Source: Methanocaldococcus sp. FS406-22 (GTDB taxonomy: Archaea > AGJL01 > Methanococci > Methanococcales > Methanocaldococcaceae). Taken from it: a DNA stretch of 64,000 bases. How positions within the stretch are numbered: the stretch's first letter is position 1; the number at the start of each line of letters is the position of its first letter. The notes under the pieces are model-generated. The model was not told where the DNA came from, made no database searches, and saw only the letters and a list, made by a program, of their open reading frames with translations. Both the position numbers and the translations under genes were made by a program. Shown in pieces: positions 1 to 64,000 of this stretch. The stretch is from positions 258,729 to 322,728 of the forward strand of contig NC_013887.1 in the NCBI RefSeq assembly GCF_000025525.1, read 5' to 3'.

Positions 1-1058
1 GGATCTACTATTGCTGGATTACTTCCATTTACTGCCCAAATAGTTACATTGGTTAAGTTAAAGTAGTAACTTTCTGCATTGTTTTTAACTGATGCATTTT
101 CATACCATATTTCATACTTACCGCTTGATACATTTAAGAATGGCCCTTCTTTGGTTGCACTTGGTGCTGCATATCCTGCCGCATAAACTCCTTCAATCTC
201 TGTTCCAGACATTGTTCCATTGAATTCAAAGAAAATAACTGCAAAACCATATTTCATCAATGTTCCAGTTCTGTTTGCGTAAGTGTTATTTCCTGTTATG
301 TCGATTGTAATACTTGCATTTTGAGTACTGTTTAATACAACCCCTGTCCAATTTAACGAATCATTTGCAGTTCCTGCAAAATAAGGCCCATTCCAAAGTT
401 CTGTTGAACCTTGATTAGGAATAGCATCTGTTATATTTAAGAAGTTCCAAGTATCACTTCCATAGTTATTTATGTCGTTACTTAGATACTTTGTCATACT
501 AACGGAAACTGCTGTATCTGCTGATGGTAGTGCTGAGACATTCCTACTTATGTTCATATAGACACTCCAGTTTGCTAACTTTCTTGAGGGGATTTTTGTA
601 TCACTATAGGTTTCATTTATTAGTAATGGAACACCTGTTATAGCAGGATTTATTCCGAATGATACAATAACGTAAGTCCCGTTTGGAAGTATTGGGATGT
701 GTATGTATGTTAAACCACTTGGTAATCCAGTATATGCAGGAGCAGTATTTTCAATAAAAACACCTTTTGGAGTAGTATTTTTTATAACCTTCAATCCTGT
801 AATGTTGTTTACCACTTTAACAGCAACCCAGACATCTTGTAAAGTGTCGTTTACATCCTTTCCTGTGTTGTTAATTATAATATATCCAGTTATATTGTTT
901 ATTTTAGCTGATATTGTTCCTTCACCTGTGGCGTTACCTGTTATATTATACTTTTCATAATATGTTACATACAACGGCCCATTGTTTCCATAACCAAATA
1001 GAGTTCCCAAAAATGCTAAGGTTATTAACAAGGTTATCATAAATATTAACTTTCTCAT
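1..1058 (-). CDS. Large secreted surface protein, N-terminal part (runs off window)
   Basis: The minus-strand frame is open from the ATG at 1058 to the window edge, about 352 codons, behind a strong GAGGTGAGG ribosome binding site. The N-terminus is a typical signal peptide: two positive residues, then a hydrophobic stretch ending near residue 23 (MRKLIFMITLLITLAFLGTL). The mature part is rich in Asn, Thr and Ser with many N-x-T/S sequons, as in archaeal glycosylated surface proteins. It probably matches the large MJ1393/MJ1394-type proteins that neighbour the citramalate synthase gene in M. jannaschii. Its function as an S-layer-associated or adhesin-like protein is inferred from composition only; no catalytic motif is visible. 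Confidence 0.75.
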   Translation of the reverse strand, partial: MRKLIFMITLLITLAFLGTLFGYGNNGPLYVTYYEKYNITGNATGEGTISAKINNITGYIIINNTGKDVNDTLQDVWVAVKVVNNITGLKVIKNTTPKGVFIENTAPAYTGLPSGLTYIHIPILPNGTYVIVSFGINPAITGVPLLINETYSDTKIPSRKLANWSVYMNISRNVSALPSADTAVSVSMTKYLSNDINNYGSDTWNFLNITDAIPNQGSTELWNGPYFAGTANDSLNWTGVVLNSTQNASITIDITGNNTYANRTGTLMKYGFAVIFFEFNGTMSGTEIEGVYAAGYAAPSATKEGPFLNVSSGKYEIWYENASVKNNAESYYFNLTNVTIWAVNGSNPAIVD

Positions 1059-1309
1059 AACCTCACCTCATACACCCCGTGTGAAATAGAGGAACATTTC
1101 TAAGTAGGTAAATAATGTAGTCCCTTCTGTCTGTATAAATAATTTATGGAACATTTTTTGGACATTTTTAATTTTTCAAAAATTTAGAAAAAGAACAAAA
1201 ACTCCAAGATTTCCCAATATGGAGATAATAACAACCAATATATAAACGTTCCGATATTAGAATTACAAATACCCTGAATTAAAATATTTTAATTGGTTAT
1301 GGTAATAAG

Positions 1310-2785
1310 CTAATCTAATAGCATATTGATTCCTTCCATTACTGCATCTACGGAGGCTCTTATTATATCAGCGTCTGATTTTCTAACTTCAACAATTTCA
1401 GTTCCTTTTCTTAATTTAACCACAACCTCTATTAATGCATCAGTTCCACTCCCAATTGCTTCAACCCTGTACTCTACCAGCCTGATATCTGCAACCCCAC
1501 TTATTGCTTTTCTCACCGCATTTATTGCTGCATCTACAGGTCCTACTCCATAAGCGGTTTCTATAAGGGTAATATCCTCTCCTTTATAATGAAGTTTAAC
1601 AGATGCGATTGGAGTTATTTTATTTCCTGAAACTACGGTTAATTCATCTAACTTAATCTTTTCTTCAACTACTCTTCCAGTAACTTCTCTGACTATAGCC
1701 AATAAATCAGCATCTGAAATGTATTTACCTAAATCTCCAAATTCTTTGACTCTTTCATATATTATATTCAATTGGTCTTCGCTGACCTCTATACCCATTA
1801 AATCAAGTTTGTATTTTAAAGCTTTCCTACCAGAATGTTTTCCTAATATTATTCTTCTTCTATTTCCAACCATTTCTGGTTTAATTGGTTCATAGGTTTC
1901 AGTATTTTTTATTAAACCATCGACATGTATCCCTGCTTCATGAGCAAAGGCATTATCTCCAACAATTGCCTTATTTGGGGGAACAGGAATTTTCATTAAT
2001 CTTGAAACAATCCTTGAAACCTCATATAATTTTTCCATCTTTATCTTAGTGTCATAGCCATAGAGTATTTTTAAGGCAGTAGCAACCTCTTCTAATGAAG
2101 CATTTCCTGCCCTTTCACCAATACCATTAACTGTTACATGACACTGAACAGCTCCACCTAAAACAGCTGAGCATGTATTTGCTGTAGCCATTCCAAAGTC
2201 GTTGTGACAGTGAACTGATACTGGCAAATTAACATTTTCAGTTATTTTTTTAAATAATTCCTGGCTTTTTTGTGGGGTTAAAACTCCTACAGTGTCACAG
2301 ACACAAACTCTATCTGCTCCAACCTTTTCTCCCTCATTAAACAATTTTATTAAGAAATTTACATCACTTCTTGTTGCATCCTCCGCTGACAATTCCACAA
2401 TCAATCCATGTTCTTTAGCATATTCGACTGCCTTTAAAGCGGTTTCTAAAACCTCGTCTGCTGTTTTTCTTAATTTATATTTCATATGTATTGGAGATGT
2501 TGGCACTACTAAATGAACACTATCTACATCACACTCTAAAGCTGCATCTATATCTATTGGTAAAGCCCTAACGAATGAGCAAATTTCAGCATTTAACCCC
2601 TCTTTTGTTATTAATTTTATTCCTTCCCTCTCTCCTTTTGAGGTTATAGCTGAACCTGCTTCTATAACATCAACTCCTAACTCATCCAACTTTCTTGCTA
2701 TCTCTAACTTATCATTTGGTGTCAAAGAAACTCCAGGTGTTTGTTCTCCATCTCTTAATGTTGTATCAAATATTCTCACCATCAT
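1310..2785 (-). CDS. cimA: (R)-citramalate synthase CimA
   Basis: Condenses pyruvate with acetyl-CoA to (R)-citramalate, the first step of the threonine-independent route to 2-oxobutyrate and isoleucine. The 491-residue protein is nearly identical to what I remember of M. jannaschii MJ1392. It starts with the HMGL-like TIM-barrel motif DTTLRDGEQ (residues 7-15), carries the metal-binding HCHNDFGMA segment near residue 200, and ends with a LeuA-type regulatory domain from about residue 375, where isoleucine feedback would act. The start ATG at 2785 follows GAGGG. It stands alone behind an AT-rich leader. Isopropylmalate and homocitrate synthases share the fold, but the overall match favours CimA. 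Confidence 0.95.
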   Translation of the reverse strand: MMVRIFDTTLRDGEQTPGVSLTPNDKLEIARKLDELGVDVIEAGSAITSKGEREGIKLITKEGLNAEICSFVRALPIDIDAALECDVDSVHLVVPTSPIHMKYKLRKTADEVLETALKAVEYAKEHGLIVELSAEDATRSDVNFLIKLFNEGEKVGADRVCVCDTVGVLTPQKSQELFKKITENVNLPVSVHCHNDFGMATANTCSAVLGGAVQCHVTVNGIGERAGNASLEEVATALKILYGYDTKIKMEKLYEVSRIVSRLMKIPVPPNKAIVGDNAFAHEAGIHVDGLIKNTETYEPIKPEMVGNRRRIILGKHSGRKALKYKLDLMGIEVSEDQLNIIYERVKEFGDLGKYISDADLLAIVREVTGRVVEEKIKLDELTVVSGNKITPIASVKLHYKGEDITLIETAYGVGPVDAAINAVRKAISGVADIRLVEYRVEAIGSGTDALIEVVVKLRKGTEIVEVRKSDADIIRASVDAVMEGINMLLD

Positions 2786-2929
2786 AACAATCCCTCATAA
2801 AAATAATTTGGTAGATAGGTTAGTTGATTTAATGAATTTAATACTAAATAAAAACTGTTTCAAATATTAGCTACAATATATTTAAAATTTTAGGTGAAAT
2901 ATCTAAAAACTAAAATTCTGAAAAATAGA

Positions 2930-4465
2930 TTAGTTTTTAACAACCTTTCCAGTAATCGACCTCCTTCCATAATCAACAATTTCAACATCTACAAATTCTC
3001 CAATTTTTAAATTTTTATCAACAATTCCTACTAAAATTGGATAGCTCCCAAACTGCCTTCCAAAATATAAGTTATCCCTCTCCTTAACCTCAATAAATAC
3101 ATCTTTTAGTATAGTTCCTTTTGGCACAACCCTCTTAAGCATTTTGTTATCTATCTCTTCCCTAACCTTCTCTTTAAACCATAAAAATAGCTTCTTTCTC
3201 TTTTCTGCCTTTTTTATATCCTTTAGAGTTATATCAGTCCCAAAGAATGGAACTACCTGCCTTATGTTAATCCTTCTAATCATAAAACCTCTATCATAAA
3301 TCTCCTTTAAATACTCAAAATTTATAGCAAATGTTTCTTTTCTCTCCCCTTTCAATCCAAACAATAGATTTATACCGGGCAATAAATATGGCAATCCTGT
3401 TTCTCCTCTTTGTCCTCCAATTTCATTTAAAATTTCCACAGCTTTTAAGACATCTTCTGGTGTTGTTAATAAGTTATTAGCTTTAATTACTTTTTCATCA
3501 AAACTTTCAACACCAAAAGCTGCAACATTCCCACTTGTGCAATATTTAACCAATATTTTAGCAACCTCTCTGCTTTCATTCTCATGCCTTGCTATCACTG
3601 CAGGATTGGCATTGTCTATATGTAAAACCTTTGGATTTGAAACATTCCTAATACCTTTAAATAGCTTTTCAATTGCCTCAACATTTGGTTTTGGAACCTC
3701 TTCCTTTTCTGAATCAATTGATTTATATGATAACATGCATGGTTGTCTTCCAATTCTAAAGTATTTTATTCCCTCATCATACAATGCCTTAATTTCATCA
3801 ACTATATCTCTCTCATCCCTAAATGTTGGCAGTCCAAACCTCCTTGGCTCTGTGCAGAAAGAACAACCCCCACTTAAAGCCCTTGAGCATCCCCTATAAG
3901 TTTCAATCTCAGCTATTATGTATGGATAGTTTGGATGCTTTTTCACAACCTTAGCCCCTCTAATAGCATACTCTCTCAACTCTTCATAAGTTCTATATCT
4001 GTTAAAATCAACCTTCTCTAAGCTCCTCTCTCTTAACAAATCATTTAAAACTGCCTCTAAATCACCTTCAGCAACAACATCAAAAAAAGCTTTATATTTG
4101 CTCTCATCCTCTATTCTTCCTCCAATCATTGAAGAACCGTATTTTGTAGCTGAAGGCCCTCCTAAAATTTTTAAACCATCGTAGTTATATAGTATAGAGA
4201 CAAACTCCTTTAATGTAGCCGGATTTGCATTTAAATACTTCCCTGGTGTGTGAAATCCGCAGATACAGATTATAGCATCGTATTTATCTAAGTTAAAGCT
4301 CCCTCTAACCTCTCTAAATTTGTCGATAGTTATATAATCCACTTTAACGTTATATTTATCTAAGACTCCATAGGCATATCTTGGATAAATGCCTATATAT
4401 GGAGGAACTCCTAAACCAGCTGGCTCATCAGTGTAGCCGTCTAATATCAAAGCCCTTTCTATCAT
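2930..4465 (-). CDS. Radical SAM protein with C-terminal TRAM domain (MJ1487-like)
   Basis: A 511-residue radical SAM protein. The N-terminal 150 residues look like a Rossmann/B12-binding-like domain (ILGGPSATKYG near residue 100). The iron-sulfur motif is unusual in spacing: Cys193-x7-Cys201-x2-Cys204, not CxxxCxxC. Residues of about 445-511 resemble a TRAM RNA-binding domain, as in methylthiotransferases and tRNA-modifying enzymes. It resembles the M. jannaschii MJ1487 family, whose substrate I do not know. The TRAM domain suggests an RNA substrate, but that is inference. The ribosome binding site (AGGGG) lies opposite the terminal stem of the sRNA gene on the other strand. Confidence 0.8.
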   Translation of the reverse strand: MIERALILDGYTDEPAGLGVPPYIGIYPRYAYGVLDKYNVKVDYITIDKFREVRGSFNLDKYDAIICICGFHTPGKYLNANPATLKEFVSILYNYDGLKILGGPSATKYGSSMIGGRIEDESKYKAFFDVVAEGDLEAVLNDLLRERSLEKVDFNRYRTYEELREYAIRGAKVVKKHPNYPYIIAEIETYRGCSRALSGGCSFCTEPRRFGLPTFRDERDIVDEIKALYDEGIKYFRIGRQPCMLSYKSIDSEKEEVPKPNVEAIEKLFKGIRNVSNPKVLHIDNANPAVIARHENESREVAKILVKYCTSGNVAAFGVESFDEKVIKANNLLTTPEDVLKAVEILNEIGGQRGETGLPYLLPGINLLFGLKGERKETFAINFEYLKEIYDRGFMIRRINIRQVVPFFGTDITLKDIKKAEKRKKLFLWFKEKVREEIDNKMLKRVVPKGTILKDVFIEVKERDNLYFGRQFGSYPILVGIVDKNLKIGEFVDVEIVDYGRRSITGKVVKN

Positions 4466-4469
4466 AACA

Positions 4470-4536
4470 AACCCCTGATGATGAAGATTGGCTTTGCTGA
4501 CAAGTTATGATGAACCGTATGAGCACTGAAGGGGTT
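4470..4536 (+). ncRNA. Box C/D guide sRNA
   Basis: All elements of an archaeal C/D sRNA are present in order: terminal stem AACCCC (4470-4475), box C ATGATGA (4478-4484), a 12-nt guide, box D' CTGA (4497-4500), a 6-nt spacer, box C' ATGATGA (4507-4513), a 12-nt guide, box D CTGA (4526-4529) and the closing GGGGTT (4531-4536). By the D+5 rule the D guide would direct 2'-O-methylation of the C in TGCTC|ATACGGT, and the D' guide the G in CAAAG|CCAATCT. I could not assign the rRNA or tRNA targets by eye. It fills the gap between two minus-strand genes. Confidence 0.9.
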
Positions 4537-5140
4537 ATTTTTCTTCAAACAAACTAAATATGTGTTTAGTCCAATTTATCCATAAATCAGTAGCTCTTTT
4601 ACTTTTTTCATAGGTTTGCATAACTATGTAGTAGTTACCTACCTTTCTGTAATAACAGTAGCTAATTGATAAATTGGTATTTTGTGGAATGAATTCATAA
4701 TATGTGTAGTTACCAAAAATATCTCTCTGAGGATATTTTTTAACTTCATTAAACGCATATGCATATGAAAAGTCAATTGGCTTTTTGCTAACTGCAAATG
4801 TTATGTTTTTATATTTTTTAATAACCTTTCCATCAAAATCCATCTCCTCATTATATGGGAGATTCAAAAACATCTTGTCTATATCAACTGACTTTGAAAA
4901 ATCATATCTTTTTGTAGTTTTTATGGTATTGTTTGTTGTATTTTCATCATTTGTGATATTTAATTTATGAGATTTCTCTTCTAAATTTCCTACTGATTCA
5001 TTGTTATAAGTTTTCATATTTTCTTTTTCAACGTCTGTAGAAATGTTTGATTTATACGCTTCCCTTTTTTCATTATTAAAACATCCACAAATTGATATAG
5101 CCAAAATTAAAGATAAAAAAATTACAGCCAATTTTTTCAT
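4535..5140 (-). CDS. Predicted lipoprotein
   Basis: A 201-residue protein that I do not recognise as a named family. It begins with KK and a hydrophobic stretch ending in a lipobox-like ISICGC, with Cys20 the likely lipidated residue. Next comes a low-complexity Asn, Lys, Glu and Thr linker to about residue 75, then a compact C-terminal domain rich in Tyr and aromatic residues. This is the layout of a membrane-anchored extracytoplasmic domain. The start follows AAGGGG. It lies 2 bp downstream of a small membrane protein, so the two are probably co-transcribed. No enzymatic motif is visible. Confidence 0.6.
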
Positions 5141-5142
5141 AG

Positions 5143-5568
5143 CTAACCCCTTTTTCTCTCTTTATGTCCAATCTTCTTCCTTAGAATTTTTAAAAGTTCA
5201 GTATCTTTTTTAACCACATATTCTATTTGTGGTCTATATTTAAAAAGTCCCGGTGTCTCCCAATTAAATGTCTCTTCTCTTTTTCCTTTAAGATTTATCT
5301 GTATTGAATTTAAAGATACAAAAAACTCTATAACATCATTCCAACTATAGAATTCGTCGTCTATCTTTATCCCATCCTCTAAAATAACTAATTTCTTTGG
5401 TTTTAAGAAGAGATAGGCAAAGATTAAGATAATTAAAACATCCACAACTAGAATAACTGGCAATGGTAATTTAAAACTTTGAAGAAGGGTTGAGATATAT
5501 AAAACAAAAAGAATGCTCGTAGAGAACATAAATGCTCCTACAACCTTGTAGGCGTTATAAACCTTCAC
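5143..5568 (-). CDS. Small membrane protein with two N-terminal helices
   Basis: About 141 residues if translation begins at the GTG at 5568, which sits 5-8 nt behind GGTG; an upstream in-frame TTG at 5580 is possible. Two hydrophobic segments fill roughly the first 60 residues. They are followed by a cytoplasmic domain of alternating strands ([17 protein letters not shown] and after) resembling bacterial PH-like domains of DUF-type membrane proteins. It lies between korA and the lipoprotein gene, all on the minus strand with short gaps. Function unknown; a role with the lipoprotein is a guess from the 2-bp spacing. Confidence 0.5.
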
Positions 5569-5588
5569 AAATAACACCAAATAAAGAT

Positions 5589-6689
5589 TTATTCCAAAAC
5601 AGCCCTCTCTAACTCCTCTGGTCTATGCAATTCTCCTCCAATCTTATCAACTAAGATTATCTCATCAGCTTTTTTGCAAACCCTCTCAACCTCATAATAA
5701 ATCTGTCCTAAGTTCATCTCTGGAACTATGACTTTCTTTGCCTTTAATTTTTTTAACAATTCATCTGGGAATGGATAAACTGTTATCAACCTTATGTATC
5801 CAACATCTAAGCCTTTTTCCATCAAATTTCTAACTGCATGCTTCACAGTCCTTGAAGGAGAACCATAGCAGATAAACATTATCTCAGCATCTATATTTTC
5901 TCCTTCCCATTTAATTATCTCGTCTTTATTCTTTCTAATTTTATTTACTATTCTTCTAACCAACTTATCATGTGTCTCTGGAGAGACATCTGGGTAACCT
6001 CTCTCATCATGAGTTAATCCAGTTATATGCACATTATAACCCTCACCAAACACTGGCATCTCTGGAATTAGCTTATCAAAAGGATATGGCTTTTTGCATG
6101 GTTTTTCATCTGGTTTTTTTCTATCAATTATCTCAATGTTGTCATGCAAAACAACCTTCTCCCTCATGTGTCCAACTATCTCATCAGCCATTACAAACAC
6201 TGGAATTCTATATTTTTCAGCATAGTTGAATGCCATTATTGTGAAGTCATACATCTCTTGAACAGAGCTTGGAGATAAGGCTATAACCTCATAATCCCCA
6301 TGGCTTCCCCATCTACACTGCATCATGTCTCCTTGGGAAGCCATGGTTGGTTGCCCTGTTGAAGGCCCCCCTCTTTGAATATCTACAATAACGCATGGTG
6401 TCTCTGTCATATAAGCAAAGCCGATATTCTCTTGCATTAAACTAAAACCCGGCCCTGAAGTAGCCGTCATTGCCTTTAAACCTCCCCAGCTTGCTCCAAT
6501 AACTGCTGCTATACTCCCAATCTCATCTTCCATCTGTATATAGTAACCTCCAACCTTTGGCAGCTCTCTTGACATTGCCTCAGCTATCTCTGTAGAAGGA
6601 GTTATAGGATAGCCAGCAAAAAATCTACAACCAGCCTTTATAGCCCCTTTAGCACATGCCTGATTTCCTTGCATAAATTCTACTTTCAT
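5589..6689 (-). CDS. korA: 2-oxoglutarate:ferredoxin oxidoreductase subunit KorA
   Basis: Alpha subunit of the enzyme that makes 2-oxoglutarate by reductive carboxylation of succinyl-CoA with reduced ferredoxin, the end of the incomplete reductive TCA branch in methanogens. The 366-residue protein shows the family N-terminus (GNQACAKGAIKAGCRFFAGY, residues 8-27), the PSTGQPT loop, and the C-terminal transketolase-like domain. It corresponds to MJ0276. The beta and gamma genes lie about 31 kb away (37.3-38.7 kb); the ferredoxin-like delta subunit is not in the window. Pyruvate and 2-oxoisovalerate oxidoreductases are relatives, but the match is to Kor. Start ATG follows GGGAGGG. Confidence 0.9.
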   Translation of the reverse strand: MKVEFMQGNQACAKGAIKAGCRFFAGYPITPSTEIAEAMSRELPKVGGYYIQMEDEIGSIAAVIGASWGGLKAMTATSGPGFSLMQENIGFAYMTETPCVIVDIQRGGPSTGQPTMASQGDMMQCRWGSHGDYEVIALSPSSVQEMYDFTIMAFNYAEKYRIPVFVMADEIVGHMREKVVLHDNIEIIDRKKPDEKPCKKPYPFDKLIPEMPVFGEGYNVHITGLTHDERGYPDVSPETHDKLVRRIVNKIRKNKDEIIKWEGENIDAEIMFICYGSPSRTVKHAVRNLMEKGLDVGYIRLITVYPFPDELLKKLKAKKVIVPEMNLGQIYYEVERVCKKADEIILVDKIGGELHRPEELERAVLE

Positions 6690-6766
6690 GAACTTTCCCT
6701 CCCAGGATTTTAGCTTTAGAAGAGCAAATCTTGATAAAGTTATTAAAGAGATTGAAAAAAGATAAT

Positions 6767-8542
6767 TTAAAACTCTTTAACAGTAGCCATTTCTCTAACC
6801 TTCTTAATCTCATCAAACTCTGCCTTTTTAATCTTTGGCTCTACTCTAATTGGTTGAATTATATTTGTTAATCTTCCTCCAGGAGGAACCATTGGCAATG
6901 CCTCAGCTGGGTCTATAACAATATCTAAGAGATATGGCTCATTGCTCAATATTGCCTCTTTTAATTTTTCTTTAATCTCATCTGGGCTTGTTATTCTATC
7001 AGCTTTGACTCCATAACTTTTAGCTAATTTAACAAAGTCTGGACTCTCTCCTAAATGCACTTCACTCTGCCTCTGCCCATAATAGAGGTTTTGCCATTGA
7101 TAAACCATTCCTAAGGTTCTGTTATCAAAGATACAAATAACCACTGGTATATCATACTCCCTAATTGTTGCCAACTCTTGGGAGTTCATCAAAAATCCTC
7201 CATCTCCTGTAATTGATATAACATTAGCATAGGGTTTAGCTACCTTAGCCCCAATTGCCGCTGGGAATCCAAAACCCATAGTTCCCAAACCACCAGAAGC
7301 TAAAAAGCTTCTTGGCATCTTTGTTTTAAAGAAGTGTGCCATCCACATCTGGTTTTGCCCAACATCTGTTGTTATAATTGTGTTTTTTAACATTGGATCA
7401 ATCTCATTCAAAACTTCCATCAAATCCTTAACAAACCTCTGTGGCTTTATTGGCTTATCATCAAAGTCCATCATTGGGATAGATAGCTTTTTTAGTTCAT
7501 AAATCCTCTCAATCCATGCATCTTTATTTTTAATTTCCAATGCTATTAATGCAGCTAACAAATCTCTCAAAACATTCTTTGCATCTCCAACTATTGGAAT
7601 ATCCGCCCTAACATTTTTACCTATCTCAGCTGGATCTATATCTATATGTATAATCTTAGCCTCTGGGGCAAAGTATCTAATATCTCCAGTAACCCTATCC
7701 GAAAATCTACAACCAATAGCTATTAAAACATCACACTCTGTAACTGCGTAGTTAGCTGCTTTAGTTCCATGCATTCCAACCATTCCTAATGAGAGAGGAT
7801 GGTCTTCTGGGAAACAGCCTTTACCCATTAAGGTTGTACAAACTGGGATTTTAACAAACTCAGCTAACCTCAACAGCTCTTCTGAAGCTCCACTAATTAT
7901 GACTCCTCCACCAGCTAGGATAACTGGTTTTTCAGCTTCAGCTATTAATTTAGCTGCCTTTTTTATTTGCAAAGGGTGTCCTACTGTTTTTGGTTTGTAA
8001 CCTGGCAAATCAACCTTTGCTGGGATTGGATGTTTCTCAATATCAATTTCTCCATCTTGCACATCCTTTGGAATATCTATATGAACCGGTCCAGGTCTCC
8101 CAGTTGTAGCAATTTCAAAAGCTGCTCTAAATGTTTCTGGAATCTCTTCTGGCTTCTTTAGTTGGAAGTTGTGTTTTGTTATTGGCATAAATAAGCCAAG
8201 AGCATCAATCTCCTGAAATGCATCGTTTCCAATTAACTTGGTAGGAACCTGCCCTGTTAAGGCAATAACTGGAGATGAATCTGCATAGGCAGTTGCTATT
8301 CCAGTAACTAAGTTTGTTGCTCCCGGTCCAGATGTAGAGACGCAAACTCCTGCCTCTCCACTTGCTCTCGCAAATCCATCTGCTGCATGTGCTGCTGCCT
8401 GTTCATGCCTTGTCAATATGTGGATTAAATCGCTATCATACAATGCATCATAAAATGGGAGCATTGCCCCTCCTGGATAACCAAATATGATCTTAACTCC
8501 CTCAGCTTCTAATGCTTTTATAATTGCTTCAGCACCCTTCAT
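6767..8542 (-). CDS. ilvB: Acetolactate synthase large subunit IlvB
   Basis: Thiamine-diphosphate enzyme that condenses two pyruvates, or pyruvate with 2-oxobutyrate, in valine, leucine and isoleucine synthesis. The protein is full-length at 591 residues. The catalytic glutamate lies in LTRHEQAAAHAADG (Glu47), the FAD-associated middle domain follows, and the ThDP motif GDGGFLMNSQEL begins near residue 445 and runs into the FDN metal site. It corresponds to MJ0277. The small regulatory subunit is not adjacent. A TATA box lies at 8590-8599 and the start follows GGTGATGAG. Together with CimA it covers two early steps of branched-chain amino acid synthesis. Confidence 0.95.
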   Translation of the reverse strand: MKGAEAIIKALEAEGVKIIFGYPGGAMLPFYDALYDSDLIHILTRHEQAAAHAADGFARASGEAGVCVSTSGPGATNLVTGIATAYADSSPVIALTGQVPTKLIGNDAFQEIDALGLFMPITKHNFQLKKPEEIPETFRAAFEIATTGRPGPVHIDIPKDVQDGEIDIEKHPIPAKVDLPGYKPKTVGHPLQIKKAAKLIAEAEKPVILAGGGVIISGASEELLRLAEFVKIPVCTTLMGKGCFPEDHPLSLGMVGMHGTKAANYAVTECDVLIAIGCRFSDRVTGDIRYFAPEAKIIHIDIDPAEIGKNVRADIPIVGDAKNVLRDLLAALIALEIKNKDAWIERIYELKKLSIPMMDFDDKPIKPQRFVKDLMEVLNEIDPMLKNTIITTDVGQNQMWMAHFFKTKMPRSFLASGGLGTMGFGFPAAIGAKVAKPYANVISITGDGGFLMNSQELATIREYDIPVVICIFDNRTLGMVYQWQNLYYGQRQSEVHLGESPDFVKLAKSYGVKADRITSPDEIKEKLKEAILSNEPYLLDIVIDPAEALPMVPPGGRLTNIIQPIRVEPKIKKAEFDEIKKVREMATVKEF

Positions 8543-8589
8543 CTCATCACCAAAAAATGTTAAAGGTAAAGTAATGATAAAATTGAAAT

Positions 8590-8599
8590 CATATATAAA
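8590..8599 (-). promoter_or_regulatory. TATA box of ilvB
   Basis: TTTATATATG on the minus strand, about 48 bp upstream of the ilvB start. Transcription would begin near 8565-8567, leaving a leader of about 25 nt that holds the GGTGATGAG ribosome binding site. Confidence 0.65.
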
Positions 8600-8719
8600 T
8601 TTTTATGACTGAGGATTGATATTTAAAAAACTTTTAAAAAATTTTGATATAAAAAAGTATTTGCTATTAATTAATCCTCAAAACTAATAAACTAAAAATA
8701 AAAATAGGACAGAAAATTA

Positions 8720-9193
8720 TTATTCTGACTCAGCTGGTTGGACATCGCATATCTTTATTGTAAATGTTAGTTCTTTTCCAGCAAGTTCGTGGTTAAAGTC
8801 TAAAGTTACTGTATCGTCTGTAACCTTTATTATCTTTGCAGGGATTCCGCTGGCTAAGATTAGCATCCCTTCCTGTGGCTCAAAGTCAGCATCAGCAAAC
8901 ATTTCTTTAGGAATTTCCTGGATTAATCTTTCATCTCTAAGTCCATAACCTTTTTCAGGTGGAATTGTTACAGTTTTTTCTTCACCAACTTCCATGCCTA
9001 TAACTGCCTCTTCAAAACCTTCAATTAATTCGCCATTACCTACAATAAAGCCAATAGGTTCATATTCTCTTTCAGGGTAATATATTTTATTTTCTTTAGC
9101 TACTTCTTCTATTGATGTGTCAATAACTTTTCCATCTACGACTAAAATGTAATCTACTTTGACATAGTCACCTTTTTTAATCAAGTCAATCAA
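8720..9193 (-). CDS. FKBP-type peptidyl-prolyl isomerase with chaperone insert
   Basis: A 157-residue SlyD-like FKBP that catalyses cis-trans isomerisation at proline and helps folding. The FKBP half-sites are [17 protein letters not shown] near the N-terminus and [19 protein letters not shown] around residue 50. Between residues of about 75 and 130 there is an inserted IF (insert-in-flap) domain including [14 protein letters not shown], ending in the conserved [12 protein letters not shown]. It corresponds to MJ0278. It has no signal peptide, so it is cytoplasmic. The start is a TTG at 9193; an in-frame TTG at 9184 is better spaced behind GGAG, so residues 1-3 are uncertain. Confidence 0.9.
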
Positions 9194-9287
9194 CTCCTAA
9201 ACCTTTTCAAATACTTTTTGTGAAGGGTATATAAATAGTTTTTTGTTATTATTTGTTTTATGAACAAACTATATTTTGGGGATTTTC

Positions 9288-10127
9288 ATGGAAAAACTAA
9301 AAGCTTATTTAGAACTTATTAGAGCTAAAAACTGCATAACTGCATCTATTGGAGGAATTATAGGTTATTTAATCTCATCAAACTTTGAGATTGATATTTT
9401 AAAATGTATTTTAGTATTTTTTGTTGTATTTTTTGTTTGTGCCTATGGAAATGTAATAAACGATATCTTTGATATTGAGATAGATAAGATAAATAAACCA
9501 TTTAGGCCTTTACCTTCTGGAAAGATTAAATTGGAAGAGGCAAAAACATTTTCAGCCATATTATTAATTTTGGGCTTAGCTCTCTCAATATTTATAAATA
9601 TATATGCGTTAATTATAGCTGTGGTTAATGCCGTCCTCCTCTACCTATATGCAAAAAAATACAAACGATATAAACCAGTTGGGAATTTTATTATTGGTTA
9701 TTTAACTGGCTCTGTATTTCTATTTGGTGGAGTTGCTGGAAAAAATGTTATGCCAGTTGTTATTTTGTTTTTATGCTCTTTACTTTCAATTTGGGGCAGG
9801 GAAATAGTTAAAGATTTTGAAGATATTGAGGGGGATAAAAAAGAGGGAGTTGTTTCACTACCAATAACATATGGTAAAAAAGCCTTATATTTTGCCATAT
9901 TTTTGGCAATTTTGGCAGTTGTATTGAGTCCTTTACCATATATACTAAAAATATTTGAAATATACTATCTAATCTTGATAGTAATTTGCGATATCTTATT
10001 TATCTATGCTATGGCTTTATTATTAAAGAACCCAAATAAAGAAACTGCATCAAAGGTTTCAAAATTTTTAAAAACCATAATGAACATTGTTCTTTTAGCA
10101 TTCATTGTTGGGGCTATAAAACTATAA
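9288..10127 (+). CDS. Digeranylgeranylglyceryl phosphate synthase (UbiA family)
   Basis: Integral membrane prenyltransferase that adds the second geranylgeranyl chain to geranylgeranylglyceryl phosphate in archaeal membrane lipid synthesis. The 279-residue protein has about eight hydrophobic helices and the two Asp-rich, Mg-diphosphate motifs of the family: NDIFDIEID (residues 58-66) and DFEDIEGDKKEG (about 165-176). It corresponds to MJ0279. I chose the ATG at 9288, behind GGGGATTTTC, over an in-frame TTG at 9276. The geranylgeranyl reductase that saturates these chains is encoded at 33.5-34.7 kb. Other UbiA enzymes are possible, but archaeal context and length fit DGGGP synthase. Confidence 0.87.
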   Translation: MEKLKAYLELIRAKNCITASIGGIIGYLISSNFEIDILKCILVFFVVFFVCAYGNVINDIFDIEIDKINKPFRPLPSGKIKLEEAKTFSAILLILGLALSIFINIYALIIAVVNAVLLYLYAKKYKRYKPVGNFIIGYLTGSVFLFGGVAGKNVMPVVILFLCSLLSIWGREIVKDFEDIEGDKKEGVVSLPITYGKKALYFAIFLAILAVVLSPLPYILKIFEIYYLILIVICDILFIYAMALLLKNPNKETASKVSKFLKTIMNIVLLAFIVGAIKL

Positions 10128-10179
10128 AAATATCAACGAGAATAAAAATAGAAACAAACTCTAAAACTTTGGTGAAAAG

Positions 10180-10560
10180 ATGTTTCCAGGTAAAGTAAAT
10201 CCAAGAATGTTGAAGAAAATGCAAAAGATGATGAAAGATTTTGGAATGGAAACTGAAGATTTGAACCCAAAAAAAGTAATATTCGTATTTGAAGATGAGG
10301 AGTGGGTATTTGAAGAACCAAAAGTTCAAGTTATGGACATATTAGGAGTTAAAACCTACTCAATAACAGGAAAGCCAAAGAAGATTAAAAAAGAAAAAGA
10401 AGAAGAGGAAGTTAAAGTTGAAATAACTGAAGAGGATGTTGAGTTAGTAGCTAATCAGTGTAACGTTTCAAAAGAAATGGCAAGAAAGGCATTAGAGGAA
10501 TGTAATGGAGATATCGCCGAGGCAATATTAAAATTAGAAGAAGAAAAAGAAGGAAATTAA
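10180..10560 (+). CDS. nac: Nascent polypeptide-associated complex protein (archaeal NAC)
   Basis: A 126-residue ribosome-associated chaperone that meets nascent chains at the tunnel exit and acts as a homodimer in archaea. The N-terminus MFPGKVNPRMLKKMQKMMKD and the NAC core (KVIFVFEDEEWVFEEPKVQV) are typical. After a charged Lys/Glu linker comes a C-terminal UBA domain (residues about 85-126, including NVSKEMARKALEECNGDIAE). It corresponds to MJ0280. Start ATG at 10180 follows GGTGAAAAG. Its stop codon overlaps the stop of the convergent archaemetzincin gene. Confidence 0.95.
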   Translation: MFPGKVNPRMLKKMQKMMKDFGMETEDLNPKKVIFVFEDEEWVFEEPKVQVMDILGVKTYSITGKPKKIKKEKEEEEVKVEITEEDVELVANQCNVSKEMARKALEECNGDIAEAILKLEEEKEGN

Positions 10561-11084
10561 ATTGAAATGTAAATACCCCTATCCCTTAGCTTTTTTAAGC
10601 ATTTTTCACAATACTTCCAGTCCTTTAAATCCACATCAATAATAGAGTTTGAAAAACTCATCACACATTCCCTATTTTCACAGTGCATTAATCCCAAAAC
10701 ATGCCCTATTTCATGCATAGCTTCTTTTAAAGCTCTAATTTTTAAGATATCTTTATTTGGTGGCAATCCATAAAATTCAGGTCTCAATCTTGTTAAAGAT
10801 ATTAATGCCCTTCTACCAAACAACTCTGCTTCACCAAATACAAAATTTAAATTATCAGCGTAAATATCAACATCTACAACTCCTAAAATGACATCACATA
10901 CATTTGGAAGTGATTTTAATATTAATGTAGAGTTAAACTGCTGTCTAATGGAATCATAAGCATAAATAGGAATGTCTATTTTGGGAAGTATTTCACAAAT
11001 TCCAAAGATGTCTTGAAGTTTTTTCTTTAAAAAATTTAAAATCTCAATATCAACATCTCCAACCGGTTGAATACAAATTCTCAT
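10557..11084 (-). CDS. amzA: Archaemetzincin (zinc metalloprotease, AMZ family)
   Basis: Probable zinc peptidase with the archaemetzincin signature: His124-Glu125-xx-His128 in HEIGHVLGLMH with the third zinc ligand His134, followed at once by Cys135. Cys140, Cys159 and Cys162 then complete the family's second, structural zinc site. The conserved CVMSFSNS segment (residues 140-147) matches the family Met-turn. At 175 residues the length is normal. The ATG at 11084, behind a GTGATGATT site, is preferred over upstream in-frame codons. The physiological substrate is unknown. The gene is convergent with nac and overlaps it by 4 bp. Confidence 0.93.
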   Translation of the reverse strand: MRICIQPVGDVDIEILNFLKKKLQDIFGICEILPKIDIPIYAYDSIRQQFNSTLILKSLPNVCDVILGVVDVDIYADNLNFVFGEAELFGRRALISLTRLRPEFYGLPPNKDILKIRALKEAMHEIGHVLGLMHCENRECVMSFSNSIIDVDLKDWKYCEKCLKKLRDRGIYISI

Positions 11085-11131
11085 AATCATCACACAATAA
11101 TACCAATAGCATCATAAAAATAGGACTATTG

Positions 11132-12655
11132 TTACAATACACCATATATTTTAAATAATTTTGCTAAATTTTCAGCTTCTAAAACATCAATAGGTAAAGA
11201 AAATCTTTCTTTATATTTATTAATTGCATTTCTAAGATTTAATGAACATTTTTTAGCTGTTAAAAAAATAACAGCACAATCTTTATAGTGTATAAAAGGT
11301 TTCGTTATTTGGTAGATATAATTTTCTGATACTGTTCTGCTCCTTATTTCTCTTCCAGATTTTATTGGAAAACATACATATAGGGATTTATTGTTAATTT
11401 TTATTTCTATTTCAAAATCTGAAATTTCAGCACTTGTGTGGGGTTTTTCAGATTCAGTATCTAATTTTTGTTTTACATATTCCGGAATTTTATCACTCAT
11501 TTTGATTATTTTTGATAAGGATTTTCTAATTTCAGAATCATCCATATTCTGTAATCTCCTCAGATCTTCATCTGAAACATTTATTTTATAAAATTCTTGT
11601 TGATATTTAGGGAATAGTATATTATACACATTTTCAAAATCAATTTTCTCAAATTCTATAGGAAAATCAAAATTTAACTTACCATTATATTTATCTGAGA
11701 GATAATATGCCAAAACCAAGACTACTTGAGGTAATTCTTGTTTTGGTATTTCTATACGTTTTTGCTCTGATTCTAAAAGTTTTTCTAAGAATAATCTAAA
11801 TGCTTGGTTAAAAAGTTCTTTATCGAGATCGTATAGATTTATACACATCCAACAAAGATGTTTAAATTTAGCTTTTGAGAATAGTGTTGGTAAATAATCT
11901 CTTATTCTTAGTATAGCAGATTGAATAGAGTGATTTCGTGAAACAAACTGTTTATTTGATTCTAAGTTGTATAATATGTAAGTAAGCAATGATGGATATT
12001 TATAAAAATACTCAATATTGTGTTTATTAATAAAATCTGAAAGAATAGCGGATATTTTTTTACATAGATTAATTGATTTTTGTCTATATATTCCCCTATT
12101 TGTTTGTATATATAGGTTGAGAATCTTATTGGCTGTGCATAAATTATACAGAGCTAAATTCCATAAATATTTTAATTTTTTATTTTTAAGTACTAATTTA
12201 TCACATTCAATCATATCATCAATTCTTTCAAAAAAATTATTAGATAAAGAATCATCTAAATACTCATAATAATCATATAGTCTTGAATATAGGATTTTTA
12301 CTCCCATAATTTCCATATCGTAAATGGCTGAATTAATTTGATATTGAAGTTTATAGTAGTTCCTCCTTTTGTAGGATATTAAGGACTGATACAAATATCC
12401 AAAGAAATGTCTATAAGTAGTTTCTATTAATTCCTCATGTATCTCAGCAAATACTCGGTGAAGGGTTATATAATCTATTACGTCTATTTTGCTATCGTAT
12501 ATTTTTAAAATTTTAAAAATAACAAAAGCCGTATTTGCAGAATATCTTTTTTCAATTTTAAAGGTCTTTAACTTTAACTTGGATATCATTTTGCGTGTAT
12601 CCTCAATTAATAGATTGTATAATCTCTGATTTTGAGCCACGTCTTTTGGAACCAT
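11132..12655 (-). CDS. Large partner of nucleotidyltransferase; possible PD-(D/E)xK-like C-terminal domain
   Basis: I do not recognise this 507-residue protein. Residues 1-400 look all-helical, rich in Tyr, Lys and Leu, without a P-loop or membrane segment. The last 100 residues change to alternating strands: FEIEIKINNKSLYVCFPIK, then Ser-Gly, a second block (CAVIFLTAKK) and a closing helix. The spacing Asp413 ... Lys432 in a strand ending CFPIKSG recalls restriction-endonuclease-fold nucleases, but this is weak evidence. The ATG at 12655, behind GGGGATGATG, overlaps the upstream nucleotidyltransferase gene by 49 bp, which suggests coupled translation. The unusual AT content suggests an accessory gene. 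Confidence 0.55.
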   Translation of the reverse strand: MVPKDVAQNQRLYNLLIEDTRKMISKLKLKTFKIEKRYSANTAFVIFKILKIYDSKIDVIDYITLHRVFAEIHEELIETTYRHFFGYLYQSLISYKRRNYYKLQYQINSAIYDMEIMGVKILYSRLYDYYEYLDDSLSNNFFERIDDMIECDKLVLKNKKLKYLWNLALYNLCTANKILNLYIQTNRGIYRQKSINLCKKISAILSDFINKHNIEYFYKYPSLLTYILYNLESNKQFVSRNHSIQSAILRIRDYLPTLFSKAKFKHLCWMCINLYDLDKELFNQAFRLFLEKLLESEQKRIEIPKQELPQVVLVLAYYLSDKYNGKLNFDFPIEFEKIDFENVYNILFPKYQQEFYKINVSDEDLRRLQNMDDSEIRKSLSKIIKMSDKIPEYVKQKLDTESEKPHTSAEISDFEIEIKINNKSLYVCFPIKSGREIRSRTVSENYIYQITKPFIHYKDCAVIFLTAKKCSLNLRNAINKYKERFSLPIDVLEAENLAKLFKIYGVL

Positions 12656-12996
12656 TCATCATCCCCTATATACAGAACTTCACATTTCTTTAAAAAAGAT
12701 TTGAAAGTTTTATTATTAACTAATTTTTCATATTCACTTTTTGATATCCATATTACATCAAAACGTTTATCTGTCAAGTTACAAAATTTATTGAGTAAAT
12801 AATCTCTTTTTAAAGTTGATACACTTTTCTTTTTTTCATCATCTAAAACTATAATAAGATCTATATCTGAGTATATTTTCCATTTATTTACTTTAGTCTT
12901 AGTCACAGTCGAGCCATATATAAACACCACATAAGGGCTAAACAAATATCTTAACATATTTATATCAATAATATGTTTGTAGTTTTCCATTCCCAT
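12607..12996 (-). CDS. Minimal nucleotidyltransferase (MNT / pol-beta-like)
   Basis: A pol-beta superfamily nucleotidyltransferase core. The signature Gly28-Ser29 followed by Asp44-x-Asp46 (IYGST ... YSDIDLIIV) is intact, giving the helix-turn GSx14DxD metal site that transfers an NMP to a substrate. A third acidic residue may be supplied by FDVIW near residue 80. If translated from the in-frame TTG/ATG codons further up the protein would be longer; I prefer the ATG at 12996, about 25-45 bp below an AT-rich promoter, because upstream residues do not look like the family. MNT proteins often pair with HEPN toxins or act in antitoxin-like AMPylation; here the partner is a larger protein instead. 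Confidence 0.65.
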   Translation of the reverse strand: MGMENYKHIIDINMLRYLFSPYVVFIYGSTVTKTKVNKWKIYSDIDLIIVLDDEKKKSVSTLKRDYLLNKFCNLTDKRFDVIWISKSEYEKLVNNKTFKSFLKKCEVLYIGDDEWFQKTWLKIRDYTIY

Positions 12997-13106
12997 ATAT
13001 AATGTATATTTACATAATCCCCTAAAAATGTTTTTATTACCATAACATACATAATAAATATAACCAATGCCTAAATATCTGCCTATCAACAAGTTGTGGT
13101 GATAGT

Positions 13107-13520
13107 ATGGTAAAGCTAAATGAAGATATGGTTAAATCCTTAGAAAACGAAGTAGTATTTATAGCTACAGCATCAAAGGATGGTATTCCAAATGTAGCAG
13201 CTATGAGGGCAGTTAAAGTTTTAGATGCTGAGAAAGGAATTGTTTTGATAGCAGATAACTTCATGAATAAAACCTTAAAAAATATCTTAGAAAATCCAAG
13301 AGTTGCTTTAACAACTGCAAACTGCAGAGATATGCCTTATCAATATAAAGGAACTGCTGAATACTACACAGAGGGTGAGTATCTAAAAATAGCTGAAGAA
13401 GTTGATAAAGCATTAAAGCCAGAGTTGAAACCAAAAGGAGCTGTTGTTATAAAAATAACTGAAATCTACAACTTAAAATCTGGACCCGATGCTGGGAAGT
13501 TAATAGCCAAGGATAAATAA
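13107..13520 (+). CDS. FMN-binding pyridoxamine 5'-phosphate oxidase-like protein
   Basis: A 137-residue split-barrel flavoprotein of the pyridoxamine-phosphate-oxidase superfamily. The family pattern is visible: VVFIATASKDGIPNVAAMRAV (strands and FMN phosphate loop, about residues 16-36), then a buried strand block and KTLKNILENPRVALT. Such small proteins bind FMN or F420 and reduce unknown substrates; the exact reaction cannot be read here. The start follows GGTGATAGT. It is transcribed away from the nucleotidyltransferase gene from a shared 110-bp AT-rich region. Confidence 0.8.
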   Translation: MVKLNEDMVKSLENEVVFIATASKDGIPNVAAMRAVKVLDAEKGIVLIADNFMNKTLKNILENPRVALTTANCRDMPYQYKGTAEYYTEGEYLKIAEEVDKALKPELKPKGAVVIKITEIYNLKSGPDAGKLIAKDK

Positions 13521-13604
13521 ATAGTTAAATTAACTTATTTCAACTTCTACCTCTTTTCATTCTTTATATGGGGGGTAATTTTATATCACATGGAGATAGA
13601 TAAG

Positions 13605-13612
13605 TTTATATG
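13605..13612 (+). promoter_or_regulatory. TATA box of the Mrp/NBP35 ATPase gene
   Basis: TTTATATG 64 bp upstream of the ATG at 13676. The predicted leader is about 40 nt and contains GGTGAGACT just before the start. Confidence 0.6.
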
Positions 13613-13675
13613 CCCTCTTTTATTATTATTTAGTGATTATTATTTTTACTCAAATGAGGTAAAATAGGTGAGACT

Positions 13676-14548
13676 ATGACTGAGTGTGATGGAAATTGCA
13701 ATAACTGCCCATCAAAAAATACCTGTCCAGATACAAAAAAACTCTTAGCCCAGCAAGATGCAAAAATTAGAGAAAATATGGCTAAGATAAAGCATAAAAT
13801 AGTTATTTTGAGTGGTAAGGGAGGAGTTGGGAAATCAACAGTAACTGTTAATTTAGCTGCTGCTCTAAATTTAATGGGTAAAAAGGTTGGAGTTTTAGAT
13901 GCTGATATTCACGGCCCAAACATCCCAAAGATGCTTGGGGTTGAGAATGTTCAACCAATGGCAGGTCCTGCAGGAATATTCCCAATAATTACAAAGGATG
14001 GAATAAAAACCATGTCAATTGGTTATCTTTTGCCAGATGACAAAACCCCTGTTATTTGGAGGGGGCCGAGAGTTAGTGGAGCTATTAGGCAATTTTTGGC
14101 AGATGTTGTTTGGGGAGAACTTGATTATTTATTGATAGACACCCCTCCAGGAACAGGAGATGAACAATTAACAATCATGCAATCAATTCCAGATATTGAT
14201 GGAGCTATAGTTGTAACAACACCAGAAGAAGTTTCCGTCTTAGATGTTAAAAAATCCATCATGATGGCTAAAATGCTAAATATCCCAATTATTGGAATCA
14301 TTGAAAATATGAGCGGCTTTGTTTGCCCATACTGTAATAAGGTTGTGGATATATTTGGTAGAGGTGGAGGGGAGAAAGCTGCCAAAGAGCTTGGAGTTGA
14401 GTTTTTAGGAAGAATTCCATTAGATATTAAAGCAAGAGAGGCAAGTGATAAAGGAATTCCAATGGTTTTACTCGATTGTAAAGCAAGTGAAGAGTTTAAG
14501 AAAATAGTTGAAAGGATTGTTGAAAAGGTTGAAGGTAAAAAAGAATAA
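13676..14548 (+). CDS. Mrp/NBP35-type iron-sulfur cluster carrier ATPase
   Basis: P-loop ATPase that carries and delivers [4Fe-4S] clusters to apoproteins; several methanogen enzymes depend on such clusters. The N-terminus has four cysteines (C4, C8, C11, C17) like eukaryotic Nbp35. The deviant Walker A SGKGGVGKST spans residues 46-55, followed by the switch DADIHGPNIPKMLG and the C-terminal CPYC motif (about 219-222), where the bridging cluster binds between dimer halves. It corresponds to MJ0283. Length 290 is normal. A TATA box and GGTGAGACT site support a single-gene unit. Confidence 0.93.
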   Translation: MTECDGNCNNCPSKNTCPDTKKLLAQQDAKIRENMAKIKHKIVILSGKGGVGKSTVTVNLAAALNLMGKKVGVLDADIHGPNIPKMLGVENVQPMAGPAGIFPIITKDGIKTMSIGYLLPDDKTPVIWRGPRVSGAIRQFLADVVWGELDYLLIDTPPGTGDEQLTIMQSIPDIDGAIVVTTPEEVSVLDVKKSIMMAKMLNIPIIGIIENMSGFVCPYCNKVVDIFGRGGGEKAAKELGVEFLGRIPLDIKAREASDKGIPMVLLDCKASEEFKKIVERIVEKVEGKKE

Positions 14549-14555
14549 AACTAAT

Positions 14556-15224
14556 TTATTTGATGTATTCCAAGCATTCTGGAAAATATTTTTTAATATA
14601 ATCCCTGTCTCTATCAATATAAACATGCATGCTAATAGAATGATGCACATATTCCTTTAATTTTGTATTTGTTTTTTCTGCCACCAATTCTCCTAAACTT
14701 ATTAATCCAAGTGCATTTGCCACAAAGGCAATGAGTGCATCGTTGCTTCTAAAAACTACCGTCATATATAAATTATCGTCTCGAATTAAAAATTGTAGGA
14801 GTTGCAAACAGGGGACAGAACCTCTTTCATCCCTACTAATGTCAATATCAATCTTTGGATTCCATGTAATTGCTACAGCCCTCCTACTATTTTTTTGTTG
14901 ATTTAATTTTTCAATAATATAATTTATTTGGTTGATTTTTTCATTGGCATAAGGATATTTGAACAATCTTTCGTGATAATCATAACTGAATGTATTATTT
15001 GAACCATAAAGTAAATTTTTAGTGTATTCTTCAACTGCCATTTTTCCAAGAGGGTATTTTTCTGGAACTTTTTTTAACTTTGGGTTTGTAATTTGTATAA
15101 TTGTATTTCTAATTTCTTTAGTTCTCTCTCCAAACTCTGTCTCAACTATATCTCCATCTTTTAAAATCTTTGGAATTAACTCATCAAATGCAGAAGCCAC
15201 TGATGGTTTTTTTATACATAGCAT
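14556..15224 (-). CDS. thyA: Archaeal thymidylate synthase ThyA
   Basis: A 222-residue thymidylate-synthase-like protein (MJ0511 type), shorter than bacterial ThyA at about 264. The catalytic cysteine is in SVPCLQLLQF (Cys139), and the nucleotide-binding block LISLGELVAEKTNTKL and the HSISMHVYIDRD segment (His-x-Tyr) follow the family pattern. It should methylate dUMP using a methanogen one-carbon carrier; whether the carrier is methylene-tetrahydromethanopterin is inference. It is convergent with the Mrp gene, with an 8-bp gap. The start follows GAGGTAGG. Confidence 0.85.
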   Translation of the reverse strand: MLCIKKPSVASAFDELIPKILKDGDIVETEFGERTKEIRNTIIQITNPKLKKVPEKYPLGKMAVEEYTKNLLYGSNNTFSYDYHERLFKYPYANEKINQINYIIEKLNQQKNSRRAVAITWNPKIDIDISRDERGSVPCLQLLQFLIRDDNLYMTVVFRSNDALIAFVANALGLISLGELVAEKTNTKLKEYVHHSISMHVYIDRDRDYIKKYFPECLEYIK

Positions 15225-15324
15225 AATCCTACCTCTATGTATTTTGGGTTATAAAAATAAAAGAGGTATTGTTATATAAAAGTGGTATCTAATTTAAAAA
15301 AATTTTCTTAATAAAGTAAAAAAC

Positions 15325-16029
15325 TTAAATATCCTCCATTTCGGTTATAATATAATTCCCTTCCTTCCCTTCAAAACCTCTAACTAAGAATGTTTTTCCA
15401 TTTAATTTTAAGCAGATTTCTCTAATTGTGTCATCAATTCCATATTCTTCAAGCATATCTAAAATTCCTGGCATAAATTGCTCTAATGTTGCTGGTGGAA
15501 TATAACATCTTTTTGAAGACGTTCCAAAGTGTATCTTTCCAAACACCTTAATTTTTACATCTACATCTTCTGGGTCTATTTCCCCACAATTTCTGCAGAT
15601 ATAAACTAAACCTCTTGGTTTAATCTTAGTATCAACAATTCCCCTACATATTTTGCAGTAATAATTTACAAATATTGTTGATTGAGAAACTTCTAATATA
15701 GCTGGTACTTTTACATCTAAAACTTCTCCTCTGTTGTATAACTGCTCTTTAGGTATTTCTGGAATTTCCTTTGGATATTTCACTCCCTTAATAACTTTTT
15801 CAACTATTCTGACACTCTTTTCTTCTGTTATTCTACCAAATATCTCATAACATTTTCCCTTTTCCAATGGAATTGTTGTTATAAAATTGGCTACTCCATC
15901 CTTATCAACCATAGTTCCAATGTAGAATATAGCCCCTTCTTCACTCTCCTTCTTTCTAATATCTACAATCTTAACTTTTGTTAAAATTTGAGAATTTGGT
16001 AATAAAGAGGATATCTTTCCCAATACCAT
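15325..16029 (-). CDS. OB-fold and zinc-finger protein, RPA-like
   Basis: A 234-residue protein that appears to have two OB-fold stretches flanking a four-Cys zinc finger (Cys125, Cys128, Cys145, Cys148). This is the layout of the C-terminal zinc-containing half of archaeal replication protein A. It corresponds to a conserved euryarchaeal protein (MJ0510-like). The next gene upstream, 26 bp away, is another OB-type protein, and such pairs of RPA-associated proteins are known in Euryarchaeota. A role in single-stranded DNA binding is therefore likely but not proven. Start follows AGGTGATG. Confidence 0.65.
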   Translation of the reverse strand: MVLGKISSLLPNSQILTKVKIVDIRKKESEEGAIFYIGTMVDKDGVANFITTIPLEKGKCYEIFGRITEEKSVRIVEKVIKGVKYPKEIPEIPKEQLYNRGEVLDVKVPAILEVSQSTIFVNYYCKICRGIVDTKIKPRGLVYICRNCGEIDPEDVDVKIKVFGKIHFGTSSKRCYIPPATLEQFMPGILDMLEEYGIDDTIREICLKLNGKTFLVRGFEGKEGNYIITEMEDI

Positions 16030-16055
16030 AAAACATCACCTACAAATTTTTAATT

Positions 16056-16760
16056 TTATTCTTCTTCTGTTTCTTCATCTTCTTTCTCCTCTTCTATCAA
16101 CTCAGGAGCTACTCTCGGCAAAACAACTTCATCTATAAACTTTTTATGGACAATATATTCCTTTGGCTGGACAATCACTGGCATATCATTTAAAGTTAGG
16201 GATATTGCCTTCCTTAGCTCTCCTTCTTCAGTTCTAAATTCAACAGCCCCAAATCTCACAAATCCTCTAATAAACATCCCTGTAAATACCTCTGGATTTG
16301 CTTTAATTCCAAACAATCTTAATCTTCCCCATCCATATCCATCAAATATCCTAAATATGGTGTAATCTTTACCTGTGGAAGTTCTTTTATGCTGAACTCC
16401 TACAACAATTCCAACTATTATCCCTCTCTGGATAGGAACTCCATTAATATCTAAGTAAGTTATTCTCTCGTCATCTTCATCAATTCTTTTTAAATATTTT
16501 GCCCTACATAAAGATAGTGGAATTGGAACGGCAGTTCTCATTTCTTGCCCTTTGACAACCTTTAAATCATCTAAATTACCAACGAACCTCACATCTTTTT
16601 TTGGATACGGTTCATATCTTCCTAATATACTCTCATAATCATCTGCTTTAATTTGCAAATAGATTTCCTCTAATTCTTCAACACCTTCATCAGTATAAAC
16701 TGTTGAATACCTTACAATCTCTACTTTGTCATCTTCAATTTTTATTCCGTATTTAACCAT
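16056..16760 (-). CDS. RPA-associated protein (OB-fold, acidic tail)
   Basis: A 234-residue protein with a central OB-like region (IIVGIVVGVQHKRTSTGKDY, about residues 112-131) and a strongly acidic C-terminus (run of Glu/Asp in the last 15 residues). Proteins of this kind are encoded next to RPA-like zinc-finger proteins in Euryarchaeota, as here, and the two are probably one complex that binds single-stranded DNA. The ATG at 16760 sits 4 nt behind GGTGAT and is preferred over two upstream in-frame ATGs. Overlapping TATATATG-type TATA sequences lie around 16820-16845. Confidence 0.6.
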   Translation of the reverse strand: MVKYGIKIEDDKVEIVRYSTVYTDEGVEELEEIYLQIKADDYESILGRYEPYPKKDVRFVGNLDDLKVVKGQEMRTAVPIPLSLCRAKYLKRIDEDDERITYLDINGVPIQRGIIVGIVVGVQHKRTSTGKDYTIFRIFDGYGWGRLRLFGIKANPEVFTGMFIRGFVRFGAVEFRTEEGELRKAISLTLNDMPVIVQPKEYIVHKKFIDEVVLPRVAPELIEEEKEDEETEEE

Positions 16761-16917
16761 AGTCATCACCCGTAATAATTGGTAATAATAATCTATGTAA
16801 TTATATGACTATACGAATTTTTATATATGCTCATATATATACCTTTCGGTTAACTCAGCAAAACATACAAAAACAGAAAATTTCATAATTCTAATAAAAA
16901 GATTCAAAAATAGCCTT

Positions 16918-17125
16918 AATAGGACTTTTTCAAGAATAAATGTTTTATTGCACATTGACATCCTTTGAATGTCCAAATTCCTTAACAACAAAAATATAGC
17001 TGCGAAAGTCCTATTTATAATGTCTTTCAAAACTCTTTGGAATAGCTAAGGCATAGATGAACGTCTTCCTTTGGAAGGCGTTCAAACTTTCCTCAATCAA
17101 TTTTATTAATTTTGAAAGACACTAT
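16918..17125. repeat. Two adjacent inverted-repeat units downstream of the eha operon
   Basis: This 360-bp gap holds no convincing gene. AATAGGACTTT (16918-16928) is exactly repeated inverted at 17005-17015. One base later ATAATGTCTTTCAAAA (17017-17032) begins and is inverted, 15 of 16 bases, at 17110-17125. Inside the second unit is a hairpin, GAACGTCTTCC-TTT-GGAAGGCGTTC (17059-17083). The units are about 98 and 109 bp long. They could be MITE-like elements or structured 3' ends of the eha transcript. There is no transposase. TATA-like sequences at 16820-16845 serve the RPA-like genes. Confidence 0.6.
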
Positions 17126-17129
17126 AATA

Positions 17130-17876
17130 TTAGATTTTCTTTTCCCATATTTTTATAGCATTGGCAGGACATACATCTGCACATCTTCCACATAATATAC
17201 ACTTATCTTTATTAATCTTAACCTTATCCCCCTCTTGCTCGATGGCGTTGATAGGACATTCTTCAACACAGACGAAACAGCCAACACATAGATTTTTATC
17301 AACTTCAATATCTCTGGTTTTTATCACTTCTCCAAGCTCTCTCTCAACCTTTATACATTTTTTTGGGCAGACCTCAGCACAGGCACCACAACCCATACAT
17401 AAATCTAAATTAACCTCAATGCTTTTTCTTCTAACTACCTTTATAGCATTTGTCGGACAGAATCTTGCACAAATTCCACATTTTATACATGTATTTTCAT
17501 CAAGCTCATATCTTTTTAATCTAATCTTTCTATGTGGAATGGATTTTTCTTTTATGGTATAATGGACTTCACTATCTTCAATCTCCGCTCTTCCTTCTAT
17601 AACATATATTGCTCCAACTGGGCAAGTTTGAGCACAAATCTCACATTTAACACATTTATCTTCAATTATCTTTGCAGATTTTTTAACCTTTGCTTTTTCA
17701 ATTGCATCTACTGGACATTCTTTGTAGCAAAGATTACATCTTATACACTTGGTTTCGTTGATATATAGCAATTTATAAGTTATAGGGGTTATTTTTTTGG
17801 CTACTTCATTGATATACCTCTTATCCCCATCTATCTTTGATAATATCTCATCCAATGACTTTTTTATTTCAATCAA
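17130..17876 (-). CDS. Eha hydrogenase polyferredoxin, six [4Fe-4S] motifs
   Basis: Last gene of the eha operon. The 248-residue protein has six CxxCxxCxxxCP motifs (starting CIRC, CVKC, CIKC, CMGC, CVGC, CILC), so it can hold six [4Fe-4S] clusters and relay electrons between the hydrogenase and its redox partners. It corresponds to MJ0514. I take the TTG at 17876, 7 nt behind AAGGTGATTACA and 5 bp after the preceding stop, as the start; upstream in-frame codons would overlap the previous gene. In M. thermautotrophicus a single ten-cluster polyferredoxin is known; this gene plus its neighbour (6 + 4) may equal it, which is my inference. Confidence 0.85.
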   Translation of the reverse strand: MIEIKKSLDEILSKIDGDKRYINEVAKKITPITYKLLYINETKCIRCNLCYKECPVDAIEKAKVKKSAKIIEDKCVKCEICAQTCPVGAIYVIEGRAEIEDSEVHYTIKEKSIPHRKIRLKRYELDENTCIKCGICARFCPTNAIKVVRRKSIEVNLDLCMGCGACAEVCPKKCIKVERELGEVIKTRDIEVDKNLCVGCFVCVEECPINAIEQEGDKVKINKDKCILCGRCADVCPANAIKIWEKKI

Positions 17877-17881
17877 TGTAA

Positions 17882-18373
17882 TCACCTTAATATTATGGCA
17901 TTCAATGGACATAGTTCCTCGCATCTTCCACAGAGCTCACACTTATTTATATCAATTCTTATTTTGCTTCCATATTCTTCAATGGCATTAAATGGACAAT
18001 TCCTTAAACAAACTAAGCAAGAGGCACATCTCTCACTTATATACTCAATGAATTCATACTTGTCCACTTCAATAATCCTTGCATCTTCATTAATTTCACA
18101 TCTTAATCTTATTATTACAATTGCGTTCGTTGGGCAAACTTTTTTGCATCTTCCACAAAATACACATTTTTCTTTGTCAATAACTATAAATAAACCATCT
18201 TTGCTATAAGTTATTGCATCAACTGGACAAATCTCAATGCATTTTCCACAGCTAATGCATTTGTCCTCTTTAACAATAATTTCCCTTTTATTTAAAATAA
18301 TATTAAATTTTGGGAGTAATTGAATATTTTTATCAGCCAAATTAAAATGTTTAGCTATTATTTCCTTTATCAT
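17882..18373 (-). CDS. Eha hydrogenase ferredoxin-like protein, four [4Fe-4S] motifs
   Basis: A 163-residue iron-sulfur protein with four complete CxxCxxCxxxCP motifs (CISC, CVFC, CASC, CELC). The first 33 residues carry no cysteines. It lies between two polyferredoxin genes, overlapping the upstream one by 23 bp. It is therefore part of the electron-supply arm of the Eha complex, facing the cytoplasm. The ATG at 18373 follows GAGGGAG. It may correspond to the N-terminal part of the ten-cluster EhaQ-type polyferredoxin of other methanogens. Confidence 0.85.
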   Translation of the reverse strand: MIKEIIAKHFNLADKNIQLLPKFNIILNKREIIVKEDKCISCGKCIEICPVDAITYSKDGLFIVIDKEKCVFCGRCKKVCPTNAIVIIRLRCEINEDARIIEVDKYEFIEYISERCASCLVCLRNCPFNAIEEYGSKIRIDINKCELCGRCEELCPLNAIILR

Positions 18374-19568
18374 ACAACTCCCTCTTCATTTCCTTTATTC
18401 TTTTGTTTTCCTCATAAACTCTCTTCTTTAACTCTTCTTTTAACTTTTTGAGGGATAGTTTTTCGATTTCTTCCTTAACCTTTCCGTACTTCTCAGTATA
18501 TAAGATTAAATCTGCTTCAATACTTTCGATTATCTTATCTTCTATTATTCTAACTTTAACTGCCTCTTCTGCCTCTTCTGGCTTGACTATTTTTATAGCC
18601 TCAACAGGACACTCCCTTGCACATGCTCCTCCTCTAACACATAATTCAGGAACAATATATGGCAATTTTGTCTCTTTACTGATTTTAATAGCTCCTGCTC
18701 CACAAACCTTATAGCAGATTCTACAACCAATACATAAATCTTCATCAATAACATAGCAAATATCCTTCCTCTTTGAGATTATAGGTTTATAAATCCTTAT
18801 TGCTGTGGTTGGGCAGAGTTCTATGCATAGACCGCATTTCACACATTTAACAACTTTCTTCTCCTTCAAATCAATCTCTCCTACACATACATCTTTACAG
18901 ATTCCACAACTTATACATAAACCATTAACAATATGTGGAATTTCCTCAATAGCATTTTCCTTAATTTCTAATTTTCCGATAGTTTTCTTGTTTTTAATTT
19001 CAAAAGCTTTATCTATTTTTTCTTTCAAAGTTTTTTCGTCAAATATAATTATGGCGTTTTCAATTGGGCAGGCCTTAACACATTCTTTACATGAGATACA
19101 CAAAGCCATATTTATTACATACTTCCCCTCTTTACGCTCAATTACATTGATTGGGCAAGCTCTTTCACAGTTTCCACATCTAACACACACTTCCTCATCA
19201 ATTATAAGATTATGATATTTAGGTTTATCAAAAAATAGTCCTTCTGTTTCAATTCTATGCTTATCCATCTCCAAAACTCCGGTTGGACAAACCTCAACAC
19301 AGTTGGCACAAGCTATACATGAACCCTCATCAAACACTGGGAGATTTTTGTTATACTCCTCACTATATACCATCTCAACTGCAAAGGCTGGACAACTCTC
19401 TTTACATGCCTCACAAGATATACATTTCTCAGGAAATTTAACAATTGGAGGGATTTTTCTATATCTCTCTGGAGGGATGTAGGAACTTTTATCTGATTTT
19501 GCATCAATAAATCTCTTAATCCACTTTTTCCTTGCAAATTCATAAAGATACCAAAGTGATGATGCCAT
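18351..19568 (-). CDS. Eha hydrogenase polyferredoxin, eight ferredoxin motifs (last one degenerate)
   Basis: A 405-residue polyferredoxin of the Eha energy-converting hydrogenase. Seven complete cluster motifs are visible (CISC, CIAC, CVRC, CISC, CISC, CVKC, CIGC). The eighth reads CVRGGACARECP, with Gly in place of the second Cys, so it may hold a [3Fe-4S] cluster or none. The C-terminal 70 residues are a charged, Lys/Glu-rich coiled-coil-like tail. The ATG at 19568 is set by AAGGTGATTCTT. A duplicate of this exact start region (site, ATG and nine codons) lies 118 bp further upstream; see the repeat at 19542-19699. Confidence 0.85.
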   Translation of the reverse strand: MASSLWYLYEFARKKWIKRFIDAKSDKSSYIPPERYRKIPPIVKFPEKCISCEACKESCPAFAVEMVYSEEYNKNLPVFDEGSCIACANCVEVCPTGVLEMDKHRIETEGLFFDKPKYHNLIIDEEVCVRCGNCERACPINVIERKEGKYVINMALCISCKECVKACPIENAIIIFDEKTLKEKIDKAFEIKNKKTIGKLEIKENAIEEIPHIVNGLCISCGICKDVCVGEIDLKEKKVVKCVKCGLCIELCPTTAIRIYKPIISKRKDICYVIDEDLCIGCRICYKVCGAGAIKISKETKLPYIVPELCVRGGACARECPVEAIKIVKPEEAEEAVKVRIIEDKIIESIEADLILYTEKYGKVKEEIEKLSLKKLKEELKKRVYEENKRIKEMKRELYDKGNNS

Positions 19569-19699
19569 AAGAATCACCTTATATTAATTTAAGAGGCATC
19601 ACCGAGCGTAGCGAGGTGATGCATCCCGGGTATACCAATAGGACGAAGTCCTATGGTCTATAAAGATACCATAATGAGGAAGCCATAAGAATCACCTTA
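19542..19699. repeat. Palindromic element with duplicated gene start (polyferredoxin)
   Basis: A 40-bp direct repeat: 19542-19581 holds the real ribosome binding site, ATG and first nine codons of the polyferredoxin gene, and 19660-19699 is a second copy. Copy two would encode MASSLWYLY, the same peptide; the coding differences (codons 2, 3 and 5) are all synonymous. It then stops, giving an 11-codon mini-ORF (19651-19686, minus). Between the copies are two hairpins: GCATCACC ... GGTGATGC (19596-19622, loop GAGCGTAGCGA) and ATAGGAC-GAA-GTCCTAT (19638-19654). Confidence 0.8.
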
Positions 19700-19725
19700 A
19701 TTAAAATATATTGCATTAGGTAATT

Positions 19726-20859
19726 TTAAAATTTAAGATTAATATTAATTGGAATCTCTTTGCCATCTTTTATTGCAACTATACATCTCTCTGTGCATGA
19801 AACACATGGGTCGATACTTGTATAGGCAGAGATTGCATCAGCTACTGTTGGACAGGTCTTTAACATATATTTATATGCTTCTAAGTTCATAACAGTAGGA
19901 GTTCTAATCATTATCCTCTTTATTATCCCTCCATCAGTAATTTCCATCCTGTATGTTACCTCCCCCCTTGGAGCTTCATTTCTCCATTCTCCTTTTCCAC
20001 CTTTAATCTCTGCCTTGACCCTTATATCTCCAGAGCATTCCTCATATAGCTCCAAAGCTTTTCTAATTAATCTAACGCTCTCAATAACCTCCTCATGCCT
20101 TACCATCATCCTTGCAAAGTTATCTCCTTCCTCCCTCCACACTGGCTTAAATTTTAGCTCTTGATATGTTGAATGCCTCAATCTCCAATCACTCTCTGGC
20201 AATCCAGAACCTCTACAAACCGGCCCTACAGCTCTTGTTCTCATAACTTCATGATATGGTAAAATACCAATTCCTTTACTCCTTAAAGCAATTAACGGCC
20301 CTGTTTCAAAAACCTCTATGATATTTTTTAGCTCTTCCTCAAAGATGTCAAGTTTTTTATAGATTTCATTCATCATTTCTCTATTTATATCTCTCCTAAC
20401 TCCTCCAATAACATTATAACCCATGTTAACCCTATTTCCAGTAATCATCTCCATCAAATCCATAATTATTTCCCTAACATTCAAAAGCCACATAGCAAGT
20501 GTTTCATGTTCAATAGATAGATTATAAACAGCTGAAGCAATTAAATGGCTATGTATTCTTTCCAACTCACAGGTAACTACCCTTAAATACTTTGCTTTAT
20601 CAGGAATCTCTATCTTTGATATATGCTCAATGCATTCAGCAAACGTCATCGTATGAACATAAGAGCAGATGCCACAAACCCTCTCAGCTAAATAAATTCC
20701 CTTATGGCAGTGTTTCCCTTCCATAATCTTCTCTATACCTCTGTGCACATAACCCATTTCAATTTCAGCATCAACTGGTCTTTCTCCATCTAAGACAAGT
20801 TTAATCCTTAACGGTTCTTTTAATACTGGATGAATTGGCCCTATAGGAATTGTTGCCAT
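19726..20859 (-). CDS. ehaO: Eha [NiFe]-hydrogenase large subunit
   Basis: Catalytic subunit of the energy-converting hydrogenase Eha, which uses the sodium or proton gradient to reduce ferredoxin with H2, an anaplerotic supply of reduced ferredoxin for methanogenesis. The four nickel-binding cysteines are present: RVCGIC (Cys62, Cys65) near the N-terminus and DPCVSC (Cys352, Cys355) near the end. The protein continues for 22 residues after the second pair, as in Ech/Eha-type large subunits. The ATG at 20859 follows GAGTGAAAAT and overlaps the small-subunit gene; an upstream in-frame ATG at 20871 is possible. Confidence 0.92.
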
Positions 20860-20863
20860 ATTT

Positions 20864-21310
20864 TCACTCATCTCTATTTTTTAGTTTTTTCTCTCTCATT
20901 GCTATTGCCTTAGGAGCAACTTTTAATATTGTCTCGATAATCTCAGAAGGTCTTGGAGGACAGCCAGGAATCTTTGCATCCACAGGAATTACTTTATCAA
21001 CTCCTCCAACTACATGCCCCTCCTTAAAAATCCCTCCACTTAATGCACAGGCTCCAACAGCAACAACTATCTTTGGCTCTGGTGTCTTCTCATAAATCTC
21101 CTTCAATCTCTCTGCCCATTGTAAAGTTACAGGCCCTGTAATTAGCAAAACATCTGCCTCTCTTGGATTGTTATGCACATAGATTCCATACTGCTCTATA
21201 TCATATCTTGGAGCTAAGCAGGCGACTATCTCAATATCGCATCCATTACAACCACCAGTGTTAATAACACAAACATGTATTGACCTTTTTCTAAGGAATT
21301 CCTTTACCAT
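20864..21310 (-). CDS. ehaN: Eha [NiFe]-hydrogenase small subunit
   Basis: Small subunit of the Eha hydrogenase, related to NuoB of complex I. It binds the proximal [4Fe-4S] cluster: Cys21 and Cys24 in [11 protein letters not shown], the third Cys in VGACALSGG (about residue 90) and the fourth in IPGCPPRP (about 120). At 148 residues it is the short, soluble Ech/NuoB type without extra clusters. The start follows GGAGGAG, directly after the preceding gene. Confidence 0.93.
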
Positions 21311-21312
21311 AG

Positions 21313-21726
21313 CTACTCCTCCTTTAACAATTTGATAATCATCTGCCTGCCCTCTTCTAAAGCCTCTTTATATGGTTTTTTATACAACAAATGGCTTTCA
21401 ACAACCTTCTTTCTAATTAAATCTGCCTCTTCCTTTTTTATCAATCCAAAAAAATCACTGAGCCAGCACAACCCTAAATCAATATCCACCTTTCTCCCTA
21501 AACAACCCATCTTTGCCTGCTCTGCATAGGCATGAAGTTCATAGCAGGAAGCAAAATCCAACTTTTTGGCAAATATCTCAATAACTTCATCGACATCAAT
21601 CTTTAATGCCTTGGCTATTGGGATGAATACGTCATCCATTAAAAATCTGTTATCTTTTAGAACATTCATTTTCTGTTTTAATGAATTTTCAACATATTTT
21701 TTGTCAATATCAACGATTTCAGCCAT
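21313..21726 (-). CDS. ehaM: Eha hydrogenase subunit EhaM
   Basis: A 137-residue soluble protein without membrane segments, assigned to EhaM by its place between the membrane subunit EhaL and the small hydrogenase subunit, and by length. It has three or four cysteines ([27 protein letters not shown]) that are not arranged as a ferredoxin motif. The exact function of EhaM is not known. The ATG at 21726 follows GAGGTGGTAATT, overlapping the end of ehaL by a few bases. Confidence 0.8.
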
Positions 21727-21728
21727 AA

Positions 21729-22016
21729 TTACCACCTCAATAGAAGATAAAGCAGTAAAGCTATAATTAGCCCAACAATAAACTCAACTCTTCCATATCC
21801 TGGCCTCATTCCTAAAGGAAATCCAATTAATAAGCAGCCAAGCATATAGAGTGGGGAGTTAATTAAAACCCCACCAATTATCGATAAAGTTAAGGCAATC
21901 TTGTCAATCTTCCTTTCTACATAAGGGGAAGAGTATTTTCTATAGCTATATTCCAACCCAATAAAGTTTCCAATAATAAACAATATTATAGCCAAATTTA
22001 GCTCAAATAATCCCAT
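21729..22016 (-). CDS. ehaL: Eha hydrogenase membrane subunit EhaL
   Basis: A 95-residue membrane protein with three predicted helices (residues about 3-20, 38-62 and 75-93), separated by a short Arg/Lys-rich cytoplasmic loop. Its position, size and topology match EhaL of methanogen Eha operons. It is presumably part of the ion-translocating membrane arm. The start ATG at 22016 follows GGTGAAATC. Confidence 0.8.
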
Positions 22017-22027
22017 GATTTCACCAT

Positions 22028-22273
22028 TTACACAGGAATGTAGAGTTTATATAATGTGTATGCAAAGAAAGCTAAAACTAAGAGCATAAATAGAACCTCA
22101 ATATCTTCCATTTTATGGGCTATTTTTTTGTTTATGATTGAGATTGCCGTTATTAGGATTAAGCCAAATACTAAAACTATTGGGATAACATTAACCTGTA
22201 GTAAACTAACCAATATACAGTAAATCACCGCTATAATGCATGCAATTGTAAAGAAATAAACATAACCTTTCAT
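22028..22273 (-). CDS. ehaK: Eha hydrogenase membrane subunit EhaK
   Basis: An 81-residue protein with three hydrophobic helices and little else, assigned to EhaK by order and size. The ATG at 22273 is set by GAGGGATAAA; the reading frame overlaps the end of ehaJ slightly upstream. It belongs to the membrane arm of the hydrogenase; no specific role is established. Confidence 0.8.
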
Positions 22274-22281
22274 TTTATCCC

Positions 22282-23154
22282 TCACATTAATAATCTGTAT
22301 AGAACATCACACAATACGAGCCCAGCAATTGTCATTTGAAGCATAACTGAGTGGTGAGGAGCTAATAATGGTGTTAATCCATTTACAAATGCTAAAATCA
22401 CTGTCATCACAACCATTACAGCCAGTGTTAATATAGGGCTGTTTATTACGAAAGGGCCGATAAATATGGCTATAAACAGCCAGAGTAATACAAAGTATGC
22501 TATTGCCTCAGCAATGTAGATTATTGATGCCAATAAACCATAATGCTCTGTCATGTATCCACTAACTATATCTTTACCCTTAACTATTCCAAATGGACTG
22601 TTTGGAGCTTTTGAAACAAGCAATATGAAGAATGCAAACGCACAGATTGGCATTTTAAACAGCAAACTTCCATTTATTTCCTGATAGTTCAATATGTCTG
22701 AAATTAGAACTGAGTGTGTTGTTAAATAGATGGCAGCAACAACTGCAAATAAAGGAACTTCTGCAGCTGCTGAGAAGACACTCCTAACCCCTCCTATCTT
22801 TCCATAAGGAGAACCAGATGACAAACCACAACCATGCTCCACTATTTTTTGCAATACATAGATTCCTATGATTATGAGGAGAGATGATTTGAAATCAATG
22901 GCTATAATTAATGCAGCTAACCAAATAGCAACATCCAACAAAGCCACAAATATATAAAGAGGATTTCCAGCAGTTATTGGAAAAGTTATCTCCTTTACAT
23001 AGAATTTTAAGGTATGTAATAGATACTGAATTATTGGAGGGCCTGGTCTTCCTTGAATTCTTGCCATTATCTTTCTATGCAATCCAAGTAATAAAGAGCC
23101 AACAAGAAATGCATGGATTGTTAGGTTTATAACTCCGATTAGTGAAGTGTCCAT
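22282..23154 (-). CDS. ehaJ: Eha hydrogenase membrane subunit EhaJ (NuoH-like)
   Basis: The 290-residue NuoH/HyfC-like subunit that joins the hydrogenase module to the ion-translocating membrane part. It has about eight helices and the family's cytoplasmic loop RKIMARIQGRPGPPIIQY (residues 27-44), equivalent to the quinone-site loop of complex I, plus the conserved Glu-containing AAAEVPLFA and YMTEHYG segments. Start ATG at 23154 follows GGGTGAGGAT. A second, identical copy of its first codons lies 130 bp upstream inside a palindromic element. Confidence 0.9.
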   Translation of the reverse strand: MDTSLIGVINLTIHAFLVGSLLLGLHRKIMARIQGRPGPPIIQYLLHTLKFYVKEITFPITAGNPLYIFVALLDVAIWLAALIIAIDFKSSLLIIIGIYVLQKIVEHGCGLSSGSPYGKIGGVRSVFSAAAEVPLFAVVAAIYLTTHSVLISDILNYQEINGSLLFKMPICAFAFFILLVSKAPNSPFGIVKGKDIVSGYMTEHYGLLASIIYIAEAIAYFVLLWLFIAIFIGPFVINSPILTLAVMVVMTVILAFVNGLTPLLAPHHSVMLQMTIAGLVLCDVLYRLLM

Positions 23155-23285
23155 ATCCTCACCCAGATTTTATTTCTTGTTTAATTTACACCTCCGAGTG
23201 TAAGCGAGGAGGTGTTAGTTTTGATGAAACTTTCTTAAAGTTTCATTGATAGCGTTTTATAACTCCGATTAGTGAAGTGTCCATA
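23126..23285. repeat. Palindromic element with duplicated gene start (ehaJ)
   Basis: Thirty identical bases occur at 23126-23155 (real start of ehaJ) and 23256-23285. The upstream copy has its own ribosome binding site (AAGGTGATGCTT) and encodes MDTSLIGVI before a stop after 13 codons. The 100 bp between the copies contain a hairpin with stem ACACCTCC / GGAGGTGT (23188-23215, loop GAGTGTAAGCGA), the connector TAGTTTTGAT, and a second hairpin GAAACTTT-CTT-AAAGTTTC (23226-23244). The element at 58.2 kb is the same sequence on the opposite strand. Confidence 0.85.
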
Positions 23286-23302
23286 AGCATCACCTTAATG
23301 TC

Positions 23303-23503
23303 TTAATATCCTCTAAACGGCAATTTTCCAGCATCTTTTCTTCTTGTTTTTGGAATTACAAATGCTCCAATTCCATACAGCAAAGAAGGAACTGCAATAA
23401 CATACAGTATATAGCAAATTAATCCATTAAGCATAATTATCCCAACAACACACAATAGGCCTATAATTAGCAAATACAATCCATACTTTCTCTCTTCATC
23501 CAT
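23303..23503 (-). CDS. ehaI: Eha hydrogenase small membrane subunit EhaI
   Basis: A 66-residue protein with two membrane helices and a basic C-terminal tail (RRKDAGKLPFRGY). Its order and size fit EhaI. The ATG at 23503, behind AAGGTGAAGATA, is preferred over an upstream in-frame codon at 23512. It is separated from ehaJ by 148 bp, an unusually large gap for this otherwise tightly packed operon, because of the inserted palindromic element. Confidence 0.75.
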   Translation of the reverse strand: MDEERKYGLYLLIIGLLCVVGIIMLNGLICYILYVIAVPSLLYGIGAFVIPKTRRKDAGKLPFRGY

Positions 23504-23513
23504 TATCTTCACC

Positions 23514-24170
23514 TTAAATTGTCAATAAAATTTCAACAGTCCTTACGATCAACAACAGTGAGGAGAGGTGTATCATCAATATATACGGTGACCCAGGAGC
23601 TCTAAACATCTCCGCCTTTGCAGCATAGAAAGGTGCTATTCCAGTCTCTCCAGCCATTCCAGCGGCAAATATGATTTTTTCAAATAATAATGAGGCCTGA
23701 GTTTTTGGTAGTTCAAATATTGATAATGTCCCTGTTTTAGCTAATATCATCCCTGCAGACCCAAACAATGGGAGAGTGGCAATCATCGCTATAAGCCCAT
23801 ACTGATATGCAGCATTTAACACCCATTCCCTCTTAACCGCTGAAACAATCCCTATATTTGCAATTCCAACTAAAGTTAAGAACAAAGCATAATCAAACAA
23901 ATCATAGGTAAGCATTGCACCAGCAGTAGCTATCCCACAAACAATAGCCATCATTCTTCTAATTTTTAATTCTTTTAGAGTAACAAGTTCCAATTTATCT
24001 TCAACTTTAAATTTTTGAGCCTCTAACTGCTTTTCTGGCTTTGTTAAATAAACTATGATTGTAAATATTACTGCAGTGATAAACCCAATAATAGAAAATT
24101 CTGAAAAGCTAAATACAATGTCTCCAAATGGAACTTTCCCAAATAAGAATCCAGATATTGTTTCAATCAT
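23514..24170 (-). CDS. ehaH: Eha hydrogenase membrane subunit EhaH
   Basis: A 218-residue membrane protein with about six helices, with a charged cytoplasmic loop near residues 46-72. Order and length match EhaH, a subunit with distant likeness to antiporter-type NuoL/M/N proteins, expected to take part in cation translocation. The start ATG at 24170 overlaps the stop of ehaG by 4 bp and follows GGTGAGGTAAG. Confidence 0.82.
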
Positions 24171-24862
24171 CTTACCTCACCTATATATCCAATAAGTCCT
24201 AATTTAGAGCCAACTTTTATAACTAAACCTAAACCAGCCATCAATAAACACAATAACCACTTGTCTGGAAATATAAAGAAACCTAAAAATCCAAACACCC
24301 ACAAAGCCCATGCAACTCCTGACAACCCAGATATTCCTTCCCACATTGCCTTTAGCTCTTCTGAAATCTCCGCACCAATAACTCTCTGAGATAATGCATA
24401 AAACAACAATCCAGTTGCTATAACCGCCCCTCCTGTAAATCCACTTAATATGGCTCCATAAACAATTAAAACTACTGCTAAAAACTTAGGTGAGGTTTTT
24501 AAAATTTCCATCTCAATGTTATACTTTAATTCTCCTGTATGCAGTGGGAGTTTAAACTCCTCAAACAACTTATAACTCCTTGGCTTGGGTCTTTTTGATT
24601 TTAAATACTTCCTTGTTATTAAAACCTCTGAAACTGCTAAAAGCTCTGCTAAGCTAACAACTAAACCTGGTAAAATTAACGCCTCAGCCAAATCTGTTCC
24701 AACACCTGCTATAATTATGAGCATAGCACACTCAATAACATCAGTTAATATTAGAGCATGTAAATCATTCTTTTGAAATCCAATAGCCAATAACGACAAA
24801 ATTCCAACAGCAAATCCAACCAATATCGTTGGATGATAGAGGGAATAAACAAAGCTATCCAT
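24167..24862 (-). CDS. ehaG: Eha hydrogenase membrane subunit EhaG
   Basis: A 231-residue membrane protein with about six to seven helices and a basic cytoplasmic loop ([20 protein letters not shown], about residues 84-103). Position and length match EhaG. It belongs to the membrane arm of the hydrogenase. The start follows AGGTGAGAAG and its end overlaps ehaH by 4 bp, indicating coupled translation. Confidence 0.82.
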
Positions 24863-24870
24863 CTTCTCAC

Positions 24871-25332
24871 CTAATCCTTGTTAAAGAACATCCAGCTAAA
24901 TATCATAAACGATATTAGTAGTATAGAGCTTTCAAGGACTGTATCCATTCCTCTTGTATAATAAAGGATTTCATCTAATATCCCTCCAGGCGTTGAAACA
25001 ATTGTTGTTCCAAAGTAATAGGTTTTATCTTTAATCCATTCAGCTATTGGTGTTAGATAGGCAGTTATCTTTCCAAGATTTGGTGCATATTGAGGATATT
25101 GAGCTTTTAATTCTGCCGGTTCTTTTAATGGAATTCCTCCCCTATCATAAGGTGCTAATGGTGTTTTTAACGTTTGAGAATGAGGAATTGGCTTTGGATA
25201 CAGTTGATTGGGATTTAAATAATGAGGAGTCAATACTCCAAATATAAAGACTAAGGCTAAGAATACAGAGAATATTCTTGGAACAATTTCTGGCTTTGAT
25301 AGGTAGTTCCATATTTTCCCCAATTGTTTCAT
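24871..25332 (-). CDS. ehaF: Eha hydrogenase subunit EhaF
   Basis: A 153-residue protein with a helix near residues 15-37, a long extracytoplasmic-like loop rich in Pro and Tyr ([15 protein letters not shown] and after), and a second helix at the C-terminus. This two-helix topology, the length and the operon position match EhaF. The ATG at 25332, behind GAGGGGGAAA, is preferred over an in-frame codon at 25344. Confidence 0.8.
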
Positions 25333-25344
25333 TTTCCCCCTCAA

Positions 25345-25605
25345 CTAATCATTTTCTTTATATTCAGCATCTAATATCACTGCTCTAACTAAAATTAAAC
25401 TTAAAACTGCATTAACAGCAATAAATGTCATCAGTGCAAGAGCTTCATCATAAGTTAAAAATACCAATGCTACGCCTACTGCAGGAACTTCTACATTTAA
25501 CATCCTAATTAGAGGATTATCAACCTTCGGTCCTACAACAGTCCCAAGAGCCCCAATAATCAATAATGCATAGCCAATATAGAGGATATACTCAACGAAC
25601 TCCAT
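25345..25605 (-). CDS. ehaE: Eha hydrogenase membrane subunit EhaE
   Basis: An 86-residue membrane protein with two to three helices and the acidic end EYKEND. Order and size match EhaE. Similar small subunits in Ehb and Mbh complexes resemble MrpG/MrpF-type antiporter subunits; that likeness cannot be confirmed by eye here. Start ATG follows GGTGAATATCT. Confidence 0.8.
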   Translation of the reverse strand: MEFVEYILYIGYALLIIGALGTVVGPKVDNPLIRMLNVEVPAVGVALVFLTYDEALALMTFIAVNAVLSLILVRAVILDAEYKEND

Positions 25606-25625
25606 AGATATTCACCACATATTCT

Positions 25626-25904
25626 TTATTTGGACAATATTGGTAGATTTCTGCCGTATCTTTTCTTCTTCTTTACTGTTGTTAGATATTTTAAATATCC
25701 AAGCAATAAGATTATTGTGCAGATTGGCTCGCAGAGTGATGAAACTATAGCTATATCTAAATAGTAACAAGAAACAATCAACCCAATCATTCCAATTTCT
25801 AATACTGAAAGCATAATAATTTTGTTTATTGGGTTTGTATGTAATATAACTCCAATTCCTCCCAATATACAGCATATTCCTGATATTAATGGTAAAATAT
25901 CCAT
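25626..25904 (-). CDS. ehaD: Eha hydrogenase membrane subunit EhaD
   Basis: A 92-residue membrane protein with three helices and a basic C-terminus (KKKKRYGRNL). The pattern of small hydrophobic helices resembles NuoK/MrpC-type subunits: GGIGVILHTNPINKIIMLSVLEIG. Order and size match EhaD. The start follows GAGGAGGGTTATTT. Confidence 0.8.
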   Translation of the reverse strand: MDILPLISGICCILGGIGVILHTNPINKIIMLSVLEIGMIGLIVSCYYLDIAIVSSLCEPICTIILLLGYLKYLTTVKKKKRYGRNLPILSK

Positions 25905-25922
25905 AAATAACCCTCCTCTTAA

Positions 25923-26168
25923 TTACTCAAGGTGTTTTGTCTGCTCTATTGTGTAGGCAATTGCATTGGATGATAAAGTTGAGCATATAAAGTATGTTAT
26001 AGCCGCTATTCCTCCCATCGGTGAATCTACATATAAAGCGATTAATGCAGAGATGCAGAAGCTTAAACAGCAAAGATACAGCAATTTTCTTGCTCTACTT
26101 CTTTCTAGGAATATTCTTGCTGTCATCAACAATGCTATAAGTCCAATAATTATCTCCACTGTATCCAT
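25923..26168 (-). CDS. ehaC: Eha hydrogenase membrane subunit EhaC
   Basis: An 81-residue protein with three membrane helices, assigned to EhaC by order and size. The ATG at 26168 lies 4 nt behind GAGGGGA; the ATG at 26171 is also in frame. It overlaps the end of ehaB, consistent with coupled translation in the operon. Confidence 0.78.
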   Translation of the reverse strand: MDTVEIIIGLIALLMTARIFLERSRARKLLYLCCLSFCISALIALYVDSPMGGIAAITYFICSTLSSNAIAYTIEQTKHLE

Positions 26169-26662
26169 CATTCCCCTCTATTCATCTTTTTAGCTATTTT
26201 TCCAAGCAATTTTGAAGCCCATTTATGTTCAAGCCCTTGAATTGTGAATATTGCCAAAACCATCCCACCAATAAAATATTTCGCCTCAATTATTGGATTT
26301 AGGATATAGATTATAGCAGTTATAGTTAAAGCTCCAATAGTTCCAGCATATCCAGGGTCTGCACATAAACGATTTCCTATCCAAACCAATAAAGCTGCTA
26401 TAAACCCTCCTTCAATCCCCATTAGGTAGTTCATAATTGAAGCTAAGAGTGTTCCTGCCGAAGCGTCTGGAGAGCACACAATATTTCCCATAAAGTATCC
26501 TCCATTTAAATTTCCACCAATATCTCTAATCTTCTCTCCTATTGTCTTAGCTCCCAAAACACCTGGCTTTTCTGGAAGTCCAAAGTAGGTATCAATAAGG
26601 ACGAAGTTAAGCCAGCATATAATTCCAGCAGTGATAATTTTTACAATCTCAGCAATCTCCAT
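26168..26662 (-). CDS. ehaB: Eha hydrogenase membrane subunit EhaB
   Basis: A 164-residue membrane protein with about four helices and a conserved-looking cytoplasmic loop around residues 33-62 ([19 protein letters not shown]). It matches EhaB by order and length. The start overlaps the stop of ehaA by 1 bp and follows GGTGAGCCGTA. Confidence 0.82.
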
Positions 26663-26925
26663 TACGGCTCACCAAATAACTTATCAGCATATTTTGATAA
26701 TAAAGCCCCAAACAGCCCAGCAAAGAAAGCTAAGCTTATATAGTCTCCAAATAAGTTTCTAAATATTGCTTCAATACCCAAAGCTAAGATTGGTGTTGGA
26801 AATATAACCGATGTCTCAAAGCTAAACCTTATAGGCTTTTCTCTTGGAAGTATTGGAAGTTTTAAGATTAATGCAACAATTATTGATGTTACTAAAGCTA
26901 CTATATACAGTATAGCAATATTCAT
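26662..26925 (-). CDS. ehaA: Eha hydrogenase membrane subunit EhaA
   Basis: An 87-residue membrane protein with two to three helices; first structural gene of the hydrogenase operon. The ATG at 26925 sits 4 nt behind GGTGAA, and an adjacent in-frame ATG is at 26928. It begins right after the stop of the HTH gene, so the regulator and hydrogenase genes appear to be one transcript. Confidence 0.82.
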
Positions 26926-26929
26926 CATT

Positions 26930-27568
26930 TCACCAGCAGTGAATTATGATGCAATCTTTGTTTGTTGAATAAATTGGAGGAACTTCATCTTTTGGAAACA
27001 CCTGAATAATAACTTTCTTTCCAGTTTTTTTCATAAATTTTTTTTCTAATCTCCTGATATCCGAACAATCTAATAATATTTCAACATATTTATTGTCAAG
27101 GTGTTTTCCTATTACTTTTATTTTCCCTCTTGATAATTCTATCCTTTCAATGTCCATAACTTCTAATCTATTTTTCATCTCATTTAGTAAATTTTCTTTA
27201 CTTATGATTAACACAGGGTAGTTTTCGATTAACCTAAGATACCTTTTATCATCTTTTTCAATAATTTCAGATACAAATTCTGCAAAGCTATCTTCAAACT
27301 TTAAAAGGGATAAAGCATCTAAAAGCTCAATTATTGGGTTTTCAACATTATTTGAGGAAAAGCATTTTAATAAACCAAGAGTTACTGCAGTTGCTATAAG
27401 TTTAGTTGCTGGTCTCTTTCCCTTTTCCAACATACTGAGATGAGATTGGCTAATACCGCTCTCTTTAGCTAATTTTGATTGTGTGATTTTCAATTTCTCC
27501 CTAAATGCTTGAATATATTGGGGATTTAATAGTATTGCCCTTTCGATGATCTCTAATTTTTTATACAT
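26930..27568 (-). CDS. HTH (Cro/CI-type) regulator heading the eha operon
   Basis: A 212-residue protein with an XRE-type helix-turn-helix at about residues 18-50 ([20 protein letters not shown]) and a C-terminal region of strands that may be a ligand-sensing domain (residues about 120-212, ending near [19 protein letters not shown]). The gene stops 1-4 bp before ehaA on the same strand, so it is probably the first gene of the eha transcript. Autoregulation and control of Eha in response to hydrogen or redox state is a reasonable inference, not shown by the sequence. It has no close bacterial namesake that I recognise. Confidence 0.8.
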
Positions 27569-27703
27569 GTTCTCACGAATGCTTTATGGTGTAGGAAAAT
27601 ATATTCCGCCATTTTTCATAATCAATCATTATATTATCGCCATGGAATAACATTATCCTCTGGGAAATATATAAAAGTTATCTACAAAAAATAAGAAGAA
27701 AAG

Positions 27704-27711
27704 TTTATATA
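27704..27711 (+). promoter_or_regulatory. TATA box of the ZPR1 gene
   Basis: TTTATATA 34 bp upstream of the ZPR1 start. Transcription should begin near 27735, leaving a leader just long enough for GGTGATAAA. Confidence 0.65.
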
Positions 27712-27744
27712 GTATGTTGATTAAAAGTTCCCATAGGTGATAAA

Positions 27745-28341
27745 ATGGAAAGCGTGCAAAGATTGGACTGCCCAGTATGTGGAGGAAAAGGCACTTTTGT
27801 AATAACTTCCCATCAAATAGACATCCCTTACTTTGGCCCTGTATTAGAAACAACGATGATTTGTGAGAAATGCAATTTTAGGAGAAGTGATGTTTTTCCA
27901 TTAGAAGTTAGAGAGCCAAAAAAGTATATATTGAAAATTAAGAGTGAGAGAGATTTAAACAAAAGAGTTGTTAGAAGTTCTTCTGCCTATATTCAAATTC
28001 CAGAACTTGGAGTTGAGATTAAACCTGGTCCATTAGCTGAGGGATTTGTTAGCAACGTTGAAGGAGTTTTAAATAGAGTAGATAACATATTACAAACTTT
28101 AATTAGATGGGCTGAGACAGAGGAACAAAAAAAGAAAGCTGAAGAACTTAGAGAGAGAATAAAGAAATTAAAAGAAGGTAAGGATGAAGCAACCTTAATA
28201 TTAATCGACCCGTTAGGACATAGTGCTATTATTGGAGATGGTGTTGAAGAAGAAACATTAAGTGAGGAAGAAGTTGAAAAATTAAAAGAAGGCATTGTTA
28301 TTGTGGATTTAGATAAAGATAAAGAGAAAGAAAAAGAATAA
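27745..28341 (+). CDS. ZPR1-type zinc-finger protein
   Basis: Archaeal single-unit homologue of eukaryotic ZPR1, which chaperones the folding of translation factor eEF1A. The 198-residue protein has the four-Cys zinc finger (CPVCGGKG at residues 8-15 and CEKCNFRRSDV about 45-55), followed by the ZPR1 beta domain with the diagnostic DLNKRVVRSSSAYIQIPELG. The C-terminal half is a charged Lys/Glu coiled-coil-like region. It corresponds to MJ0530. ATG at 27745 follows GGTGATAAA. In M. jannaschii the next gene is, from memory, the universal stress protein, but here a block of new genes follows. Confidence 0.9.
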   Translation: MESVQRLDCPVCGGKGTFVITSHQIDIPYFGPVLETTMICEKCNFRRSDVFPLEVREPKKYILKIKSERDLNKRVVRSSSAYIQIPELGVEIKPGPLAEGFVSNVEGVLNRVDNILQTLIRWAETEEQKKKAEELRERIKKLKEGKDEATLILIDPLGHSAIIGDGVEEETLSEEEVEKLKEGIVIVDLDKDKEKEKE

Positions 28342-28348
28342 GAAATAG

Positions 28349-28406
28349 TGGCTCAGTTCGGGTAAGTATCATCACAAATCAGCTAACCCTCTTTTCATCA
28401 TTGCCA
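28349..28406 (-). ncRNA. Box C/D guide sRNA
   Basis: On the minus strand the order is: stem TGGC (28403-28406), box C ATGATGA (28395-28401), guide AAAGAGGGTTAG, box D' CTGA (28379-28382), box C' GTGATGA (28369-28375), guide TACTTACCCGAA, box D CTGA (28353-28356), closing GCCA (28349-28352). All boxes are consensus and both guides are 12 nt. By the D+5 rule the predicted methylated bases are the G in TTCGG|GTAAGTA (D guide) and the C in CTAAC|CCTCTTT (D' guide). Targets not assigned. It lies 8 bp downstream of ZPR1, antisense to it. Confidence 0.9.
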
Positions 28407-28535
28407 TTTTATATATTATGCCTTAATTGTTTTATCTTTTTTTATGGTAGTATTTATACTTTAAATAATGTTATTTTTAAATATTTAGATAAACACTTAG
28501 TTATGAATAAATTCTAAAATTTTCATAATTTTTAA

Positions 28536-28585
28536 CACCGAAAAGTAGATATACCAGTAAATGTAATTTTACAAATTGTAAAATT
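28536..28585 (+). promoter_or_regulatory. Promoter and operator-like palindrome of the peptide operon
   Basis: CCGAAAAGTAGATATA (28538-28553) reads as BRE plus TATA box. It is followed by a perfect 21-bp palindrome, AATTTTACAA-A-TTGTAAAATT (28565-28585), which covers the predicted transcription start and ends 5 bp before the first ribosome binding site. This is the expected place for a repressor site; as RNA it could instead form a 7-bp hairpin. Confidence 0.55.
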
Positions 28586-28603
28586 TCTTGGAGGTGAGGC
28601 AAT

Positions 28604-28768
28604 ATGTGCACCCCAATATCAGTAACTGCAATGGGGGCTTTACCAACCCTCAGCATGATGGTCCCATATGTTTTAGGGGCTGTTGCATTAATGTTAGCAG
28701 CAGCATGGAGCTTCGTAAGTGCAAAAGTTGAAAGCATTGCTAAAACTACAGCTACAGTAACTGAATAA
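28604..28768 (+). CDS. Short Cys2 membrane peptide 1 (candidate modified peptide)
   Basis: A 54-residue peptide missing from ordinary length cut-offs. It starts MCTPISVTAMGALPTL, continues into one strongly hydrophobic stretch (residues about 18-40, MMVPYVLGAVALMLAAAW), and ends in a Ser/Thr/Lys tail (AKTTATVTE). The ribosome binding site GGAGGTGA is among the strongest in the window. The N-terminus MC-x-P-[IV]-S-x-T is shared with the next peptide. I recognise no family. Its pairing with a radical SAM gene suggests a precursor that is post-translationally modified, perhaps at Cys2 or the Ser/Thr residues; a small subunit of a membrane complex is the alternative. Confidence 0.75.
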   Translation: MCTPISVTAMGALPTLSMMVPYVLGAVALMLAAAWSFVSAKVESIAKTTATVTE

Positions 28769-28824
28769 ATTTAATTTCCCTCTGTTCTTTAAAGTTCTTA
28801 TGACCTTTTTAGGAGGTGAGAACT

Positions 28825-28977
28825 ATGTGTGCTCCAGTATCTGCAACTACAAGTGTTGGGGCATCATTAATATCCCAGGCATTAATGATTGGAGAAGTTA
28901 TAGGATTTGCAGGAATTATTGGAGTTTTACTCTTTGTCTTTAAAGATACAATTAATGCAGTAATAAGCAGGTCATAA
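28825..28977 (+). CDS. Short Cys2 membrane peptide 2 (candidate modified peptide)
   Basis: A 50-residue peptide, MCAPVSATTSVGASLISQ at the start, with a hydrophobic helix at about residues 19-39 rich in Gly (IGEVIGFAGIIGVLLFVF), then KDTINAVISRS. It shares the MC-x-P-[IV]-S-x-T motif with peptide 1 but otherwise differs, as in two-component peptide systems. It is 56 bp downstream of peptide 1 and has AGGAGGTGAG before its ATG. A T-rich run follows at 29003-29022 before the radical SAM gene, so the peptides may be made in excess over the enzymes. Function unknown. Confidence 0.75.
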   Translation: MCAPVSATTSVGASLISQALMIGEVIGFAGIIGVLLFVFKDTINAVISRS

Positions 28978-29043
28978 TATAAAAACCTTAGGTTACTTCT
29001 CTTATATTTTTTTATAATTTTTACAATGTTAAGGGGAATAACC

Positions 29044-29889
29044 ATGCTGTCTATATTATCTTCAATGATAAAACCTAAAATTCTGCAGGTAGAAACAACT
29101 AACGATTGTAATAGTAATTGTAAGATATGTATGAGGAGATTTTGGAAAAGAGGCGTAGGTTATATGAGCTATGACGACTTTACCAAATTGCCAATTCAAG
29201 AATTTGATGAAGTTGCCTTACATGGATGGGGGGAGTGTTTTTTACATCCTGATTTGTTTAAAATGGTCAAATATGTCAAACAACACAATGTCAAAGCAAG
29301 TTTATGTACAAATGGGAAATTATTAGGAGAGAGGTTGGAAGAAGTATTGAGTAGTGGATTGGATGAGATAGCATTTGGGATATACACTCTAGATGGAAAA
29401 GATGACATTATAAACAACATACAAGCGTTGATTGAAGAGAGAAATAACCGGAATATTAATTTGGCAATATTTTTTGATATAACCGTATTCAAAGAAAATT
29501 TAAATGAAATAAAAGATATTGTAGAAAAAGCTATTGAACTAGGTGTTGATGGTGTTGTCTTCCACAGACTATTTGACATATACAACGTTGATGAAGGAGT
29601 CAAATACGATTTGACTCCTAAAGAAGAAAAAGAGTTTTTTAGCTTAATAAAAAATAAATATTCTAAGCAAATTCCTTTGTATTTCCCTCTAAAACATACA
29701 ACACCTTGTAGGGTTTTGTTAAAATGTATGTTTGTAAGATATGATGGATTACAGTCTCCATGTGTATATCTAAGTGATGATGTGCTTGGAGATGCAAGAA
29801 ATGCATCATACAAAGAAATGCTAAAAAGGCATATATATTTTATAAAAGGGGTGAAAAAAAATGCCATCTGCAGAAAATGTATATGGTAA
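29044..29889 (+). CDS. Radical SAM enzyme with SPASM-like C-terminus, peptide-locus maturase candidate
   Basis: A 281-residue radical SAM protein. The [4Fe-4S]-SAM motif is canonical (TTNDCNSNCKICMRRFW, CxxxCxxC, about residues 16-32), and GWGECFLHPD follows as the GGEP-like SAM-binding segment. The C-terminal 80 residues carry a SPASM/twitch-like Cys set: TPCRVLLKC, then DGLQSPCVYL and the terminal ICRKCIW. Such domains are typical of enzymes that modify ribosomal peptides, or of AdoMet maturases. ATG at 29044, behind AAGGGGAAT, is preferred to 29026. The end overlaps the next gene by 29 bp. Substrate inferred, not shown: the two Cys2 peptides just upstream. Confidence 0.8.
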   Translation: MLSILSSMIKPKILQVETTNDCNSNCKICMRRFWKRGVGYMSYDDFTKLPIQEFDEVALHGWGECFLHPDLFKMVKYVKQHNVKASLCTNGKLLGERLEEVLSSGLDEIAFGIYTLDGKDDIINNIQALIEERNNRNINLAIFFDITVFKENLNEIKDIVEKAIELGVDGVVFHRLFDIYNVDEGVKYDLTPKEEKEFFSLIKNKYSKQIPLYFPLKHTTPCRVLLKCMFVRYDGLQSPCVYLSDDVLGDARNASYKEMLKRHIYFIKGVKKNAICRKCIW

Positions 29890-30451
29890 GTTATACAATG
29901 ACCTAACAAAATTTGCAATAGTTTATTTTTTAGCTTTAATAGGCTACTTTAGTAGTTTATTCTCAGTCGAAAGTTTATGGTATAATTTATTTCACATAAG
30001 AGCTCCTTTCTTAGGTATGGTTTTGTTTGGAGGATTTTATTATATCATTTGGATAGTAATCGCAAAAGAGGTATGTGGGAAGTATTATGGTGTCATGGTT
30101 GCTACACTAATAGCATGTTTTGCTTTACTGGCAAGTCCATGGTTTGGAGTATCAAATCCACCATGGTTTGGAGTAGTAGGGTTAATATCATTTATCATAA
30201 TGGGGTATTTAACGGAAAGATTTAATGGGGCAGTAGGTCTACCAGCGGCAGTAATAATAAACTGGACAGTATTTTGGGCTTTTAATCCAGATGTATTTGC
30301 TGCAAGATATAGCATTTCTGCGTTAGTTATTACATTTATTTTATCAATAATCTCTGGATTTATAGGGGACTATATTGGAAAATATCTTGGAAAAGTTTTA
30401 AAAAACTATATTAACTTTAAAAACATCCCTTCATCTAATTTAGACCAATAA
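29861..30451 (+). CDS. Six-helix membrane protein of the peptide locus
   Basis: A 196-residue membrane protein with about six helices (residues 17-35, 48-66, 73-90, 97-115, 125-143, 150-170) and a basic tail. The short loop between helices and lack of a P-loop recall S-components of ECF transporters, but I see no decisive motif. It begins inside the end of the radical SAM gene, with GGGGTGA before the ATG, so the two are translationally coupled. It may export, anchor or receive the peptides; this is inference from the gene order. It also could be a subunit of a membrane complex formed with them. Confidence 0.7.
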   Translation: MPSAENVYGKLYNDLTKFAIVYFLALIGYFSSLFSVESLWYNLFHIRAPFLGMVLFGGFYYIIWIVIAKEVCGKYYGVMVATLIACFALLASPWFGVSNPPWFGVVGLISFIIMGYLTERFNGAVGLPAAVIINWTVFWAFNPDVFAARYSISALVITFILSIISGFIGDYIGKYLGKVLKNYINFKNIPSSNLDQ

Positions 30452-30463
30452 TTGGGTGATAAA

Positions 30464-31924
30464 ATGAATAAAACAACTAAGATAATACTAGGTATATTAT
30501 GTATAATAGGTGCTGTAGGGTTAGTAGTGTATGGTTACCAAACATACAAGGCAGAATATTTAGCAGCAAAATATACTAATGAAGGAATTCCAATATTGAG
30601 AGAAGCAATAGCTGATGGAAATATGTCTGCTTACAAATTGGCAGATCATTATTTCGACTTGGCTATAAAAGCAGATCCTTACTACCCATGGGCATGGTAT
30701 AACAAAGCAAATGTTTATGCGAATACAGACCACTTTTATCATTATGACAAATATCCAAATGAAACTTATATTCAAGCGGGATTAGCAGACGAACAAAAAA
30801 ACTATGATATGGCGATGAAATGCGTCCATAGATTTATGGAACTAGATCCAAAAGATGCACCATTAGGCTATCAATTAATAGGAGCTGCAAACTACCTCTA
30901 CTATGATACTTATAATGATAAAGTAAAGTATGTTTTACCTCCAGATTTTGAGGCATTAAAAGGAATTGATGAGATATATAAAGTTTCTGGAAAAGGAGGA
31001 ACTGCATCATTATTAGCAAACATTGCTAGAACATACTTATCAATGGGAGAATTTAACGACTCCTATAAATATTATGTATACTCACAAATTACAGACCCTA
31101 AAGAAAATCCAATGGCAAAGTATGCAATTCCTGAAGGTCCAGCATTTGAGCACTTAGTATGGTCAGCGATAATTCTTGCAGAGTTGCACGATCCAAAAGT
31201 TAATTATGCATTAGCAAACAAATACTGCCACATGTTCGTTGATAATTACGGACCTAAATTAGGGTGGACTATGGATTTAGGTTACATGCCTACAGCAGTT
31301 TCAGCATATCAATTAGGAAAATATGATGAAGTTCTAAAATGTTGTAATTTAATCATAAATAAATACTCAAATCCAAAATCAGATGACTTAGATGATTACT
31401 CACCATACTACGGAGAGGCTAACAGATACATTGCAATGGTTGATATGAAAAAAGGAGATTTAGAAGATGCTATAAAACACTTAAAAGAAAATATTAGATT
31501 TTCTTCAATGATGGTTCCTCCTGCCGATGACTATCCAGCTGACATTCCAGTAGGGTATTATGAACGAGGATTAGCATACTACTTCCTAGGCAAATACACT
31601 GGAAACAAATCATACTACGAACTGGCTTTAAAAGACTTTAAATATTTAGTAGATAATCCAAATGTTTCAAATAGAAGTATAGCTCACGAAAACTATTATT
31701 TCCTTGGAACAGTTATGACTGGCTGCACATATGCTAAATTAGGAGATTATAACAATGCTCAAAAATACCTAAAAATGGCATTAGATGAACTATCTACAAA
31801 TGAACAACTAATAGGATACAACAAATACTTTAGAAAAGATACTGAAATGTTATACAATGAAATGAAAAACAAAGATTTCAAAGGAATAGATGCATTCCCA
31901 TGGCTGTGGGAAATTGAACACTAA
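30464..31924 (+). CDS. Membrane-anchored TPR-repeat protein of the peptide locus
   Basis: A 486-residue protein with one N-terminal membrane helix (residues 5-25, TTKIILGILCIIGAVGLVVY) and a long body of tetratricopeptide-like repeats. Clear TPR pairs include HYFDLAIKADPYYPWAWYNKANVY, the YKYYVYSQ block, the LGKYDEVLKCCNLIIN block and the LGDYNNAQKYLKMALDEL block. The body probably lies outside the membrane, since several N-x-S/T sequons occur. TPR domains hold partners together, so it could scaffold the peptides and membrane protein. The ATG at 30464 follows GGGTGATAAA. A T-rich terminator-like stretch follows. Confidence 0.75.
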   Translation: MNKTTKIILGILCIIGAVGLVVYGYQTYKAEYLAAKYTNEGIPILREAIADGNMSAYKLADHYFDLAIKADPYYPWAWYNKANVYANTDHFYHYDKYPNETYIQAGLADEQKNYDMAMKCVHRFMELDPKDAPLGYQLIGAANYLYYDTYNDKVKYVLPPDFEALKGIDEIYKVSGKGGTASLLANIARTYLSMGEFNDSYKYYVYSQITDPKENPMAKYAIPEGPAFEHLVWSAIILAELHDPKVNYALANKYCHMFVDNYGPKLGWTMDLGYMPTAVSAYQLGKYDEVLKCCNLIINKYSNPKSDDLDDYSPYYGEANRYIAMVDMKKGDLEDAIKHLKENIRFSSMMVPPADDYPADIPVGYYERGLAYYFLGKYTGNKSYYELALKDFKYLVDNPNVSNRSIAHENYYFLGTVMTGCTYAKLGDYNNAQKYLKMALDELSTNEQLIGYNKYFRKDTEMLYNEMKNKDFKGIDAFPWLWEIEH

Positions 31925-31927
31925 AAA

Positions 31928-31957
31928 AATTTTATTTTTATTTTATTATTTTTTATT
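31928..31957 (+). terminator. T-rich terminator of the peptide locus
   Basis: Four T-runs in 30 bases (TTTTATTTTTATTTTATTA and TTTTTT), immediately after the TPR gene stop codon. Archaeal RNA polymerase stops at such runs. This supports one transcript from 28.6 to 31.9 kb. Confidence 0.55.
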
Positions 31958-32037
31958 CTCTAGTCGTAGTTTTTATCTGCACATAGAAACGATTATTTTG
32001 TAGATAGTGCTTTTTATTTTAACATACAAATATGAAA

Positions 32038-32112
32038 TTTATATAAATGGGAGATTTTAACACTTCTAAAATCTCTTGTGGCTGCGATACCTTAGAATAG
32101 TTACATAACTAT
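32038..32112 (+). promoter_or_regulatory. TATA box with two inverted repeats upstream of the FmdE-like gene
   Basis: TTTATATAAA (32038-32047) is followed by GAGATTTTA ... TAAAATCTC (32051-32075, 9-bp perfect arms) over the expected start site, then ATAGTTA-CA-TAACTAT (32097-32112). A second BRE/TATA (CGAAAATTATAAAG, 32174-32187) lies closer to the gene. The rest of this 300-bp gap shows nothing further. It may be a regulated promoter or encode a small RNA. Confidence 0.45.
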
Positions 32113-32227
32113 ACTAAAATAAAATTATATTAAATCGTAGATATTAATTCATAACGATTCATTAATAATATGACGAAAATTATAAAGAGATTCCTAATTT
32201 TTTGTAATATTGACTGAGGTGAATAAA

Positions 32228-32878
32228 ATGAAAAACTTGGAAAAAAATATTGATAATGAACTGGAAGAGCTCGTAAAATTTCATGGACACCTTTGTTTTG
32301 GGTTAGCCTTGGGATACAGAGTTGGAAAAGTTGTAAGACAGTATTTTAGTCGAGCTGAAGATGAGGAATTGGTAGCTATTGTTGAAAATGATTCATGTAG
32401 TATAGATGCAATACAATATATGTTAGGATGTACATTTGGAAAAGGAAATTTAATATATAAAGATTATGGAAAGCACGTATATATTTTTTATTCAAGAATT
32501 CAGAAAAAAGCTATTAAGATTTCAGTTCAAGGAACTCTACTTGAGTATATTGAAAATATGGTTAATACATTTGAGGAATATAAAGAAAAGCTAAAAAAAG
32601 AAAATGACGAGAATGAAACCATAAAAGAAAAACTGAAGGACTTTGCAAAAAAATTGAACAACCAGATAATTGAGAAAGTATTAACATCTTCTGATGATGA
32701 ATTATTTAACATAAGTTGGATTGATATTAAACCTCCAAAAAGAGCTAAGATTTATCGTTTAGTAAAATGTGAAGTGTGTGGAGAATATTTTATAGAAACA
32801 AAAGGAAGATTAATAAACAAAAAAATTGTATGCAAAGAATGCTTTGAAAAATTACTAAATCAAGAGGATGAAGATTAA
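32228..32878 (+). CDS. FmdE-like protein with C-terminal zinc ribbon
   Basis: A 216-residue FmdE-family protein. The family core HGHLCFGLALGYRVGKVV near residue 20 and DSCSIDAIQYMLGCTFGKGN near residue 55 carry the conserved His and Cys ligands, and a four-Cys zinc ribbon (CEVCGEYF ... CKECF) ends the protein. FmdE is named for its place in the molybdenum formylmethanofuran dehydrogenase operon; a role in metal or sulfur handling is suggested, but its reaction is not established. The middle is a long charged coiled-coil-like segment. The ATG at 32228 follows GAGGTGAATAAA. In M. jannaschii I do not recall it at this place. Confidence 0.8.
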   Translation: MKNLEKNIDNELEELVKFHGHLCFGLALGYRVGKVVRQYFSRAEDEELVAIVENDSCSIDAIQYMLGCTFGKGNLIYKDYGKHVYIFYSRIQKKAIKISVQGTLLEYIENMVNTFEEYKEKLKKENDENETIKEKLKDFAKKLNNQIIEKVLTSSDDELFNISWIDIKPPKRAKIYRLVKCEVCGEYFIETKGRLINKKIVCKECFEKLLNQEDED

Positions 32879-33103
32879 AATTACCCAATACGCATATATA
32901 AAAGGAGAATTGTTAGCAAAACTTTATGGGTTAATCTAAGAATTTATATGAATTTATATAAAAATACTAATATTTGGAAATCACTAAATCTTGCAAATTA
33001 AACATAAGGTTAAGTATCCCCTATTTTCCTAAAGGTTTTTATTCTATGATGTGCCAAATATTATTATTAAAAATTTATGAACAAAATTATGTACGGTGAA
33101 AAC

Positions 33104-33547
33104 TTGTACAAAAAAATAGTTATTCCAACTGATGGCTCAGATGTTTCACTTGAAGCTGCAAAGCATGCAGTCAATATAGCTAAGGAGTTTGACGCAGAGG
33201 TTTATGCAATATACGTTGTTGATGTCTCCCCATTTGTTGGTTTACCAGCAGAGGGCACTTGGGAAATGATAAGTGAGCTACTAAAAGAGGAGGGGCATGA
33301 GGCATTAAAAAAGGTTAAAAAATTGGCAGAGGAGTGGGGAGTTAAAATTCACACAGAAATGTTAGAAGGAGTCCCTGCAAAAGAAATTGTTGAATTTGCC
33401 GAAAAGAAAAAGGCAGATTTGATTGTCATGGGAACTACTGGAAAGACAGGATTAGAAAGGATATTATTGGGAAGTGTTGCAGAGAGAGTTATTAAAAATG
33501 CCCACTGTCCAGTTTTGGTAGTTAAGAAGCCAAAGAAAGAAGAATAA
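33104..33547 (+). CDS. Universal stress protein (UspA family)
   Basis: A small nucleotide-binding protein of the UspA family, corresponding to MJ0531, whose crystal-structure relative MJ0577 binds ATP. The strand-helix start IVIPTDGSDVSLEAAKHAV and the ATP-binding loop GTTGKTGLERILLGSVAERV are intact. I take the TTG at 33104, 4 nt behind GGTGA, as the start (LYKKIVIPTD..., 147 residues); ATG codons at 33077 and 33089 are in frame but have no site. It is a single-gene unit. Role in stress or metabolism unknown. Confidence 0.85.
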   Translation: MYKKIVIPTDGSDVSLEAAKHAVNIAKEFDAEVYAIYVVDVSPFVGLPAEGTWEMISELLKEEGHEALKKVKKLAEEWGVKIHTEMLEGVPAKEIVEFAEKKKADLIVMGTTGKTGLERILLGSVAERVIKNAHCPVLVVKKPKKEE

Positions 33548-33548
33548 A

Positions 33549-34724
33549 TTACAATAAATCCTTAAAGTATTTTAAAAGTGATGGTTTTTTAGTGATTATT
33601 CTTTTAACAAATTTTTTCAAATCAATACCATCTAAACTCTCTCCTAAAGCTTCTGCTAAAGCATCTAACTCATCATCACTCATCTTCTCTAAAATTTTTC
33701 TATATTTTAGATGATTCATTAAATATTCATAATGCTTCTCTTTCCATCTTCTTTCATATTCTTTTAGGGTTTCTTCACTCCAATCATTTAATTTTATAGC
33801 TTTACTTGCTACTTCTCCAGCTATTAATCCACAATCCATAGCTAAATAAATTCCTCCACCAGTTAATGGGCTTATCTGACCAGCAGCATCTCCAACAACT
33901 AAAACTCCATCAGTATAGGTTTTTTCTATAGGTCCAGAAACAGGAGCCCCTCCAACTTTAAATTCTATTGGTGTTGCATCCTTTAACCTATCTTTAGCTA
34001 AGCCATTTTCTATAAATTCCTCCAAGTAATCAATTGCCTTCTTTTTCTTGTCTCTAACTCCTAAACCTACATTTGCTGTCTCTCCTTTAGGGAATATCCA
34101 AACATAACCACCTGGAGCTACTTCATTACCAAAATAGAATTCCATCATATTTTTATCCAACAATTCAACATTTGTCATTTCATATTCTGCACAGGAACAA
34201 ATCTCTAATGGTTTTTTCTTTGCCTTTAAACCAGCATATTCAGCTATGTTGCTCTCAACACCATCAGCAGCTATAACAACCTTAGTCTTTATAACATATT
34301 CTTCTCCCAAAAATTCAACTATAACATTCCAATAATCTCCATCCCTCTCTAAACCAATAGCTGTTGTTTTCACTGCTACTTTAGCTCCTGCTTTAGCTGC
34401 TCTGATAGCCAAATACTTGTCAAAAATTTTTCTCTCAACTATATATCCTTGAGCTTTATCTTGAGTTACTGTAACTTTTTTTCCAGATGGGGAGAAGAGA
34501 ATTCCCCCCTTAATAATGTTTCTAACAAACTCTGGTTTAGGTTTTATTCCAAATTCCTCTATTGAAGGAATTGCCTCAGCACACCTAACTGGCTCCCCAA
34601 TCTCTTGAGATTTTTCAATCAACAGTGTTTTAGTCCCATTTTTTGCTGATGCATAACTTGCCATACTTCCTCCAGGACCTGCTCCTACAACAACAACATC
34701 ATATATATCATTTAACTCTCTCAT
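33549..34724 (-). CDS. Geranylgeranyl reductase family flavoprotein
   Basis: FAD-dependent reductase that saturates geranylgeranyl chains of archaeal ether lipids, or a relative. The 391-residue protein starts with the dinucleotide fold [19 protein letters not shown], carries the family's PxxCA-type loop ([10 protein letters not shown]), and has the FAD motif [20 protein letters not shown] near residue 270. It corresponds to MJ0532. The start ATG at 34724 lies behind GAGGGGGA and overlaps the stop of the small ferredoxin gene, its probable electron donor. The prenyltransferase at 9.3 kb makes the lipid it would act on. Confidence 0.85.
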
Positions 34725-34894
34725 CATTCCCCCTCTAATGCATTTAATGGACATACTATTGTACATAATTTGCAGTTACTGCATTTTTCTTCATCAATAA
34801 CTATAATATGTTCTATCAAATTGATAGCCAGTTTTTCACAAACTCCAACGCACGCTCCACAATAACCACATTTTTTGTAGTTTATTTTTACCAT
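34724..34894 (-). CDS. Small 2[4Fe-4S] ferredoxin
   Basis: A 56-residue ferredoxin with two clusters: [11 protein letters not shown] at residues about 8-18 and [12 protein letters not shown] near 38-49. Translation most likely starts at the ATG at 34894, behind GGGGGAAATT. The stop overlaps the start of the geranylgeranyl reductase gene (TGATG), so the two are coupled and this ferredoxin is the likely electron donor for lipid saturation. It corresponds to MJ0533. Confidence 0.88.
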
Positions 34895-35063
34895 AATTTC
34901 CCCCAATCTATGTTGTTAATCAAACTAAAACATTATTGGTCGCTTGTTGAGTGACTAAAGAGTAACTATTGGTATTTATTATATATTACTTATGCCAAAA
35001 TATATTTAATGTTGCAGTCTTAGAGTTTTAAGTTCTATAATTAATATTTTTTTGGTGGAGTGC

Positions 35064-36230
35064 ATGGTATTAAAAATAAAAGATAATATTTACTGTATGA
35101 GCTTCATAGAATGGAAAGCTAAAGAATATAGAAGCTTAGATATTAACAAAGGGACTACATATAATTCATATCTCATCTCAGATAAAAATAATAATGTTTT
35201 GATTGATACTGTTAGGATGAAATCGTTTGATGAACTATTGAGTAATTTGAAAAATATTGTTAATCTGAAATTAGACTATATCATCTCAAGTCATATTAGC
35301 TTAGACCACAATGAGTGTATAGGAAAGCTTGTTGAACTCATAGGAGCAAAGGTTATAACTACAAAAATTGGAAAATATTATTTAGATGCTCAATTTGATA
35401 CAGAAAATTGGGAGTTTGTCATTGTGAAGAATGGAGATGAGATAAATATTGGAAACAGAACATTAAAATTTATAACTGACAGTAAATTTGGGCATATGCT
35501 AACATACTGTGTAGAAGATAAAATTCTATTTTCAAATGATTTATTTGGGCAGCATGTGGTTTATAAAGAAAAAATAGATATTGATGTTGGACATAAAATC
35601 ATGCCTGAAGCTAAAGAATATTTTGCCAACATTTTACTACCTTATAGAAAAAGTATCCTAAAAATTTTAAATATCTTGAAGGATTTGGACTTAGAATATA
35701 TATGCCCCTCACACGGTGTTATTTGGCATAGAATGGTTGACGAGATTTTAACAAAATACCGCATATGGAGTTCTGATTCATGTAAAAATGTCGCAGTTAT
35801 TGTCTATGCGACTATATACTACTCAACAGAAAAGATAGCTCGGGCTCTTGGAGAGGGGTTAGTTGAGGGAGGGGTTGATGTAATATACCATAGATTAGAC
35901 ACATCCCCGCTGAATATTATAGTTAGGGATATTTTAGATGCAAAGTATGTGTTAATTGGTTCTCCAACGATAAATATGAATGTACATCCGAAGATTGGAA
36001 TGTTACTAACCTATATAGAAGGATTAAAGCCAAGTAATAAAAAAATTGGTGTAGCTTTTGGTTCCTATGGATGGAAAGAATGTGCAACTAAAAGAATAAT
36101 TGATGTTTTTAAAAAATTAGGATTTAAAATTGTTGATGATGAGATATTGACATTTAGGTTTCCTCCAAAAGAAAATGACATTAAAAAAATTAAAGAATTT
36201 GGTAGAAAGTTAGCAAAAATTGATGTATAA
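35064..36230 (+). CDS. Type A flavoprotein (flavodiiron-like), one ligand changed
   Basis: A 388-residue protein with an N-terminal metallo-beta-lactamase domain and a C-terminal flavodoxin domain (VAVIVYATIYYSTEKIARAL from about residue 245). Family members (FprA) reduce O2 to water with F420H2. The diiron site is mostly kept: FGHML His, LFSNDLFG Asp, SHGVIW His. But the first motif reads HISLDH rather than HxExDH, so the bridging Glu is Ser. It corresponds to MJ0534. Activity could be altered. ATG at 35064 follows GGTGGA; a divergent promoter region separates it from the ferredoxin gene. Confidence 0.85.
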   Translation: MVLKIKDNIYCMSFIEWKAKEYRSLDINKGTTYNSYLISDKNNNVLIDTVRMKSFDELLSNLKNIVNLKLDYIISSHISLDHNECIGKLVELIGAKVITTKIGKYYLDAQFDTENWEFVIVKNGDEINIGNRTLKFITDSKFGHMLTYCVEDKILFSNDLFGQHVVYKEKIDIDVGHKIMPEAKEYFANILLPYRKSILKILNILKDLDLEYICPSHGVIWHRMVDEILTKYRIWSSDSCKNVAVIVYATIYYSTEKIARALGEGLVEGGVDVIYHRLDTSPLNIIVRDILDAKYVLIGSPTINMNVHPKIGMLLTYIEGLKPSNKKIGVAFGSYGWKECATKRIIDVFKKLGFKIVDDEILTFRFPPKENDIKKIKEFGRKLAKIDV

Positions 36231-37250
36231 TCAAAAGATATACTCTTTAATCATCCTCTTAACATTTTCAACCATTAATTTGATATCATTAGAAGGAGAG
36301 ACTAAATATTTTTCATCTAAAGTATCTAATATATCCTCAGCTTTAATGTAACCTTCTAAAAATGCTGGTGGGGCATACTTTAAACCTACTCCATAACCTC
36401 CCTCCAAAACTGCTGCAATACTATATTTACTTAGCTTAGCCCCTACAAATCTATAAAAAGTTTCAGTTAAATCCATGCTTGCAAGACCATCATTTATAAA
36501 GGCATCAAATCCTGCAGAAACTAAAACAACATCTGGTTTAAAGTAATCCAATATTGGTTCAACAACTTCATTCCAAGCAAATATATAATCGAAATCTGTC
36601 GAATGTGATGGGAAAGGAAGGTTTATTTTAGTACCCTCTGCCTTTTCTCCACCAATATCAAATACATCTCCTGTTCCAGGATAGATACCTTTTTGATGGA
36701 AATCTATATGGATAACGTTTTCATCATTCCAAAAGATTTCTTGAGTCCCGTTTCCATGATGAACATCAAAATCAATTATTATAACTCTTTTTAAATACTT
36801 TTTAGCCAATCCTGCAGCCCCTGCTATATTATTAAAGATACAAAATCCGTTTGACATTGCTCCTAAAGCTTTTCCAGAGATTCCTGCATGATGCCCAGGT
36901 GGTCTTGTTAAAGCAAAATATAAATCTTTCTCTTTTAATGCTAATTTTACAGCTTCTTTTGCCAATTTAAAGGCAGTTAATGCAGCATCTAAAGTTCCAT
37001 GGGATATGTATGTATCGCCATCATAATAATTAAATGAATCATTACAAAGCTTTACTATTGAATTTACATACTCTTTGCTGTGAATTTCCAAAACTTCATC
37101 AATAGAAGATTTTCCTTCGATTAAAATTATGTCATTAAATCCTCTCAATTTTAAGCTATTTAAAATAGTCTCAACTCTCTCTGGATTTTCAACATGATAA
37201 AATTTTGGTTTATGTTTTAGAACATCTGGATTGTATAAAATTTTTGGCAT
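36231..37250 (-). CDS. Histone deacetylase-family amidohydrolase
   Basis: Zinc-dependent deacetylase of the HDAC/acetoin-utilisation family, corresponding to MJ0535. The 339-residue protein shows the catalytic motifs in order: RPPGHHAG (His dyad, near residue 117), DFDVHHGNGTQ (zinc ligands), VSAGFDAF and LEGGYG. The substrate may be an acetylated small molecule (polyamine, for example) or a protein such as Alba; not determined. I chose the ATG at 37250, behind AGGTGTCTATA. The stop lies 1 bp from that of the flavoprotein gene on the other strand. Confidence 0.88.
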   Translation of the reverse strand: MPKILYNPDVLKHKPKFYHVENPERVETILNSLKLRGFNDIILIEGKSSIDEVLEIHSKEYVNSIVKLCNDSFNYYDGDTYISHGTLDAALTAFKLAKEAVKLALKEKDLYFALTRPPGHHAGISGKALGAMSNGFCIFNNIAGAAGLAKKYLKRVIIIDFDVHHGNGTQEIFWNDENVIHIDFHQKGIYPGTGDVFDIGGEKAEGTKINLPFPSHSTDFDYIFAWNEVVEPILDYFKPDVVLVSAGFDAFINDGLASMDLTETFYRFVGAKLSKYSIAAVLEGGYGVGLKYAPPAFLEGYIKAEDILDTLDEKYLVSPSNDIKLMVENVKRMIKEYIF

Positions 37251-37347
37251 TATAGACACCTAAAAAATTTGGCTGATTTAGTTATTAGTTAAAATATATT
37301 TTACTAAAAAAGGGAATTTATAATTTTCTTTAAGATATTATCACAAT

Positions 37348-37890
37348 TTATAATTTCTCTGCAAACTCATAACCCTTACTAAAAGCCAGTAAGTTTTTCT
37401 CTTCAGTTCCCTTTGGAACACTGTCTAAAATTGCCTTTTCCATACTCTCCTTTGAGACGATATTTGTTAATCTTGTTAAAGCTCCTAACATAACTATATT
37501 TGCAACAATAGGCAATTTTATTTCCTCTGAGGCAATTCTTGTGAATGGGATTTTATACATCGTTACATCAACCTCTGGCATTTTATCTGTTGAGACCAAA
37601 TCTTCATCAACCAACAAAACTCCACCTTCTTTAATATCATCCTTGTACTTATCATAAGCCTGCTGTGATAAACAAACCAATATATCTGGCTTTATAACCT
37701 TTGGGAAATCTATTGGCTCATCACTAATAACAACCTCTGATTTACTCGCCCCCCCTCTTGCCTCTGGCCCATAAGACTGTGTTTGAACTGCCTCTTTATT
37801 ATCATATAAAGCAGCAGCTCTTCCCAATATAACCCCGGCTAAGATTATCCCTTGTCCTCCAAAACCAGATAATCTTACCTCCTTTCTCAT
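37348..37890 (-). CDS. korC: 2-oxoglutarate:ferredoxin oxidoreductase subunit KorC (gamma)
   Basis: Gamma subunit (180 residues) of 2-oxoglutarate synthase. The N-terminus VRLSGFGGQGIILAGVILG is the family signature, followed by QTQSYGPEARGGASKSEVV. It corresponds to MJ0536 and is 12 bp from korB. It works with KorA (5.6-6.7 kb) and an unlinked KorD. Start follows GGAGGGTTAAA. Confidence 0.92.
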   Translation of the reverse strand: MRKEVRLSGFGGQGIILAGVILGRAAALYDNKEAVQTQSYGPEARGGASKSEVVISDEPIDFPKVIKPDILVCLSQQAYDKYKDDIKEGGVLLVDEDLVSTDKMPEVDVTMYKIPFTRIASEEIKLPIVANIVMLGALTRLTNIVSKESMEKAILDSVPKGTEEKNLLAFSKGYEFAEKL

Positions 37891-37902
37891 TTTAACCCTC
37901 CT

Positions 37903-38715
37903 TTATTCATTCTTTAATCTCTCAATTAATTTATGCAATTCTTCAACAAACTCTGGTTTTTCTATATCCAAAAACTCACCAACAACAATCTTTCCATTCA
38001 ATTCCTCCTCACTCATATTCTTAGCTTTATTTATGTGGATTGAGTTTTCTTTTAAGAATTTAATCATATCAGCTGGCTTTCTTGAGATGTTAAACCTTCC
38101 ATAGTACGTTGGACATTGAGAGACAACCTCAATAAATGCAAAGCCCTTCTTCTGAATACCTTTTTTAATTGACTTAACGAGCTGAATAGGGTGAGCTGTT
38201 GTCCATCTTGCTACATAACTTGCCCCTGCTGCAATTGCCATTTTACACAAATCCATAGCATTCTCTATACTACCATAAGGTGCTGTTGTTGCCTTTTTAC
38301 CATAAGGTGTTGTTGGTGAAACCTGCCCCCCAGTCATTCCATAGATGTTGTTGTTTATACAGATGACAGTTAAGTCAATATTCCTCCTACAGCCATGGAT
38401 AAAGTGATTTCCGCCTATAGCCGCTAAGTCCCCATCTCCAGTGAATACAACAACATGTTTGTCTGGTCTTGCTATCTTAATTCCTGTTGCAAATGCTATT
38501 GGTCTTCCGTGGGTTGTGTGTAAGGAATCACAATATAGATAGCCAGGAACTCTTGAAGAACAGCCTATCCCTGAAACAGCTATATAGTCCTCTGGCTTTA
38601 TATTTAGCTCATCAATTGCCTTCAAAAAGCAATTCATAACAATTCCATTTCCACATCCAGAACAGAAGATGTGTGGTAATCTATCTTGCCTCATATACTT
38701 TAATGCAGGATGCAA
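37903..38715 (-). CDS. korB: 2-oxoglutarate:ferredoxin oxidoreductase subunit KorB (beta)
   Basis: Beta subunit of 2-oxoglutarate synthase that binds thiamine diphosphate. In 270 residues it carries the cluster/ThDP cysteine region (IFCSGCGNGIVMNCF, about residues 16-30), the GDGDLAAIGGNHFIHGCRRN motif and NNNIYGMTGGQVSPTTPYG. It corresponds to MJ0537. Translation starts at a TTG (38715) behind GAGGTGGTAGT. It is followed by korC. Confidence 0.92.
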   Translation of the reverse strand: MHPALKYMRQDRLPHIFCSGCGNGIVMNCFLKAIDELNIKPEDYIAVSGIGCSSRVPGYLYCDSLHTTHGRPIAFATGIKIARPDKHVVVFTGDGDLAAIGGNHFIHGCRRNIDLTVICINNNIYGMTGGQVSPTTPYGKKATTAPYGSIENAMDLCKMAIAAGASYVARWTTAHPIQLVKSIKKGIQKKGFAFIEVVSQCPTYYGRFNISRKPADMIKFLKENSIHINKAKNMSEEELNGKIVVGEFLDIEKPEFVEELHKLIERLKNE

Positions 38716-38749
38716 ACTACCACCTCAAATAATTTTGTAATTTTTAGAC

Positions 38750-39529
38750 TTATTTTCTCATTACAACAGCGTGGCTAAGCTCAAAGATTGCTCCAGACAG
38801 CTCATTACCAATATCTTGAATGTCAGCTAAACTTAATTCAATCTCGTCTCTTTGGATGGATAAAGCAACTGGTAAATACTTATAGGCAATTTCAAACATT
38901 TCAAATGGTTTGCATAACAAATCAACAGCTATTAAGCCATTGAAACTTTCATTTTCATTGAAGTTTTTAGTTATAATCTTATTAATTATAATCTCATCCC
39001 TATCCAAAGAAATGAGCAGGTTTTTAATAACTTCTTCTTCATTTTTTCCAATTCCTTCAAACACTGCTTTAACTCTTATAAATCCTTCTTCTTCAAAATC
39101 AACTATTTCATCTTCATCATATTTACCTTTTTTATATTCTTCAACATCTATATCTTTTTTCTCTTTCACATATACATTGAATCCAATCTTATAAGTATTA
39201 ACAAATGATTTAAATACACTTATAACTAAAGCTAAAACTTCATTTATTTCATTAGCTTTGAGTTTTAATTTTTCTGGTTTTATAACTTCAATATCTGCCC
39301 CATATTTTAAACAGAAGTTTATATAGTCCTTAAAGTTATCAAAATTTATCTCAAATTCCCCAATTTTTGTATAAAACTTTAAATTTCCTTCTTCTTCTAT
39401 ATCTTCATCTACATATCTAAGTTTAGCATTATATTTTTCTTTCAACTCATTAGCTAAGTTTTCAAATTCTTTTTCAACAATTTCTTTAGAATTTCCTTTA
39501 ACTTCCTCTAATGCATGTATTTTTATCAT
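38750..39529 (-). CDS. Conserved methanococcal protein of unknown function
   Basis: A 259-residue acidic, soluble protein that I can link only to a hypothetical protein at the equivalent place in M. jannaschii (MJ0538). It is rich in Glu, Lys and Ile, has no membrane segment, Cys motif or P-loop, and its strands and helices suggest one or two compact alpha/beta domains. It lies between lysS and korB on the same strand with gaps of about 35 bp, so co-transcription is possible. The start follows GGTGATAAA. Confidence 0.65.
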   Translation of the reverse strand: MIKIHALEEVKGNSKEIVEKEFENLANELKEKYNAKLRYVDEDIEEEGNLKFYTKIGEFEINFDNFKDYINFCLKYGADIEVIKPEKLKLKANEINEVLALVISVFKSFVNTYKIGFNVYVKEKKDIDVEEYKKGKYDEDEIVDFEEEGFIRVKAVFEGIGKNEEEVIKNLLISLDRDEIIINKIITKNFNENESFNGLIAVDLLCKPFEMFEIAYKYLPVALSIQRDEIELSLADIQDIGNELSGAIFELSHAVVMRK

Positions 39530-39567
39530 TTTATCACCAAAAAAGTAAAAATGAGGTTAATAAAATT

Positions 39568-41160
39568 TTATTCAAACAGTGAATATCTTCTTATAACAAA
39601 GTCCTTTCCGAGTGTTGCTAAGAAAGCCCCTAACTTTGGTCCGTATTTTTTACCTAAGAGTATCATATACGATGCTTGAAATGCCTCTCTCGGATTTAAG
39701 CCAAGTTCTTTTGCTGTTTGATAAATCAACTCATGCAAGTTTAAAGCATCAAATTCAGTTGTTTTTAATTTTTCAGCAAAGTATTTAATCCATTCTTTTT
39801 GCTTATCCTTCAATTTTTCGTATATCTCTTTTGCCTCATTTTCATCAATTATAACCAACTTTTCCCCATATTTTAAAGCCCAGTTTCTTGCCATTAATAA
39901 CCTATCCTTTAATTTTTTCATGCTGAACTCATCAATATCTTCAATGCTGTAATTATTTCTTCTTAATATTTCAAATACTCTTTCCATATCTACATCCTTC
40001 TTTTCTTCATCATAAGTTAGCTGAGCAATGATTGAGCAGAATCTGTATGGTATAACAAACGGCTTGCTTTCAGGAATTTTTGGTGTTGATAACTCATAAA
40101 TCCTTATCTTTTCCTCTTCTTCTTCACTTAATTCATCTTTATCTTTATTGTTAAAGTAGAAATCCTCTAATCTATCATACTCATCCACTAAGTCAGGAAT
40201 TTTCTTTAAATCAAAGTCTATATGTTTAGTTGGCTTACTCCTCAACAATAAGAATCTTAAAATCTCTGGATGAGCTATATGAGTCCAATCTTTTACAGCA
40301 AACACAACACCTTTTGAAGAACTCATCGGAATTGCTTTATCTCCAACTTTTAATTGAATCCATTCATAAACAACCTTTTTTGGTGGTTCATAATTATAAA
40401 CTTCTCTTGCAATTAAAACTCCTGTATCGTAAGAACCCCCAGCTGCTGCGTGGTCTTTACCCATTGGCTCAATAGTTACATTAAATATACTCCACCTTGC
40501 CGGCCAATCAACTCTCCATGGGAGTTTTGCTCTTCCTTTATAGGGTTTTACCTCCCCTTGATATCCACACATCTCACATCTATAAGTTACTTCCTCCTTC
40601 TCACTATCATACGCTATAACCTTTGTTTTTAATTTTCCACAGTTTTCACAAACTATGTTTATTGGCCACCAGTCATCTGGTAGTGGGGAAGCTCTAAATT
40701 TATTCAAAATCTCCATAATTTTTTCTCTATTGTCTAAGGCAATCTTTATCTTTTCATCATAAAGCCCTTTTTTGTAATTTTCATCAGCTCTATAGGTAGT
40801 TAGCTCAACGCCTAAATCATCTAAACTTTCCAAATATGGATTTAAAAAGTGTTCAGCATAGCTCTCACAACAACCTTCTGGACATGGGATTTCACTTAAT
40901 GGCATTCCTATATATTGCTCAAACTCTTTTGGTAAAAACGGATAGAGCTTTCTTAATGGGTCGTAGGTATCTGCTATAAAAATTAACTCTGCCTCAACAC
41001 CTTTATTTATTAATCCCTTATAGATTGCATCTGCTGTCAGTGTTTCCCTTGCATTTCCTACATGGATATGTCCAGATGGTGTTATTCCACTCGCAACGAT
41101 ATATTTATCTGCTTTTCTCTCTTCAATCAATTTTTCAGCTATTACATCAGCCCAATGCAT
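39568..41160 (-). CDS. lysS: Lysyl-tRNA synthetase, class I
   Basis: Class I LysRS, found mainly in Archaea in place of the usual class II enzyme; it charges tRNA-Lys with lysine. The 530-residue protein has the HIGH-like motif HIHVGNARE (near residue 30), a zinc ribbon-like CENCGKLKT ... CEMCGYQGE insert around 170-200, and PMSSSKG as the KMSKS-like loop near 290. C-terminal helices bind the anticodon. It corresponds to MJ0539. I chose the ATG at 41160, 4 nt behind GAGGGAAATT, over an in-frame TTG at 41172. Confidence 0.95.
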
Positions 41161-41320
41161 AATTTCCCTCAAAATTTTTGTTTTCTCTATTTTATTGTTA
41201 ATTTAGAATATAAAAAATCAAAAAATCTAAATCTCTTTAAGAGTTACATAATAATTTGCTAAAATAATAACTACCAAAATAATATAAATAACTTAGTTTT
41301 TTAGATAAAAAAGCTAATTA

Positions 41321-41421
41321 TAGTCAATCATCAAAATTTTTTATAGTTAATAATGCATTTATAAAGCCCTTTTTGGGCTTTATATGTCCTTAATAAGCAT
41401 TATTTATTTGATGATTGACTA
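41321..41421. repeat. Nested inverted repeat between lysS and the next gene
   Basis: Three nested perfect inverted repeats: TAGTCAATCATCAAA at 41321-41335 against 41407-41421; AATAATGC at 41349-41356 against 41397-41404; ATAAAGCCC at 41361-41369 against 41375-41383 with a five-T loop. The whole 101-bp unit could fold into one long hairpin or be a MITE-like element. Its right arm includes the stop codon of the upstream gene. Confidence 0.65.
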
Positions 41422-41676
41422 ATAAAACCTCAACACAACCCTTTTCTCTCCATTACTATGAACTAACTCTAACAAATCATCCAATATTTTCTCAATTTCA
41501 ACCTCTATAATTCCATATTTTTCATGAACCAACCTTATAAGTCCATCGTTATAATGCATTAATCTACCTTCAACATGAACTCTTCCAAAATATATCTCAA
41601 CATACTCATCAACATCTATATTGTTAAGGTATTCAATAACCTTTTTTGGGTTTTTTACATCAATGATTTCCTCCAT
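41419..41676 (-). CDS. Small conserved protein of unknown function
   Basis: An 85-residue acidic protein (MEEIIDVKNPKKVIEYLNN at the start) predicted to have an initial helix and then five or six beta strands with the pattern YVEIYFGRVHVEGRLMHYND. The size and strand order are reminiscent of small methanogen DUF2097-like or Sm-like barrels, but I am not sure. It follows the NMN adenylyltransferase gene (21-bp gap). The stop codon TAG lies within a 15-bp inverted-repeat arm. Start follows GTGATATT. Confidence 0.6.
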   Translation of the reverse strand: MEEIIDVKNPKKVIEYLNNIDVDEYVEIYFGRVHVEGRLMHYNDGLIRLVHEKYGIIEVEIEKILDDLLELVHSNGEKRVVLRFY

Positions 41677-41697
41677 AATATCACTATTTTTATTTTT

Positions 41698-42234
<537 letters not shown>

Positions 42235-42289
42235 TTATTAAAATATATAATGATAAAATAGTCACAAAAAATTAAAAATTTAAAAGGAT

Positions 42290-44587
42290 TTATTCCTTCT
42301 CTAAGTATGATTTTCTTATATAGTCCAATATAACCTTCTGCTCAGTTCTTGCTACAACTCTTCTTATTGTCTCTACAGCATCAATGTTTGCTGAAACACT
42401 GTCTATTCCCCACTCAACTAACTTCTCAACAATATGTGGCCTACTTCCAGCTTGCCCACAAATTGATGTTTTTATACCATACTTTTTACATGTCTTAATT
42501 ACATGCTCAACCAATTTTAACACTGCAGGGTGGTCTTCCTTATAATACTTTGAAACCAACTCATTATTTCTATCTATTGCTATTGTGTATTGTGTTAAAT
42601 CATTTGTCCCCAAGCTAACAAAGTTTATTCCTTCTTTTATGAAGTCTTCAATAATTAAAGCTGCTGCTGGTGTTTCAACCATAATACCAAATGGAATATC
42701 TTTACCCAACTCTAAACCAACTTCTCTTGCAATTTCTTTAACCTTTCTAACTTCATCTGGATGAGTTACAAGAGGAATCATAATTTCTATATTTTTATAG
42801 CCCTCCTCTCTCAATCTCTTAATTGCTTTTAACTCGCATTTTAAGATATCAACTTCATCTAAGCCCCTTCTAATTCCTCTCCAACCAAGCATTGGGTTGT
42901 GTTCTATTGGTTCGTTTTCTCCCCCTTCTAAGCCTCTAAACTCATCTGTTGGAGCATCTAATGTTCTATAAGTTACAGGTCTTGGATAGAATGCATCTGC
43001 TACCTTTCTAATTCCTTCCATTAATGCCTCTATTAACGCCTCTTCTCCCTCTTCCTCTAAAATCTTTCTTGGGTGTTTACCTAATCCTAATATCATGTGT
43101 TCCGCTCTTAATAACCCAACTCCATCTGCTCCTGTTGCTGCTGCTCTCTCAGCAACTTCTGGCATACTGACATTAACTTTAACTTCTGTAGCTGTTATTA
43201 TTGGAGCTTGCTGGATAACTGCTGTTACCTCTGGCTTCTTCTCTTCAACTTTTTTAATCTCACCTTCATATACAATTCCCTTCTCTCCATCAACTGTAAC
43301 AATCATTCCATCCTTTAAAATCTCCGTAGCTTTCTTTGTTCCAACAACACAAGGAGTTCCAAGCTCTCTTGAAACAATTGCCGCGTGGCAGGTCAATCCA
43401 CCTTCATCCGTTACAATAGCGGCTGCTTTTTTCATTGCTGGGACCATATCTGGCGTTGTCATCTCTGTTACTAATATGTCTCCCTCTTTAACCTTGTCTA
43501 TCTCACTAACATCGCGAATTATCTTAACAGTTCCAGTAGCTATTCCTGGAGATGCCCCAATACCTTTTAATAATATCTTTGCCTCAATTTCCTCCTCTTT
43601 TACCTTCTTCTCTTTTTTACCTTTTTTCAATGTTGTAATTGGTCTTGCTTGGAGCATGTAGAATTTGCCTTTCTCATAAGCCCATTCAACATCCATTGGT
43701 TTTCCATAGTGTTTTTCTATATTTAAACCAACTTTAGTAAGCTCTTTAATCTCCTCATCTGATAAAACCTGCTTCTCTTTCATATCCTCTGGAACTTCAA
43801 CAACCTTAGTTTCTCCCTTCTCATCTTTAACGAACATCGTCTCTTTTCTTGCTATATACTTATCAACAATCTCTAAGGTCTTCTTATTAACTATGTAAGT
43901 GTCTGGAGAGACAGAACCGCTAACGACTCCTTCTCCCAATCCCCACGCTGCCTCAATAACTAACTCATCGTAGTTTTCAGTTATTGGATTTACTGTGAAC
44001 ATCACTCCAGCCTTTTCAGCATTAACTAACTTTTGAACGACTGCTGCTAAAGCAACCTTGAAGTGGTCAAACCCTTGCTGTTCTCTATAGAAAATAGCCC
44101 TTGGTGTAAATAAGGATGAAAAGCATTTTTGCACATATTTAACTACATTCTCAGCTCCTTTTATATTTAGGTAAGTGTCTTGCTGTCCAGCAAAACTTGC
44201 CCCAGGCAAATCTTCAGCAGTTGCAGAACTTCTAACTGCAACAGTTACCTCATCCTCACCGCACATCTCTGATAATTTGTTGTATGCCTCAATAATAGCC
44301 AATCTCAAATCTTCTGGCATCTCTGCCTCTTCAATTAACTTTCTGATTTTCTTTGATGCCTCTGTTAAAGCATCTGTATCATTGACATCCAAACCGCTTA
44401 AAATCTCTTTTATTTTGTCCATTAATCCAGTTTCTCTTATAAAGTGCCTGTATGCCTCAGCAGTTACTACAAAAGCTGGTGGAACTGGTAATCCAGCGTT
44501 CCACATCTCTCCTAATGAAGCCCCTTTACCTCCAGCAATATCAACATCTTCATTTGAAAGCTCATCCAACCATGCGATAAATTTCAT
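42290..44587 (-). CDS. ppsA: Phosphoenolpyruvate synthase, without intein
   Basis: Converts pyruvate and ATP to PEP, AMP and phosphate, the entry to gluconeogenesis from methanogen carbon fixation. The 765-residue protein has an N-terminal ATP-grasp domain (DVDIAGGKGASLGEM), the swivelling phospho-His domain (GGLTCHAAIVSRELG near residue 390) and a C-terminal PEP-binding barrel. M. jannaschii MJ0542 is known to carry an intein in this protein; here the reading frame is uninterrupted. TATA box at 44631-44644; start follows AGGGGATAACA. Confidence 0.95.
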   Translation of the reverse strand: MKFIAWLDELSNEDVDIAGGKGASLGEMWNAGLPVPPAFVVTAEAYRHFIRETGLMDKIKEILSGLDVNDTDALTEASKKIRKLIEEAEMPEDLRLAIIEAYNKLSEMCGEDEVTVAVRSSATAEDLPGASFAGQQDTYLNIKGAENVVKYVQKCFSSLFTPRAIFYREQQGFDHFKVALAAVVQKLVNAEKAGVMFTVNPITENYDELVIEAAWGLGEGVVSGSVSPDTYIVNKKTLEIVDKYIARKETMFVKDEKGETKVVEVPEDMKEKQVLSDEEIKELTKVGLNIEKHYGKPMDVEWAYEKGKFYMLQARPITTLKKGKKEKKVKEEEIEAKILLKGIGASPGIATGTVKIIRDVSEIDKVKEGDILVTEMTTPDMVPAMKKAAAIVTDEGGLTCHAAIVSRELGTPCVVGTKKATEILKDGMIVTVDGEKGIVYEGEIKKVEEKKPEVTAVIQQAPIITATEVKVNVSMPEVAERAAATGADGVGLLRAEHMILGLGKHPRKILEEEGEEALIEALMEGIRKVADAFYPRPVTYRTLDAPTDEFRGLEGGENEPIEHNPMLGWRGIRRGLDEVDILKCELKAIKRLREEGYKNIEIMIPLVTHPDEVRKVKEIAREVGLELGKDIPFGIMVETPAAALIIEDFIKEGINFVSLGTNDLTQYTIAIDRNNELVSKYYKEDHPAVLKLVEHVIKTCKKYGIKTSICGQAGSRPHIVEKLVEWGIDSVSANIDAVETIRRVVARTEQKVILDYIRKSYLEKE

Positions 44588-44630
44588 TGTTATCCCCTTT
44601 TCTGTTTTGGATAATTAACAATATATAGGG

Positions 44631-44644
44631 AATTATATAAACTT
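44631..44644 (-). promoter_or_regulatory. TATA box of ppsA
   Basis: AGTTTATATAATTC on the minus strand, about 45-57 bp upstream of the ppsA start. The remaining bases to 44777 show nothing but AT-rich spacer. Confidence 0.55.
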
Positions 44645-44777
44645 TTTATTTTTTAGATAAATTTGAATATTTGGATATATAATAGTAGCAAAACAGTACA
44701 ATTAGTTTTGATTATAAAAAATATTATTAAAAGTAGAAAATTTCCAAATTAAAAAAATTAAAAAAAGAGTTTTGTAA

Positions 44778-45302
44778 TTATAATTTAAGCAATTCTTTTC
44801 CTTGCTCAATAACAATTCTACATGGAACTGGCAATTTCATTGCTGCTCTTCTTAACGCCTCCTTAGCAGCTGGGAACTTGTCTGGGTTTACCCAAACTGT
44901 CATAATTGCCTGTCCTTCTTTAACTCTCGCAGCTGTTCCAATTGGTTTTCCAAATGCTAATCTCATCCCATCTGAAATTCTATCTGCCCCAGCTCCAGTA
45001 GCCATCTTGTGCTCTCTTAATATTTGGTGAGGGTATGTTCTAATTTGGAACTTGTAACCCATTCTACCGCACATCTTTGTTAAGTACTTGTTTGCAGCAA
45101 CTCTTGCAGCCTCTAATGCGTTGTGTCTTATTTGGATTGGTCTTGTAGCTACTAAATTAACTTTAACTGGGAATTCTGCTGATAAATTCCCCATAATAAA
45201 ATGGACTACTTTTGGCTGAGGAACCCCTTTAACATACTCTTTTCTTGTGTATGGTGGCTTATCAACATCTCTGTAACATCTGTTTGGTCTTAAGGAAGCC
45301 AT
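44778..45302 (-). CDS. rpl10e: Ribosomal protein L10e (uL16)
   Basis: Large-subunit ribosomal protein, archaeal/eukaryotic uL16, near the peptidyl-transferase centre and factor-binding site. The N-terminus [20 protein letters not shown] and the central [18 protein letters not shown] are diagnostic. It corresponds to MJ0543. I chose the ATG at 45302, 4 nt behind GGTGAT, giving 174 residues; upstream ATGs overlap the ribosome binding site. Confidence 0.96.
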
Positions 45303-45441
45303 TATCATCACCCAATCTTAATTGTGGCTGTTTCATATAGATAAAGATAATGTCTTAGTGTGTTTGCAATTCCTAACATATATTAAAAATTTATCTTGTT
45401 GCTAATATTCCCAACTTACTATTTAAAGCTTACTGTTATTT

Positions 45442-46134
45442 TTATTGCTCTGAAAAAATGAACTTTATGACCTGCTTAGCAACTTCTAGAATTTTCTTTG
45501 TGGTTATATATGAGACTGCTTCATCATGATACTCAACACTCACATATTCTTCAACAATCTTAGCTCCTTTTTTTGCCAACTGCAAAGCAATAAAATGCTC
45601 AACTGCATAACCATCTCCAAAATTTATATCCTTTAAAAATTCCGCTTTTATTATTCTAAATCCACATTGAACATCTCTAAAGAAGTAAAACCTTTTCGAG
45701 TATATAAACACTGCTAACGATGTAAGAACTGAAGCAAAGAAATTAGAAAACTGCCTGTGTAATGGGATATGCTTATATTTCCTAACACCAAAAACAGCAT
45801 CTGCATTAGTATCTCTTAATTTTTTTAATAATTTTGGGATATCCATTGGCTTGTGTTGGTAGTCACCATCAATATATATGATATATTTGTATTTATTTAA
45901 AGATAGAGCAAATTTTGTCCCCTTCTCTATTGCTTTTGCCTTTCCTTCATTTTTTTCATTTCTTATTAAATATACTTTAATCTCAGAATTTTTTGCAAAT
46001 TCCTCAACAACTTTTGAAGTATTGTCTTTAGAACCATCATCCACTACTACAGCATCAATCCCCAACTTTTCTAAATCTTTTAAAACCTTTAAAATGTTTT
46101 TCTCCTCATTGAATGCTGGGACTATCGCAATCAT
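45442..46134 (-). CDS. Glycosyltransferase family 2, dolichol-phosphate-mannose-synthase-like
   Basis: A GT-A fold glycosyltransferase of 230 residues, corresponding to MJ0544. IVPAFNEEKNI (residues 3-13), VVDDGSKDNT and YIDGDYQHKP (the DxD metal site) are the family motifs. No membrane helix is clear except a weak hydrophobic segment in the FFASVLTSLAVFIY region (about residues 131-144). It likely transfers a sugar to a polyprenyl phosphate for N-glycans or lipids; donor and acceptor cannot be told. Start follows GTGATTACCT. Confidence 0.85.
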   Translation of the reverse strand: MIAIVPAFNEEKNILKVLKDLEKLGIDAVVVDDGSKDNTSKVVEEFAKNSEIKVYLIRNEKNEGKAKAIEKGTKFALSLNKYKYIIYIDGDYQHKPMDIPKLLKKLRDTNADAVFGVRKYKHIPLHRQFSNFFASVLTSLAVFIYSKRFYFFRDVQCGFRIIKAEFLKDINFGDGYAVEHFIALQLAKKGAKIVEEYVSVEYHDEAVSYITTKKILEVAKQVIKFIFSEQ

Positions 46135-46257
46135 AGGTAATCACAATATAAAGGATATGTTATTGTTATATTTTTAAAATTTTTCATTGTTAGTAAGCAA
46201 AATTAATTTTAATAAGGTTTGAAAAGCACTATAAAATAGGATTAATAATGATTTGCC

Positions 46258-47001
46258 TTAGATTTTAATGATATACATTACGATAAATCCAAACACTATA
46301 CCAATTATCAACCCAAGAATTCCATACGTCAGCCAATTACTAGTATTTTGTGTATTTCCAACAGTTTGTGTTGTTGATGTACCATTAGATTTTTGTGTTA
46401 CTTTTTCTTGGGATGTTGTTGTGCTAGTATTTTTAATATTTTCTGTTTTATTTGTTTCATTTAAGGTGATATTGGTCTCATTTATAGAGATGTTTGTAGT
46501 ATTTACCGTAGTTATGTTTGTAGTTATATTTTTAAATGTCTTAGTAATATTTTCTGAAGTCGTTGTATTTTCAAGCTTTATTTCCGATATATTTTCAGTT
46601 TCATTTTTTATATTATTCGGATATGTAACTTCGGGGAGTGTCAATATGATAATGTTGAATAAAAATTCTTTATTTACATCTATACCATCAACAAAATATT
46701 TCATTTGAACTTTAATTGTGTGATTTCCAGGCTTTACGGCTTTACCTTCAAATATATGAAATACTTTGGCATCTTCTGCGACTCCTGCATAGTGTAAGGT
46801 AGAGTTTTCAAACTCTACAGCATCTGAAAAAACTGTAACATTAAAGTCTTCAACGGCATATGGTGCTCTCCATTGGAATATAACGTATACTGAGCTATTT
46901 ACCAAACATTTTTCTGGGGTTATTATAATATCAGGATTGGTGGCATAGTTTGTTGCAAATAAGAAAAATATTAATGGAAGTAGCAAAAAAAACTTTTTCA
47001 T
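46258..47001 (-). CDS. Secreted Thr/Asn-rich protein with C-terminal membrane anchor
   Basis: A 247-residue protein with an N-terminal signal peptide ([20 protein letters not shown]), a beta-rich domain to about residue 130 ([20 protein letters not shown]), a long Asn/Thr/Ile-rich stalk full of N-x-T/S sequons (residues 130-215) and a C-terminal helix ([21 protein letters not shown]). This is a typical archaeal surface protein with a glycosylated stalk. It lies directly downstream of minD and a 56-residue membrane peptide in the same strand, sharing ribosome-site spacing of a few bases. Function unknown. Confidence 0.7.
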
Positions 47002-47002
47002 T

Positions 47003-47173
47003 TTATCCACCGAGCTTTAGTTTTCTTATTCTTTCATTTAGTTTCTCAACCTCCTCTTTTGTTAGTCTTGTGGCCCTTTTAACTTCTTCTAATTCCTTTT
47101 GTAACATGATTACCTTAATACCCAATATTATGTTGAGAATTATGCTAATAGCCACAATCACATACAAAATCAT
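47003..47173 (-). CDS. 56-residue membrane and coiled-coil protein between minD and secreted protein
   Basis: Short gene. It starts with ATG at 47173 behind GGGAGGAGATAAAG and encodes a membrane helix ([20 protein letters not shown]) followed by a charged heptad-like segment ([20 protein letters not shown]) that should form a coiled coil. The stop is at 47003, 2 bp before the start of the secreted-protein gene, and the start is 3 bp after minD. The tight packing, strong site and clear topology support a real gene. It could link MinD to the membrane; this is inference. Confidence 0.75.
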
Positions 47174-47175
47174 CT

Positions 47176-47958
47176 TTATCTCCTCCCAAACAATCCTTTA
47201 ATAAACCTTGATATGAAGGATTCTTTCTTCTTCTTAAGTTGTGCCTCATATTTAACCCCAACCAACTTAGCGGCAATCTCCATAATTGCCTGAGCAGCTG
47301 GTGAGTCAGGATACATGATAACAAGAGGAGTCCCAAACGCAGCTGCTTTTCTAACATGAGGGTCTTCTGGAACAACACCTATAACAGGAACCTCTAAGAT
47401 GGTTTCTATGGCCTTAACTCCCAACTCTGTACTTTCATTAGAAACCCTATTAACAATAGCCCCAATAATGTCAGTTCCCAATCTTTTTGTTATAGCGATA
47501 ATTTTTAATGCATCTGATATTGAGGATATCTCAGGATTTACAACAACAATTAAACCATCTGCTGATGATATTGCTATCAGTGTCTCTTTTCCAATACCTG
47601 CTGGACAGTCAATAATTAAAATCTCAACTAAATCATGTATTGCCTTTAAAACTTCTTCAAGTTTTTCTGGCTTAGCCCTTCTAAATTTTTCTAATGAAAC
47701 TCCAGCCGGGATAACCAAAACTCCTTCAGGTCCCTCGTAAATTGCATCCTTTATATCTGCTTTGCCAGCTAACACATCGTTCAAAGTTATTGGCTTTCCT
47801 TCTAATCCCATTATAAGCTCTAAATTAGCCATTGCTATATCAGCATCTAAAACAGCTACTTTTTTCCCAAATTTTGCAAGAGCCACGGCAAGATTTGCAG
47901 CTATTGTTGTCTTTCCAGTTCCCCCTTTTCCAGATGCTATTGCGATAGCTATTGCCAT
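47176..47958 (-). CDS. minD: MinD/ParA-family ATPase
   Basis: P-loop ATPase of the MinD family (260 residues), corresponding to MJ0547. The deviant Walker A motif is ASGKGGTGKTT (residues about 6-16), with DADIAMANLELIMGL as the switch region and LIIDCPAGIG as Walker B. Its C-terminus (KKKKESFISRFIKGLFGRR) looks like the amphipathic membrane-binding helix of MinD. Methanogens lack a classical MinCE system, so its role may be in positioning surface structures. Start ATG at 47958 follows GGTGACATTA. Confidence 0.88.
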   Translation of the reverse strand: MAIAIAIASGKGGTGKTTIAANLAVALAKFGKKVAVLDADIAMANLELIMGLEGKPITLNDVLAGKADIKDAIYEGPEGVLVIPAGVSLEKFRRAKPEKLEEVLKAIHDLVEILIIDCPAGIGKETLIAISSADGLIVVVNPEISSISDALKIIAITKRLGTDIIGAIVNRVSNESTELGVKAIETILEVPVIGVVPEDPHVRKAAAFGTPLVIMYPDSPAAQAIMEIAAKLVGVKYEAQLKKKKESFISRFIKGLFGRR

Positions 47959-48054
47959 TAATGTCACCATTCAAAAATGTTTCATATTAATTATATGACA
48001 TCAAGATTATAAAGTTTTAGGTTAAATAAATTACTCTTTGGTTTAGTTATTTAT

Positions 48055-48948
<894 letters not shown>

Positions 48949-48954
48949 TTAGAC

Positions 48955-48974
48955 TAATAATATTAGTATTATTA
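48955..48974 (+). promoter_or_regulatory. Operator-like inverted repeat upstream of nikR
   Basis: TAATAATA-TTAG-TATTATTA is a perfect 8-bp inverted repeat between nikR and its divergent neighbour. It may be a NikR or other repressor site; NikR regulation of its own gene is a guess. Confidence 0.45.
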
Positions 48975-49044
48975 TTATCGTTAATCTTATATATTAGTTA
49001 TTAAATAGTAATATTAATAACCTCAAAAATAAACGGGGGAGAGT

Positions 49045-49470
49045 ATGACAGAAATGGATAGGATAAGCATATCACTACCTTCAAAGCTCTTGAGAGAGTT
49101 TGATGAGATAATTGCTGAAAGAGGATATGCAAGTAGAAGTGAAGCAATAAGAGATGCCATTAGAGATTATATAATAAAACACAAATGGATTCACAGCTTG
49201 GAAGGGGAGAGAGCTGGAAGTATTAGCGTAATTTATAATCATCACGCTTCAGATGTTATGGAAAAGATAACTGAAATTCAGCATAACTATACAGACATCA
49301 TTGTAGCAACACTCCATTTACACTTAGACCACGACCACTGCTTAGAAACAATATTGGTTAGAGGAGATGCTAAGAGAATTAGAGAGCTAACAGATAGATT
49401 AACTGCCTTAAAAGGAGTTAAACAAGTTAAATTAAGTGTTATGGTTCCAGGAGGACAGATTCCAGAATAA
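49045..49470 (+). CDS. nikR: Nickel-responsive regulator NikR
   Basis: Ribbon-helix-helix repressor that binds Ni(II), used to control nickel uptake; nickel is needed here for hydrogenases and F430. The 141-residue protein has the N-terminal RHH DNA-binding domain (RISISLPSKLLREFDEIIAE) and a C-terminal ACT domain with the nickel-ligand region VIYNHHASDV, LHLHLDHDHCLE (His and Cys ligands). It corresponds to MJ0549. ATG at 49045 follows GGGGGAGAGT. Confidence 0.93.
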   Translation: MTEMDRISISLPSKLLREFDEIIAERGYASRSEAIRDAIRDYIIKHKWIHSLEGERAGSISVIYNHHASDVMEKITEIQHNYTDIIVATLHLHLDHDHCLETILVRGDAKRIRELTDRLTALKGVKQVKLSVMVPGGQIPE

Positions 49471-49473
49471 TTT

Positions 49474-50571
49474 TTATAACAAAAGTTTTTTCTCATCCCC
49501 CAATGGGACTATATTTTTATTTTCAACTTCAATGTATGCCTCCCATATTTTTTTACATTCACATTCAACATTTAAAATATCAATATCCTGCATTAAAGTG
49601 AATCTCTCCAACTTTTCTTTAATCAATTTGTTGCATTTGCAATTGTATAGGTTATGAGCCCCTCTCTCACTACCAACACCAGAAGTATCGCACATAATTA
49701 AAGCTTTAGGATTGCTTTTTTTAACTTCTCTCAATATCTCAATTACACTCCACAAGAATGGTGGCCTATATTGATTCTTATTAAAAAAGAACTCCATCAC
49801 ACTTCCTTTATGGACTGTAGCTGGGCAGAAAGATATTCTTGAGCAGCCCAACTCTATACATTTATTTGCTGAGTATATGGCATCCTCAATTGCCTCTTTT
49901 TCAGTTATAAATAAAGGTTTTATCAACAAATAAGCTTTTATTCCAACGTTGTAGTTTTTAGATAACTCTATCACTCTGATTATTTGTTCATTTGTTATTC
50001 CTTTGTTAATTGCCTTTTCTCTAATTTCTTCATTAAAACTTTCTATTCCTACTCCAATTTCAACATTAACATCTAAATACTTTCTAATCTCATTTAATTT
50101 ATCTTCATCGATAAATTCAGGTCTTGATTCAATAGCCACTTCTTTTAAATTATCAAATTCACTTAATTTTTTGAAAATATAATCTCTTGCCTCTTTTGGC
50201 ACTTCCCTATCATCTAAGAAACTTCCAGAAGTGAAGATTTTAACACTAAAATCTTTGAGATTGTTTATTTTTTCTTTATACTTTTCAATTGCATAATTAA
50301 ACTGATTTATTATATTTTCAGCAGTTATTTTTTCAGGGGAAGAGTCCATTAAATAGGAACACATCAAACAACCTCCTTCTTTTGCATAATAACAGCCCTC
50401 TGTCCTTAAAATTATTGTAAGGGATTTCCCTATGCTAAAATCTCTATATATATCATCTTGAATCCACACAGCGATGGGTTTATCCTTATCTCTGGGTTTT
50501 CTCTTTTTTAAATGCTTCTCTCTCAATTTCTTTAGAAATTCTTTATAATCATAATTAACAATTTGGTTCAT
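49474..50571 (-). CDS. Probable archaeosine-synthesis radical SAM protein (RaSEA family)
   Basis: A 365-residue radical SAM protein. The N-terminus VWIQDDIYRDFSIGKSLTII and the iron-sulfur motif CYYAKEGGCLMCSY, Cys-x7-Cys-x2-Cys, fit the RaSEA-type family (TIGR01210), which works with ArcS to turn preQ0-lysine-tRNA into archaeosine (G+) in the D-arm. The C-terminus (CDTSGVGSERGAHNLYNCKC and CECKKIW) is also typical. The archaeosine assignment rests on memory of this family and is moderately certain. Start follows GTTGATAAA. Confidence 0.7.
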   Translation of the reverse strand: MNQIVNYDYKEFLKKLREKHLKKRKPRDKDKPIAVWIQDDIYRDFSIGKSLTIILRTEGCYYAKEGGCLMCSYLMDSSPEKITAENIINQFNYAIEKYKEKINNLKDFSVKIFTSGSFLDDREVPKEARDYIFKKLSEFDNLKEVAIESRPEFIDEDKLNEIRKYLDVNVEIGVGIESFNEEIREKAINKGITNEQIIRVIELSKNYNVGIKAYLLIKPLFITEKEAIEDAIYSANKCIELGCSRISFCPATVHKGSVMEFFFNKNQYRPPFLWSVIEILREVKKSNPKALIMCDTSGVGSERGAHNLYNCKCNKLIKEKLERFTLMQDIDILNVECECKKIWEAYIEVENKNIVPLGDEKKLLL

Positions 50572-50628
50572 TTTATCAACTCTTTTATGTTATTTTAATA
50601 TCTAGGATTTTAGCTACTTTATGGCTCA

Positions 50629-51447
50629 TTATTCAAAAATAATTCTATACAAGTCCTGTTTCAATTTTTCAATTCCATAATTTTCTACAAAATCTGCCAT
50701 TCTACCTTTACCAAACTTTGCATATAAACTTATCAATTCATCAATAACCAATAAAACATCATCCTCAGTTTTTAAATCTATTAGGTGTTTTCCCTCTTTA
50801 TATATTCTCCCTCCTTTTCCTCCAACGAATATACTGATAACTCTTTCAGCTTCAAAAGCATCACATAATCCAATACATTTCCCTTCTCCAGTGCATGTAT
50901 CTTTTATTATTTTATTTTCCCAATCTATAGCATCTAAATCACAAAAATCTTTACATTTTCCACAATCCGAGCATTTCTCTTTGTTTATAGTTATTTTGTA
51001 TCTATAGCATATTCCAATATCACAAAATCTATGAAATGTGCATGAATTTGGGCAACCACTAACATTTATCTTTACCTTTCTTGGAACCCAAACACCTTCA
51101 AACTCCTCATGAATCCTCCTTGCCAAAGAAACTGAATCTCCGATAGCATTGTAACACTCTAAGCCAATGCAGGATACAACTTGCCTTACCCTATTTCCAG
51201 TTGAACCTAAGCTTAAATTAACACTATTTAAAATTTTTTCAACATCTTCCAAATATTCTGGAGATATCTTAAATTCAATGCCTTGTCTTGTTGTTATATG
51301 AGCTCTATTATCACCAAAATTTTCAATAACATAGGCTATTGCCTTTAACTGCTCAGCATTTATAAATCCAGGTTTTAAAGAAATTCTTAATGTATAGTTA
51401 TCTTTTTTCATTATAACGCCATATTTTAAGTCTATATTGCAGTGCAT
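50629..51447 (-). CDS. Small sulfite-reductase-like sirohaem iron-sulfur protein
   Basis: A 272-residue protein resembling the C-terminal half of sulfite reductase. The ferredoxin-like sirohaem domain begins LRISLKPGFINAEQLKAIAY; the sirohaem/[4Fe-4S] ligands are CIGLEC and GCPNSC (about residues 105-165). It also has an inserted ferredoxin domain (CSDCGKCKDFC and CTGEGKCIGLC). It corresponds to MJ0551. Such short sulfite reductases occur in many methanogens and may serve in assimilation or in a distinct reduction. The adjacent cbiJ gene handles tetrapyrroles. ATG at 51447 follows GGTGAAAAGG. Confidence 0.82.
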   Translation of the reverse strand: MHCNIDLKYGVIMKKDNYTLRISLKPGFINAEQLKAIAYVIENFGDNRAHITTRQGIEFKISPEYLEDVEKILNSVNLSLGSTGNRVRQVVSCIGLECYNAIGDSVSLARRIHEEFEGVWVPRKVKINVSGCPNSCTFHRFCDIGICYRYKITINKEKCSDCGKCKDFCDLDAIDWENKIIKDTCTGEGKCIGLCDAFEAERVISIFVGGKGGRIYKEGKHLIDLKTEDDVLLVIDELISLYAKFGKGRMADFVENYGIEKLKQDLYRIIFE

Positions 51448-51463
51448 CCTTTTCACCAAAAAA

Positions 51464-52213
51464 TTATAAAGTTAAATTTTTAATGTAATTAACTAACTCA
51501 TTTACATCATCAAAACAAATTGGATAATTAATTTTTGGCCTTTCAACAACTATAACCTTAGCTCCAGCTTCTAAAGCTCCATAAACTTTTTCTTTAAATC
51601 CTCCACTCTCCCCACTATCTTTGGTTATTATGGCATCGCATCCATAACCCTTAATTAAATATTTGTTAAGCTCCTTGGAAAAAGTCCCATACATAGCTAC
51701 AATATTTTTTTGTGGCAAAATCTTTAAAGCCTCATTTACAGAGATTGGCAGAACTCTTGCTATAACCTTATCTTTCCCAACGATATCAACAACTGTCTTT
51801 AAATTCTTAATTCCTGCCATGTGAAATACTTTATTTGCTTTTTTAGCCAATCTTGCAGCTTCAATAAAATCTTTAACATATATAACATTTGGGTGGTTTA
51901 TCTTTTCCTCTTTTCTCTCAAATCTTACATATTTTATATCAAGCTCTTTACAAACATCAATAGCATTTTTGCTTGCATTTATTGCAAAAGGATGGGTGGC
52001 ATCGACTAAGATATCTATATTGTATTTTTCTATAACATCTTTCAGCTCATTTTTATCTAAAGGCTTTGCTATCACCTCATCAGCAAACTCCTCTCCTAAT
52101 TTTCCACCGTAATCAGTTGTAGAAGTGTATAAAATAAAGACATCTCCTAAATTCTTTAACTTTTTACCAATTTCAACGCTATCTTTAGTTCCTCCCATTA
52201 ACAATAGCTTCAT
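51464..52213 (-). CDS. cbiJ: Cobalt-precorrin-6A reductase CbiJ
   Basis: NADPH-dependent reductase in the anaerobic cobalamin pathway that converts cobalt-precorrin-6A to -6B. The 249-residue protein starts with MKLLLMGGTKDSVEIGKKL, contains VDATHPFAINASKNAID (the CbiJ signature, about residues 70-86) and KDSGESGGFKEKV near residue 200. It corresponds to MJ0552. Corrinoids are needed for the methyltransferases of methanogenesis. Start follows GGTGAAGTT. Confidence 0.92.
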   Translation of the reverse strand: MKLLLMGGTKDSVEIGKKLKNLGDVFILYTSTTDYGGKLGEEFADEVIAKPLDKNELKDVIEKYNIDILVDATHPFAINASKNAIDVCKELDIKYVRFERKEEKINHPNVIYVKDFIEAARLAKKANKVFHMAGIKNLKTVVDIVGKDKVIARVLPISVNEALKILPQKNIVAMYGTFSKELNKYLIKGYGCDAIITKDSGESGGFKEKVYGALEAGAKVIVVERPKINYPICFDDVNELVNYIKNLTL

Positions 52214-52277
52214 AACTTCACCATAAATATTTTATTTCTCAATATCATTATCTTTTATTGAGATATTTATTTTATAG

Positions 52278-53339
<1,062 letters not shown>

Positions 53340-53345
53340 ATATTT

Positions 53346-53849
53346 TTATTTTGTATTATATAAGGTCGTAAGGATTTTTAACTCTTTTATAACATTTTTA
53401 TATAGCAGTTTTATAATATCCTCCATAAAAATAATGCCTTCTAATTTTCCAAGAATTTTTTCAGGATATTTTGTATTGATTACTGGAAGTTGGTCTAATT
53501 TCTTATCAAATTCTATCATTTTTTCGAAGGCAGTAATTATATCCTCGTCAGCTGTTGTATAAGGAGGATTTTTTAGCATAACCTCCCCCACATTAAGATA
53601 TGGATGGCTCATCATATATTTTCTAATTTCTCTTAGTGTAATAAATCCAATCATTACTCCCCTATCATCAACTACAGGCATTCCACTAATGTTGTATTTA
53701 ATCATTTCGTCAAATATCTCCCCTATTGTTTTTTCGGGCGTTGTTGTAATTACATCACCAGATACCATTACATCTTTCACTCTAACTTTTTGTAGCTCTT
53801 TATATTTATTGAGGGTTCTTACTAAGTGTAGTTTCACGAATTTTGACAT
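53346..53849 (-). CDS. Two-CBS-domain protein
   Basis: A 167-residue soluble protein made of one Bateman module, two CBS domains: VKDVMVSGDVITTTPEKTIG (about residues 23-42) and VGEVMLKNPPYTTADEDI (about 87-104). These bind adenine nucleotides and act as sensors of energy or SAM/AMP. It corresponds to MJ0556. No fused enzyme domain. The stop lies 6 bp from that of the peptidase gene, convergent. Start follows AGGTAGATATT. Confidence 0.88.
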   Translation of the reverse strand: MSKFVKLHLVRTLNKYKELQKVRVKDVMVSGDVITTTPEKTIGEIFDEMIKYNISGMPVVDDRGVMIGFITLREIRKYMMSHPYLNVGEVMLKNPPYTTADEDIITAFEKMIEFDKKLDQLPVINTKYPEKILGKLEGIIFMEDIIKLLYKNVIKELKILTTLYNTK

Positions 53850-54022
53850 AATATCTACCTACTTTGATTGCCACCCCTTAGATTATAATTTATTTAATGT
53901 GGTAAAGACAGTAACAATAATATTTTTGTTATTATGACTTAAATAAGTTAGTGCAATATAAGCCACTTTAAATTTTTAAAGTTACAAAATAGTAAAAATA
54001 TATAAAAATATATTGAAATATT

Positions 54023-55436
<1,414 letters not shown>

Positions 55437-55528
55437 TGTGACCCCTCAAAAAGTTTTAATTACCTGTAAGAATAAATATTATCCTTAATGGTATTTAAAT
55501 GTTAAAGATAACTTTAATTGGTGATATC

Positions 55529-56329
55529 ATGGAAATATTGATAGTTAATGATGATGGAATTTACTCACCTTCATTGATAGCATTATACAACGCTTTAAAA
55601 GAGAGATTTGAAGATGCAGAGATAACGATAGTGGCTCCAACAAATCAGCAGAGTGGAATTGGTAGGGCTATAAGTTTATTTGAACCACTGAGGATGACTA
55701 AGGTTAAGTTAGCAAAAGATATTATTGGCTACGCTGTTTCTGGAACACCGACTGACTGTGTAATATTGGGAATATATCAAATATTAAAAAAAGTTCCAGA
55801 TTTGGTTATTTCAGGGATAAACATTGGGGAAAACCTTGGGACTGAAATAATGACTTCTGGAACTTTGGGGGCTGCATTTGAAGCAGCTCATCATGGGGCT
55901 AAATCTATTGCATCCTCATTACAAATAACTTCAGACCACTTAAAATTTAGAGAGTTAGAGATACCAATAAATTTTGAAATTCCTGCAAAAATAACTGCAA
56001 AAATTGCTGAAAAATATTTGGATTATGACATGCCATGTGATGTCTTAAATATAAACATCCCAGAAAATGCAACCTTAGAAACTCCTATAGAAATAACAAG
56101 ATTAGCAAGAAAGATGTACACAACACATGTTGAGGAAAGAGTAGATCCAAGGGGGAGGAGTTATTACTGGATTGACGGCTACCCAATATTTGAGGAGGAA
56201 GAAGATACAGATGTCTATGTTCTGAGAAAGAAGGGACATATCTCAGTAACTCCTTTAACCTTAGATACAACTATTAAGAATTTAGATGAGTTTAAAAACA
56301 AATATGGGAAAATCCTCTGTGAGAAATAG
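55529..56329 (+). CDS. surE: 5'/3'-nucleotidase SurE
   Basis: Metal-dependent phosphatase acting on nucleoside monophosphates. The 266-residue protein has the SurE signature MEILIVNDDGIYSPSLIALY at the start with the metal-binding Asp pair, the segment SGTPTDCVILGI, and ISGINIGENLG followed by SGTLGAAFEA. It corresponds to MJ0559. The ATG at 55529 follows GGTGATATC; an in-frame ATG at 55499 lies upstream without a site. Confidence 0.93.
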   Translation: MEILIVNDDGIYSPSLIALYNALKERFEDAEITIVAPTNQQSGIGRAISLFEPLRMTKVKLAKDIIGYAVSGTPTDCVILGIYQILKKVPDLVISGINIGENLGTEIMTSGTLGAAFEAAHHGAKSIASSLQITSDHLKFRELEIPINFEIPAKITAKIAEKYLDYDMPCDVLNINIPENATLETPIEITRLARKMYTTHVEERVDPRGRSYYWIDGYPIFEEEEDTDVYVLRKKGHISVTPLTLDTTIKNLDEFKNKYGKILCEK

Positions 56330-56342
56330 GAATTGTTTAAAG

Positions 56343-56759
56343 TTAGTATAATCCACTTTTTCTAAGTTTTTGTAGTTTTTCTTGAATAGCTTTTTCTAAT
56401 TTTGTTAATTCCCCTGTATTGTGAAAATCGGTAATTTTTAAAGTTTTTGGATTAATGTATGTCCAAGCTCCTGCATAGACAATAATATCGTATTTAAGAG
56501 GTTTATATCCCCTTTTTTCCATTTCTTTATAGACATTCTTAAAATCTATGCAATCTATTAAATCTAGTCCAAATTCATCATATTCAATAAGTTTTCCCAT
56601 TAATTTTTCTGATCTTTTTAGTTCTTCCCATTTTATACTTTTTACTATTGCCTCTGCCAAATCGTTTATAAATTTTTCTTCTGTAACATCATCTGGAGCT
56701 ATAAACTCAAAATCATAAAAATCCTCATAAGAAGAGAACTCTACTCTAACAATCTTCAT
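56343..56759 (-). CDS. Conserved protein of unknown function
   Basis: A 138-residue acidic, soluble protein (MKIVRVEFSSYEDFYDFEFI at the start), probably an alpha/beta fold, with a C-terminal basic helix (LEKAIQEKLQKLRKSGLY). I can only place it as the equivalent of a hypothetical protein in the M. jannaschii gene order (MJ0560). It is convergent with surE with a 13-bp gap. Start follows AAGGG. Confidence 0.65.
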   Translation of the reverse strand: MKIVRVEFSSYEDFYDFEFIAPDDVTEEKFINDLAEAIVKSIKWEELKRSEKLMGKLIEYDEFGLDLIDCIDFKNVYKEMEKRGYKPLKYDIIVYAGAWTYINPKTLKITDFHNTGELTKLEKAIQEKLQKLRKSGLY

Positions 56760-57037
56760 TAAAAAACCCTTTTTGTATTGTTTAATTAAGAAATATAGAA
56801 CGAAATAAATAATACTTAAAATTTGTGTTATTATAATTTTTTGATAATTTTAATCTAACCATATTTAAAATCATTAAAATAATTAAAATTAAAAATCTAA
56901 AAGAATAAGACCCTATTTCAAAAATAAAAGGTTTTTCTCTGTATATTCTATTAATTAAAAGTTTTAATATTAATTAACTTTAAATATTGTAATTACAAAT
57001 AGATATAGGGTTTTGAACAGTAGAAAGGGTGGTTTTA

Positions 57038-58060
57038 TTGACTTGCACCATTATTGTTGGAGGACAATGGGGAGATGAAGGTAAAGGGAAAATAATAAGC
57101 TATATTTGTGATAAAGACAAGCCATCAATTATTGCAAGAGGAGGAGTAGGACCAAATGCTGGACATACTGTAAATATTGGAGGAAAATCTTATGGAATTA
57201 GAATGATACCTACAGGATTCCCATACAAAGAGGCAAAGTTAGCTATAGGAGCAGGTGTTTTAGTAGACCCAGAAGTTTTGTTAAAAGAGGTGGAGATGCT
57301 TAAAGACTTTAATGTTAGAGAGAGACTGATTGTAGATTACAGATGTGGAATTATTGAAGAAAAACACAAAATTATGGATAAAAAAGATGAGCACTTAGCT
57401 AAAGAGATTGGAACTACTGGAAGTGGCTGTGGCCCTGCAAATGTTGATAGAGTGTTGAGGATTTTAAAACAGGCAAAGGATATTGAAGAGTTAAAAGAAT
57501 TTTTAGGAGACGTCTCTGAAGAAGTCAATAATGCGTTGGATAGAGAAGAAAATGTTTTAATTGAAGGAACACAAGGAACTTTGCTCTCTTTATATTATGG
57601 AACATATCCTTATGTAACATCCAAGGATACAACCGCTTCATCATTTGCTGCTGATGTTGGTATCGGCCCTACAAAAGTTGATGAAGTTATAGTAGTCTTT
57701 AAAAGCTTCCCTACAAGAGTAGGAGCTGGGCCATTTCCAACTGAAATGTCGTTAGAAGAGGCAGAGAGTCTAGGAATTGTTGAGTATGGAACAGTTACCG
57801 GAAGAAGGAGAAGAGTTGGTTATTTTGACTTTGAATTAGCAAGAAAAGCTTGTAGGTTGAATGGAGCAACACAGATAGCTTTAACTGGTTTGGATAAATA
57901 TGATAAAGAGTGTTATGGAGTAACCGAATACAGCAAATTAACTGAAAAGGCCAAAGAATTTATAAATAAGATTGAAGAAGCTACAGGAGTTCCAGTAACT
58001 ATAATCTCTACAGGCCCAGAAATGCATCAAACAATTGATTTAAGAAGTGAGAAATTATAA
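57038..58060 (+). CDS. purA: Adenylosuccinate synthetase
   Basis: Joins IMP and aspartate using GTP in AMP synthesis. The 340-residue protein is the short archaeal type, without the roughly 100-residue insertion of bacterial enzymes. [11 protein letters not shown] (near residues 8-18) is the GTP/active-site loop, with GPNAGHTV and [16 protein letters not shown] later. It corresponds to MJ0561. Translation starts at the TTG at 57038 behind GGGTGG. The 278-bp gap upstream has a 12-bp palindrome TTGTAATTACAA at 56987-56998, a possible operator, and little else. Confidence 0.93.
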
Positions 58061-58100
58061 AAATTCCAAAGAATTTTAATTAAAAAACTTTTTATTTATT

Positions 58101-58291
58101 TTTTTAGATTCTCCTTAACTTCTTTAGCAATAGCTCTACTTAATATCGGAGGAACACTCTCTGCCGAACCTTTAATAAAGGTTCATCAAAACTAACACCT
58201 CCTCGCTTACGCTCGGAGGTGTAAATTCTTATAATCTCTCTTTAACTTCTTTAGCTATAATTTTACTTAATATCGGAGGAACGCTTTCTCC
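58101..58291. repeat. Palindromic element with duplicated gene end (DNA methyltransferase)
   Basis: The 3' end of the methyltransferase gene occurs twice: the real one at 58226-58291 and a diverged copy at 58101-58165. The copy would encode AESVPPILSRAIAKEVKENL against the real GESVPPILSKIIAKEVKERL, and ends in KK-stop. The 60 bp between hold hairpin GAACCTTT-AAT-AAAGGTTC (58166-58184), connector TCATCAAAACTA, and hairpin ACACCTCC / GGAGGTGT (58195-58222). Apart from one loop base, one compensatory base pair and a few others, this is the 23.2-kb element on the other strand. Confidence 0.85.
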
Positions 58292-59161
58292 AATTTGATT
58301 ATATTGAGCATCCCTTCCTCCAAAAAACACAAAATCATCTGGATAACTCATTAATCTTGCCTGTTCTCTTACAGTTAATAACCTATCCTCATAAGGATGA
58401 ATAAACCTACTTCTTCCTTTAACAGTTGGAGCTAACTTATGGGGATGAAGCCTATACCAATTAAACATCAACTTTTTCTTTCCTCTGTATCTATATAACG
58501 CCTCTTCCCATTTTAATTTTGATATCATTTCTACTTTTTCCTTAGAAAGTTTTTTGATTTCATGATTCTTAGCATCTTTTGGAATGTCTTTTAAAGCTTC
58601 TTCTACAACAACAATTTTATCAGCTTTCTTTGGTTTTAATTTTATATTTGAAATAAACATCCTCGCTCTTTTTGATGGATTTCCGTAGTCTTCAGCCCTC
58701 AATATATTGAAATAAACCTTATGTCCTATGTCTCCAAATAGTTTTTTTAACTCATCCTTAATTTCTTTAATTTGTGGAACATTTTCCATAACAAATATTA
58801 AATCATCATTTTTTTGTGTAAAGTAATTGACATAATCTATATAATATAGAACTAACCTACCAACTTTGTCTTTATATAACCTGTCTAATGGATTATCTTT
58901 AATTAGTTTATTTGCCTTTGTAAATGGCTCACATGGAGGAGAGCCGATAATGACATCAACTTTCTCATTTTTTATAAATTCATCAAATGCTTTTGGCGGA
59001 ATCCTCTTTATATCATCCATCCACACTGGAGCTTTGATATTGTATAAATAAGTTTTAACAACTGGCTTAAAGTTCTCTATAGCTCCTAAAATTTTAAAGT
59101 TTTCATCTAAAAAACCTTTTGAAAATCCTCCACAGCCGGAGAATAAATCAATGACATTCAT
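58229..59161 (-). CDS. Orphan DNA cytosine-5 methyltransferase
   Basis: A 310-residue C5 methyltransferase. Motif I is VIDLFSGCGGFSKGF (residues 3-17), motif IV is GSPPCEPFT (catalytic Cys, about residue 79), motif VI is FVMENVPQ (about 126-133), and IGESVPP near residue 290 is motif X-like. It corresponds to MJ0563. No restriction endonuclease gene is adjacent, so it is either an orphan enzyme or has an unlinked partner. Both flanks carry palindromic elements, and its last codons are duplicated downstream. Start follows GGTGAGAGT. Confidence 0.88.
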   Translation of the reverse strand: MNVIDLFSGCGGFSKGFLDENFKILGAIENFKPVVKTYLYNIKAPVWMDDIKRIPPKAFDEFIKNEKVDVIIGSPPCEPFTKANKLIKDNPLDRLYKDKVGRLVLYYIDYVNYFTQKNDDLIFVMENVPQIKEIKDELKKLFGDIGHKVYFNILRAEDYGNPSKRARMFISNIKLKPKKADKIVVVEEALKDIPKDAKNHEIKKLSKEKVEMISKLKWEEALYRYRGKKKLMFNWYRLHPHKLAPTVKGRSRFIHPYEDRLLTVREQARLMSYPDDFVFFGGRDAQYNQIGESVPPILSKIIAKEVKERL

Positions 59162-59172
59162 ACTCTCACCGA

Positions 59173-59329
59173 AACTTTTAGAAAAAGTTAAACAAAAACT
59201 CTTCGAGTTTTTGTAGCCCGAAGCTAACGCTTCGGTTAAATAAAAACTCTTCGAGTTTTTATAGCCAGAAAGCTTTGCTTTCTGTTGAACAAATCCTAAC
59301 GGATTTGTAGCCCGAAGCTAATGCTTCGG
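59173..59329. repeat. Tandem array of seven short hairpins upstream of the methyltransferase gene
   Basis: Seven perfect inverted repeats lie in 157 bp: 59173-59189 (AACTTTT stem), 59194-59212 (AAAAACTC), 59218-59235 (CCGAAGC), 59242-59260 (AAAAACTC), 59266-59284 (CAGAAAGC), 59289-59308 (ACAAATCC) and 59312-59329 (CCGAAGC). Hairpins 2-7 form three dimers with a 47-48-bp period, the junctions reading TAGCC and then GGTTAA or TGTTGAA. Loops are three or four bases (TTC, TTT, TAAC, TAAT). The end TTCATCAAAACTAA is shared with the 58.2-kb element. The rest of the 59162-59433 gap shows no gene I can support. Confidence 0.85.
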
Positions 59330-59433
59330 TTTCATCAAAACTAATGAACAAACTCCCAATGATTTTTATTAAACACTTCATACCCATATACCCACCAAAA
59401 GAAAAGAAAATAGATTATATTGCTAAAACAAAT

Positions 59434-62112
59434 TTATTTATTTTTAATGAATTCAATAACTTTCTTTTTAATTTCCTCCACATCTCCTTCATATTTTCCT
59501 TGAGCTAAATGCTCTCTTCCTCCTCCTTTGGCAATATATCTTATAAGTTCAGCCATATTTATATCAACACTTTCTCCTCTTTTACATAGTATATTGTCCT
59601 TATCATTTAATAATACAACTATAGCATTTTCATTAGCTAAGTTATCAGCTATGTTCAACATCTCTTTTGGATTAGCCTCAACTTTCTCAACTAAAACTTT
59701 GTAATTTCCAATTGTCTCAAATTTATTCATTAATTCAAATTTCTTGAGTTCTCCTATCTTTTTCTCCAACTCCTCTATCTTCTTTCTCTGCTCTTTCCAC
59801 TCTTCAAAGAATCTCTTTATAACTTTTGGTAGTTCTTCAGTAGGACATCTCAATATCTCTGCACTCTCCTCTAAAGTATCTTCCATTTCCTGCACTGCTT
59901 TTAAAGCACTTAAACCACTTGAGTAAATTAATCTCTCAACACCATCTTGCACTCTTTCAGTTTTAATAATCTTTATAAATCCAACCTCTCCAGTGTTTTG
60001 GCAGTGTGTCCCTCCACAAGCTTCAACATCAACTATATTCCCATTTTCGTCCTCAATAATAACTATCCTTAAGATATTGCCTGGAACAACCCCTCCTTGA
60101 TATATTCTAAATCCAAACTTCTCCTCTGCTTCATTTCTATCCATAAATACACTTTTTACATTGTAGTTATTTAAAACAATTTCATTAGCTACTCTTTCAA
60201 TCTCTTTCAGCTCTTCTCTGCTTATTCTCTTATAGTGAGTTATATCCAATCTTGCTTTATCTACATCAACATCTGAACCTGCCTGCCAAACGTGTTTTCC
60301 TAAAACTTTTTGAGCTGCAGCATTTATTATGTGTGTTGCTGTGTGGTTTCTCATTAAACTTAGCCTTCTATCCCAATCAATAACTCCTTTAACAGTGTCT
60401 CCTTCTTTTAGCTCATTATCTAAGTTCTCTATTTTGTGATATACAATATCATTTTCTTTTTGCACATCAATAACTCTAAACTTCTTATCTCCTTTTATTA
60501 TATATCCTGTATCTGCCTTTTGCCCTCCTCCTTCTGGATAGAATGCAGTTTTATCTAAAATTACATAATCATTAACAACCTTTAAGATTTTTGCCTCAAA
60601 CTCCTTCATCTTTGGATACTTATAGAATAATAGCTCTGTTTTTTCAACATCAACTTCTGGCAACTTAACTTTCTCTTTAACCTCTTCTTTATTCTCATGT
60701 CTTTCAGCAACTATTGTGTAAAAGTTATCTGGAATGCTGATATCTTTCCCTAAGGATTTAGCAACATCCTTAACTATTTCTGGTGGCAATCCATGGCTGT
60801 CGTACAACTCAATTAAATTATCTAAATCAATAGATTTTTTGCTCTTTAACAATCTTTCAACAATTCCTTTACCTCTTTCAATTGTCTGTCTATATTTATT
60901 TGTCTCAATTTCTAAGATTTCCATAATGTAATCTTCCATATCCAATAATTCTGGATATAAATCTCTCATCTCATTTAACTGCATTGCAACAATCTCAGTT
61001 ATTGGTATTGAGAGATTTAGCCTATCCATATGCCTTAATGTCTTTCTTATCAGCATTCTAACTAAATAACCATCTTTAACGTTTGATGGAACTATTCCAT
61101 CCCCCAACATGAAAGCTAAAGCCCTTGTGTGGTCAGCTATTGCATAGATATCTTCATAAGGCGATATTAGCTTGTCCAACTCATCAACTGGGATATTTAC
61201 TTTCTTAGCTACCTCCTCTCTAAGCTTTCTCAAATCTCCAACATCCTTAACATCCATCAAACCAGCAACTTCAGTTATTTTAGCCAATATCTCTTTATCT
61301 ATATCTTCAACTCCAGCATCATCCTTCAATTTATTGACGATATTTTTAAATATGGCATCGTATATTGTTGGTTCTCCAGTTGAAGCCCAAACAAATCTCT
61401 CAATTCCATATCCAGTATCAACTATTTTTAATGGAATCTCTTTGTAGCTATCTCCAACTTTCTCATACTGCATAAAAACAAGAGTTGCTAACTCAACACC
61501 GTGTGTTATTACCTCATAGCAAGGCCCTGCATTACCTCCTCCTTCCCACCAACTCTCAATAAATGTAATTGATTTCTCATCTATCCCTAATTTTTTAAAG
61601 AAGTTGAAGCAAAGCTCAACTGTTTCATCTTGCCAGTATTTGAAATCATCTTCTCTGTTAAAAGCATGATGCCCTCCCATTGTAAAGCATGTTAAATGCC
61701 TTCCAGTCCTTCCAACATTATCAATGTCATTTAATCTAATACATGGTTGAGCTATAACTAAAGGGTTAGCCTTTGGCTTAACTATCCCTTTAGTAACCCA
61801 TGGTTGAAATACTGCTATAGAGGCGATTGTTAATAAAATGTCATCTCTCCATCTTCTTGCAGTTACTGGGGCTCTTTTTATTGGTTCATGTCCATGTTCT
61901 TTAAAGAAGTTTATGAATTCATTAACCATCTCTTTGTATGTATATGGCTTTTTTGTTATTGGTTTTCCAATGAATGAGTAGATATCGCATGGAGCATCTC
62001 CACATGTTTCTCTTTCAGGGTCTAAAGTCCAAAAGTATTGCCCACACTTTTTGCACTGCTTTCTTACAAATCCTAATTCATCAAATAATTTTACTTTATA
62101 ATTGTGTTCCAT
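59434..62112 (-). CDS. alaS: Alanyl-tRNA synthetase
   Basis: Charges tRNA-Ala with alanine. The 892-residue archaeal form has the class II catalytic core in the first ~470 residues ([40 protein letters not shown]), then the editing domain with [13 protein letters not shown] and the zinc-binding [14 protein letters not shown], and a C-terminal coiled-coil dimerisation arm. It corresponds to MJ0564. An N-terminal four-Cys unit ([14 protein letters not shown]) is present as in archaeal AlaRS. Start follows GGTGATGGG. It is divergent from the CRISPR leader. Confidence 0.96.
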
Positions 62113-62149
62113 CCCATCACCTTGATGATTTTTAATATTAAGTTAGCAA

Positions 62150-62632
62150 TAATCTCGAGGTTATATTTAAATATTAATTTTCATAAGGAAGAAGATAAAA
62201 ATGCTTATATATGAGTTTGTTGATAATTTTGATTAAGGTGTTTTTAGTGTCTGCTATATTGTTGGAAGTTTGTCTCGTTGAATGAACTTGGAATTTGATA
62301 AAGGTAATCATTAGTTGGTATTTGTTAATTTAGAGGATTTAAATTTAATTTCTAAGGATTTGTTGGTTTGATTATTTGAAATATTTATGTCTATTAAATT
62401 ATTTGGATTTTTAAAAATTAAGGTTAAATAATTAGGTAAATAAAATTTCTCCAACCAATAAGTTAAATTTTTAAATTTAGAAAGATAAAAATACTCAATT
62501 TTGTTAAAAAAGAAAGATTTAAATATTAGTAGGTTTATAAATGAAGACAGTTATTTACCCTTAGAAAAATACACCACCAAAAAGTATAAATATAAGAAGA
62601 ACAATAAAAAATAGGTTGTTGATGACTGCCCT
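62150..62632 (+). promoter_or_regulatory. CRISPR leader
   Basis: About 480 bp without a gene, rich in A, T and G and very poor in C on the plus strand, directly upstream of the conserved repeats. A TATA-like AAAGTATAAATATAAG (62581-62596) lies 37-52 bp before the first repeat, the expected promoter of the pre-crRNA. A second TATA (CTTATATATGAG, 62203-62214) sits near the alaS start and could serve either strand. The leader side is set by uniform repeats here and degenerate ones at the other end. Confidence 0.75.
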
Positions 62633-63660
62633 GTTAAAATAAGACCGATTCGGTATGGAAACTATGTTAGAGATGCCATATAACAATATGACACGTTAAA
62701 ATAAGACCGATTCGGTATGGAAACCCGTATCTACATAATTAGCCCTTGGTATTGTTGAGTTAAAATAAGACCGATTCGGTATGGAAACGTTTTTTCTCTC
62801 AAGTGCTCAACAATCTCTCTAGTTAAAATAAGACCGATTCGGTATGGAAACAAACTTCCACCACATCCATTAATGAAATAAAACCCAAGGTTAAAATAAG
62901 ACCGATTCGGTATGGAAACAATGTAAATGTTTATTTAGATGAGGATTATGTTGGAAGTTAAAATAAGACCGATTCGGTATGGAAACAGTAGTTCATAGCA
63001 AAAATGACACTACTGCGGAGAGTTAAAATAAGACCGATTCGGTATGGAAACTTGGGGCAGGCGGGATAATAGGCGGTGTCGACGATAGGTTAAAATAAGA
63101 CCGATTCGGTATGGAAACAACATTGAGAGTAATAGTTCCAGCTAACGCCCAAACAATCGTTAAAATAAGACCGATTCGGTATGGAAACAATTTCTATTTA
63201 ATCTCTTTCCTGTATAACCATAATCAATTAGTTAAAATAAGACCGATTCGGTATGGAAACTTATTGCCCCACAAACTGGACATTTAAACTCTTCTGCCGT
63301 TAAAATCAGACCGATTCGGTATGGAAACAATTCAACGCCGACAACCCAGAACTTATACTTTAATTTTCTAGTTAAAATCAGACTGATTCGGTATGGAAAC
63401 AAAATTCTTCAAAATTATTAAATTTCTTTTTCTCCATAGTTAAAATCAGACTGATTCGGTATGGAAACGTGGCTTCGGTGGCTACCAAATTGTCAGTATG
63501 AAGGAGGTTAAAATCAGACCGGTTCGGTATGGAAACTTCAAATCTTTATCCATATCGAGAATAAATACTTCTGTTAAAATCAGACCGATTCGGTATGGAA
63601 ACATGATACTGAACACATCTTACTACATCGAGTTAAAATAAGACCGTTCCGGTATGAAAC
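62633..63660 (+). CRISPR. CRISPR array, 16 repeats and 15 spacers
   Basis: Repeats are 30 nt, beginning GTTAAAATAAGACC and ending ATTCGGTATGGAAAC, so the crRNA handle would be ATGGAAAC. They start at 62633, 62695, 62759, 62822, 62890, 62957, 63022, 63089, 63159, 63231, 63299, 63371, 63439, 63507, 63573 and 63632; the last is one base shorter and mutated. Spacers are 29-43 nt, most of them 32-42. Repeats 1-10 are identical; 11-15 carry AATCAG instead of AATAAG, with extra changes. The repeat resembles the M. jannaschii type. No cas gene lies in the window, so the array must be served in trans. Confidence 0.97.
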
Positions 63661-63817
63661 TAATGCTCTTTTAAAAAATATTATTTTTTATTAAAACTAC
63701 TTAATATTTTTAATAAAAATAGATTTTTATATTTAAATAAATATACATTTGGTATCTAACCCTCAAATTAATAAGCAATAAAAAGGTTTAATGTGCAATA
63801 TACTATAATGTGAAACT

Positions 63818-64000
63818 ATGAAAGTGAGAGAGCTAAAAAAGAGGGAAATCGACTTAGTAAAAGAGGAGTTGAGTAAATATGCTAACGAAGATTTTGTTAA
63901 AGAGTTTGAATATGAAAATTTAGTAATCTTAGAGGGAAAGTGGCTTACCGTTTGTTATACAAATAAACAAACAATAAGGAATTTGAATAAGTTTCAGGAT
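63818..64000 (+). CDS. N-terminal fragment of an unidentified protein (runs off window)
   Basis: An open frame of 61 codons from the ATG at 63818 to the window edge ([20 protein letters not shown] at the start). The helix-strand pattern with [20 protein letters not shown] suggests a small alpha/beta domain of the NIP7/PUA-associated kind, but this is a weak impression. Only a GTGAA precedes the start. The 157-bp gap after the CRISPR array is AT-rich and shows no other feature. Equivalent to MJ0565 by gene order, from memory. Confidence 0.55.

Follow-up and report, generated by a model that had tools for sequence, protein, structure and literature searches.

The stretch analysed here (the window, 64,000 nt) contains on its minus strand a polyferredoxin gene whose start is present twice, with a hairpin-forming element lying between the two copies. 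The features of the locus are as follows.

18351..19568, minus strand: polyferredoxin gene, 405 aa, intact, start codon at 19568-19566 (open reading frame list; Fer4 domains in Pfam)
19542..19581, minus strand: inner, functional copy ('R'), continuous with the gene body and comprising the ribosome site, ATG and first 9 codons (direct repeat)
19596..19622, minus strand: second hairpin, a right-hand module of type A (GCATCACC-TCGCTACGCTC-GGTGATGC, then CTCTTA), from sequence and predicted fold, with arms that covary in other copies
19635..19656, minus strand: first hairpin, HP1 (CCATAGGACTTCGTCCTATTGG with a bulged T, then TATACCC), the hallmark of the family (sequence, fold, family comparison)
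19657..19659, minus strand: AGA, 3 extra bases between HP1 and the outer copy, also present in genomes G013 and G007 (genome comparison)
19660..19699, minus strand: outer, abandoned copy ('L') of the ribosome site, ATG and 9 codons, reading MASSLWYLYRP-stop (direct repeat)
19726..20871, minus strand: upstream gene for a hydrogenase large-subunit-like protein (Complex1_49kDa; open reading frame list, Pfam)

A repeat search of the window returned the two starts as 40-nt direct-repeat copies (19542-19581 and 19660-19699) with 90% identity and a spacing of 118. On the minus strand the gene begins AAGGTGATTCTT-ATG-GCA-TCA-TCA-CTT-TGG-TAT-CTT-TAT, and both copies encode MASSLWYLY, as a sequence-only reading of this DNA had stated. 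They differ at 4 bases in 3 codons (GCA/GCT, TCA/TCC and CTT/TTA), every difference being synonymous, and show no difference in the 13 bases 5' of the ATG that hold the ribosome site and leader. The palindromic element noticed earlier between the copies was also recovered, as a 73-nt stretch predicted to fold into two hairpins (-28.7 kcal/mol, z = -4.66 against shuffles). Genes for complex-I-like hydrogenase subunits adjoin the polyferredoxin gene on the same strand. The Complex1_49kDa gene (19726..20871) is probably in one operon with it, and we take this operon to be the Ehb operon of methanogens.

The window contains a single occurrence of the hairpin core CCTATTGGTATACC. Comparison of 14 genomes of the genus, in which G000 denotes the genome of the window, showed that the hairpin CCATAGG..CCTATTGGKATACC is a member of a modular family, of which a Methanocaldococcus genome contains up to about 50 copies. 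With at most one mismatch, the core CCTATTGGNATACC was found in about 20 copies in G000 and in up to 50 in other genomes of the genus (about 50 each in G001 and G004, 1 in G003), and a reversed-pattern control gave 2 matches in G000 and 0-3 per strand over the genomes. The HP1 stem is kept despite changes in its inner sequence (GC, AGG, GGC, GGGC and others), further complementary bases are present in 142 of 159 HP1 copies, and the arms of the commonest second stem covary (TTGCC/GCAA, CTGCC/GCAG, TCACC/GTGA, TCATC/ATGA). At least five interchangeable modules were found to the right of HP1, and one insertion site carries different right-hand modules in four species (L081, L111, L157 and L065). 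The elements are 44-220 nt long and non-coding; most have a single HP1, while some have HP1 inverted at both ends (L134, L136, L069). In G001, two 155-nt composite copies (L128:977-1131 and 1855-2009) lie inverted, 97% complementary and 723 nt apart, with a hisA-like gene between them. The idea that larger composites (L128, L129) carry a gene of their own was rejected, as the genes between them are all housekeeping genes (hisA-like and others).

An Rfam search of six loci found tRNA alone and no match to the element, and a 14-mer scan of the genome contigs gave matches that were mostly due to chance. No transposase linked to the family was found among the 14 genomes, PF01797 occurring only in G000 and G013. 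The G000 gene (L275; G000:C1:1030333-1030686) is an intact Y1 (IS200-type) transposase, the G013 version is broken, and none is present elsewhere. This transposase was rejected as the mobiliser, being absent from both G001 and G004 despite their abundance of elements. Literature searches, with subscription journals mostly outside their coverage, returned no description of the family, which, with its unusual target duplications, is apparently undescribed.

Duplication of gene ends is a property of the family. We examined 88 sites in G000, G004, G001 and, for a few, G002, using stretches targeted around element copies. A gene start, a gene end or a tRNA 3' end is present as direct repeats at 48 of these sites, one copy abutting HP1, with a median copy length of 37.5 nt (range 22-81 nt). 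The duplicated parts are mostly gene 3' ends, together with some starts and the 3' ends of 3 tRNA genes, and the intact gene usually stands on the module side of the element. G005 and G006, added for sample size, contained few true gene-end duplications. Relatives have an empty site at most loci, and elements that finish in an inverted HP1 copy or some other intact end have repeats flush with both sides (L134, L136, L114, L119). Flush repeats and empty sites are the anatomy of insertion with a long, variable target duplication; to our knowledge, duplications of such length and variability are unusual among known prokaryotic transposition. In two cases, L110 and L079, the intact copy has its stop codon at the element and the native C terminus is retained by the other copy, as expected for insertion into a gene. 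Gene ends may predominate because an insertion would persist only if its duplication restored the gene. Between the intact copy and the right module there are often 10-25 nt unlike the other flank, which plain target duplication does not predict; a longer target duplication hidden in these spacers was rejected (identity 0.26 versus 0.30 for other loci). The duplication at polyferredoxin is the visible tip of this larger family and no one-off.

Several sites have features of their own. Where a tRNA 3' end is duplicated beside an element (L077, L114, L119), the spare copy has T at the invariant C of the T-loop in 3 of 3 cases. In G004, HP1 supplies the stop codon of an intact gene (L098; AGC CCA TAG) and so alters the C terminus of the protein. 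Two gene-end copies in G001 (IQRYIDEKCKLLGL-stop; L129:887-931 and 1192-1236), separated by a larger composite whose 228-nt unit is present twice in identical form, have 9 base differences, all synonymous.

The outer copy at polyferredoxin might also be functional in place, encoding a leader peptide (MASSLWYLYRP-stop) that regulates the operon together with the hairpin, and its intact ribosome site and start, its short frame and the hairpin directly after it are what such a device would have. We nevertheless consider this highly improbable: most duplications in the family are of gene or tRNA ends, which cannot yield a leader, and the outer copy is missing from 11 of the 14 genomes. In addition, the reading frame of the gene-end copies has no constant phase relative to the HP1 ATG, for which reason in-frame translation of the copies from that ATG was rejected as well.

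Those 11 genomes have a single polyferredoxin start, that is, an empty site, so the gap proposed for checking is not common to all relatives. G013 and G007 have the same architecture as G000 and the same junction, TAT-AGA-CCATAGG, but a different right-hand module and spacer; TATAGACCATAGG is the junction common to the three. The polyferredoxin tree groups G000, G004, G013 and G007 in a single clade (support 98/95), so that one gain and one loss, in G004, suffice, and the insertion is probably old, preceding the split of G000, G013 and G007. Both G000 copies carry GATTCTTATG, and the C of the ribosome site (GATTCTT) is absent from the other 13 genomes, which indicates a recent history in the G000 lineage common to both copies. 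G013 and G007 each have two identical copies, and the sequence differs from one genome to the other, which indicates concerted evolution. A similar pattern was observed for L135 and its G011 counterpart; the copies at the shared loci L079/L142 and L152/L267 are without concerted evolution. At L079/L142 and L081/L111/L157 the copy-specific bases beside HP1 are shared and the modules differ, and modules seem to be exchanged in place.

The sequence-only reading had proposed that an allele from another lineage was carried in with the element, on the ground that drift would not keep the peptide in an abandoned copy. At polyferredoxin, the base unique to both G000 copies and the concerted evolution in G013 and G007 speak against such an import. 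Polarising by relatives suggested that CTT (Leu) arose in the functional inner copy and GCT in the outer one, TCA/TCC being unpolarisable; since the CTT change falls on the inner copy, the abandoned copy has changed at only 1-2 codons, and the four differences are insufficient alone to argue against drift at this locus. A better match of the outer than of the inner copy to an empty-site allele was seen with G001, from which the outer copy differs by 1 and the inner by 2 synonymous codons in 7; to the sister species G004 the outer copy is slightly the poorer match (outer 4, inner 3). One copy here may be an imported allele, with no indication that it arrived with the element, and import with the element is unneeded. 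The unique base and the concerted evolution point to a local duplication with homogenisation, rather than an allele delivered with the element.

Across the family, 61 of the 127 codons that differ between copies differ nonsynonymously, a share of 0.48 (locus bootstrap 0.38-0.59), or 0.41 for loci with the intact copy on the module side. The share expected if the abandoned copy were neutral is 0.62-0.70, and that between functional orthologues is 0.31-0.42. Against the neutral expectation, the observed share gave a binomial p of about 1e-3 to 1e-7 and a bootstrap tail of 0.9-2%, with loci contributing unequally and the excess weakening to a bootstrap tail of 2% when shared insertions are counted once. 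A first tally (81 synonymous:106 nonsynonymous) was set aside, as it was contaminated by non-coding ends. Polarised changes (nonsynonymous:synonymous) were 31:29 in the abandoned and 11:26 in the functional copy (Fisher p = 0.04), synonymous changes being hard to polarise at such divergence. Abandoned copies thus decay less than neutral drift predicts, and the earlier argument about drift holds family-wide. A plain long target duplication with neutral drift and no rewriting, under which the all-synonymous pattern at polyferredoxin would be chance, is already disfavoured by this share and by the absence of differences between the two copies in G013, and likewise in G007, long after a common insertion. 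Chance could account for a polyferredoxin outer copy with so few changed codons, and some abandoned copies are clearly decayed (L103b and the G001 counterpart of L106); overall, we regard this explanation as improbable.

Within-genome gene conversion cannot yield a share of 0.48, because the abandoned copy is free again after the last conversion; exchange with element-free functional alleles, or hybrid origin, could. Since either of these fits the family-wide share, import is kept as a serious rival. In its strongest form, each element would be a splice junction between chromosomes of different Methanocaldococcus lineages and the duplicated ends two functional alleles. At polyferredoxin, the outer copy would be native and the element and inner copy derived from a related lineage, or the reverse, for example when repair synthesis on incoming DNA halts at HP1 and is followed by end-joining. 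The copies would then differ as two functional alleles do, and indeed they differ at 33% of codons (species at 29-40%), with a synonymous divergence of 0.19-0.24 per codon (0.18-0.35 between species). Conservation of abandoned copies at the protein level, proper yet different C termini on both copies (L108, VAKEL/VAGKL; L131; L142), spacers beside the intact copy unrelated to the other flank, and all-synonymous differences at L080 (6 codons in the coding part) and L129 are likewise consistent with a chimeric origin. On the other hand, greater distance from the sister species would be expected of a foreign copy, and neither copy clearly shows it; the ribosome-site base unique to G000 is in both copies; concerted evolution is evident in G013, G007 and G011; and abandoned copies contain frameshifts and missing stop codons and exceed functional copies in amino-acid changes. 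We therefore judge a chimeric junction at the hairpin unlikely, though worth serious attention, and its extension to every element slightly less likely again. If true, the hairpins would be sutures for interspecies gene flow rather than ordinary transposons.

The explanation that we favour, and hold to be reasonably probable, is a non-autonomous insertion element with a long target duplication, whose outer copy was rewritten by recombination with functional sequence. On insertion into the 5' end of the polyferredoxin gene, a modular, hairpin-forming element would have copied about 47 bp of target, namely the ribosome site, ATG and 9 codons. The gene would thereby have been restored beyond the element and have escaped disruption. 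The right-hand module would have been swapped after insertion, and G004 would have lost the element cleanly via recombination between the direct repeats. The peptide of the outer copy may have been kept via rewriting from the inner copy or from alleles that lack the element, in this lineage or a related one. Family-wide, some exchange with functional alleles probably occurred, and recombination with element-free alleles, possibly those of other lineages, is likely for part of the abandoned copies.

Small palindromic repeats are common, and if insertion duplicates 20-80 bp of target and thereby spares genes, this would explain their spread through a genome packed with coding sequence. The paired gene ends form a molecular record in which synonymous and nonsynonymous differences measure recombination, gene conversion and gene flow, and this record applies to hyperthermophilic archaea, among them the model species M. 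jannaschii.

The elements resemble REP/BIME sequences (RAYT, IS200/IS605-type Y1) in their short, imperfect, bulged palindromes, many copies, composite and inverted arrangements and position mostly at gene borders. Among known IS200/IS605 members, insertion entails no larger target duplication (PMC2817692), whereas the Methanocaldococcus elements have 22-81 nt duplications abutting HP1, and, unlike in REP/RAYT systems, most of the element-rich genomes are without Y1 transposase (PF01797 in 2 of 14). Like MITEs, they are small, non-coding, non-autonomous and repeated, with empty sites in relatives; HP1 is inverted at both ends in some copies, and most copies have one HP1. MITE target duplications are short and fixed in length by the parent transposase, whereas those described here vary, and no parent transposon was found. 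Integrative elements such as phage 21/e14 at icd and those of archaeal integrases rebuild the end of a tRNA or protein gene at the att site. There too, the end is rebuilt on one side and a displaced copy left on the other, with synonymous differences between them, and tRNA 3' ends are among the Methanocaldococcus targets; these targets, however, are tens of unrelated genes, and the elements are too short for an integrase. The WHO elements of yeast encode a homing endonuclease and integrate into the end of a gene, which a diverged copy then makes whole. Although the Methanocaldococcus elements encode nothing, they share with WHO elements both the insertion into gene ends and the restoration of those ends by a diverged copy.

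What the first reader, a model, noticed from the sequence alone, without database searches (positions are those of the whole stretch)
28604..31924. Undescribed locus: two Cys2 hydrophobic peptides, radical SAM enzyme, membrane protein and TPR protein
Two small genes (54 and 50 codons) with very strong ribosome binding sites begin MC-x-P-[IV]-S-x-T and then turn into a single hydrophobic helix. A radical SAM protein with CxxxCxxC and a SPASM-like Cys set follows, overlapping a six-helix protein, then a membrane-anchored TPR protein. From established knowledge, radical SAM/SPASM enzymes beside tiny genes often modify ribosomal peptides. By inference this is a peptide-maturation system, perhaps a two-peptide membrane toxin or signal, or a membrane complex with modified small subunits. 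From memory, ZPR1 and UspA are adjacent in M. jannaschii, so the block is accessory.
Basis: partly seen in the sequence, partly recalled or inferred. Interest (0 to 1): 0.9.

Follow-up and report, generated by a model that had tools for sequence, protein, structure and literature searches.

The report
Archaeal radical-SAM two-micropeptide membrane cassette
A mobile block of five genes in some hot-vent methane-making archaea encodes two tiny membrane peptides that share a distinctive start, an enzyme that probably chemically modifies that start, a transporter-like membrane protein and an outside-facing scaffold protein; no described system has this combination, but nothing has yet been tested at the bench.

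Summary
Five adjacent co-directional genes (pepA 28604-28768, pepB 28825-28977, rSAM 29044-29889, six-TM protein MP 29861-30451, anchored TPR protein 30464-31924) recur together in exactly 6 of 36 genomes of the order. A DNA pattern for the M-C-x-P-[IV]-x-x-T start hits exactly twice in each of those six genomes and never in the other 30. All genes are under purifying selection. The block sits inside a 4.6-kb insertion between ZPR1 and UspA, which are neighbours in most relatives, and has moved between families. MP matches no sequence family; its model resembles ECF-transporter S components (suggestive: best Foldseek E 0.004, TM-score 0.49). The rSAM enzyme has the CxxxCxxC cluster and a five-cysteine half-SPASM domain, no RRE, and belongs to no named family. 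There is no protease or exporter. Best reading: the rSAM enzyme modifies the uncharged Cys2...Thr8 segment of two single-helix peptides, which then work in the membrane with the S-component-like protein and the external TPR protein, as receptor or uptake subunits rather than a secreted toxin. Conservation and linkage are shown; modification chemistry, partners and function are inferred.

The parts
28540..28555 (+). BRE/TATA-like archaeal promoter element of pepA
   Evidence: AAAACTTTATATAT-type box at the same place upstream of pepA in the orthologous loci, degenerate here (GAAAAGTAGATATACC)
28567..28583 (.). Palindrome TTTTACAAATTGTAAAA between promoter and SD, possible operator
   Evidence: kept in G013/G007, only half-sites in the other clade
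28590..28597 (+). Perfect Shine-Dalgarno GGAGGTGA of pepA
28604..28768 (+). pepA: 54-aa single-helix peptide, MCTPISVTAMG...
28812..28819 (+). Perfect Shine-Dalgarno GGAGGTGA of pepB
28825..28977 (+). pepB: 50-aa single-helix peptide, MCAPVSATTSVG...
28978..29025 (+). T-rich spacer after pepB, present in all loci; possible partial terminator that keeps enzyme below peptide level (inference)
29044..29889 (+). Radical SAM enzyme, 281 aa: CxxxCxxC plus five-Cys half-SPASM, no RRE
29861..30451 (+). MP: 196-aa six-TM protein, ECF S-component-like predicted fold, overlaps rSAM by 29 nt
30464..31924 (+). TPR protein, 486 aa, N-terminal membrane anchor, repeats predicted outside
28417..33030 (.). Inserted segment carrying the cassette and an FmdE-family gene, absent between ZPR1 and UspA of relatives
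32222..32878 (+). FmdE-family protein with C-terminal zinc ribbon, inside the same insertion; associated, not a core member

Best explanation
A mobile accessory membrane system. The radical SAM/half-SPASM enzyme modifies the N-terminal, uncharged MC-x-P-[IV]-x-x-T segment of two co-expressed single-helix peptides, most simply by radical chemistry involving Cys2, for instance a thioether to a residue in the Pro4-Thr8 stretch. The peptides need no leader removal or exporter: they insert N-out/C-in and present the modified N-terminus at the outer face. There they assemble with the S-component-like six-TM protein and the externally exposed, membrane-anchored TPR protein to form a small ligand-binding complex (uptake, possibly through a shared EcfT/EcfA motor elsewhere in the genome, or sensing). 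Shown: conservation, obligate linkage, purifying selection, operon layout, mobility, fold resemblance. Inferred: substrate identity, chemistry, topology, complex formation, ligand.
For: Same five genes together in 6/36 genomes and none of the four gene types, at orthologue level, outside that set apart from one lone TPR paralogue inside it (peptide pattern 12/12 next to the rSAM). Invariant peptide residues are M1, C2, P4, T8 and one helix Gly, so three of the four non-start invariants lie in the first eight positions. dN/dS against G013: pepA 0.18, pepB 0.07, rSAM 0.06, MP 0.07, TPR 0.04. Perfect SDs for the peptides only, plus a conserved promoter before pepA, fit substrate or subunit in excess of enzyme. 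rSAM model hits include PqqE, SkfB, SuiB and EpeE peptide-modifying enzymes. MP model: all top five PDB matches are ECF S components, probability 0.92-1.00, next hit 0.30. EcfT/CbiQ homologues exist in every genome. N-terminal 20 residues uncharged, charges C-terminal in all peptides. No protease or ABC exporter in the neighbourhoods read.
Against: No direct evidence that the peptides are modified. The rSAM model also matches non-peptide enzymes (BlsE, DesII, MoaA, NifB) and its C-terminal part is low confidence. The MP match is not significant by E-value (3.9e-3) and TM-score is 0.49 on a five-sequence alignment. The AXXXA motif that couples S components to EcfT (PMC11109136) is not present as such; invariant G28xxxS32 is only similar. 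Topology rests on charge distribution alone.
Confidence: 0.42

Rival explanations
1. Two-peptide archaeocin or signal: both peptides are modified, released or inserted in neighbours' membranes, and MP and/or the TPR protein give immunity.
For: Two unequal hydrophobic peptides always in pairs; patchy, horizontally moved cassette; peptides are the fastest-evolving members (identity to G013 0.69/0.80 versus 0.85-0.92).
Against: No exporter, leader or protease; N-terminal motif and both helices stay recognisable across families; a 486-aa highly conserved external TPR protein is not a usual immunity protein.
Confidence: 0.2
2. The peptides are unmodified micro-subunits of an S-component-type importer, and the rSAM enzyme acts on the imported small molecule or a metal cofactor (tetrapyrrole or Mo/W-pterin).
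For: MP fold; best rSAM profile is the tungsten-oxidoreductase maturase model, with NirJ-type heme enzymes among the next. All six cassette genomes have an FmdE homologue, inside the insertion here and adjacent in G010; in the family 4/4 cassette versus 2/10 other genomes, Fisher p 0.015, uncorrected. FmdE lies next to a cbiG-like gene in G013 and a uroporphyrinogen-methyltransferase-like gene in G023 (by inspection). The G023 TPR paralogue sits beside molybdate-type ABC genes (by inspection).
Against: The tungsten model rings in all 36 genomes and 14/14 controls, none over cut-off, so it is uninformative. FmdE is common without the cassette (17 of 30 genomes). It does not explain why Cys2/Pro4/Thr8 are invariant.
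Confidence: 0.25
3. The rSAM enzyme modifies MP or the TPR protein; the peptides are assembly factors.
For: rSAM and MP genes overlap by a constant 29 nt; MP has an invariant K-E-x-C-G-x-Y-Y-G loop.
Against: The peptides share a motif that looks like a recognised or processed site; MP has no unusual Cys cluster.
Confidence: 0.07

Closest known systems
Radical SAM/SPASM peptide maturation (sactipeptide, ranthipeptide, PqqA/PqqE-type RiPP systems)
   Same: SPASM-type rSAM gene beside tiny Cys-containing genes in an excess-expression layout; the model matches PqqE, SkfB and SuiB
   Different: No RRE, leader/core split, protease or exporter; conserved residues are at the extreme N-terminus of a membrane helix; five of seven SPASM cysteines; no named rSAM family reached
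ECF transporter S component (YkoE, RibU, PanT, ThiT) and relatives of that fold (MreD, 5TMR sensors)
   Same: Six TM helices, about 190 aa, top five structural matches
   Different: No sequence-family match, no EcfA/EcfT in the cassette, no strict AXXXA; comes with two micropeptides and an rSAM
CbiMN/NikMN metal importers (from memory, a lead only)
   Same: S-type protein with a small membrane subunit and metal-ligand residues near an N-terminus
   Different: Here the conserved N-terminal residue is Cys on separate peptides, with an rSAM and a TPR protein
TIGR04317 tungsten-oxidoreductase rSAM maturase
   Same: Best NCBIfam score, 115 bits
   Different: Cut-off 380 not met; no oxidoreductase seen nearby; the model rings on every genome tried

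Membership tests
RiPP rSAM system (sacti/ranthipeptide type) | rSAM gene adjacent to precursor gene(s), co-inherited | tested here: met
   12/12 peptides next to rSAM in 6 genomes, none elsewhere
RiPP rSAM system (sacti/ranthipeptide type) | RRE/PqqD-like recognition domain in or beside the enzyme | tested here: not met
   No PqqD match; only 15 residues precede the rSAM core
RiPP rSAM system (sacti/ranthipeptide type) | Leader protease and/or exporter | tested here: not met
   None in the neighbourhoods read of five loci
RiPP rSAM system (sacti/ranthipeptide type) | Peptide carries the modification | not testable with these tools
   Needs mass spectrometry
SPASM domain (PF13186, 7-Cys) | Seven cysteines, score above cut-off | tested here: not met
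   Five of seven Cys; 20.4 bits versus 21.5
Radical SAM superfamily (PF04055) | CxxxCxxC and score above cut-off | tested here: met
   40.1 bits versus 29.5
TIGR04317 W_rSAM_matur | Score at least 380 bits | tested here: not met
   115 bits
ECF transporter S component | S-component fold | tested here: inconclusive
   Top five hits, probability up to 1.00, but E 3.9e-3, TM 0.49, shallow alignment
ECF transporter S component | AXXXA motif in helix 1 | tested here: not met
   Invariant G28xxxS32 instead
ECF transporter S component | EcfT/EcfA available | tested here: inconclusive
   CbiQ/EcfT in all 36 genomes, none in the cassette; EcfA not searched
Prokaryotic viperin (pVip) | Full-length viperin match | tested here: not met
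   Only the rSAM core, residues 18-116, 44 bits
Two-peptide bacteriocin/archaeocin | Killing activity and immunity protein | not testable with these tools
   Needs assay

The most novel reading that the evidence does not exclude
An S-component-fold receptor or importer whose outer binding site is completed by two dedicated micro-subunits carrying a radical-SAM-made modification at an N-terminal cysteine: a ribosomal peptide product that is a permanent membrane-protein subunit rather than a secreted natural product.
Probability: 0.22. Interest if true: 0.85.

Novelty: new variant of a known kind. Interest (0 to 1): 0.62.

Why it matters
It would extend radical SAM peptide maturation to membrane-resident micro-subunits without leaders, in hyperthermophilic methanogens, where few such systems are known. 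If the host is Methanocaldococcus sp. FS406-22, as replicon sizes suggest, it is directly testable there: markerless deletion and complementation exist for that strain (PMC8809328). It also offers a natural presence/absence series: closely related genomes with and without the cassette.

Tried and rejected
MP, TPR and rSAM alignments against viral contigs: no relatives. TPR and MP against plasmids: none. SD + MCAP[IV] pattern in viral contigs: four hits, all charged or too short to be such peptides, i.e. chance. Tungsten-maturase reading from the NCBIfam top hit: model rings on every control genome. Viperin/defence reading: core-only match. The two best-scoring non-orthologous rSAM neighbourhoods in other genomes look like sugar/surface-glycan loci, not beside such peptides. 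Binning artefact for G010: rejected, its flanking gene is 97-99% identical to other Methanocaldococcus. tRNA-targeted integration: no tRNA in the window. FmdE as a core member: it is separate from the cassette in four of six genomes and common without it. Peptides and MP against Pfam/NCBIfam/PHROGs: no credible match.

Full report
THE OBSERVATION. The five genes are present as described, all on the + strand. pepA and pepB encode 54- and 50-aa peptides, each with one hydrophobic stretch. Their ribosome-binding site GGAGGTGA occurs nowhere else on either strand of the 64-kb window. The 281-aa radical SAM protein carries CxxxCxxC and passes the Pfam cut-off. The six-TM protein overlaps it by 29 nt. 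The 486-aa TPR protein has one N-terminal hydrophobic helix.

IT IS NOT CHANCE. Searches of the 36 held genomes of the order (the phylum search returned the same 36) found MP in six: the window's own G000, G007, G010, G013 (same genus) and G023, G029 (other family). A profile of the rSAM finds orthologues in the same six and only generic rSAM paralogues elsewhere; the TPR orthologue is in the same six, plus one lone paralogue in G023. A DNA pattern for M-C-x-P-[IV]-x-x-T hits exactly twice in each of the six and zero times in the other 30; the reversed control gives zero. A looser SD + MCxP pattern gives the same 12 hits. Ten peptides align with invariant M1, C2, P4, T8 and one Gly in the helix. 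Pairwise dN/dS of G000 against G013 is 0.18 (pepA), 0.07 (pepB), 0.06 (rSAM), 0.07 (MP), 0.04 (TPR); more distant pairs are near synonymous saturation and were not relied on.

LAYOUT AND MOBILITY. Gene order is pepA-pepB-rSAM-MP-TPR in G000, G007 and G013, and TPR-pepA-pepB-rSAM-MP in G010, G023 and G029; all genes are co-directional in each locus. An AAAACTTTATATAT-type promoter box lies upstream of pepA in the orthologous loci and is degenerate in G000. A T-rich spacer follows pepB in all. In eight relatives ZPR1 is directly followed by UspA. Against G004 the DNA matches up to 28416 and again from 33031, so the cassette plus an FmdE gene are a 4.6-kb insertion. In G010 the block sits elsewhere, between genes that look like a proteasome subunit and, past an FmdE and a channel-like gene, an SBDS-like protein (by inspection). 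The G010 flanking gene is 97-99% identical to close Methanocaldococcus genomes that lack the cassette and 64% to G023/G029, yet its cassette proteins are nearer to those of G023/G029 (rSAM 82% to G029 against 67% to G000; TPR 74-76% against 57%), and the TPR tree splits the two clades with full support. Horizontal transfer between families is the simplest account.

THE PARTS. rSAM: best NCBIfam score is TIGR04317 at 115 bits against a cut-off of 380, and that model rings in all 36 genomes and all 14 controls without passing, so it says little. Cysteines 222, 228, 240, 276 and 279 give a half-SPASM; the 7-Cys definition is not met. There is no RRE-like domain. The model (mean pLDDT 68, C-terminal part poor) matches BlsE, DesII, PqqE, SkfB, MoaA, NifB and SuiB, peptide and non-peptide enzymes alike. 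MP: no Pfam or NCBIfam match; its model (pLDDT 72, pTM 0.72) has ECF S components as the top five PDB matches with probability 0.92-1.00, the next match 0.30. E-value 3.9e-3 and TM-score 0.49 make this suggestive only. The fold is shared with MreD and 5TMR sensors, and the AXXXA motif marks transporters (PMC11109136); MP has invariant G28xxxS32 instead. EcfT/CbiQ exists in every genome. Peptides: the first 20 residues are uncharged in all ten and charges lie after the helix, which by the positive-inside rule suggests N-out, C-in. TPR: the anchor and the lack of other TM segments suggest external repeats.

HOW IT MOST LIKELY WORKS. The conserved Cys2-Pro4-Thr8 segment with the obligate rSAM points to modification of that segment. 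The absence of exporter, leader and protease, and the constant company of an S-component-like protein and an external TPR protein, point to a resident membrane complex. Each step after co-inheritance is inference. Rivals are a two-peptide archaeocin or signal, and an importer whose rSAM acts on the imported cofactor. For the latter, FmdE is a lead: present in all six cassette genomes, in the insertion here and next to the cassette in G010, enriched within the family (4/4 versus 2/10, p 0.015, post hoc and uncorrected; over all 36 genomes p 0.07), and near tetrapyrrole-type genes in G013 and G023 (by inspection).

KNOWN OR NEW. The literature held reports rSAM-dependent RiPP clusters as a class in archaea (PMC12144867) but the searches made returned no description of this cassette; absence from an open-licence library is weak evidence. 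These names are unverified. Searches outside this order were limited: one pattern-based scan of the species collection found only two further records, corresponding to G007 and G010, and a weak bacterial rSAM, so wider occurrence is not excluded.

Noticed in passing
window 28351-28405 (-): C/D-box guide RNA sR3 (RF01133, 51 bits) between ZPR1 and the insertion edge at 28416; may mark the integration site.
   Followed up: partly
L015 3193-4240 and 10051-11216: In G013 the cassette lies between two CRISPR-type repeat arrays with slightly different repeats; the second holds a 346-bp tandem duplication of repeats and spacers.
   Followed up: partly
L018 6040-6886: The G023 rSAM reading frame is broken by a single-base shift around 6630-6640; sequencing error, slippage or decay not distinguished.
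   Followed up: partly
L125 5388-6761: Lone divergent paralogue of the TPR protein in G023, beside molybdate-type ABC transporter genes (by inspection) and without peptides.
   Followed up: partly
window 32222-32878; L012 7737-8330: FmdE-family gene adjacent to the cassette in two independently placed copies; FmdE lies next to a cbiG-like gene in G013 (L096) and a uroporphyrinogen-methyltransferase-like gene in G023 (L099).
   Followed up: partly
window 28567-28583: Palindrome TTTTACAAATTGTAAAA just upstream of the pepA SD, kept in G013/G007; possible operator.
   Followed up: partly
window 21729-26928 (-): Long run of membrane-subunit genes resembling an energy-converting hydrogenase cluster, by inspection only.
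   Followed up: no

Follow-up and report, generated by a model that had tools for sequence, protein, structure and literature searches.

Duplicated gene termini flank a non-coding hairpin element in Methanocaldococcus and may be exchanged with it between species and paralogs

Tyrosine integrases act at the ends of genes and tRNA genes, the lost gene end being replaced by one that the incoming DNA carries. In M. jannaschii, palindromic repeats were reportedly described by Suyama, Lathe and Bork in 2005 as old intergenic repeats, three of which are inside open reading frames; we know of nothing in that work on terminus duplication, polarity or exchange. Palindromic repetitive elements in M. jannaschii, dated 2005, are cited in the accessible sections of two later papers (PMC2229807; PMC2996958). 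Variable target duplications of 3-26 bp are given for YPAL in the accessible text of the first of these (PMC2229807). In fungal mitochondria, mORFs have been described (Glomus atp6, atp9, cox2 and nad3; Allomyces atp6), in which, according to the accessible part of the account, an element that codes for an endonuclease inserts in a gene end and contributes a foreign C-terminus fused in frame, the native C-terminus being displaced downstream, where it matches that of a close relative (PMC3630166). A literature search, with subscription papers mostly outside its reach, returned no account of terminus duplication or exchange at archaeal repeats of the kind considered here.

The DNA analyzed in this work, referred to as the window, is a stretch of 64,000 nucleotides from the 1.77-Mb genome of Methanocaldococcus sp. 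FS406-22 (G000). It contains MTase1, a methyltransferase gene whose 3' end is doubled (Table 1). The copy of a terminus attached to the gene body is designated B, and the other copy is designated D. The last 65 nt of MTase1 are 82% identical to the outer copy, with a start-to-start spacing of 127 bp, in agreement with the offset of about 126 bp proposed on the basis of the letters alone (the sequence-only reading). That reading was also correct in assigning to the outer copy a different, homologous C-terminus, which reads ESVPPILSRAIAKEVKENLKK followed by the stop codon, the working C-terminus reading ESVPPILSKIIAKEVKERL followed by the stop codon, and in detecting no recombinase gene: the insert between the two copies comprises just 62 nt with two hairpins, and the other inserts inspected are hairpin arrays not exceeding a few hundred bases. 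The spacings of 118 and 130 bp reported for two further sites were recovered (19542 to 19660 and 23126 to 23256); both of these sites are gene starts. A simple tandem duplication at the MTase1 end was rejected, the insert being unrepeated and part of a dispersed family. The window additionally contains, between MTase1 and alaS (59187-59345), small hairpins in tandem whose stems vary; this cluster ends in the TTCATCAAAACTAA linker also found in the element, and G004 has a shorter form of it at the corresponding location. A CRISPR array of 16 repeats occupies 62620-63661.

Table 1. Features of the three sites with doubled gene termini in the window.
Feature	Position	Strand	Basis
MTase1, C5 cytosine DNA methyltransferase gene, 3' end doubled	58229..59161	-	ORF; NCBIfam TIGR00675 dcm, E 1.3e-36
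Copy B (inner) of MTase1, working 3' terminus, in frame with the MTase1 body	58225..58289	-	sequence comparison
Two-hairpin insert, member of a dispersed family	58163..58224	.	15 matches in own genome at E<=0.001
Hairpin T1 (GAACC..GGTTC), side of the insert facing copy D	58166..58184	.	sequence; T1 stems covary
Hairpin A, 8-bp stem, core GAGCGTAAGCGA (opposite strand), gene-body side	58196..58221	.	A/B stems covary
Copy D (outer) of MTase1, displaced 3' terminus, open reading as far as a stop codon of its own	58098..58162	-	sequence comparison
Polyferredoxin-like gene, start doubled (first site)	18351..19577	-	ORF; ferredoxin families
Working start copy B, first site	19542..19581	-	repeat comparison
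Insert, first site: B-type hairpin (GCATCACC..GGTGATGC) and T2 hairpin (ACCATAGG..CCTATTGGT)	19582..19659	.	
Displaced start copy D, first site, 90% identical	19660..19699	-	
NuoH-like membrane subunit gene, start doubled (second site)	22282..23154	-	ORF; NCBIfam NuoH family match below cut-off
Working start copy B, second site	23126..23155	-	30/30 identical to outer copy
Insert, second site; A hairpin at 23189-23214	23156..23255	.	
Displaced start copy D, second site	23256..23285	-	

The 62-nt insert gave 103 matches corresponding to 99 distinct sites in 11 of the 14 genomes of the genus, with 1 to 22 per positive genome (E<=0.001). In the order as a whole, 13 of 36 genomes matched the element, including two from another genus (G034 and G035). 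The elements are 60-250 bp in size, are devoid of open reading frames, and are modular: one end consists of an A- or B-type hairpin, the other of a T1 or T2 hairpin, and additional hairpins are optional in between. Some composite elements carry a T hairpin at both ends. The stems covary, since the outer pairs of T2 were formed in a proportion of 0.782 versus 0.486 with shuffled partners, the pairs of T1 in a proportion of 0.738 versus 0.545, and those of the A/B core in a proportion of 0.938 versus 0.821. Searches of Rfam at gathering thresholds identified no family for the elements and returned just sR3 and CRISPR repeats for the window. In the genomes of relatives, elements were observed beside or inside CRISPR repeats (L067, L101, and L105). 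Two near-identical composites of ~250 bp, each apparently flanked by a gene-end repeat, occupy successive gene junctions of the por operon (L103, G001:145540 and 146407). At L115 (G011 C159) and L114 (G004), the T2 hairpin of the element harbours a distinct nested sequence that resembles a MITE and has CACAGAACTTTCACAG inverted repeats.

Direct repeats spanning the element were searched for within 300 bp on each side of the 99 sites, the control consisting of 1000 random centres in the same loci, which were used in place of an earlier null inflated by orthologous loci. Direct repeats formed by CRISPR repeats (4 of the 55 with a score of at least 20) were dropped ahead of counting. A spanning repeat with a score of at least 18 was present at 60 of the 99 sites versus 23 of the 1000 random centres; for a score of at least 20, the corresponding values were 51/99 and 15/1000. 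At 39 of the 99 sites, a repeat scoring at least 18 was absent outside CRISPR repeats. The length of the flanking repeats ranged from 19 to 75 bp. Forty-seven of the 60 repeats hold the terminus of an open reading frame with the body adjoining one copy (32 stops and 15 starts), versus 356 of 4000 random 40-mers holding the terminus of an open reading frame. The elements thereby lie within a few dozen bases of the start or the end of genes. The initial proposal that the element inserts inside gene ends holds for 32 stops and was too narrow, since 15 of the 47 assigned termini are gene starts. The ends of tRNA genes are also hit: L066 and L056 are located at one same tRNA 3' end, L071 and L085 are tRNA 3' ends by appearance, and the tRNA copies are decayed.

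The arrangement is polar. Copy B was on the side of the A hairpin in 41 and on the T side in 3 of the 44 assignable cases, 16 of the 60 being without assignment. The exceptions were L094 and the first L102 site, which have T hairpins at both ends, and L195, which is a 21-bp repeat. Since the polarity is equal at gene starts and gene ends, it does not reflect orientation with respect to transcription. We infer that AT-rich intergenic DNA is adjacent to the A end and coding DNA to the T end. Extra bases were found between the repeat and the A hairpin in L045, L082, and L118.

The two copies of a terminus are at some sites nearly identical. In G007, two copies of 45 bp are identical at 45 of 45 positions; in its sister G013, in which the gene body is 97% identical, that junction holds another pair of copies, which match each other but belong to a different type. 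A pair specific to each sister was also observed at the first site of the window. The pattern suggests either that B and D undergo gene conversion or that the entire unit was replaced. In G035, which belongs to another genus, a gene start is duplicated over 48 bp with 47 of 48 positions identical, and a second start is similar. In the 48-bp case (L209), the bases just upstream from the ribosome-binding site differ, indicating that at this site the duplication does not directly abut the A hairpin. The near-identical copies in G007, G013, and G035 fit a target duplication. At the scale of the family, the differences between B and D were distributed over the three codon positions as 62/46/153 (59% in third position), a table in which orthologous sites are counted repeatedly and which includes a few doubtful frames (L095 and L101), so that it serves as supporting evidence only. 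We interpret the third-position excess as a sign that each of the two copies functioned as a gene end for some time.

Comparison of related species revealed three genes in which the working copy B is of a foreign type and the displaced copy D is the resident one. In the first, MTase1 of G006, the insertion is present, and the corresponding site is empty in the sister G005. The two gene bodies differ at 14 of 600 positions. Copy B shows 10 differences out of 63 with G005 (Fisher versus body, 2e-5) and 4 out of 60 with G009, and the outer part of D with its flank shows a single difference out of 118 with G005. The 60 bp upstream from B differ at 1 position from G005 and at 10 positions from G009. 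Thus, the upstream sequence is of the G005 type and B is not, which places the switch at the start of the MTase1 terminus. At the start of D, about 5 of the first 42 bases differ from G005. As a control, the element-free termini of trpB and of the KCYK gene were almost identical by eye in G005 and G006, indicating that gene ends are not generally fast evolving in these genomes. Alignment with relatives, as suggested in the sequence-only reading for recognizing the native copy, therefore designated the outer one in G006, which matches the empty site of G005, the inner one being nearer to G009. The idea that the element supplies a substitute end was largely borne out: the working end can be a substitute and the outer end a displaced resident, but some flanking copies are nearly identical, as predicted by target duplication.

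In the second gene, porB of G010, copy B and the 3' UTR differ at 2 of 56 positions from G009 and at 10 of 56 from G005, and copy D with its flank differs at 7 of 89 positions from G005 and at 26 of 87 from G009. In porB of G006, the G009-like stretch extends at least 60 bp into the body. The KCYKKVP gene of G004 is the weakest of the three cases, B resembling G013 including the 3' UTR and D resembling the native end of G000 (11/54 and 6/59 differences). The window genome itself is less clear: between G000 and G001, B of MTase1 is 81% identical (11/60 differences), D 78%, and the body 87-99% when compared in windows (46 differences over 600 bp), and neither copy is clearly of the sister type. 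Copy D of G000 adjoins a purA-side flank common to G001. The downstream neighbours of MTase1 vary by species (L014-L025), the gene being on the purA side in G000, G001, G002, and G010 and elsewhere in the others, which suggests relocation or rearrangement of the gene or of its surroundings. In G004 (L019), a remnant of the T1 hairpin was observed past the end of MTase1 without a displaced copy, as if D had been lost.

A terminus has also been exchanged between paralogs. MTase2, a second methyltransferase gene located elsewhere in the genome, encodes a protein ~54% identical to that of MTase1. Elements are present at the homologous position of MTase2 in G000, G005, and G009, and a decayed element in G002. 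In G013, the MTase2 terminus differs at 5 of 57 positions from MTase1 of the same genome, versus 12-21 of 57 from MTase2 of 11 other genomes; the 150 bp preceding this terminus are nearer to MTase2 (25-30 differences) than to MTase1 (33-44 differences), and a hairpin array directly follows it. These results indicate that the terminus was swapped between MTase1 and MTase2 in G013. An MTase1-like end had also been suspected, from the protein, on MTase2 of G005 and G009, and received no support from the nucleotide sequence (5 versus 6 differences in the last 24 nt of G005 MTase2).

The model that we consider probable is that a hairpin element devoid of open reading frame generates a long target duplication, after which the unit spreads by homologous recombination between species and paralogs. 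The element would enter DNA with a long and variable duplication of the target, nearly always in an orientation that leaves the A end outside the gene and places the T end within it. By regenerating the terminus, the duplication would allow insertions to survive at the starts and ends of genes and at tRNA ends. The unit formed by terminus, element, and terminus would then be flanked by homology to any related gene, and homologous recombination or gene conversion could carry it from one species or paralog to another, the recipient gaining the terminus of the donor while its own would remain outside as a relic. The first duplication is presumed to be a target-site duplication, the spread to depend on homologous recombination of the host, and an enzyme to have performed the original insertion. 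Mobilization by a resident reverse transcriptase or Y1 transposase was not supported by genome searches: of the 14 genus genomes, none has a reverse transcriptase match (PF00078) and 2 have a Y1 transposase match (PF01797), without tracking the copy number of the element; the latter was absent from G001 and G004 despite 19 and 22 element matches. An autonomous partner was also sought between the paired copies at G001:131762 and 132621, and just one ordinary host-like gene is present there. Several observations speak against the model: neither MTase1 copy of G000 is clearly of the sister type, the searches for reverse transcriptase and Y1 transposase gave no candidate insertion enzyme, 39 of the 99 sites are without a spanning repeat, the repeat is separated from the A hairpin at L209, L045, L082, and L118, the MTase1-like end suspected on MTase2 of G005 received no support, and the boundary of the swap in MTase1 of G006 falls at the duplicated terminus, which is shorter than expected of ordinary conversion tracts.

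A bolder proposal, which we advance tentatively, is homing without a recombinase, the duplicated terminus acting as a homology guide with which a small cassette of terminus plus hairpins would move to the same gene of other species and to paralogs. Conceivably, each move would swap an N- or C-terminus, the old one being left as a fossil record. A moving unit of this type fits the short imports in MTase1 of G006 and porB of G010, but not the partly non-resident D of MTase1 of G006 or the longer G009-like stretch in porB of G006.

Among the alternatives to spread of the unit by host recombination, it appears rather unlikely that a cassette of ~110-130 bp, comprising terminus and hairpins, pops out, through recombination of its two termini with each other, as a small circle or a short fragment, and similarly doubtful that it re-enters by a single crossover at a homologous terminus, with no target-site duplication past the first event. 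Such a cassette would account for the coincidence of the foreign switch with the terminus in MTase1 of G006 (1/60 upstream and 10/63 in B versus G005) and in porB of G010, and for the presence of an MTase1 terminus on MTase2 of G013. It leaves unexplained the acquisition of the element by dozens of different termini, and the start of D in MTase1 of G006 is not purely G005-like, which calls for a longer donor segment including part of D. The stretch of at least 60 bp of G009 type in the body of porB in G006 also speaks against it. The similarity between the elements on MTase1 of G006 and on MTase2 of G005 and G009 (64/69, or 92%, for the G006 and G005 elements) could also be cited in its favour, but a copy located elsewhere in G001 is nearly as close to these two elements (89 and 94%).

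It is improbable that a long target-site duplication alone, with the displaced copy drifting neutrally and no exchange between species, explains the sites. The near-identical copies (45/45 in G007 and 47/48 in G035), the variable repeat length (19-75 bp), and the decayed tRNA copies are as this explanation predicts, but the proportion of third-position differences (59%; 62/46/153) exceeds the roughly 45-50% estimated for neutral drift, divergence from the sister is far greater in copy B of MTase1 in G006 than in the gene body (Fisher, 2e-5), and MTase2 of G013 carries the terminus of a paralog. The sister comparisons thus disfavour it. Even less credible is a site-specific integration into gene ends of the type catalyzed by integrases at tRNA or icd 3' ends, the analogy drawn in the sequence-only reading. 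A duplicated end does restore the gene, and the D junctions coincide across several species (MTase, porB, and the KCYKKVP gene). However, members of a single family are present at dozens of termini that have no relation to each other and with which a fixed attP would find no match, elements of 60-250 bp are too small for a recombinase gene, and the common junctions are accounted for by shared descent or exchange; no resemblance to att sites and no sign of an integrase-like mechanism emerged, the enzyme searches in the genomes having covered reverse transcriptase and Y1 transposase. Finally, derivation of the outer copy from a separate methyltransferase gene once next to MTase1, the finding named in the sequence-only reading as refuting it, can be dismissed for the family, since the paralogous methyltransferase present in the genome is located elsewhere, the same sequence position in G005 is where this gene has its one native end, to which the outer copy corresponds in relatives, and the arrangement recurs at starts and ends of unrelated genes.

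If the model of target duplication followed by homologous exchange is correct, an element without an enzyme of its own alters protein ends across the genus and between paralogs, and the foreign and resident termini lying side by side at each site would form a readable record of archaeal gene exchange. It would also explain how insertions can accumulate in core and likely essential genes (hydrogenase-type operon genes, porB, trpB, and tRNAs) and leave them intact, and the spread of non-coding palindromic repeats in archaea would become a testable question.

The hairpin elements share features with several known systems. Like the palindromic repeats of M. jannaschii, with which they were compared by description only, they are non-coding, palindromic, dispersed, and found in the same genus, and the two may be the same or overlapping sequences. 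Bacterial MITEs and YPAL/RU-2, as far as described in the accessible sections of PMC2229807, are likewise small, non-autonomous structured repeats, but the direct repeats here reach 75 bp, the ends are unlike, and foreign gene termini travel along. The short, multi-copy, non-coding, and structured character of MITEs is found in the hairpin elements, whereas terminal inverted repeats are not, the A and T ends differing in most copies, and repeats of 19-75 bp take the place of a short target duplication of fixed length. Unlike REP/RAYT systems, the repeat-rich genomes are not those with a Y1 transposase (PF01797 in 2/14). The variable-length duplication with one conserved and one variable end is that of retroposons inserted by target-primed reverse transcription, but no reverse transcriptase was found in the genus genomes (PF00078 in 0/14). 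With integration by tyrosine integrases at gene ends, the elements have in common that a replacement gene end is supplied by the inserted DNA; they differ in having no recombinase gene and no fixed target, and in using gene starts too. The nearest functional parallel is provided by the mORFs, as they appear in the accessible part of PMC3630166: the foreign terminus is in frame and the native one is pushed outward, as in MTase1 of G006, porB of G010, and the KCYKKVP gene of G004. The mORFs encode a homing endonuclease and the cases described there concern the C-termini of single genes, whereas the Methanocaldococcus element consists of 60-250 bp of hairpins without an open reading frame and has copies at both starts and ends of dozens of genes. 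If our model holds, these hairpin elements would be an archaeal counterpart, without an endonuclease gene, to the terminus-swapping mORFs of fungal mitochondria.
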